Shown here one piece after another: positions 1 to 64,000 of a stretch of DNA of 64,000 bases (positions are counted from its first letter, which is position 1; every line of letters starts with the position of its first letter). Location of the stretch: positions 52,725,877 through 52,789,876 of the forward strand of contig OV121081.1 in assembly GCA_921293015.1 (NCBI GenBank), in the 5' to 3' direction. The notes beneath the pieces were generated by a model that saw only the letters and a list, made by a program, of their open reading frames with translations, had not been told where the DNA came from and did not search any database. The stretch comes from Phorcus lineatus. Its lineage: Eukaryota > Mollusca > Gastropoda > Trochida > Trochidae. A program made the translations under genes and the position numbers.

Positions 1-2331
1 CTCCAAGGGTATTTAAAACAGACTTGGTCGAATAACTAAAGTCAACTTGGAATGGAACGCATATCTTGATGATGAGATATCGACGAGAGTTTTATATAGA
101 GAGAAACTCACCGTCGTGCCTTTCGATGTCAAAACGCGATTTGATGAAAGTTACAAGTATTATGTTAATATGTTTGATAACAGATTCATCAAAAATATTT
201 TATTACGTTTCAGTGACAGGTATGCAACTTTACTGCCCTTAACTTTTAACGAAATGATGTCGTTCATTAAGGCCTCGTGTTAATGACAGCATGTCATTAC
301 TTGATCATGTTAAACAATTATCTATCTCAAAGCACTGTTCATGAGCTACTGTCAAAACGAAATTTCCAAATGTGATATCTCCAATGGAATACAAGTAATA
401 AAAGCGAAGTAATCTTACACCAAAATGTTATCGAAAGTTATGTATATTTTAGTAGACTTAAGCACACCCCAGCACCTAAATATACCACGCATATCTGATC
501 AGTGAAAAGTCTGTTAGCGATGACATTGATTTGTGCGATAAAGACCAATAGTATGTCAGTCGTTTCATTATCATAACAACTGAGAAACGCTATCACATAA
601 ACCTGGGTTACTAATAAGAACAAAAATGAACGTTCACAATAGAAAGTAAACCCATTATGAAGTAACCCGCTCTTAATTTCCTCTGCGAACTCTGTGTACA
701 TTCTGTTAATGATTTTGTATTAACGTAATGATAATTTGATTGTCGGTATTCTCTACACACTCCCATAACGACAAATGTGAGTAAATGCAATCTGCTGTTA
801 AACGAACTGTAGCGATTGTGTGGTTATGAACGAACAGTGCAAATTGTTTGAGTTAAATATCTGTTTGACGCTAACTGGCGTTTAATGTCGCAAGCATAAA
901 TGAGTCAACATCAAAGAGGTTGTCAAAAGATCATTTAATAACATACAGACATTAAAAAATGTATCTAAAAGAGTTTCACACAAGGTTTAACAAGTTAACT
1001 GTAATGTGGACAGTCTTTCGAAACTGATTTCGGCCCTAAGTACTCATGCATCACAGTTTATGATAATCACTTACTCTAGACGACTGACAAGGGGACGTTT
1101 GTTTAAAATTCAGTTCCAAAAAGGTTAGATTTTGAGCTTATTTATCATTGAAATTTGTGATTTCTCATTTCTAGTTTATATTTCAACCTTATTTTTAAGT
1201 GAATTAGAATTTCTAAGTGTTTACTACAGTTTTATACGCATGCTTTTCAGGAAATTCATTTTTGTTTTCAGTGTCTTCTTCGACGTCCCTGGTAGAGTGT
1301 AAGCTACCCGCTATTCACTCCATCTTGTTTCATCTGCTCTTCAGCAAGTTCAGCAATATTTCAGAGAATTCAACTAGGACGATCATTGATCATTAACTGA
1401 CAAATAGATACCATAGCACAATAACTGTTTTTCCTAGATTGGCTTTTCTATCTCATGTCTTTAAAAGAAGACATAATAATTTGACTAATTCAGTGTCAAA
1501 TTTAAAAATTAAAAGATGCAAGAGGCTATACGTAGGATGCTAAGAACAAACCATGTTTTTTAAGGAAATAACCCTTGTCAGTTTTTAGATAACAGTTGAA
1601 TATTTATTTTAAAAGACAAAGTATGCATTGTGTAATAAAGAATAATTAGAAATTTAGAATTTAGAAATGTTTGAAAGGTTTAGAAATCACACTGTGTTGC
1701 ATGATCTAAAGAGTGCCAAGAGGTTCAATAAAAGGGCTAAAAGAACTTAAAAACACACAAGACGTACATTGACACATAGGCGTAATAGTAAATGTTAAGA
1801 ATGCAGACAGAAAAATACCGAAACTCATAACTAAGCTAGCACAATTCCACTTAACGTTAATCAGATCACGTACACATATGTAAACAAAAGCTCCCTTAAC
1901 AAATAAGGTACAGCATAGGCACTGAATGGGATTGTTGACATAGTTGCTATGGCAACCTGCTCCCCTTATAGGCACGGCCAATATATGACCAGTAACTGGG
2001 CTTGAGAGACGGTACCTATGGAAGAGTGATAATGTGTCATGGTGAATACAATTCCATCATTAATTATCAATAGCATCATAGCTATTCTTTAGGATTCACA
2101 GTAGTATAACAAGCAATGAGTATTATAACACTACAGTCAAGTAGAAAGCTCTGTAACATTGGTTACGTTGGACTCATTGAAAAGGGCATCAGGACACTAC
2201 CAATTACTCAATTAAGAGCGTGGCTTTGAGTCTATAGCAGCTCCATTTAGTGACATTCCAACATCTGGCTTGGTTTGTGACCAGAGTCTCTCTGGAATTG
2301 CTGTGGACAATCAAAGGATACTATCAGAAAC
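1..2331. other. Intergenic DNA upstream of receptor gene 1
   Basis: AT-rich sequence with no gene I can support. An open stretch from about 17 to 283 on the plus strand (67% of it charged or aromatic residues by eye) does not resemble a family I know and has no convincing splice context. The only site that stands out is an RFX-like X-box near 1943. The 5' untranslated region and promoter of the first receptor gene must lie in the right part of this stretch, but no clear TATA box or initiator could be assigned. Confidence 0.6.
1943..1956 (+). promoter_or_regulatory. X-box-like (RFX) motif upstream of receptor gene 1
   Basis: The 14 bases GTTGCTATGGCAAC form an inverted repeat that matches the RFX X-box consensus GTNRCC(N0-3)RGYAAC at all but one position. 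It lies about 380 bp upstream of the start codon of the first receptor gene. RFX factors drive ciliated-neuron genes in animals, so regulation of a neuronal receptor is plausible, but this is motif matching only. Confidence 0.3.
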
Positions 2332-5300
2332 ATGTTGGATCGCGAGCAATACAACACCTTTCGTTATCTGTTCACTCTTTGGATTCTAGGTAAGTTTATT
2401 TTTGTAGATTGTATTCGTACTTTCATCCATAATTCATCATTAAGACGTCATATATGTCATCTTTTAACATCACATTTTGGCCAGAATAATTAACATTTAC
2501 TTAATTCCATTAACACCTTTGGAGAGTTCTCGTTTGGTGAGCTGCTGCCAATACTGTAAACGTTTAAATGGTGTATGTCTAAAATTATGATGAAATGCCA
2601 GTTAGTAACAATACTAAATAAATCATAAATAAATCACCATATTATACACAATAGATTTTGCATCCTTTTTTTAAAATGGAATGTTAACTTTGGCACAATT
2701 ATGTAGAACTGCAATTTCCATTACCTGCTCTGTTTCAGTATTTCATGAAATAATTTGGCAATGCTTCTGGTTTTCCAAGGTACAAATGCATAGCAAAATG
2801 TCTTTGTTAAACGTCTAAAGTAACAATAACACCATATGGCACCTTCTTCAATAAAATAAGCAATAACAATCTAACGTACTGTGTTAACGTACGATAATTG
2901 AAGGAAAGTGTATCCATTGTAAACCAGACATCGATGACGAGTATCACTTCGTTTTAGTTTGCCATTTATATTTTAATGTTCAACATCTTTGTAAACCTTA
3001 TTACTGGAAAAGTCGATTAAAACTAACACAGTTACTAAGCATAAAACATGATCATAAGCCATACTCTCTGTCACTTTAACGAAATACGATATTTTTCATT
3101 GGAGATCCAATAGATTAGCTTCAAAAGTTTTACATAAAAGATAACATTTTCCTTTTGACGGACTTTGAACACCAGAGTACCATGACTGTTTGAACTGGTC
3201 AATTAGTGTACTTATGAAATGATGTTTAACCAGTTGATGCAAGGAATAATTTGAGATTTGAGAACCAGACGGCCCTGAGAATATTTTTTACGGTTTTCAA
3301 TTGGTCGACTTCAACATCATGGTGAGATGACTTCAACGTACAGATGGAATTCGTTGATGAGTGAAATTTAGCATATTTTTCATCCCTTAAGTTTTGATTC
3401 AGCTGAAAAATTCTTTAGATAATTGGCAAGTGAAGAGCTTTCATTCCCTGGACAATGAATCAGTCTCGTTTGAAAGCCAGATACAATTCATAACATCGAA
3501 CACAATAATTTGTAGCAAAAAGAGAGATTTATTTTTCTGAATTGGTACTTGATTCAATCTTACCAAGAATAATCTAAATGTTAGTGTTCAAACTGATATT
3601 CATTGCTTGCAAGTCTGTAATTTTATTGTCAGTTCACTTAAGTTAGTACTCAAATGCCTGGTAAACACAATTAACTATTGCGTTTTCAGCTAAATAAACA
3701 ACTTTTATTTGAATATGGAAATCTGAATTGTCAATATCGAATTACTCCGCATGATTGTCGTTGTCTTTATTGATATATATAACAAGTGATTAGAGAAATA
3801 CCTGTGCATATATCAAATTGAATATGGCATACTTCAAAAACATGCATTTAGAGTTAGCAATGTCATCTAAATGCTGCTTACAAGTGCTGAATAAAAGTTC
3901 TTTTGAGCTTCGTGAAAATAGAATATGATATCATGTTGTTTAAGTTTAATGAATCAACCATAATACCTCAAAAGTTATTATAGAGTTTTGATAAGAAGAA
4001 GAAAACACACAGTATTATCAAACCGTTCATTCTTCTTAACACATTTGGCGTTGATTTATTCAATAACTCAAATTTCGGAAATATTTCATAAAATTATATT
4101 TTAGAAATAGTTTAATGACACAACATAGAATATATAATAAGTTTAATAAGTTGTCAATATTTATAACTTAAAAAGTAATCAATATTTTCTTGAAATGTTG
4201 TTTTTGTGCCTTTGCCTCTAATTGGCGATGCCAGAATTGTTTTCGATGTGTTACATATCCGTACTTTGCATATAAATATATATATAGTATAATTATGAAA
4301 TTTGTCCATCTTTTACTGTATTTAATGTCTTGCTTTGCTTTTATTTTGCTGTGCATTTACTATTTTTTTACAGAAGTACATAATTAACATTGAATATAAA
4401 CCAATATGTTAGTATGATGAGTTTTATGATTATAATCATGATTTTTCAAAACGATTCATGCCATGTATTTCCGAATATACAGATGAAAAAAATCAAATGA
4501 TCTAACTTACAATAAATAATGCTTAACTCATTTTACCAACAAGTAATGTTTTCAATCAAAACATGAAAACACTATCAATCTGAAATAATCAATTTCATTT
4601 ATAACCTTGTCTGAAAAAATGCGTTTCTTATTTCTCAAAGCGTCTATTCTTTCTTTGAGAGACATCCATACGTTGGATTGATTAAAGTGAACAAGTTCTT
4701 TAAATAATCAACTTGGTTATGTCAATTATCTACTTGGTTCATGCTATGCTGAATTTGGATATCAAATGTTTACACAATTTGATCTCTATCCATGAAATTT
4801 ATCCATGATTATATGACGATGAAGTTGTCATTGTGTAATTTCAGTGTCAAGTTGCTATGGAAACCAGACAGCACTTTTCAACAAACTTTTCGACAATTAT
4901 CACAAAGAAATCCGGCCAATCTGTGGGACAGATGTTCCTGTTGAGGTCAAGGTGGGGATAGCCATTAGGCAGGTCATTGAACTGGTCAGTATACCCCTTT
5001 TGTCGATAAGAACTTTCTTCAGATACTTCTTTTTTTTAATTTTTCATATCATTAGTCGAAAACACCCTTGAAAAGTGAACACACTATGTCAAAAAAATAG
5101 AATTGGTCAGGAGTTTACACCTGTAACATCCTCGGTCACCCAGGGTTCAATATACGGCTGACTCGAGCGATCGAAACCGCATTCAATGCAGTAAAAGCTC
5201 GCTTACAAGGTATGGATCACATAATACTTCATTTGAATAGTCATTTTACGAAATCGGAATACATAGGGATCGCGATAAAGTTGTATTTGTCGTTTATAGT

Positions 5301-8300
5301 ACGTATTCGACGGTTTGATTCGTATTCTATCAGTTTGAAAGCGATGTTTTTGTGAGGCAGGATTTTGGCGTACTCTCAAGAAAGCTTACCTTTTTCGATT
5401 TCTAAACAGTGTAGCTCGGTCAAAAGTGAACCGATTTTGATTATTTTACATTCTATCGAAAGGGGATTTATCAGGCTTCATGTGTGTGTATTGTTATATT
5501 AATCTGTATTGCATTTCCAAGTAGATTTCGTCCCGGAACAAGACGAGGGGTCCGAGGGCGTTACATCCCTTTAGTATTTATAAAGAAGAGATACCATTTT
5601 TATTTCATTATATATTATTATTATTATAATTTTCGGCGATACACGTCCCTGTGTAATAAACCATCTTTTGGTTATTGTTTCAAAACCAGACTCAAATGCG
5701 TTTTTTGTGTAAAGTTTATCCTGGTGAAACGTCCCAGGAGTAATAAAGTAAAGAGCATCGGGACATTCAGCCCTGGGGGGCCGAGGATGCACATGTAAGT
5801 GACTGTTTGAAAACCAAAAATATGATTCTGGGTGAAAATGTTAATGATGACAAAAGGATTTTAGTCATTCTAATAGATAGCAGTTAATGTTGCTGATAGT
5901 GTTGTTTCAAAAATGCAAGCATCATTTCATGGTTTATTACAATAAAAATGTGTCATATTTTTTTTCATCAACGGTAAACTTTTGGTGTCAAGGATTTGAT
6001 ATTACTACGTATGCGACACCGTATACCGTTAACCAGATTTCATATCAAAATTCTATCTTATCATAATCTGCTATCGTTTGGCATATCAAAGATAACAATC
6101 AGGGCCTGAATTTTCGAAGCTCTCTTAACACTAAGATAGTCGTTTTCGCTTTTCAATTCCAATCATCGTTTTCCAAATGGGGAAATAGGAAATTTAGGGA
6201 TTTACAACTTCTTTATTGCAAAGAGATGCGGCGTTTCGGTGTCAATACTAACAGCGGTAACATGTATGTTGTCAACTTCTAAAATGCCGCTCAAAGAAAT
6301 TATCCAAAAAGCTTTCAAAATTTGATAAACAGCAGGGATGTTCATTTTCATTCTCTCAAGTTTTAATGGGGTTTTAAGTTATCACTATCGATATTGTGTT
6401 AAAAGTGTGATATAAAACATTGTCGATGGTTATTTCCCTTATCTCAAGTTGCATGTTCCGGTGCTTGTCAGTTTCATATATACATCCTGTGCAAATGGAC
6501 ACACTAGCTTCGGACAATGAAAACCCATTTTCTTTTCAGCTTGACCATTAGAAACGGCCAAATCTATGGAATAGCCCAAAATATTAATCATTTACCGCGA
6601 TACACATTTCATTAATGGAACCACACTGTAAACAAGAATGTATAATTGTATGGGACGCGGATAATCCAGGCGTAATTGAAAATCAACCATGCATAATATT
6701 TGACATTGTAGGAGGGGGGACAGTGTGAAATAACGAGAATTAAAACCCAGAATGTCAATATTGATGTCACTTATATCCCTTACGGTTACGAGCGACTAAT
6801 GTCTGTCCCATGTCTTTCATTTGTAATAAATTGTGTTTTCTCTTACAGGATGAACCTAAACAAATAATGTCAATCAATGCCTGGCTTAGACTGGTGAGTA
6901 ACTTTAGGCTATACTTGTTATTATTAAATGCCATTGAGATCTGTAATCAATCGGCTTTTATCAAATAACAATAACTGACGTTATCATCTCCCCAGACACG
7001 TAATAATTGTTTACATGTTTGATCTATTTATATTCATGTTTCTAGGTTTGTGTTGGTACGTTCGGGTTGTTGTCTCAAATATTGTACTGTTAAAGATGTA
7101 TGCGTTCAAGTTATCTATAAGGTTACGACAATTGTGTGTTTGTATACTTGAGGAAACACAGGATATTACAAGAGGAACATATTCAGTATTTGATGTTAAG
7201 GAATATTTATGTAAACATCATATCGTCTCTAAGCATAGTTACACACAATCGTGGTTTGATTAAGAATAAGTATTTGAGTTCAAAGACGTTTACAAAGTTC
7301 AATCTTTGATGTTATTGAATAGTTATGTAAACATTAACTCTCCATTTAGCAATGTTACTATCAAATAGCCTTTAATATTACAAGAAAGTTGTATATACAA
7401 TTAAGACTTTGATGTTATTCAATAGTAAACTAGGTCGTGAAAGATATTAAATAGCAAACGTTTTTTATATGATAAAGCAATGATGATTTTAAATGCAAGA
7501 CATAGTGTATTAAAAGCACATCCTCAAAATTCATATAATCACATCTTTGGGATATTTTTACATCTTATATCTTGGTTAGATAACTATAAAAAAAATAATT
7601 AAGTATAGGTCTTATTTTATAAATACTGTGTAAGTAATTTGAATTTTTCTGTACCTAACCACCCCGTATGTAAATAATGAATCTCAATAGGGATGTATAC
7701 TACCAACATCTTGTTCCTTTTAATCAATTTCGTGATTAATTTGTTGTAATTAATTAACAGTACCTGACGTACGCCTAATTTCCCACAGTGAGGTGTTTTG
7801 AGGTTCTAACCTCTCTCTAGTGACCTCCCCTGATCAATAACAGGTGAAAAGCGGTATGGACTTTACTCACACGGGACTAAGCTGTACAGAGTTTCCATCA
7901 ATGCTTATTCGCGGTGAACAATATACTATGAGAGCGGAGACAATAACTTTATTTCTGATTGTAAGAGATCATTATCAAATCCATATTGCAATTATCCATT
8001 TATTCGTTATCTATTTCTCTATGCTTCGTCAGTTTTTGTATCTAATATCAGTCGTGATCAATCTTTCATATATTGTCGTTATCAATAATTGCTTTATGGT
8101 CATCGTCATTAAATGATCATTTATTATGATCTTTTTGTTATGATCAGCTCTTGATGTTCTTTGAATGCAAGCTACTAAAATAATCATTGTTTCCAATCTA
8201 TATTCCTGATTCAAACAGTATGTAATTCCTTAAAGAGAACTGAAACTATCTTCTTTAAAAACCAGAAATGACATTTACTTGGTAACTGTGAATAGATATT

Positions 8301-11300
8301 AACATACAAATGGCTTTTTCAAAAATGCACTTTTTATGATAAAAGATGTAAATTATGTTTGTATAGTTTTTAGATTCTATTTCAGAGAAGGGTGTCATCT
8401 TAAAAACTAAATTCGTTTGCAGAGGTGGCACGACTGTCATCTGACATGGGACCCCAACGATTTCGACAATGTCAGCAATATAATTGTTCCTTTTTCTCAA
8501 GTTTGGACACCTGACATCACTCTTTATGACAAGTGAGTATGAAAGCCATATTGAAAACATTTACTCCAAATTTTATCTTCATATTTTCACAAAACGAAAG
8601 TCTCTGTACATCACGGATTTTAGCACGTTGGCAATCAACGAACGTGTCATGTTACAAATCATTATCATACTATATAATGATACACCTTTGTGTTACGATA
8701 GGTGAAATTTGCTCTTTTCATCTGTATCTGTATCATTATCATCTCCATGGTGTAAATCCTTTCGAGATTTTCAGAACCTTTTTTGTACGATACTGTCTTT
8801 CACGAAAATGCCCTTTCCCTCTATTACTCCCTATTTATCTGATCATACATATCCCAAACCAACACGTTCGTAACATGACAAACCCTCGTAGCAAGCATGT
8901 GCACACTGCTCTATCATATCATGTGTACATTCTTTGCATCCTCCCTTATGTCTTTTGTCTATCAAACCTTAAAATCTAGGTTTCATATACTTGTATTTAA
9001 ATTTCTATCTTTTAATGCGTCACTTCACGCACCGTTTGACCTTGTGTCATATCACATGTCCCATGTTGATTCTGTCATAACAATCATTATTACCACATTT
9101 CATCGTTGTAAACCTTGTATTTTATCATAAATCTGACGTTAGTGTGACATATATGTTTTTGCATTTCCCCGAAACTGTATGTTTCTGTTGTTATGTCACT
9201 GTTTTATGTTTGGTCCAGGTAACACCCCCTATTTATGAGCCTATGTTCATTTATGCATGGTCCTGGTGTCATATCACCGTTCTGTGCATGTTCCCAGTGT
9301 CATATCAGCATTTACTACGTCTCTTTGGTGCCATATCTCCTCTATTAACTCTTTTCCTGGACGGTCTCCCCCAGTGCTGGCGAAGAGCTCGCGGGTCTCA
9401 AAGACTACAGACCATCGATCAGCTCTGACGGGTCTGTCAGCTACAACTTCCCGACCGTCATCAGCTCCCTGTGCAGGGTCGACGTCACCTACTTCCCTTT
9501 TGACACCCAGCGGTGTCCTCTCCCCTTCGGCTCTTGGGCATATCATGGGCTTCAGGCCAACATCACCAGTCTAGCATCAGAAGGCGACATGTCAAGTTTT
9601 AAAACTAACACCGAATGGGAGCTTGTCAGAGTGCCACAAAAAAGAACCGTCACTTACTATGGGTGTTGTCCGGAGCCATATCCTGACGTTACTTTCTACG
9701 TGACTCTGCGCCGAAAGCCGCTGTTTTACCTCCTGAACTTGTTGTTCCCCTGTATACTGATCAGTACTGTAGCTCTGCTGGGGTTCCTGTTGCCACCAGA
9801 CTCAGGGGAGAAGGTTTCACTGGAGATCACGGTCCTCCTCTCACTGGCCGTGTTCCTGCTAGTCGTTTCCGAGACTCTACCTCCATCATCAGAGAACTTT
9901 CCCTTCATTGGTAAGTACATGTACAGCCTTTCAAATCCTTATCACCTCACTCTTTGTACTTGACTTATAATGGATGTCTTAAGACTCAGATAATGTCTGT
10001 GTAGTTTTGACAGCTTACAGTTAAGATAAGTCATCTGATTGCACCGTACCAAGTTAACCGTAGCATGACAAAATTAAGTTATGGATAAACTCAGAAAATG
10101 TGGTCTTGTGAAAAGAACCCCAGCTGTACCAGACATCTTAAACATAAAAGAATTACAAATCGCTTACTACATAACGAGTAACTTATCCCAATGATAATCC
10201 TGATTATTGCCATGTCTCCTCAGGTATATATTTCTGCCTGGCAATGGTCCTGGTAACCTTCTCGACGGTGCTGACGGTCATCGTCCTGAACATCCACTTT
10301 AAGGGGCAGTTGGGCTATCCAGTACCGCGCTGGATCAAGAACCTGTTCTTGGGATCGCTGGCCAGGCTCCTGTGTGTCAGACACGAGGCCCTCGTTCATC
10401 CTGTTAAAGTCATGGCTAATGGACACGCCCACCATTTACAGGGAGACCTGGTCTTAAAAGATACAGGGGTGAGTTAACTTTGAACATAAGTCCCAAATAA
10501 ATTCTATGAAATATTTTAATTAATTAATTAATGCAAGGCTTTTTGAAATGGATATTTCTTTACTCATGTGGATTGGTAAAGTTTAACCTCCTGAATGAGG
10601 ACCTGGTGGCCGTTACACAAAACAACTTAACACTAATGTTAACCTTAGTGCCATCATTTAACATTGCACTAAGGCTACCTTAGTGACTTAAGGCCAATTA
10701 GTGTTTTGTGCAACGGGACGCAGAACTATATCAAAGGCTCTTATTTCAGTCAGGGGGGAAGACAAGTAGGAATATAGGAAAATTCTGAAATGTCATGATA
10801 ATACCTTGCACATGGTTTTATACTTCCAGCTTTATACCTTGGCCTTAATTTTTTAAAGACGTGAAATTTGGACAATAAATAATGTCCCACACTTTGATAT
10901 ACATTTATGATATGCGAAACATATTCAGTTACAGCTGCAGTCAAGAGTTTCATATTTGATTTCTGGGATATTCCTTGTGAATAAGACAAATAATAGTGAT
11001 AAACATCCATTCTCATTGGAATTGGTTTGTTTTTTAATTTTCTGATTTGGGTTTTATATGTTTTATACACTTGAAGAACTAATATAACGAACGTGTTAAT
11101 GTTAAAGTAAGGTTTTTTAAGGTGAATTCGATAATTATGACCTATAAGGTCATACTAATTCAATTTATAAATATATTATTGACCCTACATTTTAATATTT
11201 CGTTCCTGTTGTCTGTTTAACGTCACCTTTGCTGTATTGTGTATGAGTAATGTTTATCATTATTTACAGAGTAAATATGAGGTTTCCGTCAAACAGGTAA

Positions 11301-14047
11301 AATGGTTAGATTAGTTCTTTGTCATGAATACCAAGTATTGTAGCACAATTCACCGACCAATTTTGAGAGCGATATCAACAAACTATGTCCAGAAAGTTGA
11401 TAGGGTGTCACATATCCATCTTTAGTGGATCAACAACGTAACTGAAGTATTAAATTCAATAGAGCATAGTGAAAAGTTTTCGTTTCATCTGAGTACTAGA
11501 TCTGATATGAAATTCCAACTTTATATTCCATGTAAATGTTGATGATAATGTTGGCATCATTACAACTTTCTAACAAAGCATTGCCTTTAGAATGGTATTT
11601 ATCATCACAATTAGGATATACTTAAAATCATTAGAAACGCATCAGTGAACGATTACAATATTTCTCAGCCACGTTTTGAATATTTACAGAACAATGTTAC
11701 TCTTACAAAAACGAATAACATCATATGTGCTATGAAGGTTTACTGCATTTATCAACCAAGGAAACGTAAATTGAAAGAGACAGGGTTAAATAAAAAGTTC
11801 ATTCGGTGAAAAAAAACAAGGAAAGAAATGGCAACATCGCATGTGTCCACTATCGGCATCAATAAAGGACAACATATGATTTGCTTTTGCAAAGGCAAAG
11901 ATTACCCTCCTCATGATAAAAATTCATTTCCCAGAATTTCATTCTTCTGCCAATCTTGTCCCAGAAATATTCGATGGATGCTAAATCATTGTAGAACGAT
12001 GGACATAAATGTTGTTCCGTCGCAGGAAGTCCATTGTATGCTCGTGGAATAGGGACTGGCGTTATCTTGTTTCAAAAAAGGCAGACGTAACTGGGTACCA
12101 TGTGAGGGACAATAAAGGCATTAAACACCCTGTCTGAGTTTGGGCGGTAACACGGCCTCAACAGACATAAAAGAAGGTCCTGATAAACACACTGATCCCG
12201 CCTCAAGTCAACCAACTTCAATTGACGTACGCTTACCATAAAGTCCTCTATCACGTACACGACAGAGTTGAGGACAGGTTTTCCCCTTATCCTCGAATTG
12301 CTAAAGTTGTCCTTGGAACCGATTCATCAAATTGATGACGAGGTTTTAGTGACTTTTTATGTGTAGCTGTAACGCGTGGCTCAATAATCCAGCATTTACA
12401 AAACTCATCACTGTCTTTGAATAGTCTGTAATCGAAAGCATCGTTACCGTTTAAATTTTGATAACAAGCTTAAATGTCCAATCAATTCAGTCATATGTAA
12501 ATGTATGTACAAGACAATTCGTGGTTTTCTGATAATCATCGCCACCTATACGCATGCCGCTCTAACTTAGCATGCCTGACACGTGACATGGTTAATTTGA
12601 TTCACAGTTTGAGTTCATCTATTCACGACAGTATTACTTATATCATCCGAATGGTTGATGCGGTTATAGTGGCTTTCAGTATGTTTACATAGAAACAATG
12701 AAGTGCTAACGTCGTCGCATTCACTTTCCATAGAACTATAGATAAGAAATGCTTTTAGTTTTCCCAGTAACCTAGATAGACATCCCCACATTGTTAACAA
12801 ATAATGAATGTCGTTTCCAAGAAGAATTATTTAAAAGTTGGATACACAAAAAGGGGGCACAGAGTACGTTGTTGGGGTCAAATATGTCAAACTTTATAAA
12901 TGGTGTTATTTTATCGGGAAGTAGAGGTTGTTTCAGGAAAGTAAAGTAGTAAAGCCTCATGAAAAATCTTGAAACATACTTTGTGACACTTTAAGGTTAT
13001 CACTTTTATATCAATATGCATGCATGTGTACACGATTTGCATAATGATTTTAGAAAAACAATCTCTTAAACTGACTCTCACTCGCTTTATTCCTAAACTT
13101 TGAGAATATTGTTTTTCTGACTTTTTCAGGTGAAATAATCCTGAGATTTTCTTAACAAAATAAAGTAAAGTTATCATTTAACTTCCACTAGGCCAAAGAG
13201 AATATTCCTTTTGTTATTTCATTCGAAACCAAGAGAGAGGTTTCTTTCTCCTAAATAAGATAAGAATTGTTTTTCATAGCATTGTCCCACCACAAAGGCT
13301 ATTCAAGTAGTTCTCTTTTAAGTGGTTGTATTTCTCAAATCCTCAAAAGCCCATTCCCGGTTTGCAAAAAAGGTACTTTTAGTTATGACTATCCAATCAA
13401 TTATCATTGTTCATCTCCAAATTGTAAGAAACATGTGCGAATCGCAGAAGTGAGGAAACTCCGGCCTTCTCAAATGTTACCGATATTAGGTTTGAATCAA
13501 GGTCGCTAGTTTCACTACTAACTCAGATTGTTACCAATCAGGATTCTTTAATGTTAACATCATAATGAAAACTTGTAACAGAGAATACGTTAGTAGAAAT
13601 AACTTGAATAGGTTCTTATGTGAGAGAAAAGGAGGGGGTAAACAATTATAATCATAATCAAAATAGGGTTTGATATAATCAATCAGATGTTGATGAGACA
13701 AACCAATCTAATGATTCCATCTGTTGCAGGAGGAACTGAACAAGCCACATGAGAACGGAGTGAAGAGCATGGGGCCCCTGTCCTGCCTGGAGAAGACGCT
13801 GCAGGACCTCCAGTACCAGCAACAGCATCAGGAGGAGCAGAGTCCTATCAGCTCCGTGCTCAGTGAGCAGCTGGCAGTGCTGGAGAAGATAGACTCCCGG
13901 TTCGAGGAGAGGCACAAGGTGGAGAGGATGGAGGATGAGTGGAAGCTGGTGGCGATTGTGATGGACAGGCTCTTCCTTGTTCTCTTCTTCCTACTGTCCC
14001 TGGTCTGCACCCTGGGCATCTTGTTACAGTGCATCAACCAACAGTGA
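2332..14047 (+). CDS. Nicotinic acetylcholine receptor alpha-type subunit, gene 1 of 3 (8 exons, 492 aa)
   Basis: Ligand-gated cation channel subunit of the Cys-loop family. Exons: 2332-2389, 4845-4984, 6849-6893, 8423-8532, 9375-9910, 10224-10468, 11270-11296, 13730-14047. They total 1479 nt, all join in frame and all have GT-AG borders. The start follows from the hydrophobic leader (MLDREQYNTFRYLFTLWIL) spliced in phase 1 to the conserved VSSC...NQ segment. The loop A motif VWTPD is in exon 4. The Cys-loop is C151-C165 with FPFDTQRC, the loop B Trp is about 172, and the loop C vicinal pair in YYGCCPEPYP is C215-C216, which marks an alpha-type, agonist-binding subunit. M1, M2 and M3 lie at about 236-258, 264-286 and 298-322, and M4 at about 465-488. 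The GEK motif before M2 predicts cation selectivity. An N-glycosylation site NIT follows loop B. Exon 7 is a 27-nt microexon in the M3-M4 cytoplasmic loop. Genes 2 and 3 share exon lengths. The family is certain; the ligand and partners are not known. Confidence 0.93.
5127..5789. mobile_element. Non-autonomous DNA transposon with CATCCTCGG termini, in intron 2 of receptor gene 1
   Basis: The left end begins CATCCTCGGTCACCCAGGG and the right end is its imperfect inverted repeat (CCCTGGGGGGCCGAGGATG), with similarity continuing to about 30 bp. The element is about 663 bp, lacks coding capacity, and has AT-rich sequence inside. Directly outside the termini are near-identical 9-mers, CACCTGTAA at 5118-5126 and CACATGTAA at 5790-5798, consistent with an 8-9 bp target-site duplication of the hAT or a similar superfamily. 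Superfamily assignment is inference from the duplication length. Confidence 0.7.
10606..10720. mobile_element. Short palindromic miniature element in intron 6 of receptor gene 1
   Basis: About 115 bp whose two ends are inverted repeats: GGCCGTTACACAAAAC on the left matches the reverse complement of GTTTTGTGCAACGGGAC on the right. The centre contains facing ACTAAGG / CCTTAGT blocks, so the whole can fold into a hairpin. I recall similar ends (CCCGTTGCACAAAAC) from palindromic MITEs in many marine invertebrates. No coding capacity. Confidence 0.55.
11297..13729. other. Intron 7 of receptor gene 1
   Basis: A 2.4-kb intron between the 27-nt microexon and the last exon. I see AT-rich unique-looking sequence, no open frame resembling a protein family and no clear repeat. 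It ends in a good polypyrimidine/AG acceptor (CTGTTGCAG) at 13721-13729. Confidence 0.6.
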
Positions 14048-14335
14048 TGTGAGATTCCTAGTGACATAAAATAATACTTGAACAATTTGAGGTGATGGAA
14101 CATTGATCATACGAAACATCATGCTGTGGACATTCCGATCATTATGTTTGCATACAGTCGTTTTTATCATATGTCATGTAGGTCATTAATCAACCAAGGC
14201 CATTGATGTTTCCGGCGAGAAGTTACATTTCAATTTAGCTATCAACTTAACTGTATCGTATACGGTGCAAGCGAGATGAACTAATGGCCAGGCGTGCTTA
14301 AATGTTTTCCTTGCAAACTGAGACAAGGGATTTAA

Positions 14336-14341
14336 AATAAA
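14336..14341 (+). terminator. Candidate polyadenylation signal of receptor gene 1
   Basis: The first AATAAA hexamer downstream of the stop codon, about 290 bp after it. Plausible, but AT-rich sequence produces such hexamers by chance. Confidence 0.35.
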
Positions 14342-15172
14342 TATGTTAATTTTCAGTTTTAAGTCACCTTCACAAAGGATCTTTATACTCGCATATAACT
14401 GACCTATGCAAAGCCGGTTTGTTCTATTTCATATCATGAAAGGTACTAACGGTAATCAGAAAAGTTCATAACACCGATCATCCAATAACTTTCCACACGT
14501 TTAAGTCTTCACATGCGATATGCTAGCTAGTGAGGTAGAGCGATATAATTTTATGCTTGTCGATCAAGATAGTCAGAGTTTGAAATTGACAGCGCTTGTA
14601 AAATGAAAACTGGTGTAACGACAGAGCTAATACAAGCATTATTTGACAGAATGAAGCAATGCGCTACATTTATTCACTGTTATTCCCATGGATAAATGTT
14701 TGAAGAGCATTAACTGAATTTTATACGACAATGGAAACTGACCAAACTAGCAGTATTTGTTACAACATATTACACAGAGATTTATCTGAATATGAATTTT
14801 TTTTTTTGAGTTTAAATGATGCCACCTTGGAGAATTAAGCACTAGCTCATTTTCAGTAATAATTTATATAAGTATCTCTAAAAGAACAAGGCAAATGAAA
14901 TGTTCTATATGCGTGTATACACAACAATCTTTATTAATGTTGGGGAATTATCTGCTAGTAATGACTTAACATAGCTTATGGATTCCAATTGAAAGTCATT
15001 TTCTTTATATTCTATGTTTGGTCAACCCAAAATAGTAAACAAAGAATAAAGTTGTAGTTGTATTTTCTTTTCCCCAGGAATTGATAAAGTGTTTTTCCTG
15101 GTTTTGATGTGTTCCTTGAAGCATTGGCCGTGAAGATGAACAAACAGAATTAAGCATGACGGAGTTAATACA

Positions 15173-15347
15173 TCCCATTAGACTAAAATTTAGTCTCTGA
15201 AAAATCTTAATAATTTACTGTTCCTTCATCCATAATATTTTTTTCTTTGGGCTCCTAATTTCATAGTGTCAATCTAGAATTGCTGAATGTGGACCTAGAC
15301 TGTATAAAAGGTTCCTTTATATACACAGTCATGAAGCAGGATTAACT
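15173..15347 (+). repeat. Direct repeat copy 1, TATA-containing, between receptor genes 1 and 2
   Basis: About 170 bp that align with 16011-16172. Shared blocks include AAAATTTAGTC, TAATATTTTTTTCTTTGGG and CCTTTATATACACAGTCATG. It contains TATAAAAG at 15303 and a further TATATA about 15 bp on, so it resembles a core promoter that has been copied. No transcript or gene start is obvious right after it. Confidence 0.6.
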
Positions 15348-16010
15348 TCCCATTTGCCGACACTGTTTCTGTTTGCGTCCAGATTAGATTGATTCTGAGT
15401 CAGTGGATACTACGGTTAGTATCAGATACGGGCATTGGTTTAGCTTTCTCTATCATGGGGGCGAAATAGACGTGACGTTTTGTATTTCCAAACAACCGTT
15501 TCTCTTTATTTTGGCAATGAAAGCTGATGACAATTTCAACACGTGTCAAAATTTAAGAAATAATTTGATATCTTAAGAAAATTGTTGGGCCGAGCATCTT
15601 TGTCGTTAAAGAGATTAAGTATGTTTACCTGAGGGCTCTACTCATTACTGATAACGGATATCGTGAAATGTAACTAGTAGTAAATCAATCATCATTTGCA
15701 TGATACCATCGTTTTGATTGCATTTCTGGGTTTATGGATCAAATAACGATCCCTTGAATATCCGAGTTACGAAGAATACGAGATGGACATAAAGCTTTTA
15801 AGACAACAACAATAATGATTAAAACCATTGGATAATGCAAAGATGAGAGGAATCATGACAACATTAGATATGGTGTGTGAGTTTTAGCACATTGGTCACA
15901 CTACACACTTCATGGTTTACCAGTAAATAGATGAAATACTTTCGTTGTTTAAGAATAACCTTATACATGTAGCCTATACATGTAGTAAGGACATAATGTC
16001 ATTTAAGTAC

Positions 16011-16172
16011 CATCCTAGACCAAAATTTAGTCCATGAAATATTTTAATAATAAAATGTTCCTTCATTCATAATATTTTTTTCTTTGGGTTCAGTCAATCT
16101 AGACTTGCTGAAAGTTGACCTAGCCTGTATTAAAGGGTCCTTTATATACACAGTCATGAAGCAGGACTAGTA
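16011..16172 (+). repeat. Direct repeat copy 2, TATA-containing, between receptor genes 1 and 2
   Basis: Diverged second copy of 15173-15347, about 838 bp downstream in the same orientation. The segment around CCTTTATATACACAGTCATGAAGCAGGA is almost unchanged while flanking parts have drifted, and a short piece is missing after CTTTGGG relative to copy 1. It could be a dispersed short element or a duplicated promoter; the sequence alone does not decide. Confidence 0.6.
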
Positions 16173-16558
16173 CCATCCATGTCTTATTGTTTATTCATAA
16201 AAACTCATAAGATTTATAAGTTCAATGAATGAGGCATGGGAATCACTATTGATATAAACAGGGATTTCAAAAAAGCTCATAAAAAGATGTTAAAGTAGCT
16301 TATAAACTCACCACTACTGACCCCCAACACTGGAACGAATGAATATCAAACTTTTATATGATCGCTTTTATATTTCATGTTTTCCAAGTTATTCATAACC
16401 AATCCAAATATAAATAAAAATTTAGACGGGTATGCAAGGATGCGATGTTAAATGTTTTTAACGACATACCAAAAGTCAAAGTCAAACGACGGGGAAAATT
16501 AATCTCTCTTCACCAGTTTATTTTTACTAATAACTATACCAGTGGCTGATCCAATTGG

Positions 16559-16660
16559 TGTGGGGGGGAGATCAGGGGGTCCGGATTCCCCCCCCCCCCC
16601 CCCACCCTTTGAAAATCGATTATAGATTCAGGTAACAACAAAAATAATCCCCCCCCCCAC
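16559..16660. repeat. Poly-G / poly-C low-complexity patch
   Basis: GTGGGGGGGAG and GGGGG are followed by a run of about 17 C, a short spacer and another run of about 9 C. Such tracts can form G-quadruplex or i-motif structures and are prone to sequencing error, so exact run lengths should not be trusted. Confidence 0.7.
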
Positions 16661-17129
16661 CCACCACCCGAATCTGAATCCGAAGACACTATAAATTCAT
16701 TCCTTTATTTACAGTTAGTGAAAAAGAGTGAGTTGAATCATTGAGCCTGAATAAACCGATATGGTAATGCAGTTCCCAATTTGGCAAAACTCGCCTCACT
16801 GTGAACCTCGTGGAAAACATAAATCAATATTCACTGTAATACAAAATGTAACTAAGGAAAATTGAATGTGAGGACATGTAAATACGTTTGGTCAATAAAA
16901 TACCTTTGCGATTCAACGAACATTTCGTTAGACAGGCTTTACAATTTCAAAAGATAAGCAAATGTGGAAAAAATCGTTCGATCTCTCTCACGCTTAAAAT
17001 TATATGGTGCCAGGTGCAATAAACCGACGTGATAAGTCGAATGAGAAACTGCCCGTAGGGCTGTATCTCACGTCAGTTTAAGTAAAAACCATATGCGTAA
17101 TGGAATATGAACATATATGTTGTTTACTA

Positions 17130-17189
17130 GTGAGTGAGTGAGTTATTGTTTAACGCCGCTTGGGCAATATTTCAGCCATTCGCGGCGAG
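17130..17189 (-). mobile_element. 60-bp truncated molluscan SINE-like insertion with 12-bp target duplication
   Basis: The sequence starts GTGAGTGAGTGAG and carries TAACGCCGCT and GCAATATTTCAGCC, the hallmark of a repeat I recall as extremely abundant in abalone and related gastropods. It is flanked by a perfect 12-bp direct repeat TGTTGTTTACTA (17118-17129 and 17190-17201), so its limits are exact. Read on the minus strand it ends in (TCAC)n, like the 3' tail of a 5'-truncated retroposon. Confidence 0.75.
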
Positions 17190-17773
17190 TGTTGTTTACT
17201 AACCGATCGAATTATCATAGGTCTTTCGAAGGTTTTAATGGTATAAAATGATAAGACTTTATTGGCACAGAAAGGGAATTTGTTTTACATAAATTTATGC
17301 TGTGACAACCACAAAAATAAGAGTTTAAGACACAAACATATATCAAGAGATGACAAGGACCGGTTAGACAAGAGTAACGACAAAAGCACTAAGACGGGAT
17401 GAACAAATAAGAGTTAAAGCTTTGATAGGATCATCAATGAAACAGCGGAATTAAACCCTAAAGGTGAAAAGTTTCAAATTACGTTTTACTCGTGTTTGTG
17501 TAAGCTCACAAAAGGAGTCACAAAACACTTGCCACAGGAAAACTGTTACTTTTCCCGAGGCGTGACTTATTTCACCACTAGCAAGTCAGAGCAGTTAAAC
17601 AGTTATAGTTGTAGAGTAATTAAGACTGAGGTGTGAGACAGCCTAAGGGTTACAATGTAACTACCCGGGGGAGCTACTGTACATCCACCCATGTGAAAAC
17701 ATGAGCAACTTCAACACTTGTAACACCAGAAAATTACGTAACGAACATCCTGTACCATGTATATATGGCTAGG

Positions 17774-17780
17774 TATAAAT
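17774..17780 (+). promoter_or_regulatory. Candidate TATA box of receptor gene 2
   Basis: TATAAAT lies 54 bp upstream of the start codon of gene 2 and just downstream of a TATATAT run. If used, the 5' untranslated region would be only about 25 nt. Motif evidence only. Confidence 0.35.
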
Positions 17781-17833
17781 GTATCTATCGTCCACTGTGA
17801 AATTTTGAGAACTACTTACAAGAACCCTACGCT

Positions 17834-20800
17834 ATGTGGATCGGTTTATTTCTGTTTATGGTTGGATATGGTAAGTATATATAAACAATCTTAATTTATC
17901 TTTCTAAATGAAGTTTTGCCTCAATATTTGATCACTTTGTGTAAGCTACGTTAACTTTAAGTTTCTTATCATTCTGAACACTTCAGATATGCAAGTAAAA
18001 CAACTGTAAGAAAGCATTCTAGAACGATGCCTGGTATAGTCTGATAAAATGCACCGTGTATTACTGAAATCGACTGGTTGATACAAAGGTCAAAATTCAC
18101 CTCAAAAATCTCCATCGAAATGTCCAATGGTTGGGGCATTCTCTTAGAATAAAAAATGGATCTTGTGTGATTTGCAATTGTAAGTACTCGCTGGAGACTT
18201 GTTTGAAGTCAGTTGTCTCATTTATGCATGACGTGCCTGTATGAGGATGGAATCGATAATTTAAACAACTTTAATGCATTTTGGAGAGTTATTTTTGTAG
18301 AAATGATTGCATGAAATGAATTTGTAGGTCCCTCTGCGCTCTTTGTAATTTTCATTTGTATACTATTCGATTGTATACCATTAAGAATAACTATAAGATG
18401 TACCATTTCTTTACGTGACACAAAGTACATTGTTTAAGTGATTAGAATGAGAGTGTCAATATGTTTAACGATAGTTATTATATTCATGAAATATTTCAGT
18501 ATTTCGTTCCTTCTGTTAGAAAAAGGAAGCTGAACTATATTCTAAAATGTTGGGGAAGTGACTAATGAGTGAAATAACTCCTCTCAAACAAAGATAACGT
18601 GTAACATCTGTACCTCAGGTTACTTATCAAGAATCTTAAGATATTCTGTCTAACATAGTGTGTAAATATCAAAATTGGGGTGAAAACAGGGGTTGCATAT
18701 TTCATGTGATTGTAAACAGAGTTATAAAGAACAAGTTTTGGGATTAGCGAAACTCTTTGGAGCTGTGAATGCTACTTCGGGCGCAATTATCGCCACCGTT
18801 ATGAAACACGTCTTTCACATTATAAAGGCATTAGAGCATGCATTTACGGTGTAAACTAGCTATTTCATTCTACAATGAAAAGTTAAAATGGCCTATGGCT
18901 AAGAAATATAATAAAGTCTTTGGTAAACTGTGCACACAAAAAAAAGGGGGGAAATAAAGACAGTTGAAAACGGCTCAACTAGTAATGTGCGCAGCATTTG
19001 AATTTACCCAAACTCTGAACTGAGAATAAAGAATAAATATTGTTTATCAAAGCAATCTTTTAACTTAACCTATTTCACTAACATAGTATTAGCAATTTTA
19101 TGAGGTTAAGATAGCGGCTGCCATTTTCCGATATCGTATAGTTGCATTAAATACTGCCGGTCTTATAGAATCAATTTTATAACCCGAATACGTACATATT
19201 TGTGCTGAGTGCTGAGTGCTGATCGTTAGTAAAATCGGGAGGTATGCATAATCTGTACTTTCGTTGCATATCCTAAATATTGGTGCGCTCTAGTGCCTTT
19301 AAAGGCACTAGTGCACGCTTTTACGGTTTAAATTGGCTATTTTAAGGTTTAAGAGGACTTATGCATTCTCTTAAGCTTTCTATCGATGCAATGAAATAAT
19401 CAAATTTCTTTACAATTGACCTGCAATCAACAATGAAAAAAATTAGACAGCCGCTGTCGGCTTGGACATATAAAAAATCTAAGGTTAGCTGTGCACAAAA
19501 CGGATAAATTATAGACAGCTGAACTATTATTATGTACAGCTATTGAATTTACCTAAACTCTGAACTGAGAACAAATCATGAATTATGTTTTATGGAAGCA
19601 ATGTTGTAAATAAACCGATTTAATACCACAGCATTAGCATTGCTCTTAGATTGACCATTGCAAAGCGGCTGCCGTTTCCGCTTTTTTGGTTATAAGCAAA
19701 ATCTTAATATTTCCGATATCGCAGTTCATGCGGATTTAATGTAACGTAACATTAAATACTTCCGGCCTTTAAAAATCAACTTTACTACCTGAATACGTAA
19801 ATATTTGTTAAATAACTTACAAGGCAGATTACTTGAGTGAGGATCTTGAATAATATCGAGAGATATGCAGTATCTAGGCATTCGTTGTGTTAACGAAATA
19901 TTGGTGTGCACTAGTGCGTTTAAGGTTTGGGAAACTTTACAACTTCACTTTATATCTAAATTTAATCAGAACTGAAAATTGACTTTCCATAGAACCCATA
20001 GATACCTTTTTACCAGCTTCTTAATGCAATCCAGAATTCTAGAAGAAATGCTGAAACAGATTTCTACGAGTTTTAGAGAAACATGGAATAAATTGTTTTT
20101 AAGGAAGACATTAATGCTTTTAATCATATTTTATAATTGTCAAAAGGATGGTTTCCTTATCCTTTGGACCTTGTATGTTACAAATCACAAGCAATTCTGA
20201 ATCGTTTTTTGTTTCGATAAAGAACGCTGAAGACCATGAAAATTCCTTCTACCGTCTTATGTATGTCTAGCTTTCAGAAGTGCCGTTCATGAGAGAAGCA
20301 CGATTTACCTCAATTGAAACTTTTTATTGTGCAAATACTTTACAAACAATATGCTTATTACATCATCACAATGATAACTGAGTAAGCCATTACTTCTTAC
20401 GTCGTTTTTTCAAATAAAAAAGTTTCACCCAGTAAACCTTGCTCTTTCAAATGTACGTTAATTTGGCACAATGCATCTTAAAAAAGCCAACGTCATCTAT
20501 CTCATGTAAATTCACTAATGCCCACGTCATTCTATGAACTAGATGTGGGGTAAATGATTAAACACTTTTATAACATATTTCCTGACACATCTAGCAACAA
20601 GTAAACTCAATCTTCCATAATTAATCGCAACTACCGATAATCAAGTATCTCATCTAGGTGATCAGACATTTACTACAGAGAACACAGCTGATAGATGGTT
20701 ATTACCAAAAGGCAGATTAATATCAAAGTGTTTAATGCCAGCCTCTGTACGGAAGCTTTTAATTCAACACTACACTAGCAATACGATACTAACTACTCTA

Positions 20801-23800
20801 CTGCCTGACATGACTGGGTCAATAATTGATAGATGAAATCAACAAGCACGTAATGTCATTTGTACACACGGACCCACGCGTTTCATACTCACACTGGGCA
20901 AACATTAATTTATAAGAACAAATAGATCACTGAACTATTTGTTTGATTTCGTTTAAGGCAGGCTATTAGATTACAATTTCGACAAATTTCTTGCATATAT
21001 TTACGCGTAGATTTGGTAACATGTTTTGCATGACGTTTTGAATAATCTCCGTTAAAATTCCATGTTCCTAACAGGACTTTCAAGGGCGAGGTCGTAACTA
21101 GACAAATCATTATTATAGCGGGATTACTCTTACTCAAAAAATTATCGTAAACGACTCAAAGCAACATCAAGGTTAATATCGCAATTCAGATATCTATGAA
21201 AAGTGCTGTTAAAAAAGTAAGTTAGTTGTTTGGTAAACCATCGTTGTTTCCATTATAAGTTTTAGGATGTTACAAGGGCATAGCGACAAAGTGTACAAAC
21301 TTAAGTCTTATTAAAGTGATCGGTGCGTGATTCTAACCACCTCAATTGAACACACAGAATACATTGATCAACTGTTTACTAAAGCTTTATATTTTATTAT
21401 AGTCGGACAGTACATATGTACAAAGCACAAAGTTTAACATTAATTTTGTCAGTACAGACTTTGAAATTTGAAACATGAATGATGCATTACGGGGAATTTG
21501 TGACGAAATCAATGTACATAACTTAATATATATCTTGGTACCATTCATTATGTAATTCACAGATGTGTGATCTTAAAAGTAATTTCTTCCTTAACAGTTT
21601 TGGAGGATGTGATTTCAGGAGCTTCTGTATCGAGAGAATTGTCAACAATGTCAGTCGTAAACACTAGAAAGTTCACAGTCTATTATTGAAGCACTATTAA
21701 ACAAGGGTTCGTTGCCACTTACAGACATTTATAGGAATATATATGTATCTCCTCTCCCCAGTTGCCCAGTGCCATGGTGACCAGGCTGATCTCCTGAACA
21801 CTCTCTTCTCCAACTACCGGACTGAGGTGCGTCCACTGTGTGGTCAAGACTCCCCTGTCCAGATCAAGATCGGCATGGCGGCGAGGCAGATAATTGATAT
21901 CGTAAGAATCGTCATTATCATTTATTTCCAATGTGGATTTAATCTGAAATGGCTTAAGATAAATCGTTCTAATGAGAGATACGTATAGTCATTGGAACCT
22001 ATCCCCAAAAAATTCAAACACGAAGCGTACGTAAAATAACCATTATATGATCGAATATTATGAACATGTAACAATGATCCATCTATAGATTTTGTGTTTA
22101 TTTTTCAGGATGAACCTAAACAGATAGTCACACTTAATGTCTGGTTTCGCTTGGTAAGAAATTTCACCTACATTTCTATCAAATCAAAACATATGTTGTA
22201 AAGCATAAAGTATACTCCGATACTTCAATCATCAAAACATATTCATATACCTATGCTTTTTATGTTCATATTTGGAAGAGTTACGTAAAATTCAATAAAG
22301 ATAGATATGAACTTGTGTTTCTATTATTCGACTGCTGAATTTGGAATCCCACTCTCTGCAAAAGTTAAAGTTCTTGAAGTTGGTTAATTAGCTCTTTTTA
22401 CGGCCAGTGCTATCGGAACTTGTTGCTCGACATAGAGCGTCTTTATTAGGTCAGAATGGGTACCAAAAAATAGTGTTACTTAAATGATATAACCATTTAC
22501 TATCTAAATCTATCTATACGTCTATTCTAGAAATGGAATGACTGCAATCTGAGATGGAACGCCAGTGACTACGGGGGTATAGACAACCTTATCCTGCCCT
22601 ATCACAGTATATGGATGCCGGATATGGCGCTTTACGACAAGTAAGTATCTTGAGCCATCCAATCCACGCATCTTCATGCAGATTCACCGTTCAACAACGT
22701 CATAAACCAAACACGTTAGTTGTTTGTTACGTGCCGATCGAAAATCATTTGTTGTACAACGTTCTTTCTTTACATTTCATCTTTATTCAAGTCTAAATTG
22801 ACTAAATTATCATATAATTAAAATTTACATACATGCAGTAGTGCAAAAGCCGAAATCGCACGTACCAATTACATGAATAACAGTCATTGTCCGGTTTTCG
22901 ATCAGAATCGCGACTTTGTATCTTTATATTGTCACTCTGCTAAACTGTGGCATTTAAAGAATACTTTCCAACAGTCAGTACATATCTATAATGTCTAATA
23001 ATGTCATCAATAGTAATGTCACCTCCAAAGTCTCAATTTCGTATTTCGTCAAACTCTCAGTCCCAACTCTCAGCGCACTGCGACTGAACTTGATAGTGCC
23101 ACCTGAGTTGTCTTTGAAATGCTATTTATCGCCTGTAGATGCACTGTACTAAGGTCACGAAAGCAGTAAGAAACTTGCAGTGATATAAACTGGCGTGGGT
23201 TATGCGATGAATGAAGAAAGAGAACATGACCATACGGTTAGAATAAATCACCCTCTTTGTTTAACCTATTGCAGTGCTCTTGAGAGTATCCCTGGAATCC
23301 AAGACTACCGTCCACATGTCTTCTCAGACGGAACAGTCTCCTATAACTTCCCCACCGTCATCAGCAGCATGTGCGTCTTTGACGTCAGAGCCTTTCCATT
23401 CGACACCCAGCAGTGTGCGCTCCCCCTGGGATCATGGGCGTACCACGGGTACCAAGTGAACGTCACCACCATGGACGACAGTGCCGACCTCTCCACATTT
23501 ATGACTAACGGCGAGTGGGACTTAATCCGCGTACCTGCCGTCAGAAACGAGCGCAAGTACAGCTGCTGTGAGGAACCCTACCCTGACGTTACCTTCTACA
23601 TGACGTTACGTCGCAAGCCTTTGTTCTACGTTCTGAATCTGCTCTTTCCCTGTATAGTCATCAGCCAGATGGCGCTTGTAGGCTTCCTACTTCCGGTCGA
23701 CTCTGGCGAGAAGACAGGTCTGGAGATCACTGTGCTGCTGTCTCTTGCGGTCTTCATGATGATCATCTCTCAGTCTCTGCCGCCAACCTCCGAGAACTTC

Positions 23801-25418
23801 CCGCTCATTGGTATGTCACATCAGAGTCTCTCGTATCACAGATTTTCATTGAGAACCTCAACCTTTCTCATAACACGTGTATAAGTAGAAGACTTTTCAA
23901 AATAATATACAAAATAGGTCTGTCAATGGTGGATTCATCTGTGATACTTACCTTAGGTATAAAATATGTTCTCTATTTATCTATTAGTAATCCAGAATTA
24001 ACTATTTTTAAAAATTGCCATGAGTTTTATTTTGCTTATTTGCACAAATGTGATTGACGCAATCAGCAAGACAGAATTTGATATATACAAAAAAGTAGAG
24101 TTTGTTTGATATATAGTTTTCTTTTATTTTCAAGGTATCTATTTTTGCCTGGCAATTGGAATGGTGACCCTGTCGACCATATTGAACGTTTTGGTTTTAA
24201 ATGTTCACTTTCGAGGTCAGCTTGGTCACAGAATGCCCCGGTGGTTGAGACGAGTATTCTTAGGATGTGTGGCGAGGGCGGTATGTGTCTACCCATCAGA
24301 ACCTGATACTCCAGTAATCTGGCTGGGTCAGGATGGAGAGAAATCAGATTTAATGGTAAGGGTGTCTGTGTTCATTCGCTTTCACATACAAAAAAAAAAG
24401 AAGTCATAAGAGTTCGACTGATGAAGATTGATTAACCATATCTGCGAACCTTTTTTAATTTATGTGAAAATTAAAAGATTTTCATTTGTGAACTTATGTT
24501 TGCGTTAACTGGTACTTTTATCATGATAATAGACCCTATATTGGAACGACATTAAAGTACAGCGATTGAATAGAACTAAAACAGTCATAAACTGTTATCA
24601 AACTCCAGGAAGGCAACAAATGGATCAGCTTTTCGCCTTGTGATGAATTTGGTACTTAAAGAATCTGGCCTATCGGCATCCAGTCCGCCATCCTTTTTGG
24701 AAATGACATTAAAAGAAGACGCTGTACTTTGATGCATTTTACAACATTGTGAAAATAAACTATATGTACGAAAAGAATATCCACACATTTATAAACGATT
24801 TATGATAAGACTTGCAATCCCGTATGAAAGCTTTTCACTTTCGAAGCGACGAGTAATGGCTTCACAACTCCTTCTTGTTTTATTTTACCGATTGTGCGCT
24901 CTCAGTTATCTACTGGTCAGATATAACTCAACCAAAAGGTTCCCCATAGTAACATGTTTCAACTGGATTATGTATTGATCATATACTAATAACATACATG
25001 TATAAACTGAAATGTCCCCTTGAATTTCGTTCTACAAACGTTCTCGGTAGTACTTTCCATTTAGATAAATAGACATAAAATTTAAAAAAACGTCATTCCT
25101 ACTTACCATTGCCTTTTTCAGAATGGCCTATACAAAACTAACAAGCAATCCACGTACAGCAAAGAGAAGACAACTCCGGAGAAACAAGATCCCCAGTTTG
25201 CTCCTTTGACTGAAGTCCTGAACGAGCAGCTTTCTCTGCTAAAGAAGTGGCAGAGTCAGCGAGAAGAGCAGGAGAAGACAGAGAAGAATGATGGGGAATG
25301 GAAAACTCTAGCAGTTGTGATGGACAGACTCTTCTTTGTGACGCTATTCAGCTTTTCTCTCATGGTCACCATTGCCATCCTGCTGAAGATCCTGCAGGAG
25401 ACAAGCATGCACTCCTAA
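17834..25418 (+). CDS. Nicotinic acetylcholine receptor alpha-type subunit, gene 2 of 3 (7 exons, 461 aa)
   Basis: Cys-loop cation-channel subunit. Exons: 17834-17870, 21762-21901, 22109-22153, 22531-22640, 23275-23810, 24135-24355, 25122-25418; 1386 nt, in frame, GT-AG throughout. A short hydrophobic leader (MWIGLFLFMVGY) is spliced in phase 1 to VAQCHGDQ. Loop A is IWMPD; the Cys-loop is C144-C158 (FPFDTQQC); the loop B Trp is about 165 in GSWAYHG; the loop C pair C208-C209 sits in YSCCEEPYPD. M1-M3 follow in exons 5-6 and M4 (VMDRLFFVTLFSFSL) ends the protein. Pore differences: Gly at M2 2', Glu at 4', and Gln at 20' (SQSLPP) where the other two genes and vertebrate alpha7 have Glu. An N-glycosylation site NVT follows loop B. 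Exons 2-5 have exactly the lengths of those in gene 1. It lacks the 27-nt microexon and has a shorter M3-M4 loop. Confidence 0.93.
18822..19925. repeat. Diverged tandem duplication in intron 1 of receptor gene 2
   Basis: Two successive related blocks, about 18822-19300 and 19301-19925. Shared landmarks in the same order are GTGCACA with an A-run, GAATTTACC, AAACTCTGAACTGAGAA, AGCGGCTGCC, TTTCCGATATCG, CATTAAATACT, GAATACGTA, and a block reading TGGTG(T/C)GC. At the junction is a perfect palindrome TAGTGCCTTTAAAGGCACTA (19291-19310). Divergence is high, so the duplication is old. No coding sequence. Confidence 0.6.
22855..23010 (+). mobile_element. Fragment of a TTAA-flanked MITE (same family as 34357 and 58710) in intron 4 of receptor gene 2
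   Basis: The internal block GTCCGGTTTTCGATCAGAAT and the following CATATTGTCACT-like and AACAGTC / AATGTCATC segments match the middle and right part of the element at 58710-59142 in the same orientation. The termini are not recognisable, so this is an old partial copy. Confidence 0.5.
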
Positions 25419-26084
25419 CTGTGCTGAAGAACAAGCTTAATACTCTCCAATATTCATTGTAAAATCATCATTGCCTTAGCTTTAGAATATCTCAAAATCG
25501 ACAATTTGGGTGGTCCTTAAATTTTGTTGTAGAGTATATGTCATGTGCATCTATTCATGCGTATATCTGAATCACGTCATACATTTTTATTCGAGCTTTA
25601 GTTTCATTCGGTCATTGTTTGTCGTCCTTCGTTGAACATCATTATATTATCATTATCATTATCAATATTATCAATCTCATTAAAAAGATTTAACATATTG
25701 ATACTCTATATGTTACACAATCTACATTGCGTTTTGTAACAAAGTTTGTATCTTATTTCAATGTAACATTATGCATTGTTTCAAGGTTTGGATATAAATT
25801 ACTGTTCAATGCAAAATCAAAATGTCCACTGCTGTTGATATAACACTGCTATGCATACCGAACAAAGCATTTATCTTTGGGTGGCACCTTCATCATGAAT
25901 CTTCTGAATCAAAAACATCAACTTTTATATCTTATATGCTGGCATTAATATCATTATAAACTATAACCAATGGCGTTGGCGTCATCGTGGTTGAGCATTG
26001 GTTGAAGCTGTGACAAGCTGTATTTTGGTTACAATTTTATGAAAGCAATTGAAAGGTCGTCTGTTATATGATAAATACTTTATG

Positions 26085-26090
26085 AATAAA
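26085..26090 (+). terminator. Candidate polyadenylation signal of receptor gene 2
   Basis: AATAAA about 670 bp after the stop codon, followed by a T/G-containing stretch. Weak evidence in AT-rich DNA. Confidence 0.3.
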
Positions 26091-26749
26091 ATTGTTACTG
26101 AAAAGATGGTTTGTTGTAAACACTTCAATTAATGTATAACAAAAAAGACTTATAAAACGTCAAGAGGTAAGCCTGCAAGAAGTTTAGAGAGAGAAGTGGA
26201 AACCCATTGTTGAAGTACCGGGACTGTTTACGAGTTGTAATCTGCGACCAGATAGCATATCAAAGATAGTTTGAAAAGACACTTGAAACTCCAGAATAGT
26301 ATGGGAAGATATATTTTCTACGAAAAAAGCCAGGCGTCTTCTTCCAAGACGACAATCGCTGGTTGAGGTTATTGTGTGTTATTGAGGAAGTTGTGCATTG
26401 GCGCTAAATACCTTAATTCCAAAGGTTGATATGACAGTCATCAATATAAGAACTTGACTAATTTTGATATTCTTACCACTGATAACTGATCGTTGATGAT
26501 GGCAGCGTTTCGATTCGAAACAAAATAGACATATAACCATTATCGGTTGACTTCTTAGACGTGTCAAGGATTGAGCAACTGTTGCACGTTTCCTACAGTT
26601 ACGTTGGAATAAAATGCACTAAATGCAGGAATACTGAAACTGCCGCTTGACTTGGAGACGAACTTCACACAAATAAATCAGGACTAACAAAAAGAGATTC
26701 ATAATAAATTACTGAAAATATATAGATAGCATGAGCACGTTTTTTTAAG

Positions 26750-27090
26750 TTATATAAAGTAATCTCCCAAAAACGAAATAGACGTTTCAAATTGAAAGAA
26801 AATGTACTCGAAGCACTTTTACAACGAACGTATACACTATGATTGCTTTAGCTACGCGAATCCATTTCGCTCTCTCAAACCATTAAAAGGTGTTCACCCA
26901 AAAATGGCCGCAAGTGGTTTTTTGCTTGATTATTTCCTCAATGAAAACTGTGGTCGTGTTAAGTAATGAGATGTTTTGGACCTCTAAAGATTATTCATTT
27001 GGCAAACATTAATGTTTAATAAGACAAATTTAGAAAAACGAATCTTTGTCACTTCTGTAGCTGAACATTAACGTTTCAACACTGCTACTT
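26750..27090 (-). mobile_element. Copy of dispersed miniature element family 1
   Basis: On the minus strand it shares GTGAACACCTTTTAAT, the preceding GGCCATTTTT-type block, the following AAATGGATTCGCGTAGCT and the upstream AAAACATCTCATTAC with copies at 31150, 48181 and 58092. Ends are degraded and only approximate. Non-coding. Confidence 0.6.
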
Positions 27091-28368
27091 GTGTCGTTGT
27101 CAACCATTAGAATTAAGAGGTAGAAAGCCTTAACTCTTCTCAACTTTTAAACAAGTCAAAAACAATATAAAATAAATTATCTAATATTATTCCTATTTTA
27201 GCATTTATTCTGCTTTATTCGAAGGTTGACAAGCATATGTTTGACCAAGGCAATTTGTAATAAATTTCTGATAAACATAACAGCATTCAACCAACGTTCT
27301 CAGTAGTAATCACCTTATTATATTAATACGGATTATTGATTTAAGTGCCTTTGTGGACATGACTGCTAATTACTATATACAAATTAGGATATATTTGAAA
27401 AATTCATACAAGGATGTATTTTGTAATAACATTTCAGATATTAGGCCAAAACTTGCTTTTTATATTTATTTTGAAGCCGACAGTGTTGTCCTGATATGGC
27501 AATTATTGAAAATATACATTGTTAACGTTACAAGTAATTATCACGAGGAAGGGTCGTACATTTATGTTTCGTTGTTCGTTGTTCTATGATAGGCAGTAAA
27601 AGTGTTTGTTTTTTCAAACTAATTTCCTTTCTCAAATGAAAACCTTTCTTAGTCAAGATTAGCTGCTGTAAAATTCATCATCACATCATATATATTTAAA
27701 CTATTTAAATATCATATATTTTATAATACCATCGATTGTGAATTCTAGTTTCATTCATGCTGGGTGGAGACTAACATGACTTGCATCTGAACAAACAGCT
27801 CTATGAAAATAAAATATTCGAGATTTTAAGCCTTCAGTTCCCTTTTTTTAAGACATGAATTATTCTTTCAATGGTTTTGAAACAAACGAATATATTTACA
27901 TCAGAATTAAAACTTGAAATAATCTAATAAAGTATACCTATCAGGCGCTTTTCGATATCATCTATTCCCTAGAATAGCAGCTTTTGAGAAATATGCGTGT
28001 GTAATATGAAGTCAAAACACACGTTTTATTGAAGCAAAATGATAGTTAATTTCATTATTAAGTTGAAAGGAAGGGGAAATCATAAGTACAGTTACGCTGC
28101 GGCAGGCAAGTGACCAGCCCCTCGAATTTCTTGGTGTAAAACAGTTTTGCTTCATTAAACTGATCGGTATTATAATGTGAACTATTAACCATTAACAATG
28201 AATATAGATTTTTACAAAGAGGCTTAAGAGATTTGGTTTGCTCGATATTAAAGTATATGTTGGATCAGGTAAGAGACGTAAGCGTTACATGTATTAGGAA
28301 ATAGCGTGTACCGGTACCGGAGTTTGAGGGAGCTGAACGATCACTGGCTTTGGACGTAGGTGTGGAAT

Positions 28369-31300
28369 ATGTCACTACAACTATTCATTTTCATCATCAT
28401 TGGTAAGTCATTACAATATTCCTTTAAACAACTTCGATTTCTTCAATAAACGTTTCCTTTTTATGAGCGTTAAATGTGTATTCTTTAACTTTCTTACAAA
28501 GAAACTCAAATCTTGTTAAAATGCGTATTTAAAAACGTTTTGACTTCATTTCAATTATACTTAAAAATATGTCTTTACTGTGAATATAAGAAACTCATAT
28601 CGAGACAACCAGACCCAGACCCATATTTTTAAGGCTGAGAATTGACCGAAAACTAATGACGCATTATGGTATTCCTTAGTCGTATGTTTGAAATAGGTTG
28701 AGGAAACCTGCAGTACTTTTACTACGTATTACATGTAGGGATAAAATATTATCAATGCCTTCAAGTTGTCATGCCGTAACAATGCTTTCCATGTTCGTAT
28801 GAATGCCGATGGATGTCTTTAATTATAGATGTTTACGTTTTGAGAGATTGCGAGTTATTCAGTAAGGTTGCCTCGAATTTCGTTTACACAAATTATAACC
28901 TGAGTTGACTCTCTCTTTAAAAGTGAATTTTTTACAGAATGAATGGACAATGGCAGGCTTCTACTGTTTCAGTTTCGGGTTGCCAGGGTAACCAGACTGC
29001 CCTCCTGAGCGCTTTATTTGGAAGTTATAGCAGTGACGTCATACCAACATGTGGATCCAACGCCCCAATTCAAGTTCAAGTTGGCATCGCAGTCAGACAG
29101 ATTATTGATATAGTAATTATCTTTTACACTAAAAATGTTATTGTCATGACGCAACTCGTTTCGTAAACATCTTATGACACATTCACCAGGGAAATAAGTT
29201 ATATACACGAAATTTCAACAAGTTTACCAAGAAATGATCAAATCCATTATTCGTCTACTTCAAGCTATTAGGTAGAGACAGTCCTAACATATTGACAAGT
29301 TGAAATTGACATTGCATTCAGATATGAAAAAAATTATAGAAATAAATCATAATAACTTTTCATTTATTTAAAACTTGAACCATCGTACCACAGCAGTATA
29401 TGAATTAAGTCAAATCAAATTTGTTCATATTGTATGGGCATGACAACCACTGAGCTTAAAGTGTTAGATATATACTTACAATACATATCCCATCAGTAGA
29501 CAAAACATAACATTTTCTTTGATAGTAATAAACTATTTATCAACAGGATGAACCAAAACAGGCGATGCTGTCAAATGTTTGGATGCGTTTGGTAAGTACC
29601 TTCAGTTTGGCTATCCATCAACAGAAATTATTAATTTTAGAGCCCAAATTTCATCATCAAAAATATTTTCAATTGTAAATTCTTTCTCCACTTAATTATG
29701 TGTTTGAATAAAATTTAAATGGCAAACATTTAAGCTAATGTTAATCCGATACATCATGTGCATCGACATCACCTATTCCTAGGGAACAAGGGAACAAACT
29801 TTTCTATATGAAGGTTCGTAAAGGACATCCTACAAAATCTGACGAATACTTCATCTAATTGTTGAAATGAATATCACAAAGCTCATTTAAAAGGATGTAT
29901 TCATCGTTTAGATCTTTTGTTCGTACAGAAATGGTACGACTGCAACTTCGTATGGACGCCGAGTGACTACAATGGTATAGACGGGCTTGTCGTGCCTTTC
30001 AGTAAAGTATGGACCCCTGACGTCACGCTCTTTGATAAGTAAGCGTAATAAACGTATCTTTCGTTGTAATTTCATCGACGTTAATTTTTACGCCGAAAGA
30101 TTGCGATATTGATCTTAAATCATGATTTTGGACATAAAAAGGAATTAACTAAAATTATATGGAAAACGTTTAATAACATCAAATGTTATAAATAAAAATC
30201 CATTTATGCATTAGATGCAGGATTTTAACCTCACAACAGTATTTTTGATAACATAAACAATGTATCTTTAACCGGATATTATTAAACAGTCTCTATTATA
30301 AAATTACTATACTAATTCTAAATTGATGTCTGGAAGAATGCTAAGAGTCCATCATAATTGCAGTGCCGATGATGGTCTACCTGGTATGAAGGACTACCGT
30401 CCAAGCATAAGTTCTGATGGAAGTGTCTCATACAATTTCCCCACCGTTATCAACAGCATGTGTGCTATAGACGTCACTGCCTTCCCCTTCGACACACAAC
30501 GTTGTCCCCTGACGTTCGGCTCGTGGGCGTACCATGGACTACAGCTGAATATAACCTCTCTGATTGCAACAGGTGACTGCCTCTATCTCACTCAAACATT
30601 CGGGGCATCTTTTAAAACTCAAAATTAATTTGAACTTAGCTCTCTTTCTAATTTGAAGTTGAAATTGAGAATTGATCAAAGATAAATAACGTACGTATGG
30701 ATGAACATAGCTACGCGGATGGACTTTATTCAGAAAATAATGTTTGATTACTGGACTAAACTTTTTGGTAAATTTAAAAGGTGTTAGCAGCAAGTTATTG
30801 ATAAACTCTATAAGGCGATTCAGGATCTATGCTTATTTGGAAAACAGAGAAGACTATTATCAAGCCAATTCTTCTCAAAATCGGTATTTATAATGTCCAC
30901 AGGTCACACGACTAGAAGTTGATTAAACTATCAAATGTTAAAAGTTCACGTTACTTTTCTGCGATACCAATCCACGAATTTCGGTACTTTAAATGCATAA
31001 CATTGGGTAAAAACGTTGACTAAATTTAATCAGTGAACGATGGTTAGCGACGACACCACTTAAGTTTGACTGTAGTCTTCATGGGCCAGTGCGATGTTGC
31101 TTTTATTCTTATTCTTCAAATTGTGCATAAGAAACATAATATTATGACACATGCATTATCTTCAGAGTGTCCAAAAAGTACTGCTCAACTAGACCATCTG
31201 AAGTCGTAAAATAAATTATCTAGTATCAAACAAATAACCGTAGGTGGCCATTTTAGTGTGAACAACAATTGATCATTTGCGTCAACGAAATGGATTCGCA

Positions 31301-33424
31301 GTTTAACTTAACGTGGTACGTTTGTTTTTTAACATCTTTTTTTTTCAATTAAAAACATTGTATAAAAGTGTTACATACATTTTTGTTTTTGTTAAAATCA
31401 ATTTACTTACCCAAAAAGTGCTACTTTACGTATCCAAAAAGTGCTACTGCTACTGGCATCTCACGATATCAATCACAGCCTATGAATCACACTATACGAT
31501 ATGCGTACATCAATAGTCTATCGACTATACACAGGTGACATATCCGACTTCAAGAAGAACAGCGAGTGGGACATGGTCGAGGTACCAATTGAGCGACACG
31601 TCGTCTACTATGGGTGCTGCCCAGAGCCCTACCCGGACGTGACCTTCTACGTGACTCTACGCCGGAAGCCGCTGTACTACATCCTGAACACGCTCTTCCC
31701 GTGCCTACTGATCAGCCAGATCGCCCTTCTCGGCTTCCTGTTGCCTACAGAGTCTGGTGAGAAGATCGGTCTAGAGCTCACCGTACTGCTGTCTCTTGCT
31801 GTTCTCATGATGGTTGTGTCCGAGACTCTCCCGCCTACCTCCGAGAACTTCCCTTTACTTGGTAACTAGAACCGACACTCGGTCTTATTATATTCATTCC
31901 TGTTCTGATGGATCAATCTTACAAAAAAATGCCTCTTTATACCGTCATACGAGTTTGATACCGTCGCCAGATCTGTCACTTAACAAAAACAAGTCATAAG
32001 CGGACTAGTCGCATCATAGCTTGCATGAATATACCTACTCTTTGCGCGGGTTTCTCTTCCTACGACCTGACAACCCTCCATATCATCACATTTTCCGATG
32101 CCAGTCAGCCAATTATGACTTAAGCTTCCAAAACAAAATTTCGGTAAGACAAACTATCGTACACTAACCGTTATTCCTTTCTCTTTTGTCGATAACATTC
32201 GAATTGAGTAAAAGAGTGATTCCGATTTAGAAATGCTAAAAATAAGTAAAAGCTATGATGCTTTTGACCAGTTTATAACTGAACTAAATCGACGTCAGGT
32301 AATGCGACGATACTAAGTTCGTGTTGCGAGCTAGTATATACAATATCCTTTTCCTTTTTTGTTGCGAACTGTTGTCGAACGGAGCAATATGTATTATTTT
32401 TCTTACTTGATATCTCTTCTGCCAGGTATCTATTTCGTCATTGCTATGACACTCGTCATGATATCAACTGTGCTCACCGTTGTCGTCATCAACGTTTACT
32501 TCCGGGGACAACTGGGTCACAAAGTACCCAGATTGGTCCGGGTGATCTTTCTCGATCATTTGGCACGTCTTCTACGGGTAACGAACAATCAACAGGTCCA
32601 CCCTGACAAAGCTGGTAGTGGGCTCCTAGGAAAGGTAATGACACCCACGATATTCTTTTTTTCTCAAACTTTTATATTTGGGACATCACGGAGCTGTCTA
32701 AATATACCCAAAAAATCTAATTGCACATAGAGAAGTATTTAATGTAAATTTCAACTTATACCATTACAATTCTTGGTTCGGTACATTTCTGAAACCTCAA
32801 CTGATATTTTATAGAAATATTATGGCTATGATGAACTTATATTCACAGTTTGTTAAAACATTGACTGGTAGAGCTGATAATTTCTTTTGTCGCGAGCACA
32901 AGGAGAGAAGTTCATCTTCATATTTCAAATGTGAATCTGTCAAATCGTTAAATGACATCAAATATTCGGACTGACATGGCCGGTACATATAATGATATTC
33001 CCTAAAACATTATAAATGTCAACCTTATATCTTATAAAGTGTAACTTTTCAAATTGAAATTCAGAACATTTAAATTATCACCAGTTTATCAAAAAATTTC
33101 TCATAAATTATAATAATTATTTCACAGTCAGTGTCCCCAATGAGTCCCGGTCTGAGGGTTGACGACCACGTAATTCAAGACATGAAGGTTCAGGATTTGG
33201 ATCAGTCAGCCAAGTCTTCATCCACCGTGAACCTTCTGGAGGAACAGCTCTGGCTCCTGAAGAAGGCGGACCAGCGAGTAATTGAGAGACAGAAGGATGA
33301 GGAGATGGAGAACGAATGGAAGACGCTCTCAGTCGTCTGTGATAGACTCTTTCTTCTTGTTTTCTTTGTGGTGTCCGTGGCGAGTACTATTGGCATTCTA
33401 GTTGAGAGCAATATACAAGCTTAA
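28369..33424 (+). CDS. Nicotinic acetylcholine receptor alpha-type subunit, gene 3 of 3 (8 exons, 456 aa)
   Basis: Cys-loop cation-channel subunit. Exons: 28369-28402, 28973-29112, 29547-29591, 29929-30038, 30364-30572, 31535-31861, 32426-32634, 33128-33424; 1371 nt, in frame. The leader MSLQLFIFIII is short. The acceptor at 28972 was chosen because it gives VSGCQGNQ, matching the paralogues; the earlier AG at 28937 would run into a stop. Loop A is VWTPD, Cys-loop C143-C157 (FPFDTQRC), loop B GSWAYHG, loop C YYGCCPEPYPD with C207-C208. M2 has Gly at 2', Glu at 4' and Glu at 20'. M4 is in the last exon (VVCDRLFLLVFFVVSVAS). Exons 5 and 6 (209 + 327 nt) add up to the 536-nt single exon of genes 1 and 2, so the 962-bp intron between them is extra; ACAGGTGAC occurs at both borders. 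The N-glycosylation site NIT is kept. Confidence 0.93.
31150..31460 (+). mobile_element. Copy of dispersed miniature element family 1 inside the extra intron of receptor gene 3
   Basis: Shares GGCCATTTTAGTGTGAACA, ATCATTTG, GAAATGGATTCGCA and the TACGTTTGTTTT block with the copy at 48181. It fills about a third of the 962-bp intron that only gene 3 has. A 21-bp tandem duplication containing CCAAAAAGTGCTACT (near 31413 and 31434) lies at its right edge. Boundaries are approximate. Confidence 0.55.
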
Positions 33425-33477
33425 ACAGATCAGCGTGCCAATGAAAGCGTATACGAAGGATCTTCCCTGCCCTTCAT

Positions 33478-33912
33478 TCTTCTTGTTTTCTGTTATGTGT
33501 CTTTTGCAATTACTATTGGCATTCTAGTCGAGAACAATGAACAAGCTTATATTCTTATTGGTGTCTTTAGCGAGGACTATTGGTTTTCTAGTGTATATTT
33601 AATGTTGAATTTATCAACAGACTTATCGCTATATTGGCTTTACAATGTCTTGTCGAGATTAATTTCCTCTTTAATTCTCTGCATGTCGCTGACACGTATT
33701 TTGGATATCCTTGTGGGTGTCATGAGAGCATATTGTCGTTGGCATTTTCAAGATGGAGTGAAAATCATGTGCCTGTTGGCTGCGTATCGGTATCTATTTA
33801 GAATTCATTAAAGTTGGGAAGCATGGAAGAAACGAAAAAGGGAAACTATTATACTAATTGCAATTTATTGGGGATCTGTTAGAAACATACTGTTGAGAAC
33901 GAATGGAAGACG
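33478..33912 (+). pseudogene. Decayed extra copies of the receptor gene 3 last exon
   Basis: Just after the stop of gene 3, 33478-33549 repeats the M4-coding end of the last exon (shared blocks TTCTTCTTGTTTTCT, ACTATTGGCATTCTAGT and ACAAGCTTA). 33555-33593 is a third, worse copy (GGTGTCTTTAGCGAGGACTATTGG). At 33892-33912 GAGAACGAATGGAAGACG is identical to the part of the last exon preceding M4. None forms a complete exon. They look like remains of tandem duplications at the 3' end of the array, possibly of a fourth receptor. Confidence 0.65.
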
Positions 33913-34356
33913 TGGGGTTACGGATGTGATCAGCAATTTATTCACATGGCCTTGCAACCACGCAACGGGAGAGTGTAACTATAAATACACTATTTAAAAT
34001 GTATACATGGTCAATGAGTATCGGACGGGATAAACATGAGAGTAAATATAAACAGGAAAGGTCAAAATGGTGCACCCTTATACAATGGTCTTTGATGTAT
34101 TCACAGCTTATGTTTTCTTGTCAAAACCTTCCTTATCGGATGGCAAATCTCTTTTACGTTTTTGGCGTAGTAAGTTTTGTAGTAAAATGTTGTTCACGTT
34201 GCTTAAGTTGTTCTTACTATTGTTCAATTGTCTCTTTGAACACATTTTATGACGAAAATGAGGCCAAATGTCCATGGAAAACGTTTTATCAAAGTTCGAT
34301 TGGTCCAATATGTCAGGCGGATCTATGGTTTTGTTGTTAAGGGGAAACTATCCATG

Positions 34357-34826
34357 TTAAAGAACCTCCGTGAGTTGTCGGAGTTATATATGCCAAACTT
34401 AATCAATGGTGTCATTTGATCGTATCGACTGTTACCAAAAAGAAACATTTTAAACCCCTTTGGGTTTTTACAGTGACAATATGAAGGTAGAACGTCGCAA
34501 TTATGATCGAAAACCGGACAGTGGCGCGCGTCAAATAGTCAAACGTAATTTTGGAGACTTATCTAAAACAGCCAGGAGGGCAGTTAGGAGTTGAAAGTGT
34601 TAGTTAGGTTATATAACTAGCATCAATATACATTGGACGTGATATCTACACCTCTTTGCATTAATAAGGCTGTTTTTAGATTTCCATGGAAAACCAGTAT
34701 TTGTCATATATATGTTTTTTCGACAAGAAAATTTCAGATGTTTTGATTTTATATCACCACATATGACATTTAGATTCGTATCAAAGGTAAATAATAAGCT
34801 ATTAAAATCACGGAGTGGCTCTTTAA
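34357..34826 (-). mobile_element. TTAA-flanked MITE, family 2, copy 1
   Basis: About 470 bp. TTAA stands at both edges (34357-34360 and 34823-34826). The ends AGAACCTCCGTGA and, reversed, AGAGCCACTCCGTGATTTT form a terminal inverted repeat. The interior (for example CGTCGCAATTATGATCG, AAAACAGCCAGGAGGGCAGTTAGG) matches the copy at 58710-59142 in opposite orientation. TTAA targets are typical of piggyBac-like and Kolobok elements; assignment is inference. No coding capacity. Confidence 0.75.
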
Positions 34827-36336
34827 CAACGATTCAATAGATATATGATTATGTGATGAGATTGATGAAAATAAATGGTATATTTCTTTTTTTTTCTTGT
34901 TGTTTCATTTAAGTCAAATCAAAACCTATTCTCTTTTTAAAGCACACACAACGACAAATATAGAGTGGTAGTGCTTATAGTATGTCGTTTTACTTATATA
35001 TATCTAAATGAGACGCATTTCTTCCATTGTAATTGAAAATAAGAAAACGTCATCATTTAGCATTTTATAGATTAAAGTGAAACTTTAGAAGTACGATTTG
35101 ATTTGAACCTCATTTAAGTCACATAAAAAAATACGAAACATATACTCTGTGGCACATAGAGAAAAGTTCATTTCCGGCAAACATGATAGGTAATATGAAA
35201 CTTACATACGTTCATAACGGAAACAAAAGATTATTTGCTGTTAGTAACCCTTTCAATAATTAAACGTGTATAATGTAATTTCACAAGACAGTGTTGTGTT
35301 TACTTCAAGACTGTGTGTAATTATATTGTTAATTGGTATAGTAAACCTGGTTCATTTTTATGGGAAATCGCCTGTTAGCCCCACTACAGAATGGAGAAAA
35401 TGTAAAATTAGTTTCTTACCTCAATCTTAATGATGAACATTATTTTCGAATACATATATTTACAAGAATACATTGTAAGCAAAACACAATGCGGAAAGAT
35501 GATTTCCGCTTTATTTTCGTTTGACTTTTGTACACAGTCCTACTTATGTATCTAACCAAAATGGCGGGTTTGCAATTTCCGGTATTCACCACCGGTAAAC
35601 AAGAATTTTCTAGTTGTTTTGAAACTCACTGTAACATTCAATGCTTTACTGGTAACATTTCATTAATATTTCTAGATAATTCTCTTGTTGCATATAGAAT
35701 AAATAGGAACTGTTTTGGTAGATGATACATGCAAATAAGGAAAAGGCAATTACGAACGTCTCATGTATCTTTGACATTTGATTCAGTTTTCACTCAATCA
35801 TCATCTTCATGTTTGCCCAGTCTGAGATGCCATTTTTACATCTTCTTTTTGATCTGTCATTTATTTCTTCACACAAGCAGTACATTATTTACTCGAACAT
35901 TTTGGTACTTGTTCTTTTTCATAAATAGAGGATTTATCTATGTTTGTCATATGAGCAATAACACTCATAGAAGTGTGTTTTTTTAAGACCAAAGATAAAT
36001 CAAGGGTAAAACATATAATTTAAATAAATATCATTGTTGGGGAAAAGGTCACATTCAGCAAAATAATATTTATTGTTTCTATTTACATAAAAGATCAAAT
36101 TACCAAGCACAGTCAATCATTAAATAGATAGTTCAGAGCTCTAATGCATATATCCTACTGTCAGATTAAACTGATATGCAATACTCTCCCACATGTGGAT
36201 ATGTGCTCCCTTGTGCGCTGGTCGGATATTCGTCAGATACATTTTGGGTGAATATTTTAATTAATCTAAATAAATATCAAAAGTGTTGAAACCCACCCAT
36301 CCCGCATCTGTTAGTTCTAAACACAATGACCATATA
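34827..36336. other. Gene-free stretch downstream of receptor gene 3
   Basis: AT-rich sequence with short chance open frames only. I see no repeat, motif or gene to report here. Confidence 0.55.
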
Positions 36337-36898
36337 TTAAAGTCATAGTCTCATTTTTGCAAGGCAAATTGTAATGCACACCGGCAAATATTTAATCACG
36401 AACAGAAATCTTTCCCCTGACGTTTGCAACAATTTTCAGAAATCTGTGTGCATTCTAGCCCTAAATAATAAAGTTCAAAACACGCTACCCTATGTCTTTG
36501 GCGAGCGTTAGTGCTTACCACGTCATTTAACTAAGGCCATGTCGTAGAACACAGGAAATTTCCCAGCTTAATATCCAATGAAAATAGCCAATAGCTTACC
36601 TATTTTCAAGAAATAACAAAAAGGTGGTAAACTCAATGAAGAATGCATCTTGTCATAAGTATCGGTGCTGCAATTACTAGATTTCCGGTATTTCGTAATC
36701 GTGATGAGATTGCACTTGATTCCGTAACTCTTCAGTCTGAAACGTCATACTCTGATAAGCAGCGTCATCCTAAACTTTAAAACAGGCTTTAAAATGAAAA
36801 TCTTTGCAGACGCGACAGGAAATGTTGGTGTAAGTGATCAGATTTTTGCTAGTTTAGCCTAGTTTGGTTGCCTTACAAAATTGAGACTATGACTTTAA
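36337..36898. mobile_element. TTAA-flanked MITE, family 3
   Basis: 562 bp between TTAA (36337-36340) and TTAA (36895-36898). The left terminus AGTCATAGTCTCATTTTTGC is mirrored on the right (reversed, AGTCATAGTCTCAATTTTGT), with the similarity running on through AAGGCAA. No coding capacity. Likely mobilised in trans by a TTAA-specific transposase. Confidence 0.75.
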
Positions 36899-37871
36899 GT
36901 GGCACATTTGATTGAGGGTCAGGGTAACTTTAGAGGAATATATTTTAGAAAATGGTGTATCATACGATCATGATATGTCATATTAAGAGAAACACAAACT
37001 AGCGACAGCATTTATAATTTTTCTACTTTACTTTGAAGAAATATGGGATAGTGACCAACCATTTTTAACAAAGCACAGCAAGTCGGTTGATCAATGAAAG
37101 TCCTGGAGTCGTTGTAAAATATTTCATTTGATTTAAAGTTCATGTATGATGGCCAAATCCGTATCGAATGTTAAATAGACTAAATAGTTAATACAGTTAG
37201 TATAGTTGTTTTTCTAGCTACATTACATTGATATGCAGATACCACTATTGTATTGTGCCAATGTTATGAATGGTTAACTCGATGGCATTCTTATATGAAA
37301 GACTGATCCTAGGAATTGACACTTGGGTTTAAGTTATTTGCATATGAACCCCATTTGTAAAAGAAGGATTACTCTTTACGTTTGCATTGCAATTTTTTTT
37401 TCAAAAGTGCTTATTTTATTAATGCCTTGTGTTATAACTGTTTATGTGTAAACATTTTATCATTTGAAAATGACTTGTCCCTATCATATTTAGGGGAGGT
37501 AAGTCACTTCGTCACTTCACACATATTTGAATATGCAAATAGGGGTCAACCAATATCGTGGAGGGGGCCTAGCTGCTGTCCAGAAATCAAAACAATAGCA
37601 AAAAAATTCGAGGAAAACGGTTAACTGTCTTCTGATGCTTTGTTTTTTTATCAAGAAAGAGTAAAAGAATTAGGTTTCTATGATTTTGAGTTTTTCATCC
37701 GAACTACCTAATTTAAATGCAAAGCAAATTATTTCCCAATTGTGGTTGATTAACTTAGTGAAGAAAAATAACGCCCATTCATCCAATTAGTTGAACATTC
37801 AGAGTATGCCATTATCAGATTATTGATCACTGATACAGAAGCATACAAGCTATAGAAATTAGGGATGTGCC

Positions 37872-38653
37872 CACAGGCCCTCGGATCATTAAAAAAAAAT
37901 AAAAAAAATTCATAAATTTTTTTTTGAGAACACCCCCTGAATAAAATTGTTCCTCTGTTAATAGTATACAGAAAGGCCAGACACTCCGTTCGACCCCATC
38001 CGCTTTCTTGACCGAATGCTACAATAAATACACACGCAATCAATATAAAAACTATGCAGACATGTTCTCAAATGATTTGCCTTTCTAATCCAACTCACTT
38101 AAACAAATATATCTTTGGGGTTATTTAATGAGGACGGCCGAAAGACGATTTCCACGCCCAACTTAATGCTGATGGGACAAATGGCGCCCGTCACCTTGAC
38201 CTTACGGGGTGTGTGGCCGCAGCGACAGATCTCATTGGTTTGATGCAAAGTTAGGAACAGATAACTCTAATTCTCCGTTCTTGCAACCAATGAGGTCTGT
38301 CGCTGCGGCCACACACCCCGTAAGGTCAAGGTGACGGGCGCCATTTGTCCCATCAGCATTAAGTTGGGCGTGGAAATCGTCTTTCGGCCGTCCTCATTAA
38401 ATAACCCCAAAGATATATTTGTTTAAGTGAATTGGATTAGAAAGGCAAATCATTTGAGAACATGTCTGCATAGTTTTTATATTGATTGCGTGTGTATTTA
38501 TTGTAGCATTCGGTCAAGAAAGCGGATGGGGTCGAACGGAGTGTCTGGCCTTTCTATATACTATTAACAGAGGAACAATTTTATTCAGGGGGTGTTCTCA
38601 AAAAAAATTTTATGAATTTTTTTTTTTTTTTTTTAATGATCCGAGGGCCTGTG
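37872..38653. mobile_element. Foldback palindromic element with ~370-bp arms
   Basis: Left arm about 37872-38240 and right arm about 38285-38653 are near-perfect reverse complements around a ~44-bp unpaired centre. The outer termini read CACAGGCCCTCGG... and ...CCGAGGGCCTGTG. The 8-mer GATGTGCC, 9-mer GGATGTGCC if one base is shared with the element, occurs directly outside both ends (37863-37871 and 38653-38661), a target-site duplication of hAT-like size. The arms differ chiefly in an A/T run. The element ends about 200 bp before the C1orf43-like start codon, so it sits in the presumptive promoter or 5' untranslated region. No protein function: the twin ORFs in the arms are mirror images. 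Confidence 0.85.
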
Positions 38654-38850
38654 GATGTGCCTCCTGTAATTCAGTGCCAGGAAACGTAAGAATGGAATAT
38701 GTCTCTATGTACTCATTGAATTGTTTCTTAATGTTTGATTTCAATCAACCTTTCATCTTTGCAGTTCGTTGTAAAGAATAAAGTAAAAAGCGAAAAGCAA
38801 GTCTACCATAATGTACAACATACATCTGCTACATGACTTGATATCTGGAC

Positions 38851-41800
38851 ATGGCTGAATTATCATTGGTCAGTGTCGTCCTTTTCATTGCAACAGGAGG
38901 ATTGGTCAGTATGATATCCTTATTTCTTATTCACATTGTATCACTTTACTTACATAAATGTACTCTGCATACATGTCTATTTAAACCTGTCTTGATTTAA
39001 ATTTGATTCTTACTCTTAACCACAAAAAGTGAAAATCAAACAAGAGTTTGAAGAAAATGAAAACATGATCCATTCTTGTATATTACTTGTTCCAGGTCAG
39101 AAAACTTCATTTATTAACTTTATATTAACTTTCAGGAAGACATTTTTACAATAATGTCTTGAATGTAATGAAGACTGACATTTTGTTAACATTTTCATAT
39201 TTTGAATCTCGATAGTACAAATCCTTGTACCTCAAATCCTCGAAAAAAGTACAAGAATTTGTTCTTGTGCGTATAGTGTGATCATGAATATAACACTACG
39301 TACATTTCCTCACTATCTAAATGACATGTTTCTCTAATCGACATTTTGTTCTTTCTAAATGTTTCCTTGTGGTAGTAGTAACTTTTCCTTTATTATTCAA
39401 TAAGTCATACATTTATAATGTTATGATTCTGCTTATAATGGAGTCGACGTTGAAGTGTGATTATGATGATTACTTTCAGTTCTTCCTGTTGTTGTTCCTG
39501 TTTGCTAAGCGCCAGATAGTCAGATTTACTCTCAAATCTGCAAGGAGACCCCATGTCTCCATTGGCTCTGATCTCCCCAAGGTACTGCTCTTACTTATAA
39601 AATTTCAAGGATCATAAATCTTCCACAAATAATCAATAGCTCACAAATATTGTCTTTCTATAAAGAGACACTCTGTGAGTTGTTGAAGACATCTTGGAGT
39701 GACAAACTATATGAATGATGTCAATTTATCAAGAAGTAGTTACTGTTGCTGAAAAATTGAAATTCTAATGCTTATCAGTTCAGTACAAATATAAGATAAA
39801 GGTTTCAACTTGAAGTATAGGATCAAAAACTTGACAATGACTCACTTATATTAATCATGGGATTTTGGAAACTTATTGTAAGCAAACAGAATATTAGATT
39901 GAGTAATACCTTTTTAAGGGTTATATGTAACTGTTATTCATGTCAATTGTTTGTGTAATTTATATACACATAGGTGACAGAAGAATTTTAATTGAAAACT
40001 AATGTGTCATGTATTTTACATATTTGGATGAATATGTGAGATGTTTTGAATGAATATTTTCATAATTGATGCTTTGACATCTATGGGAGCTATATGAATG
40101 ATGTCATTTTATCAAGAAGTACTGACTGTTGCTGAAAAGTTTTAATTCAATGCTTTTCAGTTCAGTAGAGATTTTAAAAGTTCTCTTAGCATCAACATAA
40201 TCTTAAGTACCATACGTTATCATCGGTTCATGACCATTTTAGCACTACGAGAGCTTCAGAAATATAATAATGATAATAATATAATAATAATACTTGAATA
40301 CAAGGGAATTGAGTTTGTATCATTGTAGAGCTTGAAAATACAGGAACATACATGTGATGCATAAACAAACACATTTGATTAATTACAAAGATCATTTAAG
40401 AGACAAATGCTGAAAGGAATGAATGTATTTTTAACCTCTATTGGTTTTATAACGGGGTAATAGGCCCAGGTTATGAAGAAATAGATGTGGTCATGCTAAC
40501 TTGTTTATAAGCAATTTCACCTTTCTGCAGGTCATGCGCCAGGAAATTGTACGGCGACTGAACAGAGTTGAGTTTGTGAGATACGACCCTGTGTTGCTCA
40601 CAGAACATGTCCAAATAGCAGCAGCTTCTGGTGAGAATACGTCTCCTCTCCTTACTATTGAGATATTTGATTCTCATGTTTAACATTCCATTGCTCTTTT
40701 TCTTTATTTGAGTATTAAAAAAATCATTTCTGTAATTTGATTAAAATAACAAAACAAAGAGTTATTGTAACATGACTTCGTTGTATTCTCGAAACTGATT
40801 GGTTGATTAGAAAAAATTACCCTATGTTGAATTACAATGAATACCCCCAAATTAGCTAAGGCGAATCACCGCGATTTGATACAAAATGTTCACTAGTGCC
40901 GGCCCGACTGAAGTTTTAATTTTTCAGTTTCTTAGAAAATTCGTGCCGTACTCTGATTTGACAGTTTGTCTGTGTCTACCGGTAGATATTACAAATAAAT
41001 GTTAATATGATTTATTTTTGAAGAACGAAAATAATATTAACTGGCTTACTTAGTCCAAGTTTGCTGCAAATTTTCATGTGGCCGCCTTCTTTTGAATGCC
41101 GTTCCCATGCTATGACGTCACAAAGGCCAACCGTTTTGACGTCACAATGTTTGCGTCGCTGTCACAATGGTTTTGGGCTAGTTAAAGACTTTTGTACTTG
41201 GGTTTTATTATATTTTTTATATATTCTAAGAGCATTATAATTGTTGATTTCGGTCTCAAATCAAACAAGTATGTTGAAAGGTTTAGCCATTACGATGCCA
41301 CTATTTTGTATTAATAGTACGATGTTTGTAATGTAAATTATGCCGGAAATTCACATTAGATAGACCTTATCACACCTTTTACAGGAATAAAACAGTCGCA
41401 AAGTCCTTTCCACACAAAAATAAGTACGCAAAAACAGAGTTCGCTCTTAAACTTCTAATAACTAACGGTCATGTTACAATATCGATAAATATTTGCGTTT
41501 GTAAAACTTCCGGGATTCATTGATATTCAACGCCCGCAGCTTTAAGCGTTTAAAACCTCCGGCATTAGGAAATTTTACAAATGCAACTATTTATCTTCTA
41601 AATAAATGAGCTTCATTTTTCACAAAAGCAATGTTTTTGTATTGTTCTTCACCTGTATTTAAAAGCAATTATGTGCAAATAAATGTATATTTGAGATGAG
41701 TTTTATTCTGTCTAATGGAAATTTTCTTATCAGCATAAGGTGTACAGGATTATTGGATTAGGTGTATTAGATTAACTGTTAATAACTTGGTATGGTATGA

Positions 41801-44784
41801 TGTGGAGTATGCAGTTTTCATGTATATTTATTTAATGTTACTTTCTCTTCAGTTCCAAATCATTATCACTATCGAATGAAAGCTCTTGACGCATACAGCA
41901 ATGCAAGTAAGTGGTAGAATTTCTAGATATTGTTTAAGTGAGGAAGTACTTTTCATGAATACTGAAAATAATCTACTCATTGCCACAGTGCATAATAATT
42001 CCTTTGAAGAGCACCTCTTAAATCTCACAATAGCCGATGGATATGAAAATCTGCAATCCCAGTTTATTATACAGACAAGAGTAAATGAATATACATACAA
42101 TAGTAAAGAATGAAAATTGTTCATTCTGTATTGGGAAGATGTTGAAATGATTTTCATTCATAGTGAACATGGCATTTGCAAGCATCATCATTGATAAATA
42201 TATATGTATTTTTAAATCTTCATCACTACAACTTTTTGAATGCTACTAAAAAATATCAAACAATTTCAAGGCAAGAATCATTATACCATACTCTAATACA
42301 GACAGACAAACATGATTTCATAATATCAGCCTCATGGCAGTCACATAGATTCATAATGCCTAGAATTCTAAAATATATAGACCCCCCAAAAAGAGTTAAG
42401 AACAACCTAAGTAATTATTATTTGTGAAAATTATATATATATATAATAATATATTAAGCGATTATACATATTGACAAATGGAGTGGTCCATAGCTTATTA
42501 ATTTGAGTATGAATTTTCAATAATCCAATTTCTCTTTGTAGTTGAGAGCCTGAGAGAGAACGAACCAACCCTGGCAGTGCGCTACCCTAACCAGACACTG
42601 AGACAGTACCTGTTCAGCCTGTGTCCGTCCACCGTGTCCGACCCAGACAACAAGTTCAGAGTCATCCACCAGTTCTGTGATATGTACACCAAGGCCAGAC
42701 ATGATCCAGCTGTATGTTGTTGTTTTCTCTCTCGTCTTATTCAAGCTAACAATTTCCATATTGACTTTCCTCAATAGTGTATACAGTCAATTGTAGGTTT
42801 TTGGTAAGCATCCCATTTTATTATTCCCAACCTCGTTACTCTGTAATTTTGTGTATTTTCACATGGAAGAATTTTTCATCCTAAATCTTGTTTTCCTGCA
42901 AAACCTGGATAACATGTGATAAATTTGGCAATTGTGGTGATAGAAAGGAAGATGTGTTAAATGTGTACTTTATTTCAAGTGATGAACGTATGATAAAAAT
43001 ATTTTACTCAATCTAAGTTTTTAACCTTGAATTAAATAACATGTCTGATTTAATGTTGTTTATATATTCAGTTTCAAATAAATTTTACAACACTCAAATT
43101 TAATCCACATAACATATCAGTGTTTATTTCAAAGAAATTTATTCCTTGTTAAGATAACCTACACCATTCCTATCATATACATCCCCCAACAGGAATCTGT
43201 ACATGTCATTTGAACTTACGGTGACCTTTGACCACAAGCTTTGAGCTCAGAGCAGCGTTCGATGACTTTCATCCATCAAATGTAAACACTGTGGATGATA
43301 GAAGATGCATAACATAACGTGGAAGGTTTTACTTGAGTAAATGTGCGCTCAAACAGTCGAATTGTACCGATTACGATGTAAATGAAAATCAGCATAAAGT
43401 TACATTAATATTATACACCTGTTGCCTGTCATTTCAAACCTGCGCATCCGGCTTACGCCTCTTGTCAGTAAAGGGATTTGCCGCTATCGTCACTTCCTGC
43501 GCCGTAGCCCGGAGAGTGCGCGGGGTTACGGATCAAGCATAGCCATATAGTGTAGTGTCTCCATTAAAGGGAGCAAACTCTACAATTTCATTCCTAACTT
43601 TACTTCCACTCTTAATTTCAAGAGATTGTTTTTCTGTTGCAATGTGAATAAAGTGACTTTTTGCTGTCATTGAAGAAATAATTTGCTGAAAAAATCATTC
43701 AATTTCAGATATTTGATGACGAACAATTCGTTATTTACATGGAACTTCTCGATCATTTGATACGAATGTGAGTATTTTCTCGTCACACTTGTTCTTTAAT
43801 GTTTTAAAACTTTTATTTGTCTGTGTCATTCAAACTTGGAACAATCTCCTTTTAAATACTATAAAGTTAAAGCTAAGTCTTTTCTTGGTGTTAGTTTATT
43901 TTGGAGTCAAATAAATACAATTATTTGAACCTTAGAATTTCAGTTTTTTTTCTGAAGGATAAAGAATAGAATCAGATCCAAGCACCCACAAAAACAATGT
44001 TTCTGAATATCTTGACACTTTACAGGACGTAACGGTGACCTCAACAAACAACAAAGAGTTTGTCATGCTTAGAATCTAAACCAGAGGAAGATGAAATAGA
44101 AAAGCAGCAAATGTTAACAAACACGCCTAATTGTCCATAGTAATCAGCTCTTTACGTCCATGGGTCCTGTTCTTGTTAGTGTGATATCTCTTGAACCCCA
44201 ACACCTAGAGTCTTCAGATTTGGTATAAGATTTCCAATGAAGGAGTACCCAGACACCAGTTCATTTGGGTGCCCTTGACCTCATTTATAGTCAATAATTG
44301 TTTGATATAAAGTTTAATGAGATGAGCTAACCCTAGATATATGTAGCTACAATGCTAATTATCCTACTCGTCAGGCCAATTCCCATCTTCCTCTGCCATG
44401 GCTTAAAATTGCACCAGTCCTTATCACTGGCTAATTGCTGCCAACCAATCCCAAAAAATTTTTTTCAGCATAAAGCAAGATGCTTGCAAACGAAACTCTG
44501 ACGGAATTTGGATGGGACGGAATCTGACGGACACAAAAGTCATTTACCGGCCAGGTAAGAAGGGTCACGAGGATGGAGCGGTCAGGGTCCAACAGGCCTC
44601 AGCCTCAGAAGCCAAACCTGGAGTGGAAACAAGACATCAGCGCCCAGACAGTCTTGAACACATCAACATGATGGACAGCGGCAAGTCTAGCGGGTACAGC
44701 AGCACAGAGCGGTCCAGTAGTAGCCGCGGCAGTGCCGAGAGACTCATTCCAGTCAGGGAGTCGGAGAAGGAGGACCCAGTGTGA
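38851..44784 (+). CDS. C1orf43 / NICE-3 family membrane protein (7 exons, 284 aa)
   Basis: Exons: 38851-38904, 39480-39581, 40531-40630, 41853-41906, 42542-42711, 43709-43767, 44469-44784; 855 nt, in frame with GT-AG introns. The N-terminus MAELSLVSVVLFIATGGL plus FFLLLFLF gives a single membrane segment (about residues 5-26), followed by AKRQIVRF..KSARRPHVSIG, which aligns with human C1orf43 (FVKRQIMRF..KSRRGPHVPVG). YRMKALDA in exon 4 is another family signature, and exons 5-6 carry the conserved LRQYLFSL...FDDEQFVIYMELLDHL part. The last ~100 residues are a polar Ser/Gly/Glu-rich tail (SGKSSGYSSTERSSSSRG) unlike the human end. In vertebrates the protein is linked to Golgi integrity and phagocytosis; its biochemical role is unclear. 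Introns contain repeats and a pair of CREs. Confidence 0.9.
39705..40175 (+). repeat. Pair of ~90-bp direct repeats in intron 2 of the C1orf43-like gene
   Basis: 39705-39790 and 40083-40175 share TATATGAATGATGTCA, TTTATCAAGAAGTA, ACTGTTGCTGAAAA and CAGTTCAGTA in the same order with moderate divergence. The DNA between them is not repeated. Probably a small segmental duplication. A (TAA)n-rich stretch follows near 40260-40292. Confidence 0.6.
41113..41144. promoter_or_regulatory. Two perfect CRE palindromes in intron 3 of the C1orf43-like gene
   Basis: TGACGTCA occurs at 41113-41120 and 41137-41144, 24 bp apart, each followed by CAA. This is the full cAMP-response element bound by CREB/ATF. 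Two perfect palindromes so close are unlikely by chance in DNA this AT-rich. They may mark an intronic enhancer or an inserted element. Confidence 0.4.
43222..43234 (-). promoter_or_regulatory. DR1-type nuclear receptor half-site pair
   Basis: TGACCTTTGACCA is the reverse complement of a direct repeat of AGGTCA with 1-bp spacing, with one mismatch. It is the class of site bound by HNF4, COUP-TF or RXR dimers. It lies in intron 5 of the C1orf43-like gene. Motif evidence only. Confidence 0.25.
44160..44300 (+). repeat. Probable dispersed repeat in intron 6 of the C1orf43-like gene
   Basis: The wording GTGATATCTCTTGAAC, ACCTAGAGTCTTCAGATTTGG and CCCTTGACCTCATTT resembles a short dispersed repeat I recall from several molluscan genomes. 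There is no second copy in this window to prove it. Confidence 0.3.
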
Positions 44785-46929
44785 GGGGGGAGGGGGCAGT
44801 GATCCTTGTACATTTGATGAAGGAAGATAGGTAGAAGACTGGTGTTTGGGTCAAATTTCATGTCATCCAGAGATGAGATTATCCAATATGTTATTTGTTA
44901 GTGTTGAGAAACGGCATCCTAAGAGATTGGTGTATAGTTAGGGAGAGTGTTTCACTTTATGCTATGGTGACTGATTGAATGAACATCTAATATCTGATGC
45001 AATGCAATAGGTTTTTTTCAATATATATGAATGGTGAGAAATGGGATCCTCAGAGAATCCTTTATGGAAAGAGTTTCAAAGAGAGTGTCAGCCTGTATAG
45101 GTTGGAGCCTGGTTTGAAGTATGTATCACATAGACATATAAGAAAAAATAAGATGATTAGCCAATGTATGACAGGAAAAGTGGGCAGTCAGATATTTGGT
45201 CAAGCATTTTCTTATTAGATGTATGGATAGGTTGGTTAATTCAGGAGTTTAAGAAGATCCTGTGTGGCCTTGCTTGAGAGAACATTGTTAAAGATTTAGA
45301 TCTTCTGTGAATGCAGCCAGCAATAGGCAAAAAAGTAAGAGCTTAAATTGATGAATTAATATAATTGTAAACAATTAAATTGATACAATTTCAGAAATGA
45401 AGCATAGAAGAAAAGATAATTTCATTATATGTACAATGTAAAGATTCTTTGTACAGATGCATCCTCTGTGAAAGAAAGGGGCATAACTCTACTTTTCCAA
45501 AAAAATTGGAAGAGACAGTGTTGTAACGTTGCTTCTCTTCAACAACAGAAATTTATTTAGAAATTGATTAACACAGATCAAAATTTCATCTCGACCTCTG
45601 TTTATATTCACTTGACGTATGTAAAACAACTTTAAATACAATATTCACTTAACCAAAACAGACTTGATTTTCAATTAAGCTTGACTTATTCAAACAAATC
45701 ACATTTTCCATCCCTTTATTGTCACTGTGTAACTGCTGACTCCAGAGCACAACTGTCTTCTACATGTTGAGTCCTATGGATTCAAGAATACTAATAGGAA
45801 TAATCTGAAGTGTTAGGGCTGTACATATGCTGTAAAGGAAACATTTGACTTCCAGCAGCTGTTTCCATGTTTTACTCTGAATAAGATATTGCAGCTGTAA
45901 AATCAGGGAGTATTACTACATATGATGTTTATCATGTACATCGAGTCATTGCTTTCTTTAAATTGTTAGACTTTAGTGTGATCACAATCTCATCTAAGTC
46001 AGTACACTTAAATCCTATTTTGCTAAGTCTACTCGATGTTTGGTGCCCTTCCCACTTCAGCCAATGAGCAAAAAGCCTTAGAAATCTTGGTTCATTTTGA
46101 TAAGATTGTGGGTGATTGGTTGATTTGACAGAAGGTGAAGGTCACAGTATGATGACCCCTGCCAGTGGTCAGATGTTCATGGAGCAAGGAATGAGTGTTT
46201 GGTAAAGCCTGATTTTAATGAAGTTTGTTTTATATATGTTTAGCTTCTCATGCGTAAGCCATACGTCTTCAATGTGTGACAATATTCAACGAATTGAAGT
46301 ACCTGAGTTGTAGATGAACCAGGCATTAATCTGTTAAGATTATTCACATCATCTATGGCATCAGTGAGTGGTATTCTGTAGTCGCATTTCATCATAAATT
46401 TCAGTTTGCAACTGATTTATTTGTAAGAAATTCTCATTTTCAAACACTCTTCTACCTACTTATTTCATTTAACTTGGCACTAGATAGTCACACCAAAAAA
46501 AATCAATTCACAAAATATAGATAATTTTATGTTATTCTATTATTTTGGAGTTACCATGATAACAAATCAGGCAAAACTGTAAGAGCAATATTTTTTGGAC
46601 CAAACATTTATTTATTATCTAGTTGTCAGTGTAAAAACAGTATATTTGAAATGTCTGAATGCATACCTACTTTAGAACTAGGCACCACACAGATGAAAAT
46701 ACATATTTACTAAGATGGATCAAACACTCTTGAAATCATGAATCTTCTGTGATAATTGTATCATATTGTGTTTCTAATTATAGAACTGGGACTAGGTTTT
46801 TGCTCCTCGAGCCTAAAAGGCCCGCTGGGATCATGGCATGGCATGGTACGGCGTCCAAGCGGCCCTCCATCCGTCTGTCCATCCAGCCATAAACTTATCA
46901 CTATTTCAGAACAATTGACTCAGGAAATC

Positions 46930-47316
46930 TGAAATCTTTTTTACAGACACCTTGACTTATGAGGTTTTTAATCTATAGATTGGTTACCCAGTGATCCCTA
47001 ACAACGGCCACAGTGGCCACGCTCTAATAACCTATTTGCATCTCTTTCTCAAGAAGAAAGAGGCCTAGAAAGCTGAAAAGCTTGTGTACAGACTCCTTAT
47101 CTGATGGGGATTCTAATTTATAGATTTGGTGAAACTGTTTACCTTTATAGGGGTCACAGGAACCTCGCAGGAACCATGCCCAAAAAACCTATTTTCATTT
47201 TTTTCTCTAGAAGTAAATGGCCTAAAAAGCTGAACTCTTGTGAACAGACTCCTTAGCTGATGGGGGTTCTGCAGGGGCCACACCCTAAAAGCATATTTTT
47301 GTCTTCTTCTCCAAAG
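46930..47316 (+). repeat. ~160-bp tandem repeat, 2.5 units
   Basis: Units begin near 46930, 47071 and 47230 (the last truncated). Each has CTGAA..., ACAGACNCCTT, a CTNATGNGG block, GGNCACA, an ACCTATTT(G/T)CAT block and GAAG(A)AA..GGCCTA. Units have diverged noticeably, so the array is old. The segment before it (TCCGTCTGTCCATCCAGCC) looks like part of the same dispersed repeat. Confidence 0.6.
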
Positions 47317-48180
47317 CCTATATATCACGACTATTTTAATGTTAACATTTTCGAAAATCTAGACCATGGGGCGTCACTTTGGAAGTAAACATTGCTTTTG
47401 AAGAGTTTATGGGTGTATTCATCCTTCTTTTGAGCTTGTTCCCCCTTGAGTAATACAAGTGTTACATACTTACCCCAGTACAGAAAGTCCCAATTGTTGA
47501 AAGGTACCTGAATCATGTGTCTGAATCATGAGTCTGAATCCACTCACCTGAATGATGATAGTATTTTAAAATGTCTAAAGATTTTGTGCGAAAGGAATCA
47601 TGTCTGATTTGATTACAGGAGAAAACATATAAGTTAAATAGGTTTTAGCAAGTACATGGAATACACTAAAATTAATCTCTTCTATTCTGCGAGGCTTTGG
47701 ACCTTGACAATTATGAAGCTTAAGAGTTTATCTTCTTGCTTATGATTTCATGAGTTAAAAGAGATAATATTTTGGATTGATATTGACATTGATGATGAAA
47801 AAGCTCCACTAAACCAAAGCAAAAATTCATTTCAAGAACTTTTGCAAAAAGAAATTTTTTCTCTGTGCTCAACATTATAAGACATTGTCAAATTTTTTAA
47901 AGTGAAAATTATACACCGTTTATCTTATATGATGTGATCTGTTTTGTTGTTATTTGATAACGTAATGCAAATATATATGTAAAGTCTATAATGATAGAAA
48001 GCATTGAGTCAAATATGGACAGGTTGTTTTTCATTAAGGTGGTTTTATGACTTGTGATAAATTTTCGATAAGTGCTCATAAATTTGTTTTGTGCAATATT
48101 CCCCTCATTCCTGTATTTTTAAACTTATGTATTTATTTATCTATTCATCACTTCCTTTTGTCAGTACACTAAGGTTTACA

Positions 48181-48561
48181 CTTAAAGGAGCAGTAGCATG
48201 GTTTTTTTAAAGATTTAGTTCTTCAAATTTTCCCTAATAAGCATATTGCTAAATTTATCTTCATTTTCATGTATCTTCAAAGAGTCAAAACATCTCATGA
48301 CTCATTCTGATCATCTGTAGTCATAGCAGAAACAATCAAGTGTTAAACTAAAACCACTGGCGGACATTTTAGTGTGAACACCTTTTAATCATTTGTGATA
48401 GGAAAATGGATTCACATAGCTCAATCAATTATGATATGTTTGTTTTCTTCTTTTCATTCTTTTCTTTGTATGCTTCTTTTGTGTACACTTGTGTATCTTT
48501 CTTTATGTACACTTTTTTTTTCGTGAAATCATCTTTAAAGACATGCTACAGCCCCTTTTAG
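48181..48561 (+). mobile_element. MITE family 1, best-preserved copy
   Basis: 381 bp with terminal inverted repeats: left CTTAAAGGAGCAGTAGCATG and, on the right, CATGCTACAGCCCCTTTTAG. The left end shows TTAA and the right TTTA, suggesting an eroded TTAA target duplication. The interior GGACATTTTAGTGTGAACA...TTTTAATCATTTG recurs at 26750 (minus), 31150 and 58092. Non-coding. Confidence 0.75.
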
Positions 48562-49396
48562 GAACTATCTCAAGTTATGACATTCGGTATCAACCTGTGT
48601 TCAACATGTATTGAGGAAATTCATTATTGGAATGAGTTGAACAATCTTCTGAAGTTTCTCATTTCTTACTGCAAAATCAAAAACTTACTGATATTTCTTC
48701 ACTGACAACTTATGAAATATTATAAAAATCATATTATTTAGACACATGAGTGCTCAGTATTAAATTGCTCCTTTAAGTCCCATATAACCATGGACTTCTT
48801 TTTAATTTCAAACTTATTAACAGTTGTAGATATATATTGTAAATAGTTTGTTAAAGTTGCAATCAGTTTATGAGATTTTAAGAATTCCACAATTATTATG
48901 ACATAAATCCCTACACCTACCTCTTGACACTCGCCGTACATGTTCATTTAGACAGGTGAAAAAGTTTTTAAATTGTTTAATTGCGCCATATAAATATCCA
49001 CATTATCACATTATTATAGCTGTTTTCATTCATCTTTATTGAATATTTATCTTTGATAAAAGGAAAGATGTTTGAGTTCCTCAGAAAAATGCTAAGAGCT
49101 GAATTTGTTTTTGACTGGTCCTTTTTAATCAATTCAGAGTTGACTTTATTTGACAGATTTGACACAAATTCTCTAACAACTTGCTAGTCTCCATCATTGT
49201 CATTAATTTGATCACATAAATGATTTTATACTTTGAATGATGGCTTGATGAATCTCGCAGTATAAAAATTGAAAGATCATGTTTAAATTTTCATTCTTGT
49301 AAAAGATAGACTCTACAAATACATATGTCATCCATTATGTAAGAGAGTTGTTTTACTTTTGTAAATATACGTCTGTATAGATGCGACACTATTGTT

Positions 49397-49402
49397 AATA
49401 AA
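49397..49402 (+). terminator. Candidate polyadenylation signal, C1orf43-like gene
   Basis: AATAAA followed within 15-30 bp by T/G-rich sequence (TGTCATTTGTAAATATGTG). If used, the 3' untranslated region is about 4.6 kb; earlier unnoticed signals may be used instead. Confidence 0.3.
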
Positions 49403-51382
49403 ATGTCATTTGTAAATATGTGTAATGAATTAAGAACATCTGTCTGTGAATTTGATCAGTCAAAGTGGTGTTTTTGAAATAGAAGTGTTAAGGGTATGTC
49501 TCGGTGAATTTTTATAATATCTTTTCTTTATGTTTTATCTTTTATTCATCAGTAATATTTTGAATGTACATTGTTTTAAAAATAGATAAGTGTTTTATTA
49601 TATGTCTTTTGTTATGTTATGAAAGATTATAATGAAACATTGACAAAAAAGTAATTCAATGAAATAGATCTTCATCTGTTTGCTGTGTTTTAACTGTCTA
49701 CCATGTCTTCTATCATTTGTTTTAAAACACAAATACAGCAATTTTTTTTAAAAACTATTTATGTATTTAAAGCATCTTCTTTGCATGAAAGGATACATAA
49801 AGTCAGTTTGAAAATATTAGGACCAATATTGCAAGTTTTTAACACCTAATTACTGAACTGCTGAATAAGTAGTTATCGAACTAGTTCACAATAGGAACAA
49901 TCAAGAATAAACCACACTGAAGGAACAGTCACTAATGTAATAACCAATGAACTGCAGCTAACTAGTGAAATATTGAAAAGGGAATTTTCCTTGAAGCTCT
50001 TTTTGAGTATACAAACCATTATATCACGATTATGTTTTCATAAATGATTATTCAAAAACAGGTCGTGGCTGACTTGAGATGCTCCGTGTACCTTGGTTAT
50101 GTTGTATGTTGTATGTGACTCAGATATTGGTGTCATCCACATTATCACTGGTTTATGTAACTGTCATTGTATCATGTGTCCCCTTGGAGGGGATTCATAG
50201 TATGTGTTTGTGTATAACACATGTCTTTGTGCACCTTTTTGTGTACATAATTGGAGCCCCATTCATAGGGATATGAATAAATCCTTATGCATCTCAATGT
50301 GTTAATGTTTTCCATGACTTGCATTTACTCATTGCTTATTTCAGAATTCATGTCCTGGGAAAATTATATCTTGTTCTTTGTAAACTGTTTAAGCATTTTA
50401 TATATAATTGTACATGGCATCCCTTTGTGACTTCTACCGTCAAATTTTTAAACACTGAAGAATTTACGAATGATAAATCCGTTATTTCACAATTAAGTAT
50501 CTAAGAAGCTATTATGTCTACGAACAGTGTGCAAAAAATCATTTATAAATATGCTAATTAATTTCACTGACTTGATAACAAAAATATTTTTACTATCTGT
50601 TGCAAGGACAGATGTTAACCTGTTTAGCCTCCAACACTATCACTTCACTATCTGCCACATCGGATGATCGCCAATCAGTTCATAGTTCAACATGAAGCTG
50701 AAATAGTTCGTTAGATAATACTACAGGGGCAAAGATCTTTTCATTCAGCATATATACAAACGACCTGGTGACCTATAATTGATGTACTCATTATCTGATA
50801 AAATTTTATCTTCAGGACAAAAACACAAGGTTAACTTAAAATAAAAATTTCGAACATATCCTTAGTAAATTTGGGTTCAGTCCTATTATAGTATATACTT
50901 ACTTATTTGAATACTTGTAAAAAGATTTGATTTTAATCACATTGCATTTTATTTATTTTTAATTTTTATATAGAATTTATATAGTTCAAAGTGAGACAAA
51001 AAATATCATTTTGAAATGTCAATGTCGTAAGAAATTCATTTCTTTATCATAATGAGATTGAATTGATTGTTGTTTTTCATTGTGTGTGTATTAAATATGC
51101 GCAAAGAAAAGACGTGATTGCTTGAGTCAATAATGCAAACAATAGCACTAGTGTGACCAGTCTGGCAAGAATGGCTCAGCACATGGCAGAACTTGATTGG
51201 CTGATAACAGCTTTGTGACATTTTTTTCTAAGGCATTTAGTTCTCTTATGGGGGAGTCACACTTACGTTCATTTACCTAGTTAAACGTAGTTCATTGAAC
51301 GTAGCCACAAAACCGCTAACGTGCCGAAAATGAGTGCATTTTTAGTAACTACGTAAAACAACGTTTCATTATAAGTTCATTC

Positions 51383-51590
51383 ACTACGTGTAAGTACGAT
51401 TAAGTACATATAAGTACGTTTTACTAGGTTTAACAACGGATAACTAAGTTCATTGAACAACTTACTAGCAACGTTCGGCTACGTTTAACCACGTTGATCT
51501 ACATTTAAGAACGTTTGTTAGTACAACTAAGTAGGTTGAACTACGTTGAAACACGTTCAGGTACGTTAAAGTAGGGTAAATCACGGCACT
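51383..51590 (+). repeat. Left array of 10-bp-phased repeats in the Harbinger-like element
   Basis: About 20 successive blocks of close to 10 bp with consensus TACGTTTAAC (for example TACGATTAAG, TACGTTTTAC, TAGGTTTAAC, CACGTTGATC, TACGTTGAAA). A few units are stretched to 12-14 bp. Period-10 phasing places each copy on the same face of the helix. Likely subterminal transposase- or Myb-binding sites. Confidence 0.7.
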
Positions 51591-51602
51591 TCAGTGGTAG
51601 GG

Positions 51603-51610
51603 TATATAAA
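51603..51610 (+). promoter_or_regulatory. TATA box of the transposon mini-gene
   Basis: TATATAAA lies 80 bp upstream of the ATG at 51683, at the inner edge of the phased array and in good position for transcription starting around 51635. Confidence 0.6.
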
Positions 51611-51682
51611 GACACACGTTTATGTATTTCATTCTTTCTCTTAATTGTCAAGCCAACAGAGTGTTAGTTAATTTTATCAACT

Positions 51683-51952
51683 ATGGGTAAAACGAGAGGC
51701 AGAAAAAGTCGCCCCCCACCTTCTGATTCAAATCAAGCCGCAAGAGATATTCCTGAAACGACGGTCATTTCTGTCAATCCTGACGAAGGAACATCAGATG
51801 TGACAGAGGACAATATTCCCCAAGCGCCTACTACGATGGATGACCCAACTAAAAGGTCACAGAGCAGACGATCGGCTTTAAAACTGACTGAAGATCAGGA
51901 AGTTAAGGCATTTGAATTTGTTGAGGCCCATCCTGAGCTCTATCTCTGTTGA
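51683..51952 (+). CDS. Small transposon-borne protein, possible Myb/SANT- or MADF-like N-terminus (89 aa)
   Basis: An intact ORF starting ATGGGTAAAACGAG. The N-terminus is basic (GKTRGRKSRPPPSDS), the middle acidic and Thr/Pro-rich, and the C-terminus reads ALKLTEDQEVKAFEFVEAHPELYLC. The end resembles the first helix of Myb/SANT or MADF DNA-binding domains, such as the accessory protein of Harbinger elements (FVEAHPELY followed normally by two more helices). Here it stops after the first helix, so the domain appears truncated; an unrecognised downstream exon is possible. The unit has its own TATA box and polyadenylation signals. Family assignment is tentative. Confidence 0.55.
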   Translation: MGKTRGRKSRPPPSDSNQAARDIPETTVISVNPDEGTSDVTEDNIPQAPTTMDDPTKRSQSRRSALKLTEDQEVKAFEFVEAHPELYLC

Positions 51953-52068
51953 TAGCAGCTAAATGCTGTATCATTTTCACCTTCCTTCCACTCATCCTCT
52001 CTCAGTTGTGAAATGAACAGTGTTAAAATGCATACCAGGTGTTTCACTCACTTGTGACACAAGGTACA

Positions 52069-52078
52069 AATAAATAAA
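52069..52078 (+). terminator. Polyadenylation signals of the transposon mini-gene
   Basis: Two overlapping AATAAA hexamers about 120 bp after the stop codon, just before the right-hand phased array begins. Confidence 0.5.
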
Positions 52079-52080
52079 TC

Positions 52081-52500
52081 TACCTAGTTAAGCGTAGTTT
52101 ATCGTAGTTCAACGTAGTTATACTTACTTAAGTGTAGTTAGATGTAGGGAAACGTACTTAAACGTCAAAGTCTAAATACGAAACGTACCAAAACGTAGTT
52201 ACACGTATTTGATATCGTAGTTAACCGTACTAATACCTAGTTTTGTGTACTAAAACGTTCTTCAACTCAGATGAAACTAGTGTAGTTTATTGTAGTTTAA
52301 CGTAGTCAGACGTAGTACAACGTTCTAGAATGTACTTAAACGTACGAAAACGTACTCGGATACCTAGTAAAGTGTAGTAAATCGTGGAAAAGTTGTACTA
52401 CGTTAAAGAACGTTCTTAACTAGGTTCAACTACGATGAACTAAGTTCACATTTTCAATTAACTACGTCCAACTACATTGAACTACGTTTCTGGAAACGTA
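52081..52500 (-). repeat. Right array of 10-bp-phased repeats in the Harbinger-like element
   Basis: The first part repeats CGTAGTTNAA-type blocks (CGTAGTTTAT, CGTAGTTCAA, CGTAGTTATA, TGTAGTTAGA, CGTACTTAAA), the inverse complement of the left-array unit. From about 52400 the orientation switches back (TACGTTAAAG, TAGGTTCAAC, TACGATGAAC, TACGTCCAAC). Unit spacing stays near 10 bp, with gaps. Confidence 0.7.
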
Positions 52501-52691
52501 GTTCGGAAATGCTAAACTTTGAACATGTCCAAAAGTTAAATCACAAACTACGTTTGTCTCACATCTATGTCTACGTTTTGAGCACGGATAACTAAGTATA
52601 ACTAAGGATAACTAGGCTTAAGTACAGTTAACTGCGTTAAAGTACGTTCTGCATCACTACGTTCATAAACGTAAGTGTGACTGGGGCATTA

Positions 52692-54034
52692 TGCATACAA
52701 ATTTTAACAAGTAACAACAGTATTTCAAGAACTGTTTTTGTATTCCCTTCTGCAATCATGTACCTTTAAAACTTTCTGTTATCCTTTTCCCACTTGGAAA
52801 CACACGATTCGCTTTGAGCCGATTATATGCAAGCATTTCAAAAAATGAAAACAGAGACATTGATTGAATATCAAAAGATACTCTTTATTAACGAAAGTAT
52901 AGTAAATGAATAAATCAACGTTAAAGCAATGAACTGACTCTACCTCACATCAATAGCCTGGAAGGCCACGTCATTATGAGATAGGGGCGTGTCAGTCATT
53001 AGGGTAGACATCATTGCAGTGCAAGGTGCATACATAACCACACAAAAGACGTTATTAAATTAGGGAAGTTGGAAATAGTATGAGTTAAAAATACATATGT
53101 GGAGCTTGAAAATTAATGATGTTCACATCTTGGTTCGGGTGTTACTCTTTTACGAAACCTGGATTTGATAATGATACAATAATTAAGACAAATTCCTGCG
53201 TTTGAGATTATGATTCGTCGATAGGAGATTTTGAAAAATTAAATAACTCCGTGAGAATCAATCACCTCGATTTTAGAAGCTAAGGAACGCAATAGAAAAC
53301 AACTTAAAAAGGTAGAAGTTTGTCAAAACTCTACTTTTACAGACCATGATAAAAATAACTTGTGATAAATAATGAATTTATGAATTTGCAAGGGTCCATG
53401 AATGTAAACAATAAACAGAAGAAGAAGAAACAAGGAAGACTAGAACTTTCAGCCTTTCAACTACTTAAGTGCCCATCTCAGGTACAGGCCCTATGTTACA
53501 TTTCTCTTTGAGTGTCTTGCAACTGACGAAATGGTTCTGTGTCACTGGAAGTACAGACTATTAAGCAAAGGATTTTAACCATCAAGAGTAAAGTCTTTAA
53601 TCAAAAGTGGCCTAAGATAGTACATATTATATATCTGACGACATAATCTAAACCCTATCAATTGAATTTATCGTGTAGTGTGTTGAGTCAACAAGCTGGA
53701 TGTCCTCAAGACACCTTTTCTGAGACAGGTGTATTCAAACTCGGAAAAGAGTTATTCAGTCAGCAACTTATACTCTTATGAAAAGTCAACATATTTAACA
53801 GATGCTACCTCTTAACGTATATATCAGCTTCATATTACTCTATAACAGGGTAGATTTCTACACAGGTACTTCCAATCAGTGAAATGAAAATGCTGACTAT
53901 CAATAAAACATATTCTCCTAACTGAGATGAATACACATTTAGGGGAGTAATGTGCAACATGAACAAGGGCGTTTATGTCGTCAGATATACATTATGTGCA
54001 GCAGTGAAAGGTATGTTGTTTGACCAGACTGCTC
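52692..54034. other. 3' flank of the CH25H-like gene
   Basis: No coding sequence. As the CH25H-like gene runs on the minus strand, its 3' untranslated region extends leftward here. A minus-strand AATAAA (TTTATT at 52884-52889) is a candidate poly(A) signal about 1.15 kb past the stop. Otherwise AT-rich and featureless. Confidence 0.5.
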
Positions 54035-57000
54035 TTAGCCCTGTTTCTTGGTCTCCCGGTGCCTCCTCTCATACTCCAGGAGTTCCTTAGTCTTGACTCC
54101 CCCGGCCCTGGTGGGAGGACAGTAGGTGCCGAGCAGTCGGTCGAAGTGGTTAAAGAAGGGCTGGTAGTTCGTCAGAGGCTTCTGGTGATGCATATCGTGC
54201 TTTGGGGCGCCGCCAAACACGTCGAAAGGGCTGAAGTTGTGGAAGCCGAAGGGTAGATCGAAGCCGGTGTGTCCCTCAACACTGATGAAGATGCTGAAGA
54301 GCATGTAGCTCCAGATGGTGAGGCAGTGCGAGTTGAAGAACCAGGTGTTGGTGGTGGTCAGGAAGCCCACGGTGACCAGCTCCCAGGGGTGCAGGTACTG
54401 GGTCACCCAGGAGAAGGGGCTGCTGTACCGGTGGTGCACGGCGTGGATCTGCTTGTACAGGAACCGGAACTGAAACCAAATAGACAACGGTTTAGTTCAG
54501 ATGTGTTATTATTACTATTGTATCGACTGTTCACTTACAAAGTCTGCCTGTACAGGAACTGGAACAGAAATCAAATAGAGAACGTTGTACATAGATCTAA
54601 CATTGCTATTTTGTTGACTTCACTAAAAGAAATATCCTAAGAGGAACAGAATTGGAATCTGCAGCTCATCACGTACTGTATTCTTCTCTAATCTATGGCT
54701 GAATGCATAATTGTGAAATAATGAGACACAATCCAATATCGTTTTTGGCAGTTACCAAATTTATATTTTATATCTACAAAAATCAAGGTTTTGTACGTGT
54801 GATAAGTTATTAAATATTTCGAAACTGTACACTGAAGACGGATAAAACCAAGTCAATAAACTTAAGTATCCATTTAAAAAAGTTTTTGGTATCGAAGTAT
54901 GCCAACCGGTATCACAAAAATAGCCGTTAATTGAGGGAGCGAGGTGCAAATGTACAATTTTGTTTAACCCTAAGATGCAAGTCAACTCCAAACCGTCAGA
55001 ATGTCATGTTTGGGATTGCAACAGTAAGTGATTTTTTTTAGATGAATATCGAAATGTGACAGAAGAGGCTTGAGAAGAATTTCTAAGTGTTGTCAACTTT
55101 CTCACTGTACTGCCTTATTCTCTTTCATTGTGTTCGGGAATAACAGGACAGCAATGACAATTATTGTGCATTCATCTACATAAGTCAACTTCTGTTGTTA
55201 GCGTTTTGTCGAATAGCACATAGACATAAGTGGTCCATTGTCTGCTTCCCGTATATCGATAACTACAACTATGCAATAATGCAACGTAAGTGTTATGAAC
55301 TTAACAGTAATGTATTATGCCTAGTAAGCAATTCATGAAAGTTCAAAGGTAAACATGTGGCCATGATACAGTATTTACATTCATATGGATATTTAACCCT
55401 GAGACAAACGTGGTTCCTATTTGTATAAATGTATATACAAAGCGCACTCGTGCCGAGTCCCTATTTTAAGGATAAGGGTGATGAAATATATTAGTCTTCA
55501 TCCAACAAAGCTGATTTCATTTTGACACTTTGAACTTCTTAGCGTTACTGGTTGAAATTTGAAAGAGTACATAAAGTACATAAACCGCTGGACTATCCTT
55601 TATCAAAAGTAACTACTTTATGTTTAAATTTTCCACTTAATGCATCACATGTATGAGCTTGATACACTTGTCAATTTATATACCTTAATTTTACCTCATC
55701 AAATCAAACTTCCACAAGAACTGAAAATCAGTCTGTTCCTCACGAAGGTCTAATGGCAAAAACATTCCTGTGTTGGACTTTCTGTTTCACCTGACATAGC
55801 GTGACTCCCACGTTCATCTCGTCTATGTTTGCACGCAGGACATCATTTTCAAACTGGTTTACTTTTAGTTAAAAAGAAGACTTATGTCATACTTCATGAA
55901 CTAATGTTGATTTCAAAACCAGTAGTTGAAATCTGCGTTGACATATCAATCATAGATTATCGTGTGTTATGGAAAGTGTTATAAAGAATTTAGACTTTAA
56001 TTGAAATTAAGTTTAGGTCTCTGAAATTAGATTGTGCTAAAAATCTAAACTTCAAAAGAAAAATGATAAGTTAATAAAAGGAAAGCTTTCGAGTTTTATC
56101 AATTCAGGAAATGAAAATCTTATATCTTCTTACAGACTTGCTAAGATATTTATTTTATTTCAAGGTTTGAATGACAAACTAATATATCCTCGTCTGTAGA
56201 CCTATATCATCTATATAAGATATATAACCAAAACAAATATTGAGAAAATCTAACCACGTTGTTAATTAACTTACACTAACGCCTATTTTGCTAATATACC
56301 TGGGAAGTTTAAATGAAGTTTGTATCCAAAAACACCAAGGGTGTGAATGCATGCAAAATGCGTGTTCCTAGGCAATGGTTACCATGGTAACTCACCAGCT
56401 TCTATGACTCACCTATCCAGGTGATGTGGTAATTACATCATAAGTTATTTCTCAAACGACTCTTGTTATCCTAATACTAATATTAATGTTTAGTCGATTA
56501 CATTCCGTAAAATAAATTAGCTAAAAAACAAATAACCCCATGACATCTACTTAATCTCGGCGTTTGAAGATTCTAGACTAAATTTGATAAACGTGCTGGA
56601 GCTTTCACTTCATCTTTTATATATTGTAAATCTATTCCTACATCAACATACGACACAAAATCAAAACCTGTCTATATTACATTGGGAATCTACACTTATC
56701 ATATGGGATATTGTAAAAAAAAGCAGAATAAACATTACAATCTAGACACCATTTGAAAGTTGAACTTCGGGTTGACACTAGTCATGTGGCTCATCGAGGT
56801 TAGTTTGTTTTCCAATTAACCTCCACTTTATTTACTAAAGGAACACACACAAATATTTTCCTGTGACCTGACCCTCACTGTGTCAATAAAACATTCCCCT
56901 GAGATAAACTACAGGTATCAACATAATTCTTCCAAAGAAACAGTTTGTTTTACAAAATGACCAAGTCATGATAGTCTCTCGTTTTACTTTTTTACTTTTT

Positions 57001-60000
57001 GTGGTGTGATTTCACGTGTATTTCGCTGTCCCTCTCTTTGAGGTAAAACGGCATTTCACCAAGTTCACAAATAAAGGCAATATCCTTCATTACATAGAAG
57101 CAAATTCTTCTTGAATATATAAATGTAAGTAATGTTTTAATAACTTTATACTACTGATGTAAAACCAGGCTTCTCGCTGACTAGTCTAGACTTTGTATCA
57201 GGTGGGATAAACCCAAAAAGTAATACGAGAAACTATCATAACTTGGTAATTTCGTAATTCCACCTCACTCACTCAAATGCTTATATGCTGTCAATAACTA
57301 CAGTGTATACCATTAAGTGTATATATATTGGTATGGCAACTAGACTTAGAGCGATTATCGATAACGCCTTTGTAATCAGTTTAGCTGAAGTTGCAACTTA
57401 AATGATATTTCTCAACATTGCCACGTACCAAGATTATATCGATAGACATTGAATTAGTTGCTCGCAGATTTGATGACTACGACACTGTTACCAATGTTAC
57501 CACACGCATGTCTGAAAGAGAAAATAGAGAGACAGTAAGATCGAACACTAGTAAGCGTCGTGTCAGTTCACTCTGTAACTGTCTCTCAGTATATATCAAA
57601 CGTTCCTTTCGATCTTTGCATTGTTAACAAAGAAACAGAAACCATGAAACAAGGCACTTTACTTTACAGAGACATGAGGATCGAACACTAGTAAGCGTCG
57701 TGTCAGTTCACTTTGTATCTGTCTCTCAGTATATATCAAACGTTCCTTTCGATCTTTGCATTGTTAACAAAGAAACAGAAACCATAAAACAAGGCACTTT
57801 ACTTAACAGAGACATGAGGACCGAACACTAGTAAGCGTCGTGTCAGTTCACTCTGTATCTTTCTCTCAGTATATATCAAACGTTCCTTTCGATCTTTGCA
57901 TTGTTAACAAAGAAACAGAAACCATAAAACAAGGCACTTTACTTTACAGAGACATGAGGATCGAACACTAGTAAGCGTCGTGTCAGTTCACTTTGTATCT
58001 GTCTCTCAGTATATATCAAACGTTCCTTTCGATCTTTGCATTGTTAACAAAGAAACAGAAACCATAAAACTTGGCACTTACATTTAAGTGTTTAATGGGG
58101 CAGTGTCACGTTTTTTTGGAAACATTAATTTTGTCAGATTTTCCCCATTAATAATTATCTTGAAAGGGTCTAACCATCTCATCGCTCAACCAGATTATCC
58201 GTAGTCAAGTATCAAGCATTCAGGCTGACATTTTCGTGTGAACACATTTTAATCATTTGGAATAAGGAAAATGATTCGCATAGCTTTACCAATAATGGTT
58301 CGTCCGTTTTAAAGCTGTTTCTTTTGATTGAAATACGTAGTTTTGCAACATTTATTTTTTGTGAGATTACATTATATGTCTAAACATAAACCGTTCTACT
58401 GCCGCTTAGACGTGTCAAGTTGATCCATTTTTTGTGAAATGGCGTGTCTCTTCGAAATCTAGTTTCCACTTCTTGATGTCCTTTAAAGTTTTTTACAAAC
58501 TAGTATATCATATAGTATAGTGCTATTAATGGCATTTACCTATAGCATAGCTAGGTGACTTTCGTGATAAGCAAAGGTTGTCTTATCACCCGATCGTCAC
58601 ATACCTTTGTATAATATGTAATACCCATTGAACTCCTTACTTAATTGCTGAACTGTCAACACGAACAGTACACGTGGTAAATAACGGGAACACTGATGTG
58701 CGATAAATCTTAAAGAGTCACTCCGTGATTTTCATAACATATTATTTACCTTTGATACGAACCTAAATATCATATGTGGTGAAAATCATCTTAACATTTC
58801 ATGTCCAAAAGACATAAATGACAAATACTGGTTTTCCACGAAAGTCTAAACACAGCCTTATAAATGCACAGAAGTGTAGATATCACGTCCAATATAGTAG
58901 TTATATAACCTTACAAACGCTATCAACACCTAACTGCCCTCCTGGCTGTTTTAGATAAGTCTCAAAAATTACGTTTGACTATTTGACGCGCGCCACTGTC
59001 CGGTGTTCGATCATAATTGCGACGTTTTACCTTCATATTGTCACTGTAAAAAAAACCAATAAGCTTTGAAATGTGTCTTTTTGGTAACAGTCGATACTTC
59101 GCGATCAAATGACACCATTGAACAAACGGAGTGGCTCTTTAACTAACTTTTCGAGCAACGTATGACCCATGATAAATACGTTAATGATGACTTTAGTTCT
59201 TATTTATACCTAATCGTAAACAAGTTGTGATTTTATGTACAATATTGATTCATGGCTTTTTTTAACATGGAATATTGTGTTCTTCAAGGTCTAAAGGTTC
59301 GTTTTTGTTTTAATGTTTACCCCTGTTATAAAGATCTTCATTAAGATTTTTTACTTTCATTTTAATTTTCAAAATAATACTTTCATACAAATTTTACCAT
59401 TCATAATTACTATGGAAGTGTAAAGCAACACAAACAATCGTGTTGGTACAAGTTAAACACTTCAATGAATCAGAGCGGGTTCACACTAATCTGTCAACTG
59501 TTTTATCAGGCATGTGGGTTATCGCAATCTCTGGCTTATCAACAAATCCAGTGGATTATCATATTCGGGTTCATGGAAGTCATTAATTTCCCCATCTGCA
59601 TTAGTAGGATCAAACCTTCTACAAAGGTCTCATAGTTATCGATTTCGAACACGAAATCTCCTGATTTCGAACACGAAATCTCCTGATTTCGAACACGAAA
59701 TCTCCTTCTACTTTCTTTTACCTTCGACTAAAGGTGGCATATATGATTAAATAAATTTGGACATACGTATTACGATATAAAAAATATGCCATAAGATATA
59801 TATCACACAACTCAGATATAAATAACTTGTTTATTACAATATAGTTCATAAAGAACTTTTACGTCATATGATGTATAGAAGGAATATTAAATATCACAGC
59901 ATAGCGAAACTTGGCACTTTTCATTGCATCACGTCACAGAATTGTTTGATTTTGCACATAACTTAGCATATCATTTCATATTTAAAGCATTCATAGCAAA

Positions 60001-63000
60001 GAATACCACGTCATATGTGTATAACATATGCAATGAAGCATATTGTCATCCTAAAAACCTAACTAAACAAGATTTCATCGAACAAAGTGTCGAATTACGA
60101 CATACAATAGAGTATCCTAATCAATATACATAATCACTTAACGATGAAATATTGCAAAAACCATATCTCATGCACCGCCTCATACCAAATGATATCGTGT
60201 CCTATGATAAACGTTAGTCCTTGAAAATGTCATGACATAAACTTACATGAACTAATGAACACGCAGGTGTAGCTTTATTCATGCGTCAGCAGTAATCATG
60301 CAGCTAATAATGGAGCAAAGAGTATTATCGATTCCTGTGTTTGTGTCAACTGCATCATCATTATGCCGATGAACGATCATAAGGAAGATTAATTAATTCA
60401 TTTAGTCATTTTTAAATTATGAAATAACATGTTGTTTATGAAAAATATTTAAGAAAATAGTTTGAAGATAATTACTCAACACTTTAATAATTGCCTGAGT
60501 AATTTTGAAAGTATGACACATCAATTGTTTATTATTAGCATTTGAGCAAATAGTCTGAAGATAATTAATCGACATTAATTGCCTGTCAATCAGATTTATC
60601 TTTTATGGCCATACTCTTTAAGAATGAGCTGTCAACAATAGAATTTCTGGTTTCCAGAAAATCGATTTATTAATATTCTCTGCCTATCGACATTATCGAT
60701 TCAAGACAATACAGATATTTTTTTTACAATTAATTGTTTGGATAAGCATCCACTAAAAACAAGATTCAATCACGTGTTAAGGATCGTTGGTTGTTATTGA
60801 TTTATGATGTCCTTCTCATGGGACATGATTATACCAGCACGAATAAAGTTTATCGTCTAGCTAAGTAAATTATCTACCGGTTACCTTGTCAGAACATGTC
60901 GGCATGACAACTTTTGACTAGGTTGGACAAGGAAAATAAACAAGAGTTCTTTTCGTTTGGTTTACAATACCTTGCTGCATAAATGGTACTTTAACTGTCA
61001 TCATAAAAACTGTTTATTAACATTAAATTATATATAATTTCAAACGTCCATATTTATAATCCTTATCACATCAAGGATCAACATGCATGAGATGCATTTT
61101 ATGACAATCAATAATGATGACATTTTGTTATGTTTTATCCCCATGCACGAAACAACGTCTTTTTTGCCACATTCTACCATGGTCATCGCATTAAATACAA
61201 TCACTGACTGTGACCTGAAAATAAAACAGCGACCCTGAAGTGAAATGTTGCACCTAACACACCTCTACACCATCATATACTACTACATTAAAGTACATGT
61301 TGCATTGCAGTATATATAATATCCCACAGATAAAATTTATTGTTAAACTCTACACTTTTCCTACTCCTATTTATACACATTACGGATTAGGACTAGTGGA
61401 CTGGTCTTGTATTAGAACCGAGTGCACATCCTGCCTTGGTCTCAGCTTACTGAAGCTTACTGAATAGCCGTGTTTATAGGAACAAATTGAACACCCTAGT
61501 TTCCAATACTGAAATACTTGTAAGGTAATTTTTTAATATATGTGTGGTCCTTAACGTTTTTTGTTGAATATACTTAGATGTCATTGACAGTCCAATAAAC
61601 CATATAATGAACTTAAATTAGATACAGAAAAATCATCAAGAAGACTAACAGTCAGTCTATTCAAATATTCTTCAAGCTGATCAGTCATGTAATTATAGGG
61701 AAGGAACCTCAGAGAAATGTCCCAAATCTAGACTTCCTGGAAGGAGGATATGGTTAGGCCCATGGTTAAACTAGGTGCACATGTGCGATGGGTGTATACT
61801 GTATAGGATGCATATGTATGATGCATGTATAGGGTGTGTATGTAGGATGCATGTATAGGATGCATATGTATGATGCATGTATAGTGTGTGTATGTATGAT
61901 GCATGTATAGGATGCATATGTATGATGCATGTATAGGGTGTGTATGTATGATACATGTATAGGATGCATATGTATGATACATGTATAGGGTGTGTATGTA
62001 TGATACATGTATAGGATGCATATGTATGATGCATGTATAGGGTGTGTATGTATGATGCATGTATAGGGTGTGTATGAATGATGCATGTATAGGGTGTGTA
62101 TGTATGATGCATGTACAGGGTGTGTATGTACAATGCATGTTTAGGGTGCATATGCATGATGCATGTATAGGGTGTGTATGTATGATGCCTGTATAGGGTG
62201 TGTATGAATGATGCATGTATACGGTGTGTATGCATGATGCATGTATAGGGTGTGTATGTACGATACATGTATAGGGTGTGTATGCATGATGCATGTATAG
62301 GGTGTGTATGTACGATGCATGTATAGGGTGTGTATGAATGATGCATGTATAGGGTGTGTATGCATGATGCATGTATAGGGTGTGTATGTATGATGCATGT
62401 ATAGGGTGTGTATGAATGATGCATGTATAGGGTGTGTATGTATGATGCATGTATAGGGTGTGTATGAACGATGCATGTATAGGATGCATATGCATGATGC
62501 ATGTATAGGGTGTGTATGCACGATGCATGTATAGGGTGAGTATGCATGATGCATGTATAGGGTGTGTATGTATGATGCATGTATAGGGTGTGTATGCATG
62601 ATGCATGTATATGCATGATGGGTGTACAGGAGTATATACACGAATGATGTATAGTGTGTGTTTGCATGAGGCATATACATGCTTGATGAGTATGAATGAT
62701 GAGTGAATAGGGTGTGTGCATATGCATGATGTGTGAATATACATGTACATAATTGGTGTATACATGATGAGTGTATGGGTAGTATATGCATGATGGGTGT
62801 ATTCAGTTTTCGGTTTACATGAAAGATGGATGTAGGTGTATATATATGATGGGTGTATAAGGTGTATGCATTATGGATGTACATGTGGTATATGCATGAT
62901 AAATGTATACATAGTGCGCATATGCCTGGTTGGTATGTACATAGTTTGTATATGCACGCTGGGTGTATACATATAATGTTACTTGTATATGCATGGTGAG

Positions 63001-63551
63001 TATATAGGGTGTGTATCGATGATGGGTGTACACATAGGTTGTACATATATGAAGGGTGTATAGGGTGTCCGCTGTGGTGGGTGTAAAGTGCAACATATTT
63101 GACATTAACAACGGTCTGAGCTTACCTTATGATGAGTGTAGTGCCACACATAGTACTGAAAGTCGAAGATGAAGACGGCAGCAACTTGTTGCCAAAGGAA
63201 CTCGAAGAGGGTGGGAGCGAGGTCGGGCAGGTAGGTGGGCGGAGTCCATACCCACTGGGCTACCGCAGCGGGGAGGATAAAGAGCACGTGGTTCCAGAAG
63301 GTGAGGGTCAGAGTGTCAACAATCTCAGCCCCTGTCACCTTGCGGGCAGGCTGGATCTTATACTTCTTGTACCACTTAATCTCGTAGCAGAAGATGTCGA
63401 TGAACATGAGAGGGATGCATAGGGACATGTAGTAGAAGATGGAGAGAAACACTGGAAACAAAGGAGACTGGAGGTACTCCTCGTACCCTAAGCGTAAATC
63501 CCATATCGGCTGTAGAATGCGATCGCCCGCTACTGTAGTGTTTTCCATCAT
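54035..63551 (-). CDS. Cholesterol 25-hydroxylase-like di-iron hydroxylase (2 exons, 286 aa)
   Basis: Fatty-acid-hydroxylase superfamily enzyme of the ER membrane; vertebrate CH25H makes 25-hydroxycholesterol. Exons on the minus strand: 63551-63126 (142 codons) and 54469-54035 (144 codons plus stop), joined in phase 0 across an 8.66-kb intron with GT-AG borders. The start is the first of two ATGs (MMENTT) because LQPIWDLR...LQSPLFPV and YKIQPA align with human LQPLWD...LQSPFFPV and YKIHP. Four hydrophobic segments are expected. Three histidine boxes are complete: WHYTHH (H137, H140, H141), HAVHH (H151, H154, H155) and HDMHH (H233, H236, H237), with a further [11 protein letters not shown] and [10 protein letters not shown] near the end, all as in CH25H. 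Length is close to human (272 aa). The exon junction falls right after box 1. Substrate in this animal is not provable here. Confidence 0.92.
56378..56391 (+). promoter_or_regulatory. Perfect RFX X-box palindrome in the CH25H-like intron
   Basis: GTTACCATGGTAAC is a perfect 14-bp palindrome and fits the RFX X-box consensus fully. It lies 7.2 kb downstream of the start codon in the single intron. It may be an intronic enhancer site or chance. Confidence 0.35.
57527..58072. repeat. Tandem repeat, 4 x 140 bp, in the CH25H-like intron
   Basis: The mark CGAACACTAGTAAGCGTCG starts at 57542, 57682, 57822 and 57962, so the period is exactly 140 bp. Units are nearly identical (single-base changes such as TCTGTAAC/TTTGTATC) and include TATATATCAAACG and TTGTTAACAAAG. 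Low divergence and fixed period indicate recent unequal duplication. A family-1 MITE begins 20 bp after the last unit. Confidence 0.9.
58092..58409 (+). mobile_element. MITE family 1 copy in the CH25H-like intron
   Basis: Starts TTAATGGGGCAGTGTCACG and ends near CCGTTCTACTGCCGCTTA, a degraded terminal inverted repeat. The interior TTTTCGTGTGAACACATTTT and AAATGATTCGCATAGCT match the copies at 48181 and 31150. Non-coding. Confidence 0.7.
58710..59142 (+). mobile_element. TTAA-flanked MITE, family 2, copy 2
   Basis: 433 bp between TTAA at 58710-58713 and TTAA at 59139-59142, with termini AGAGTCACTCCGTGATTTT and, reversed, AGAGCCACTCCGTTTG. Interior matches 34357-34826 in reverse orientation over its whole length, and partly 22855-23010. 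Confidence 0.8.
59641..59706 (+). repeat. Perfect 3 x 22-bp repeat of a small palindrome
   Basis: Three identical 22-bp units, each containing GATTTCG-AACA-CGAAATC, a 7-bp stem with a 4-base loop. Perfect identity suggests recent slippage. No known role. Confidence 0.85.
60449..60590 (+). repeat. Short diverged direct repeat pair in the CH25H-like intron
   Basis: Two ~50-bp blocks (about 60449-60500 and 60539-60590) share AAATAGT, TGAAGATAATTA, CGACA/CAACA and ATTGCCTG in the same order. Minor, probably local duplication. Confidence 0.45.
61800..62625. repeat. 26-bp minisatellite, about 31 units, in the CH25H-like intron
   Basis: Unit ATGCATGTATAGGGTGTGTATG plus 4 bases, with ATGCATGTAT recurring every 26 bp (61821, 61847, 61873 and so on). 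Two unit types alternate in blocks: one with GGGTGTGTATG and one with GGATGCATATG. As the minus-strand unit has no stop in any frame and 26 is not a multiple of three, long open frames arise on that strand by arithmetic. Confidence 0.9.
62626..63085. repeat. Degenerate extension of the minisatellite up to the exon-1 donor
   Basis: Irregular TGCATGATGGGTGTATA-like units of variable length continue rightward and stop about 40 bp before the donor splice site of exon 1 (63125). Likely an older, decayed part of the same array. Confidence 0.65.
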
Positions 63552-64000
63552 TTTGCTTGTGTAAGAGTGAAGTGATGTCTGCAATCTCTCCCTTCTCGCT
63601 GACGTACGTCTGACTGCACCGGAGTCTCCAACTGTCAAACTGGACCCTGGGCTCGAGGCAAGTGAAGTGTGTCCTGACCAAGTTCAATCATTGATATGAG
63701 CAATAGATGATAAATCCAAAGGTTCTAATTGATTTGACGTCTGCCCGACCTCGCTATGCTGATATCGTCTGCTCCTCCCTGAGAGCAGGTCTTTGTGCGG
63801 ATCTCGCGCACTGCCGAGAGGAAACCTCGCCTTCCGTCTGGTGACGTCACGGGTTGATCGATTGTAACAGAACCGTTACTCCACTGTTGGCTAGTGTTTA
63901 GCAGGACACCACATTTGCATGAGTTTTGTATTGGTCACCTGGTCCATAGTTCCCGAGTTGTTATGATCTCTAGATGCATTAATAAAGCAGCAAAACACAG
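63552..64000 (-). promoter_or_regulatory. Presumptive 5' region of the CH25H-like gene
   Basis: The 450 bp upstream of the start codon on the minus strand are clearly richer in G and C than the surroundings, fitting a promoter and 5' untranslated region. No clear TATA box was found. A perfect CRE lies at 63842. Confidence 0.45.
63842..63849. promoter_or_regulatory. Perfect CRE upstream of the CH25H-like gene
   Basis: TGACGTCA in the context GTGACGTCACG, 291 bp upstream of the ATG. CREB/ATF sites at such a distance are often functional; ATF3 is known to act on the mammalian CH25H gene, so the match is suggestive, not proof. Confidence 0.4.

Follow-up and report, generated by a model that had tools for sequence, protein, structure and literature searches.

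Apparent gain of a 962-bp intron in a nicotinic-type receptor gene of the gastropod Phorcus lineatus

We describe a 962-bp intron that divides an otherwise uninterrupted exon in one of three neighboring receptor genes of Phorcus lineatus. A gain of this intron on the lineage of the third gene is by far the simplest history and is well supported by comparison among the paralogues of this one genome. It is probable, in our view, that the insertion copied up to nine bases of its target and that a miniature transposable element arrived in the intron afterwards.

The split exon of gene 3

The window, a 64-kb stretch of contig OV121081.1 analyzed here at its full length, holds three nicotinic-type Cys-loop receptor genes in a tandem array, and all of the exons given below lie on the + strand. 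By exon and protein comparison, genes 1 and 2 carry an exon of 536 nt (9375-9910 and 23275-23810, respectively) that begins midway through the ligand-binding domain, extends to the second membrane helix (TM2) and is uninterrupted in both, as an earlier note on this DNA had described. The protein encoded by this exon is 76% identical between genes 1 and 3 and 66% identical between genes 2 and 3. In gene 3, a preceding exon of 110 nt (29929-30038; WTPDVTLFDK), followed by a GTAAGC donor, leads to an exon piece of 209 nt (30364-30572) that ends in ...GCAACAG. A second piece of 327 nt (31535-31861) is followed by a GTAACT donor. Further downstream are the TM3 exon (32426 to at least 32580, its start taken from the inferred acceptor) and the last exon, which encodes TM4 and the stop codon and extends from a provisional start at 33221 to 33424. 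The two pieces add up to 536 nt (209 + 327), a length equal to that of genes 1 and 2, and their join is a single open frame of 178 residues of a Cys-loop receptor; both the coordinates and the open join agree with the split by a 962-bp intron that was noted earlier.

Gene 3 has Pfam matches to Neur_chan_LBD (PF02931; 2e-28) and Neur_chan_memb (PF02932; 7.7e-15), and its best solved relatives are structures of the nicotinic acetylcholine receptor (nAChR) alpha-7 (1.9e-52). A CAIDVTAFPFDTQRC loop and a CC pair are visible in the join. These sequence features assign gene 3 to the nicotinic-type Cys-loop receptors, and it looks intact in the exons examined. Its dN is 0.21 against gene 1 and 0.24 against gene 2, with dS values of 2.15 and 1.56, respectively, that are saturated (NG86). 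Low dN beside saturated dS points to constraint on the gene 3 protein, and the same saturation led us to drop dating by synonymous changes.

The intron (30573-31534, + strand; GTGACT...TACACAG) has GT-AG borders and is in phase 1, falling after the first base of the Gly70 codon of the exon pair. Translation that reads into it from the gene 3 exon meets a stop after 18 codons, with the split glycine codon counted, and its 962 bases are not divisible by three, with the result that retention would shift the frame. For both reasons the receptor would need the intron to be removed, and from frame and borders we infer that 30573-31534 is spliced out. Counted from the weakest, the donor is 25th of 34, with 24 of the 33 other donors scoring lower by general donor-site frequencies. 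Being of ordinary strength, it does not carry the mark of a young intron that a weak donor might have been, and this idea was dismissed.

The border repeat and the inserted DNA

Just two copies of the nine-base sequence ACAGGTGAC exist in the window, one at either border of the intron. The first copy (30569-30577, + strand) consists of exon ACAG and intron GTGAC, and the second (31531-31539, + strand) of intron ACAG and exon GTGAC. Each contains AG|GT, in agreement with the positions and the 9-mer reported earlier. At least two copies were present in 5 of 100 shuffles; the count is therefore weak by itself, and it is the placement at both junctions that is informative.

Border matches in the receptor family were assessed using 33 donors and 37 acceptors, giving 1,221 pairings. 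Eight of 42 acceptors (L013, L014, L017, L028, L048, L052, L055 and L056) and one of 29 donors (L049) had been dropped from this set as doubtful, and five donors and three acceptors that were read by eye had been added; the set includes near-copies, and most of it derives from two gene positions. The shared run in gene 3 is 4 + 5 nt, against a maximum of 7 among the 1,221 pairings (reached by two) and none of at least 8. The model probability of at least nine shared bases is 5e-5 with family frequencies and 5e-4 with general metazoan frequencies. With the AG|GT exon context given, the model chance of a nine-base match rises to 0.5-1.5%, which is not negligible, many introns having been scanned beforehand.

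Four of the nine repeat bases are obligatory, as AG and GT match in any GT-AG intron that lies in exon AG|GT. On the intron side, the splice consensus further favors C at -3, G at +3 and A at +4, so that 7 of the 9 bases would be favored there anyway. The remaining two are A at -4 and C at +5. A C at intron position +5 is unfavorable in a donor, and in gene 3 it is identical to its exon counterpart at +5, the outcome expected of a copied target.

It is these forced and consensus-favored bases, together with the chance conditional on AG|GT, that speak for a gain without target duplication, in which the insert had its own GT...AG ends and the match reflects consensus plus chance. A second gain in the family, in the paralogue L030 described below, shares CAG|GT alone (5 bases), which points the same way. 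That none of the 1,221 pairings goes beyond 7 and that the unusual +5 C of the donor equals its exon counterpart argue against such a history, which we consider unlikely, though it retains real weight. Target-site duplication at the insertion, as the earlier note proposed, is favored over chance by the pairings, perhaps tenfold or more in our judgement rather than by calculation, but it is not proven, with 7 of the 9 bases resembling the consensus and an event that is probably old. The accompanying description of the target as a proto-splice site stands only in part. The AG|GT repeat is present in gene 3, but AGGT is absent from the insertion site in gene 1 (GAAGGCGAC) and gene 2 (AGTGCCGAC), so that a proto-splice site is deduced from gene 3 alone. 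ACAGGTGAC at the insertion site is absent from all of the other paralogues listed, and the exon stretch around the insertion varies in length among paralogues.

Between the border repeats, the intron has three parts. Those upstream (30578-31076, + strand) and downstream (31466-31530, + strand) matched only themselves in the genome. The middle part (31077-31465, with approximate ends and no strand assigned) is a degenerate, apparently full-length copy of a dispersed miniature inverted-repeat element. In an alignment of copies, the element consensus opens with CTTAAAGGGGCAGTAGCATG and closes with CNTGCTACTGCCC, which is nearly complementary to it. When the whole intron with its flanks was searched against its own genome, the best 40 of 1,003 candidate places were scored, and all but the self-match (39 of 40) corresponded to a single part of the intron (query 574-928). 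The copy L005 was left out as a seed for independent element copies, as it sits in a block repeated along one contig.

The earlier note had left open whether the element was the source of the intron or a later arrival. Approximately 504 and 69 bp separate its ends from the splice sites, which must then have been supplied by something else, and the element as intron source was dismissed on this ground. The internal position makes a later arrival probable, and the element is most likely a passenger that landed after the intron had formed. If so, the intron is at least as old as the element. The gene 3 copy of the element differs from the consensus by 26.7% (K2P 0.33), and nine other aligned copies by 20 to 29%. 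Sequence divergence thus suggests that the intron is probably old, and an exact nine-base repeat in an old intron would have needed constraint or luck.

No second genome copy of 30578-31076 or 31466-31530 was found by a search that skips very common words and has limited sensitivity. A comparable genome search did recover element copies at approximately 70% identity, so that a family of comparable age would be expected to surface if it were abundant. Outside the element, the intron yielded none of the full-length introner-like copies that the earlier note had suggested seeking, and many end-to-end copies in other genes, which characterize introners, were not seen. No terminal inverted repeats were found at the intron ends: over 30 or 60 bases the match was no better than in shuffles, and over 150 bases 28% of shuffles were as good, although such repeats may have decayed. 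Comparison of the intron with the window by blastn returned the intron itself, miniature-element matches and some short hits with E 0.6. An Rfam search over 28500-34000 gave no match at E <= 0.1, and a small RNA within the intron was dismissed as its source.

A unique insert bordered by a short direct repeat is a footprint common to staggered-break repair with filler DNA and to a decayed single transposon, and both fit. A more specific proposal is that the intron is the remnant of a decayed non-autonomous transposon or introner-like element, that a target duplication of 8-9 bases gave both splice sites, and that the expanded receptor family of this lineage has other such introns, with L030 as a candidate. 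We hold this to be quite doubtful. Tandem duplication of an AGGT-containing exon stretch, with the sequence between the copies spliced out, was a further option raised earlier, and AG|GT repeated at both borders is the footprint expected of it (PMC2891723, PMC3443670). In sense orientation, the intron does not resemble the exon (45% of 200 shuffles scored equally well), gene 1 (22% of shuffles) or the preceding exon region (63%), and although age could erase such similarity, we judge this origin very unlikely. One antisense intron-exon score was reached by 3% of shuffles; it is left unexplained and is not what tandem duplication predicts.

The intron position among the paralogues

A six-frame search of the P. 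lineatus genome (958 Mb) with the joined gene 3 protein as query gave 179 candidates, of which 150 were scored. Codons 55-90 of the exon pair are spanned by 144 of the 150 scored rows, and 131 of these are free of stops. The 13 spanning rows with a stop comprise L030 and 12 rows that lay outside the check for hidden introns. Of the six rows that do not span the region, two come from gene 3, one for each half, and four from L039, L040 and L041. The first exon of L039 is one of the 131 clean rows; it crosses codon 70 and then meets its own intron downstream.

Four split paralogues were examined (L030, L039, L040 and L041), and in all four the intron lies elsewhere than in gene 3; a position common to gene 3 and other split paralogues was dismissed for these four. 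The intron of L041 is at codon 73 in phase 2, which is 10 nt away when counted back from GEW without gaps. That of the alpha-7-like L039 falls at the glycine of GEWELIG before MPV, and that of L040 somewhere after GEW.

Phylogenetic trees place gene 3 with its neighbors. The first tree included 45 rows, with L057 and L058 (short), L040, L041 and the second locus of gene 3 excluded. Genes 1, 2 and 3 were grouped with bootstrap/SH-aLRT support of 100/92, inside a 13-row clade (100/98) whose other rows are all unsplit at the gene 3 site. A second tree of 34 rows, from which 11 of the 45 had been removed as long-branch or distant, supported the triplet at 98/92. A basal position of gene 3 within the family was rejected with the 34 rows (p-AU 1.28e-6). 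Genes 1 and 2 together had p-AU 0.123, and either of them may be the nearer to gene 3. The read-throughs of the paralogues and the trees together uphold the intron gain in gene 3 that the earlier note had proposed.

The reverse polarity would require an ancestral intron and its exact loss from genes 1 and 2 as well as from the other paralogues. Intron loss through reverse transcription is a known process, and this counts in its favor. So does the shaping of molluscan nAChR genes by retroposition, as reported in PMC6896357. Against it, many independent exact losses would be required, genes 1 and 2 retain the introns that flank the exon on both sides, the tree test rejects a basal gene 3, and the alpha-7-like paralogue L039 is split at a different place; an ancestral intron is extremely improbable on these grounds. 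That there is no intron at all, and that 30573-31534 stems from misassembly or from an insertion that disrupts a decaying gene, has in its favor that the splicing of gene 3 is predicted from sequence, but can hardly be right in view of the exact frame and length, the GT-AG borders, a G+C content of 32-35% across the three intron parts, and protein conservation on both sides.

A second intron interrupts the same exon in L030 (contig C25, near 23522044-23522264). It is 209 bases long, lies at FQ|V in phase 0 between codons 60 and 61, ten codons upstream of the gene 3 site, and has CAG|GT at both ends. L015, the sister of L030 in two trees (99/92 and 99/96), is without this intron. In its own genome the L030 intron matched itself alone, and a repeat family was dismissed for this reason. 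Sequence comparison suggests that at least two introns have probably entered the same receptor exon in one genome, independently in gene 3 and L030.

Proposed history and related introns

Under the history that we prefer, a piece of DNA would have inserted into a Gly-Asp codon pair of the ligand-binding domain on the gene 3 lineage, after or about the separation of gene 3 from genes 1 and 2. The insertion would have copied a few target bases, up to the nine of ACAGGTGAC, in the manner of staggered-break repair or of a cut-and-paste transposon. The copied bases would have held AG|GT, with the left copy becoming the donor and the right copy the acceptor. Since both copies contain AG|GT, the insert could be removed exactly and the protein length would be unchanged. 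The miniature transposable element would have landed within the intron later, lengthening it. Within this sequence of events, we infer the duplication step and also which of the two insertions came first.

Many molluscan nAChR genes are intronless or intron-poor, and the introns of one-intron genes have been read as probably newly gained (PMC6896357). Gene 3 belongs to the same family, and in both cases paralogues have introns at positions that are absent in relatives. The genes described in that study are intronless retrogenes that acquired one or two introns, whereas gene 3 is a multi-exon gene that has kept its other introns. The available text of PMC6896357 mentions no border duplication, in contrast to the nine-base border repeat of the gene 3 intron. 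Our literature search, which covered mechanisms of intron gain and molluscan nAChRs in general, did not find the gene 3 intron in print. It is a clean example of a phenomenon that is already known, gained introns in molluscan nAChR genes having been published (PMC6896357).

Short repeats at the borders of new introns have been reported in several systems. An earlier survey, cited in the review PMC3443670, found them flanking 43% of gained introns, and the review describes how a duplicated AGGT can provide both splice sites through either transposon insertion or tandem duplication. Neointrons of Daphnia pulex have been attributed to staggered double-strand breaks, with 33 direct repeats of 4-12 bp identified at them (PMC4202315). 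Those neointrons are recent and found in populations, whereas the gene 3 intron probably bears about 0.3 substitutions per site. In Drosophila, introns with a proposed origin in tandem duplication have AGGT duplicated for both splice sites (PMC2891723). The gene 3 intron is like them in having AG|GY at both borders and similarity beyond this core. No exon-derived sequence was detected in it, and none was detected in the Drosophila introns either, which their authors attribute to age (PMC2891723).

Introners make target duplications of 3-9 bp that are able to supply splice sites, and their insertion often leaves mRNA length unchanged (PMC9860276). The kept length of gene 3 resembles this pattern, as does its short border repeat if this is a target duplication. 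Terminal inverted repeats do not occur in every introner family, and the authors of that study hold that matches limited to AG cannot demonstrate duplication (PMC9860276). Introners are multi-copy (PMC9860276), whereas the sole repeated part found in the gene 3 intron is the internal miniature element, which stops short of the splice sites.

The origin of new introns is debated, and a polarized gain with a preserved frame and a possible border footprint is useful in this respect. The duplication model for gene 3 is directly testable through the empty site in related species. Taken with L030, the gene 3 intron suggests that a single exon of one receptor family gained introns twice, independently, within one genome.

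A second intron in the receptor exon

Comparison of paralogues within the P. lineatus genome revealed a second, probably gained intron in the same receptor exon, at locus L030, where it occupies a phase 0 site, FQ|V. This intron is 209 bases long (L030 1391-1599; contig C25 near 23522044-23522264), is bordered by CAG|GT at each end, and is absent from L015, the sister of L030 in the paralogue tree. A search of the genome with the L030 intron returned only its match to itself and no further copy.

The miniature inverted-repeat element

The miniature inverted-repeat element occurs in the window at 31077-31465 (within the gained intron of gene 3), 48272-48416 and 26856-26930. It is dispersed in many copies, with 7,219 candidate places at first look, 40 of which were scored; ten aligned copies diverged from the consensus by 20-29%. 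A block carrying the element is found in copies along C25 (about 38.1-45.9 Mb) and also on C39 and C41 (L005, L061-L090). These share up to 94-95% identity, and the block is probably a recently amplified repeat.

Other possibly duplicated sequences in the window

Two 370-nt arms (37871-38240 and 38285-38654), separated by a 44-nt spacer, form an inverted repeat. The arms are 99% complementary and their open frames read nearly identically. The repeat appears to have arisen recently, as a fold-back element or by inverted duplication. Directly downstream of gene 3, TM4-exon-like fragments were observed within 33425-33942, at 33546-33590 (E 0.20) and 33892-33942 (E 0.023), which are possibly the relic of a partial duplication.
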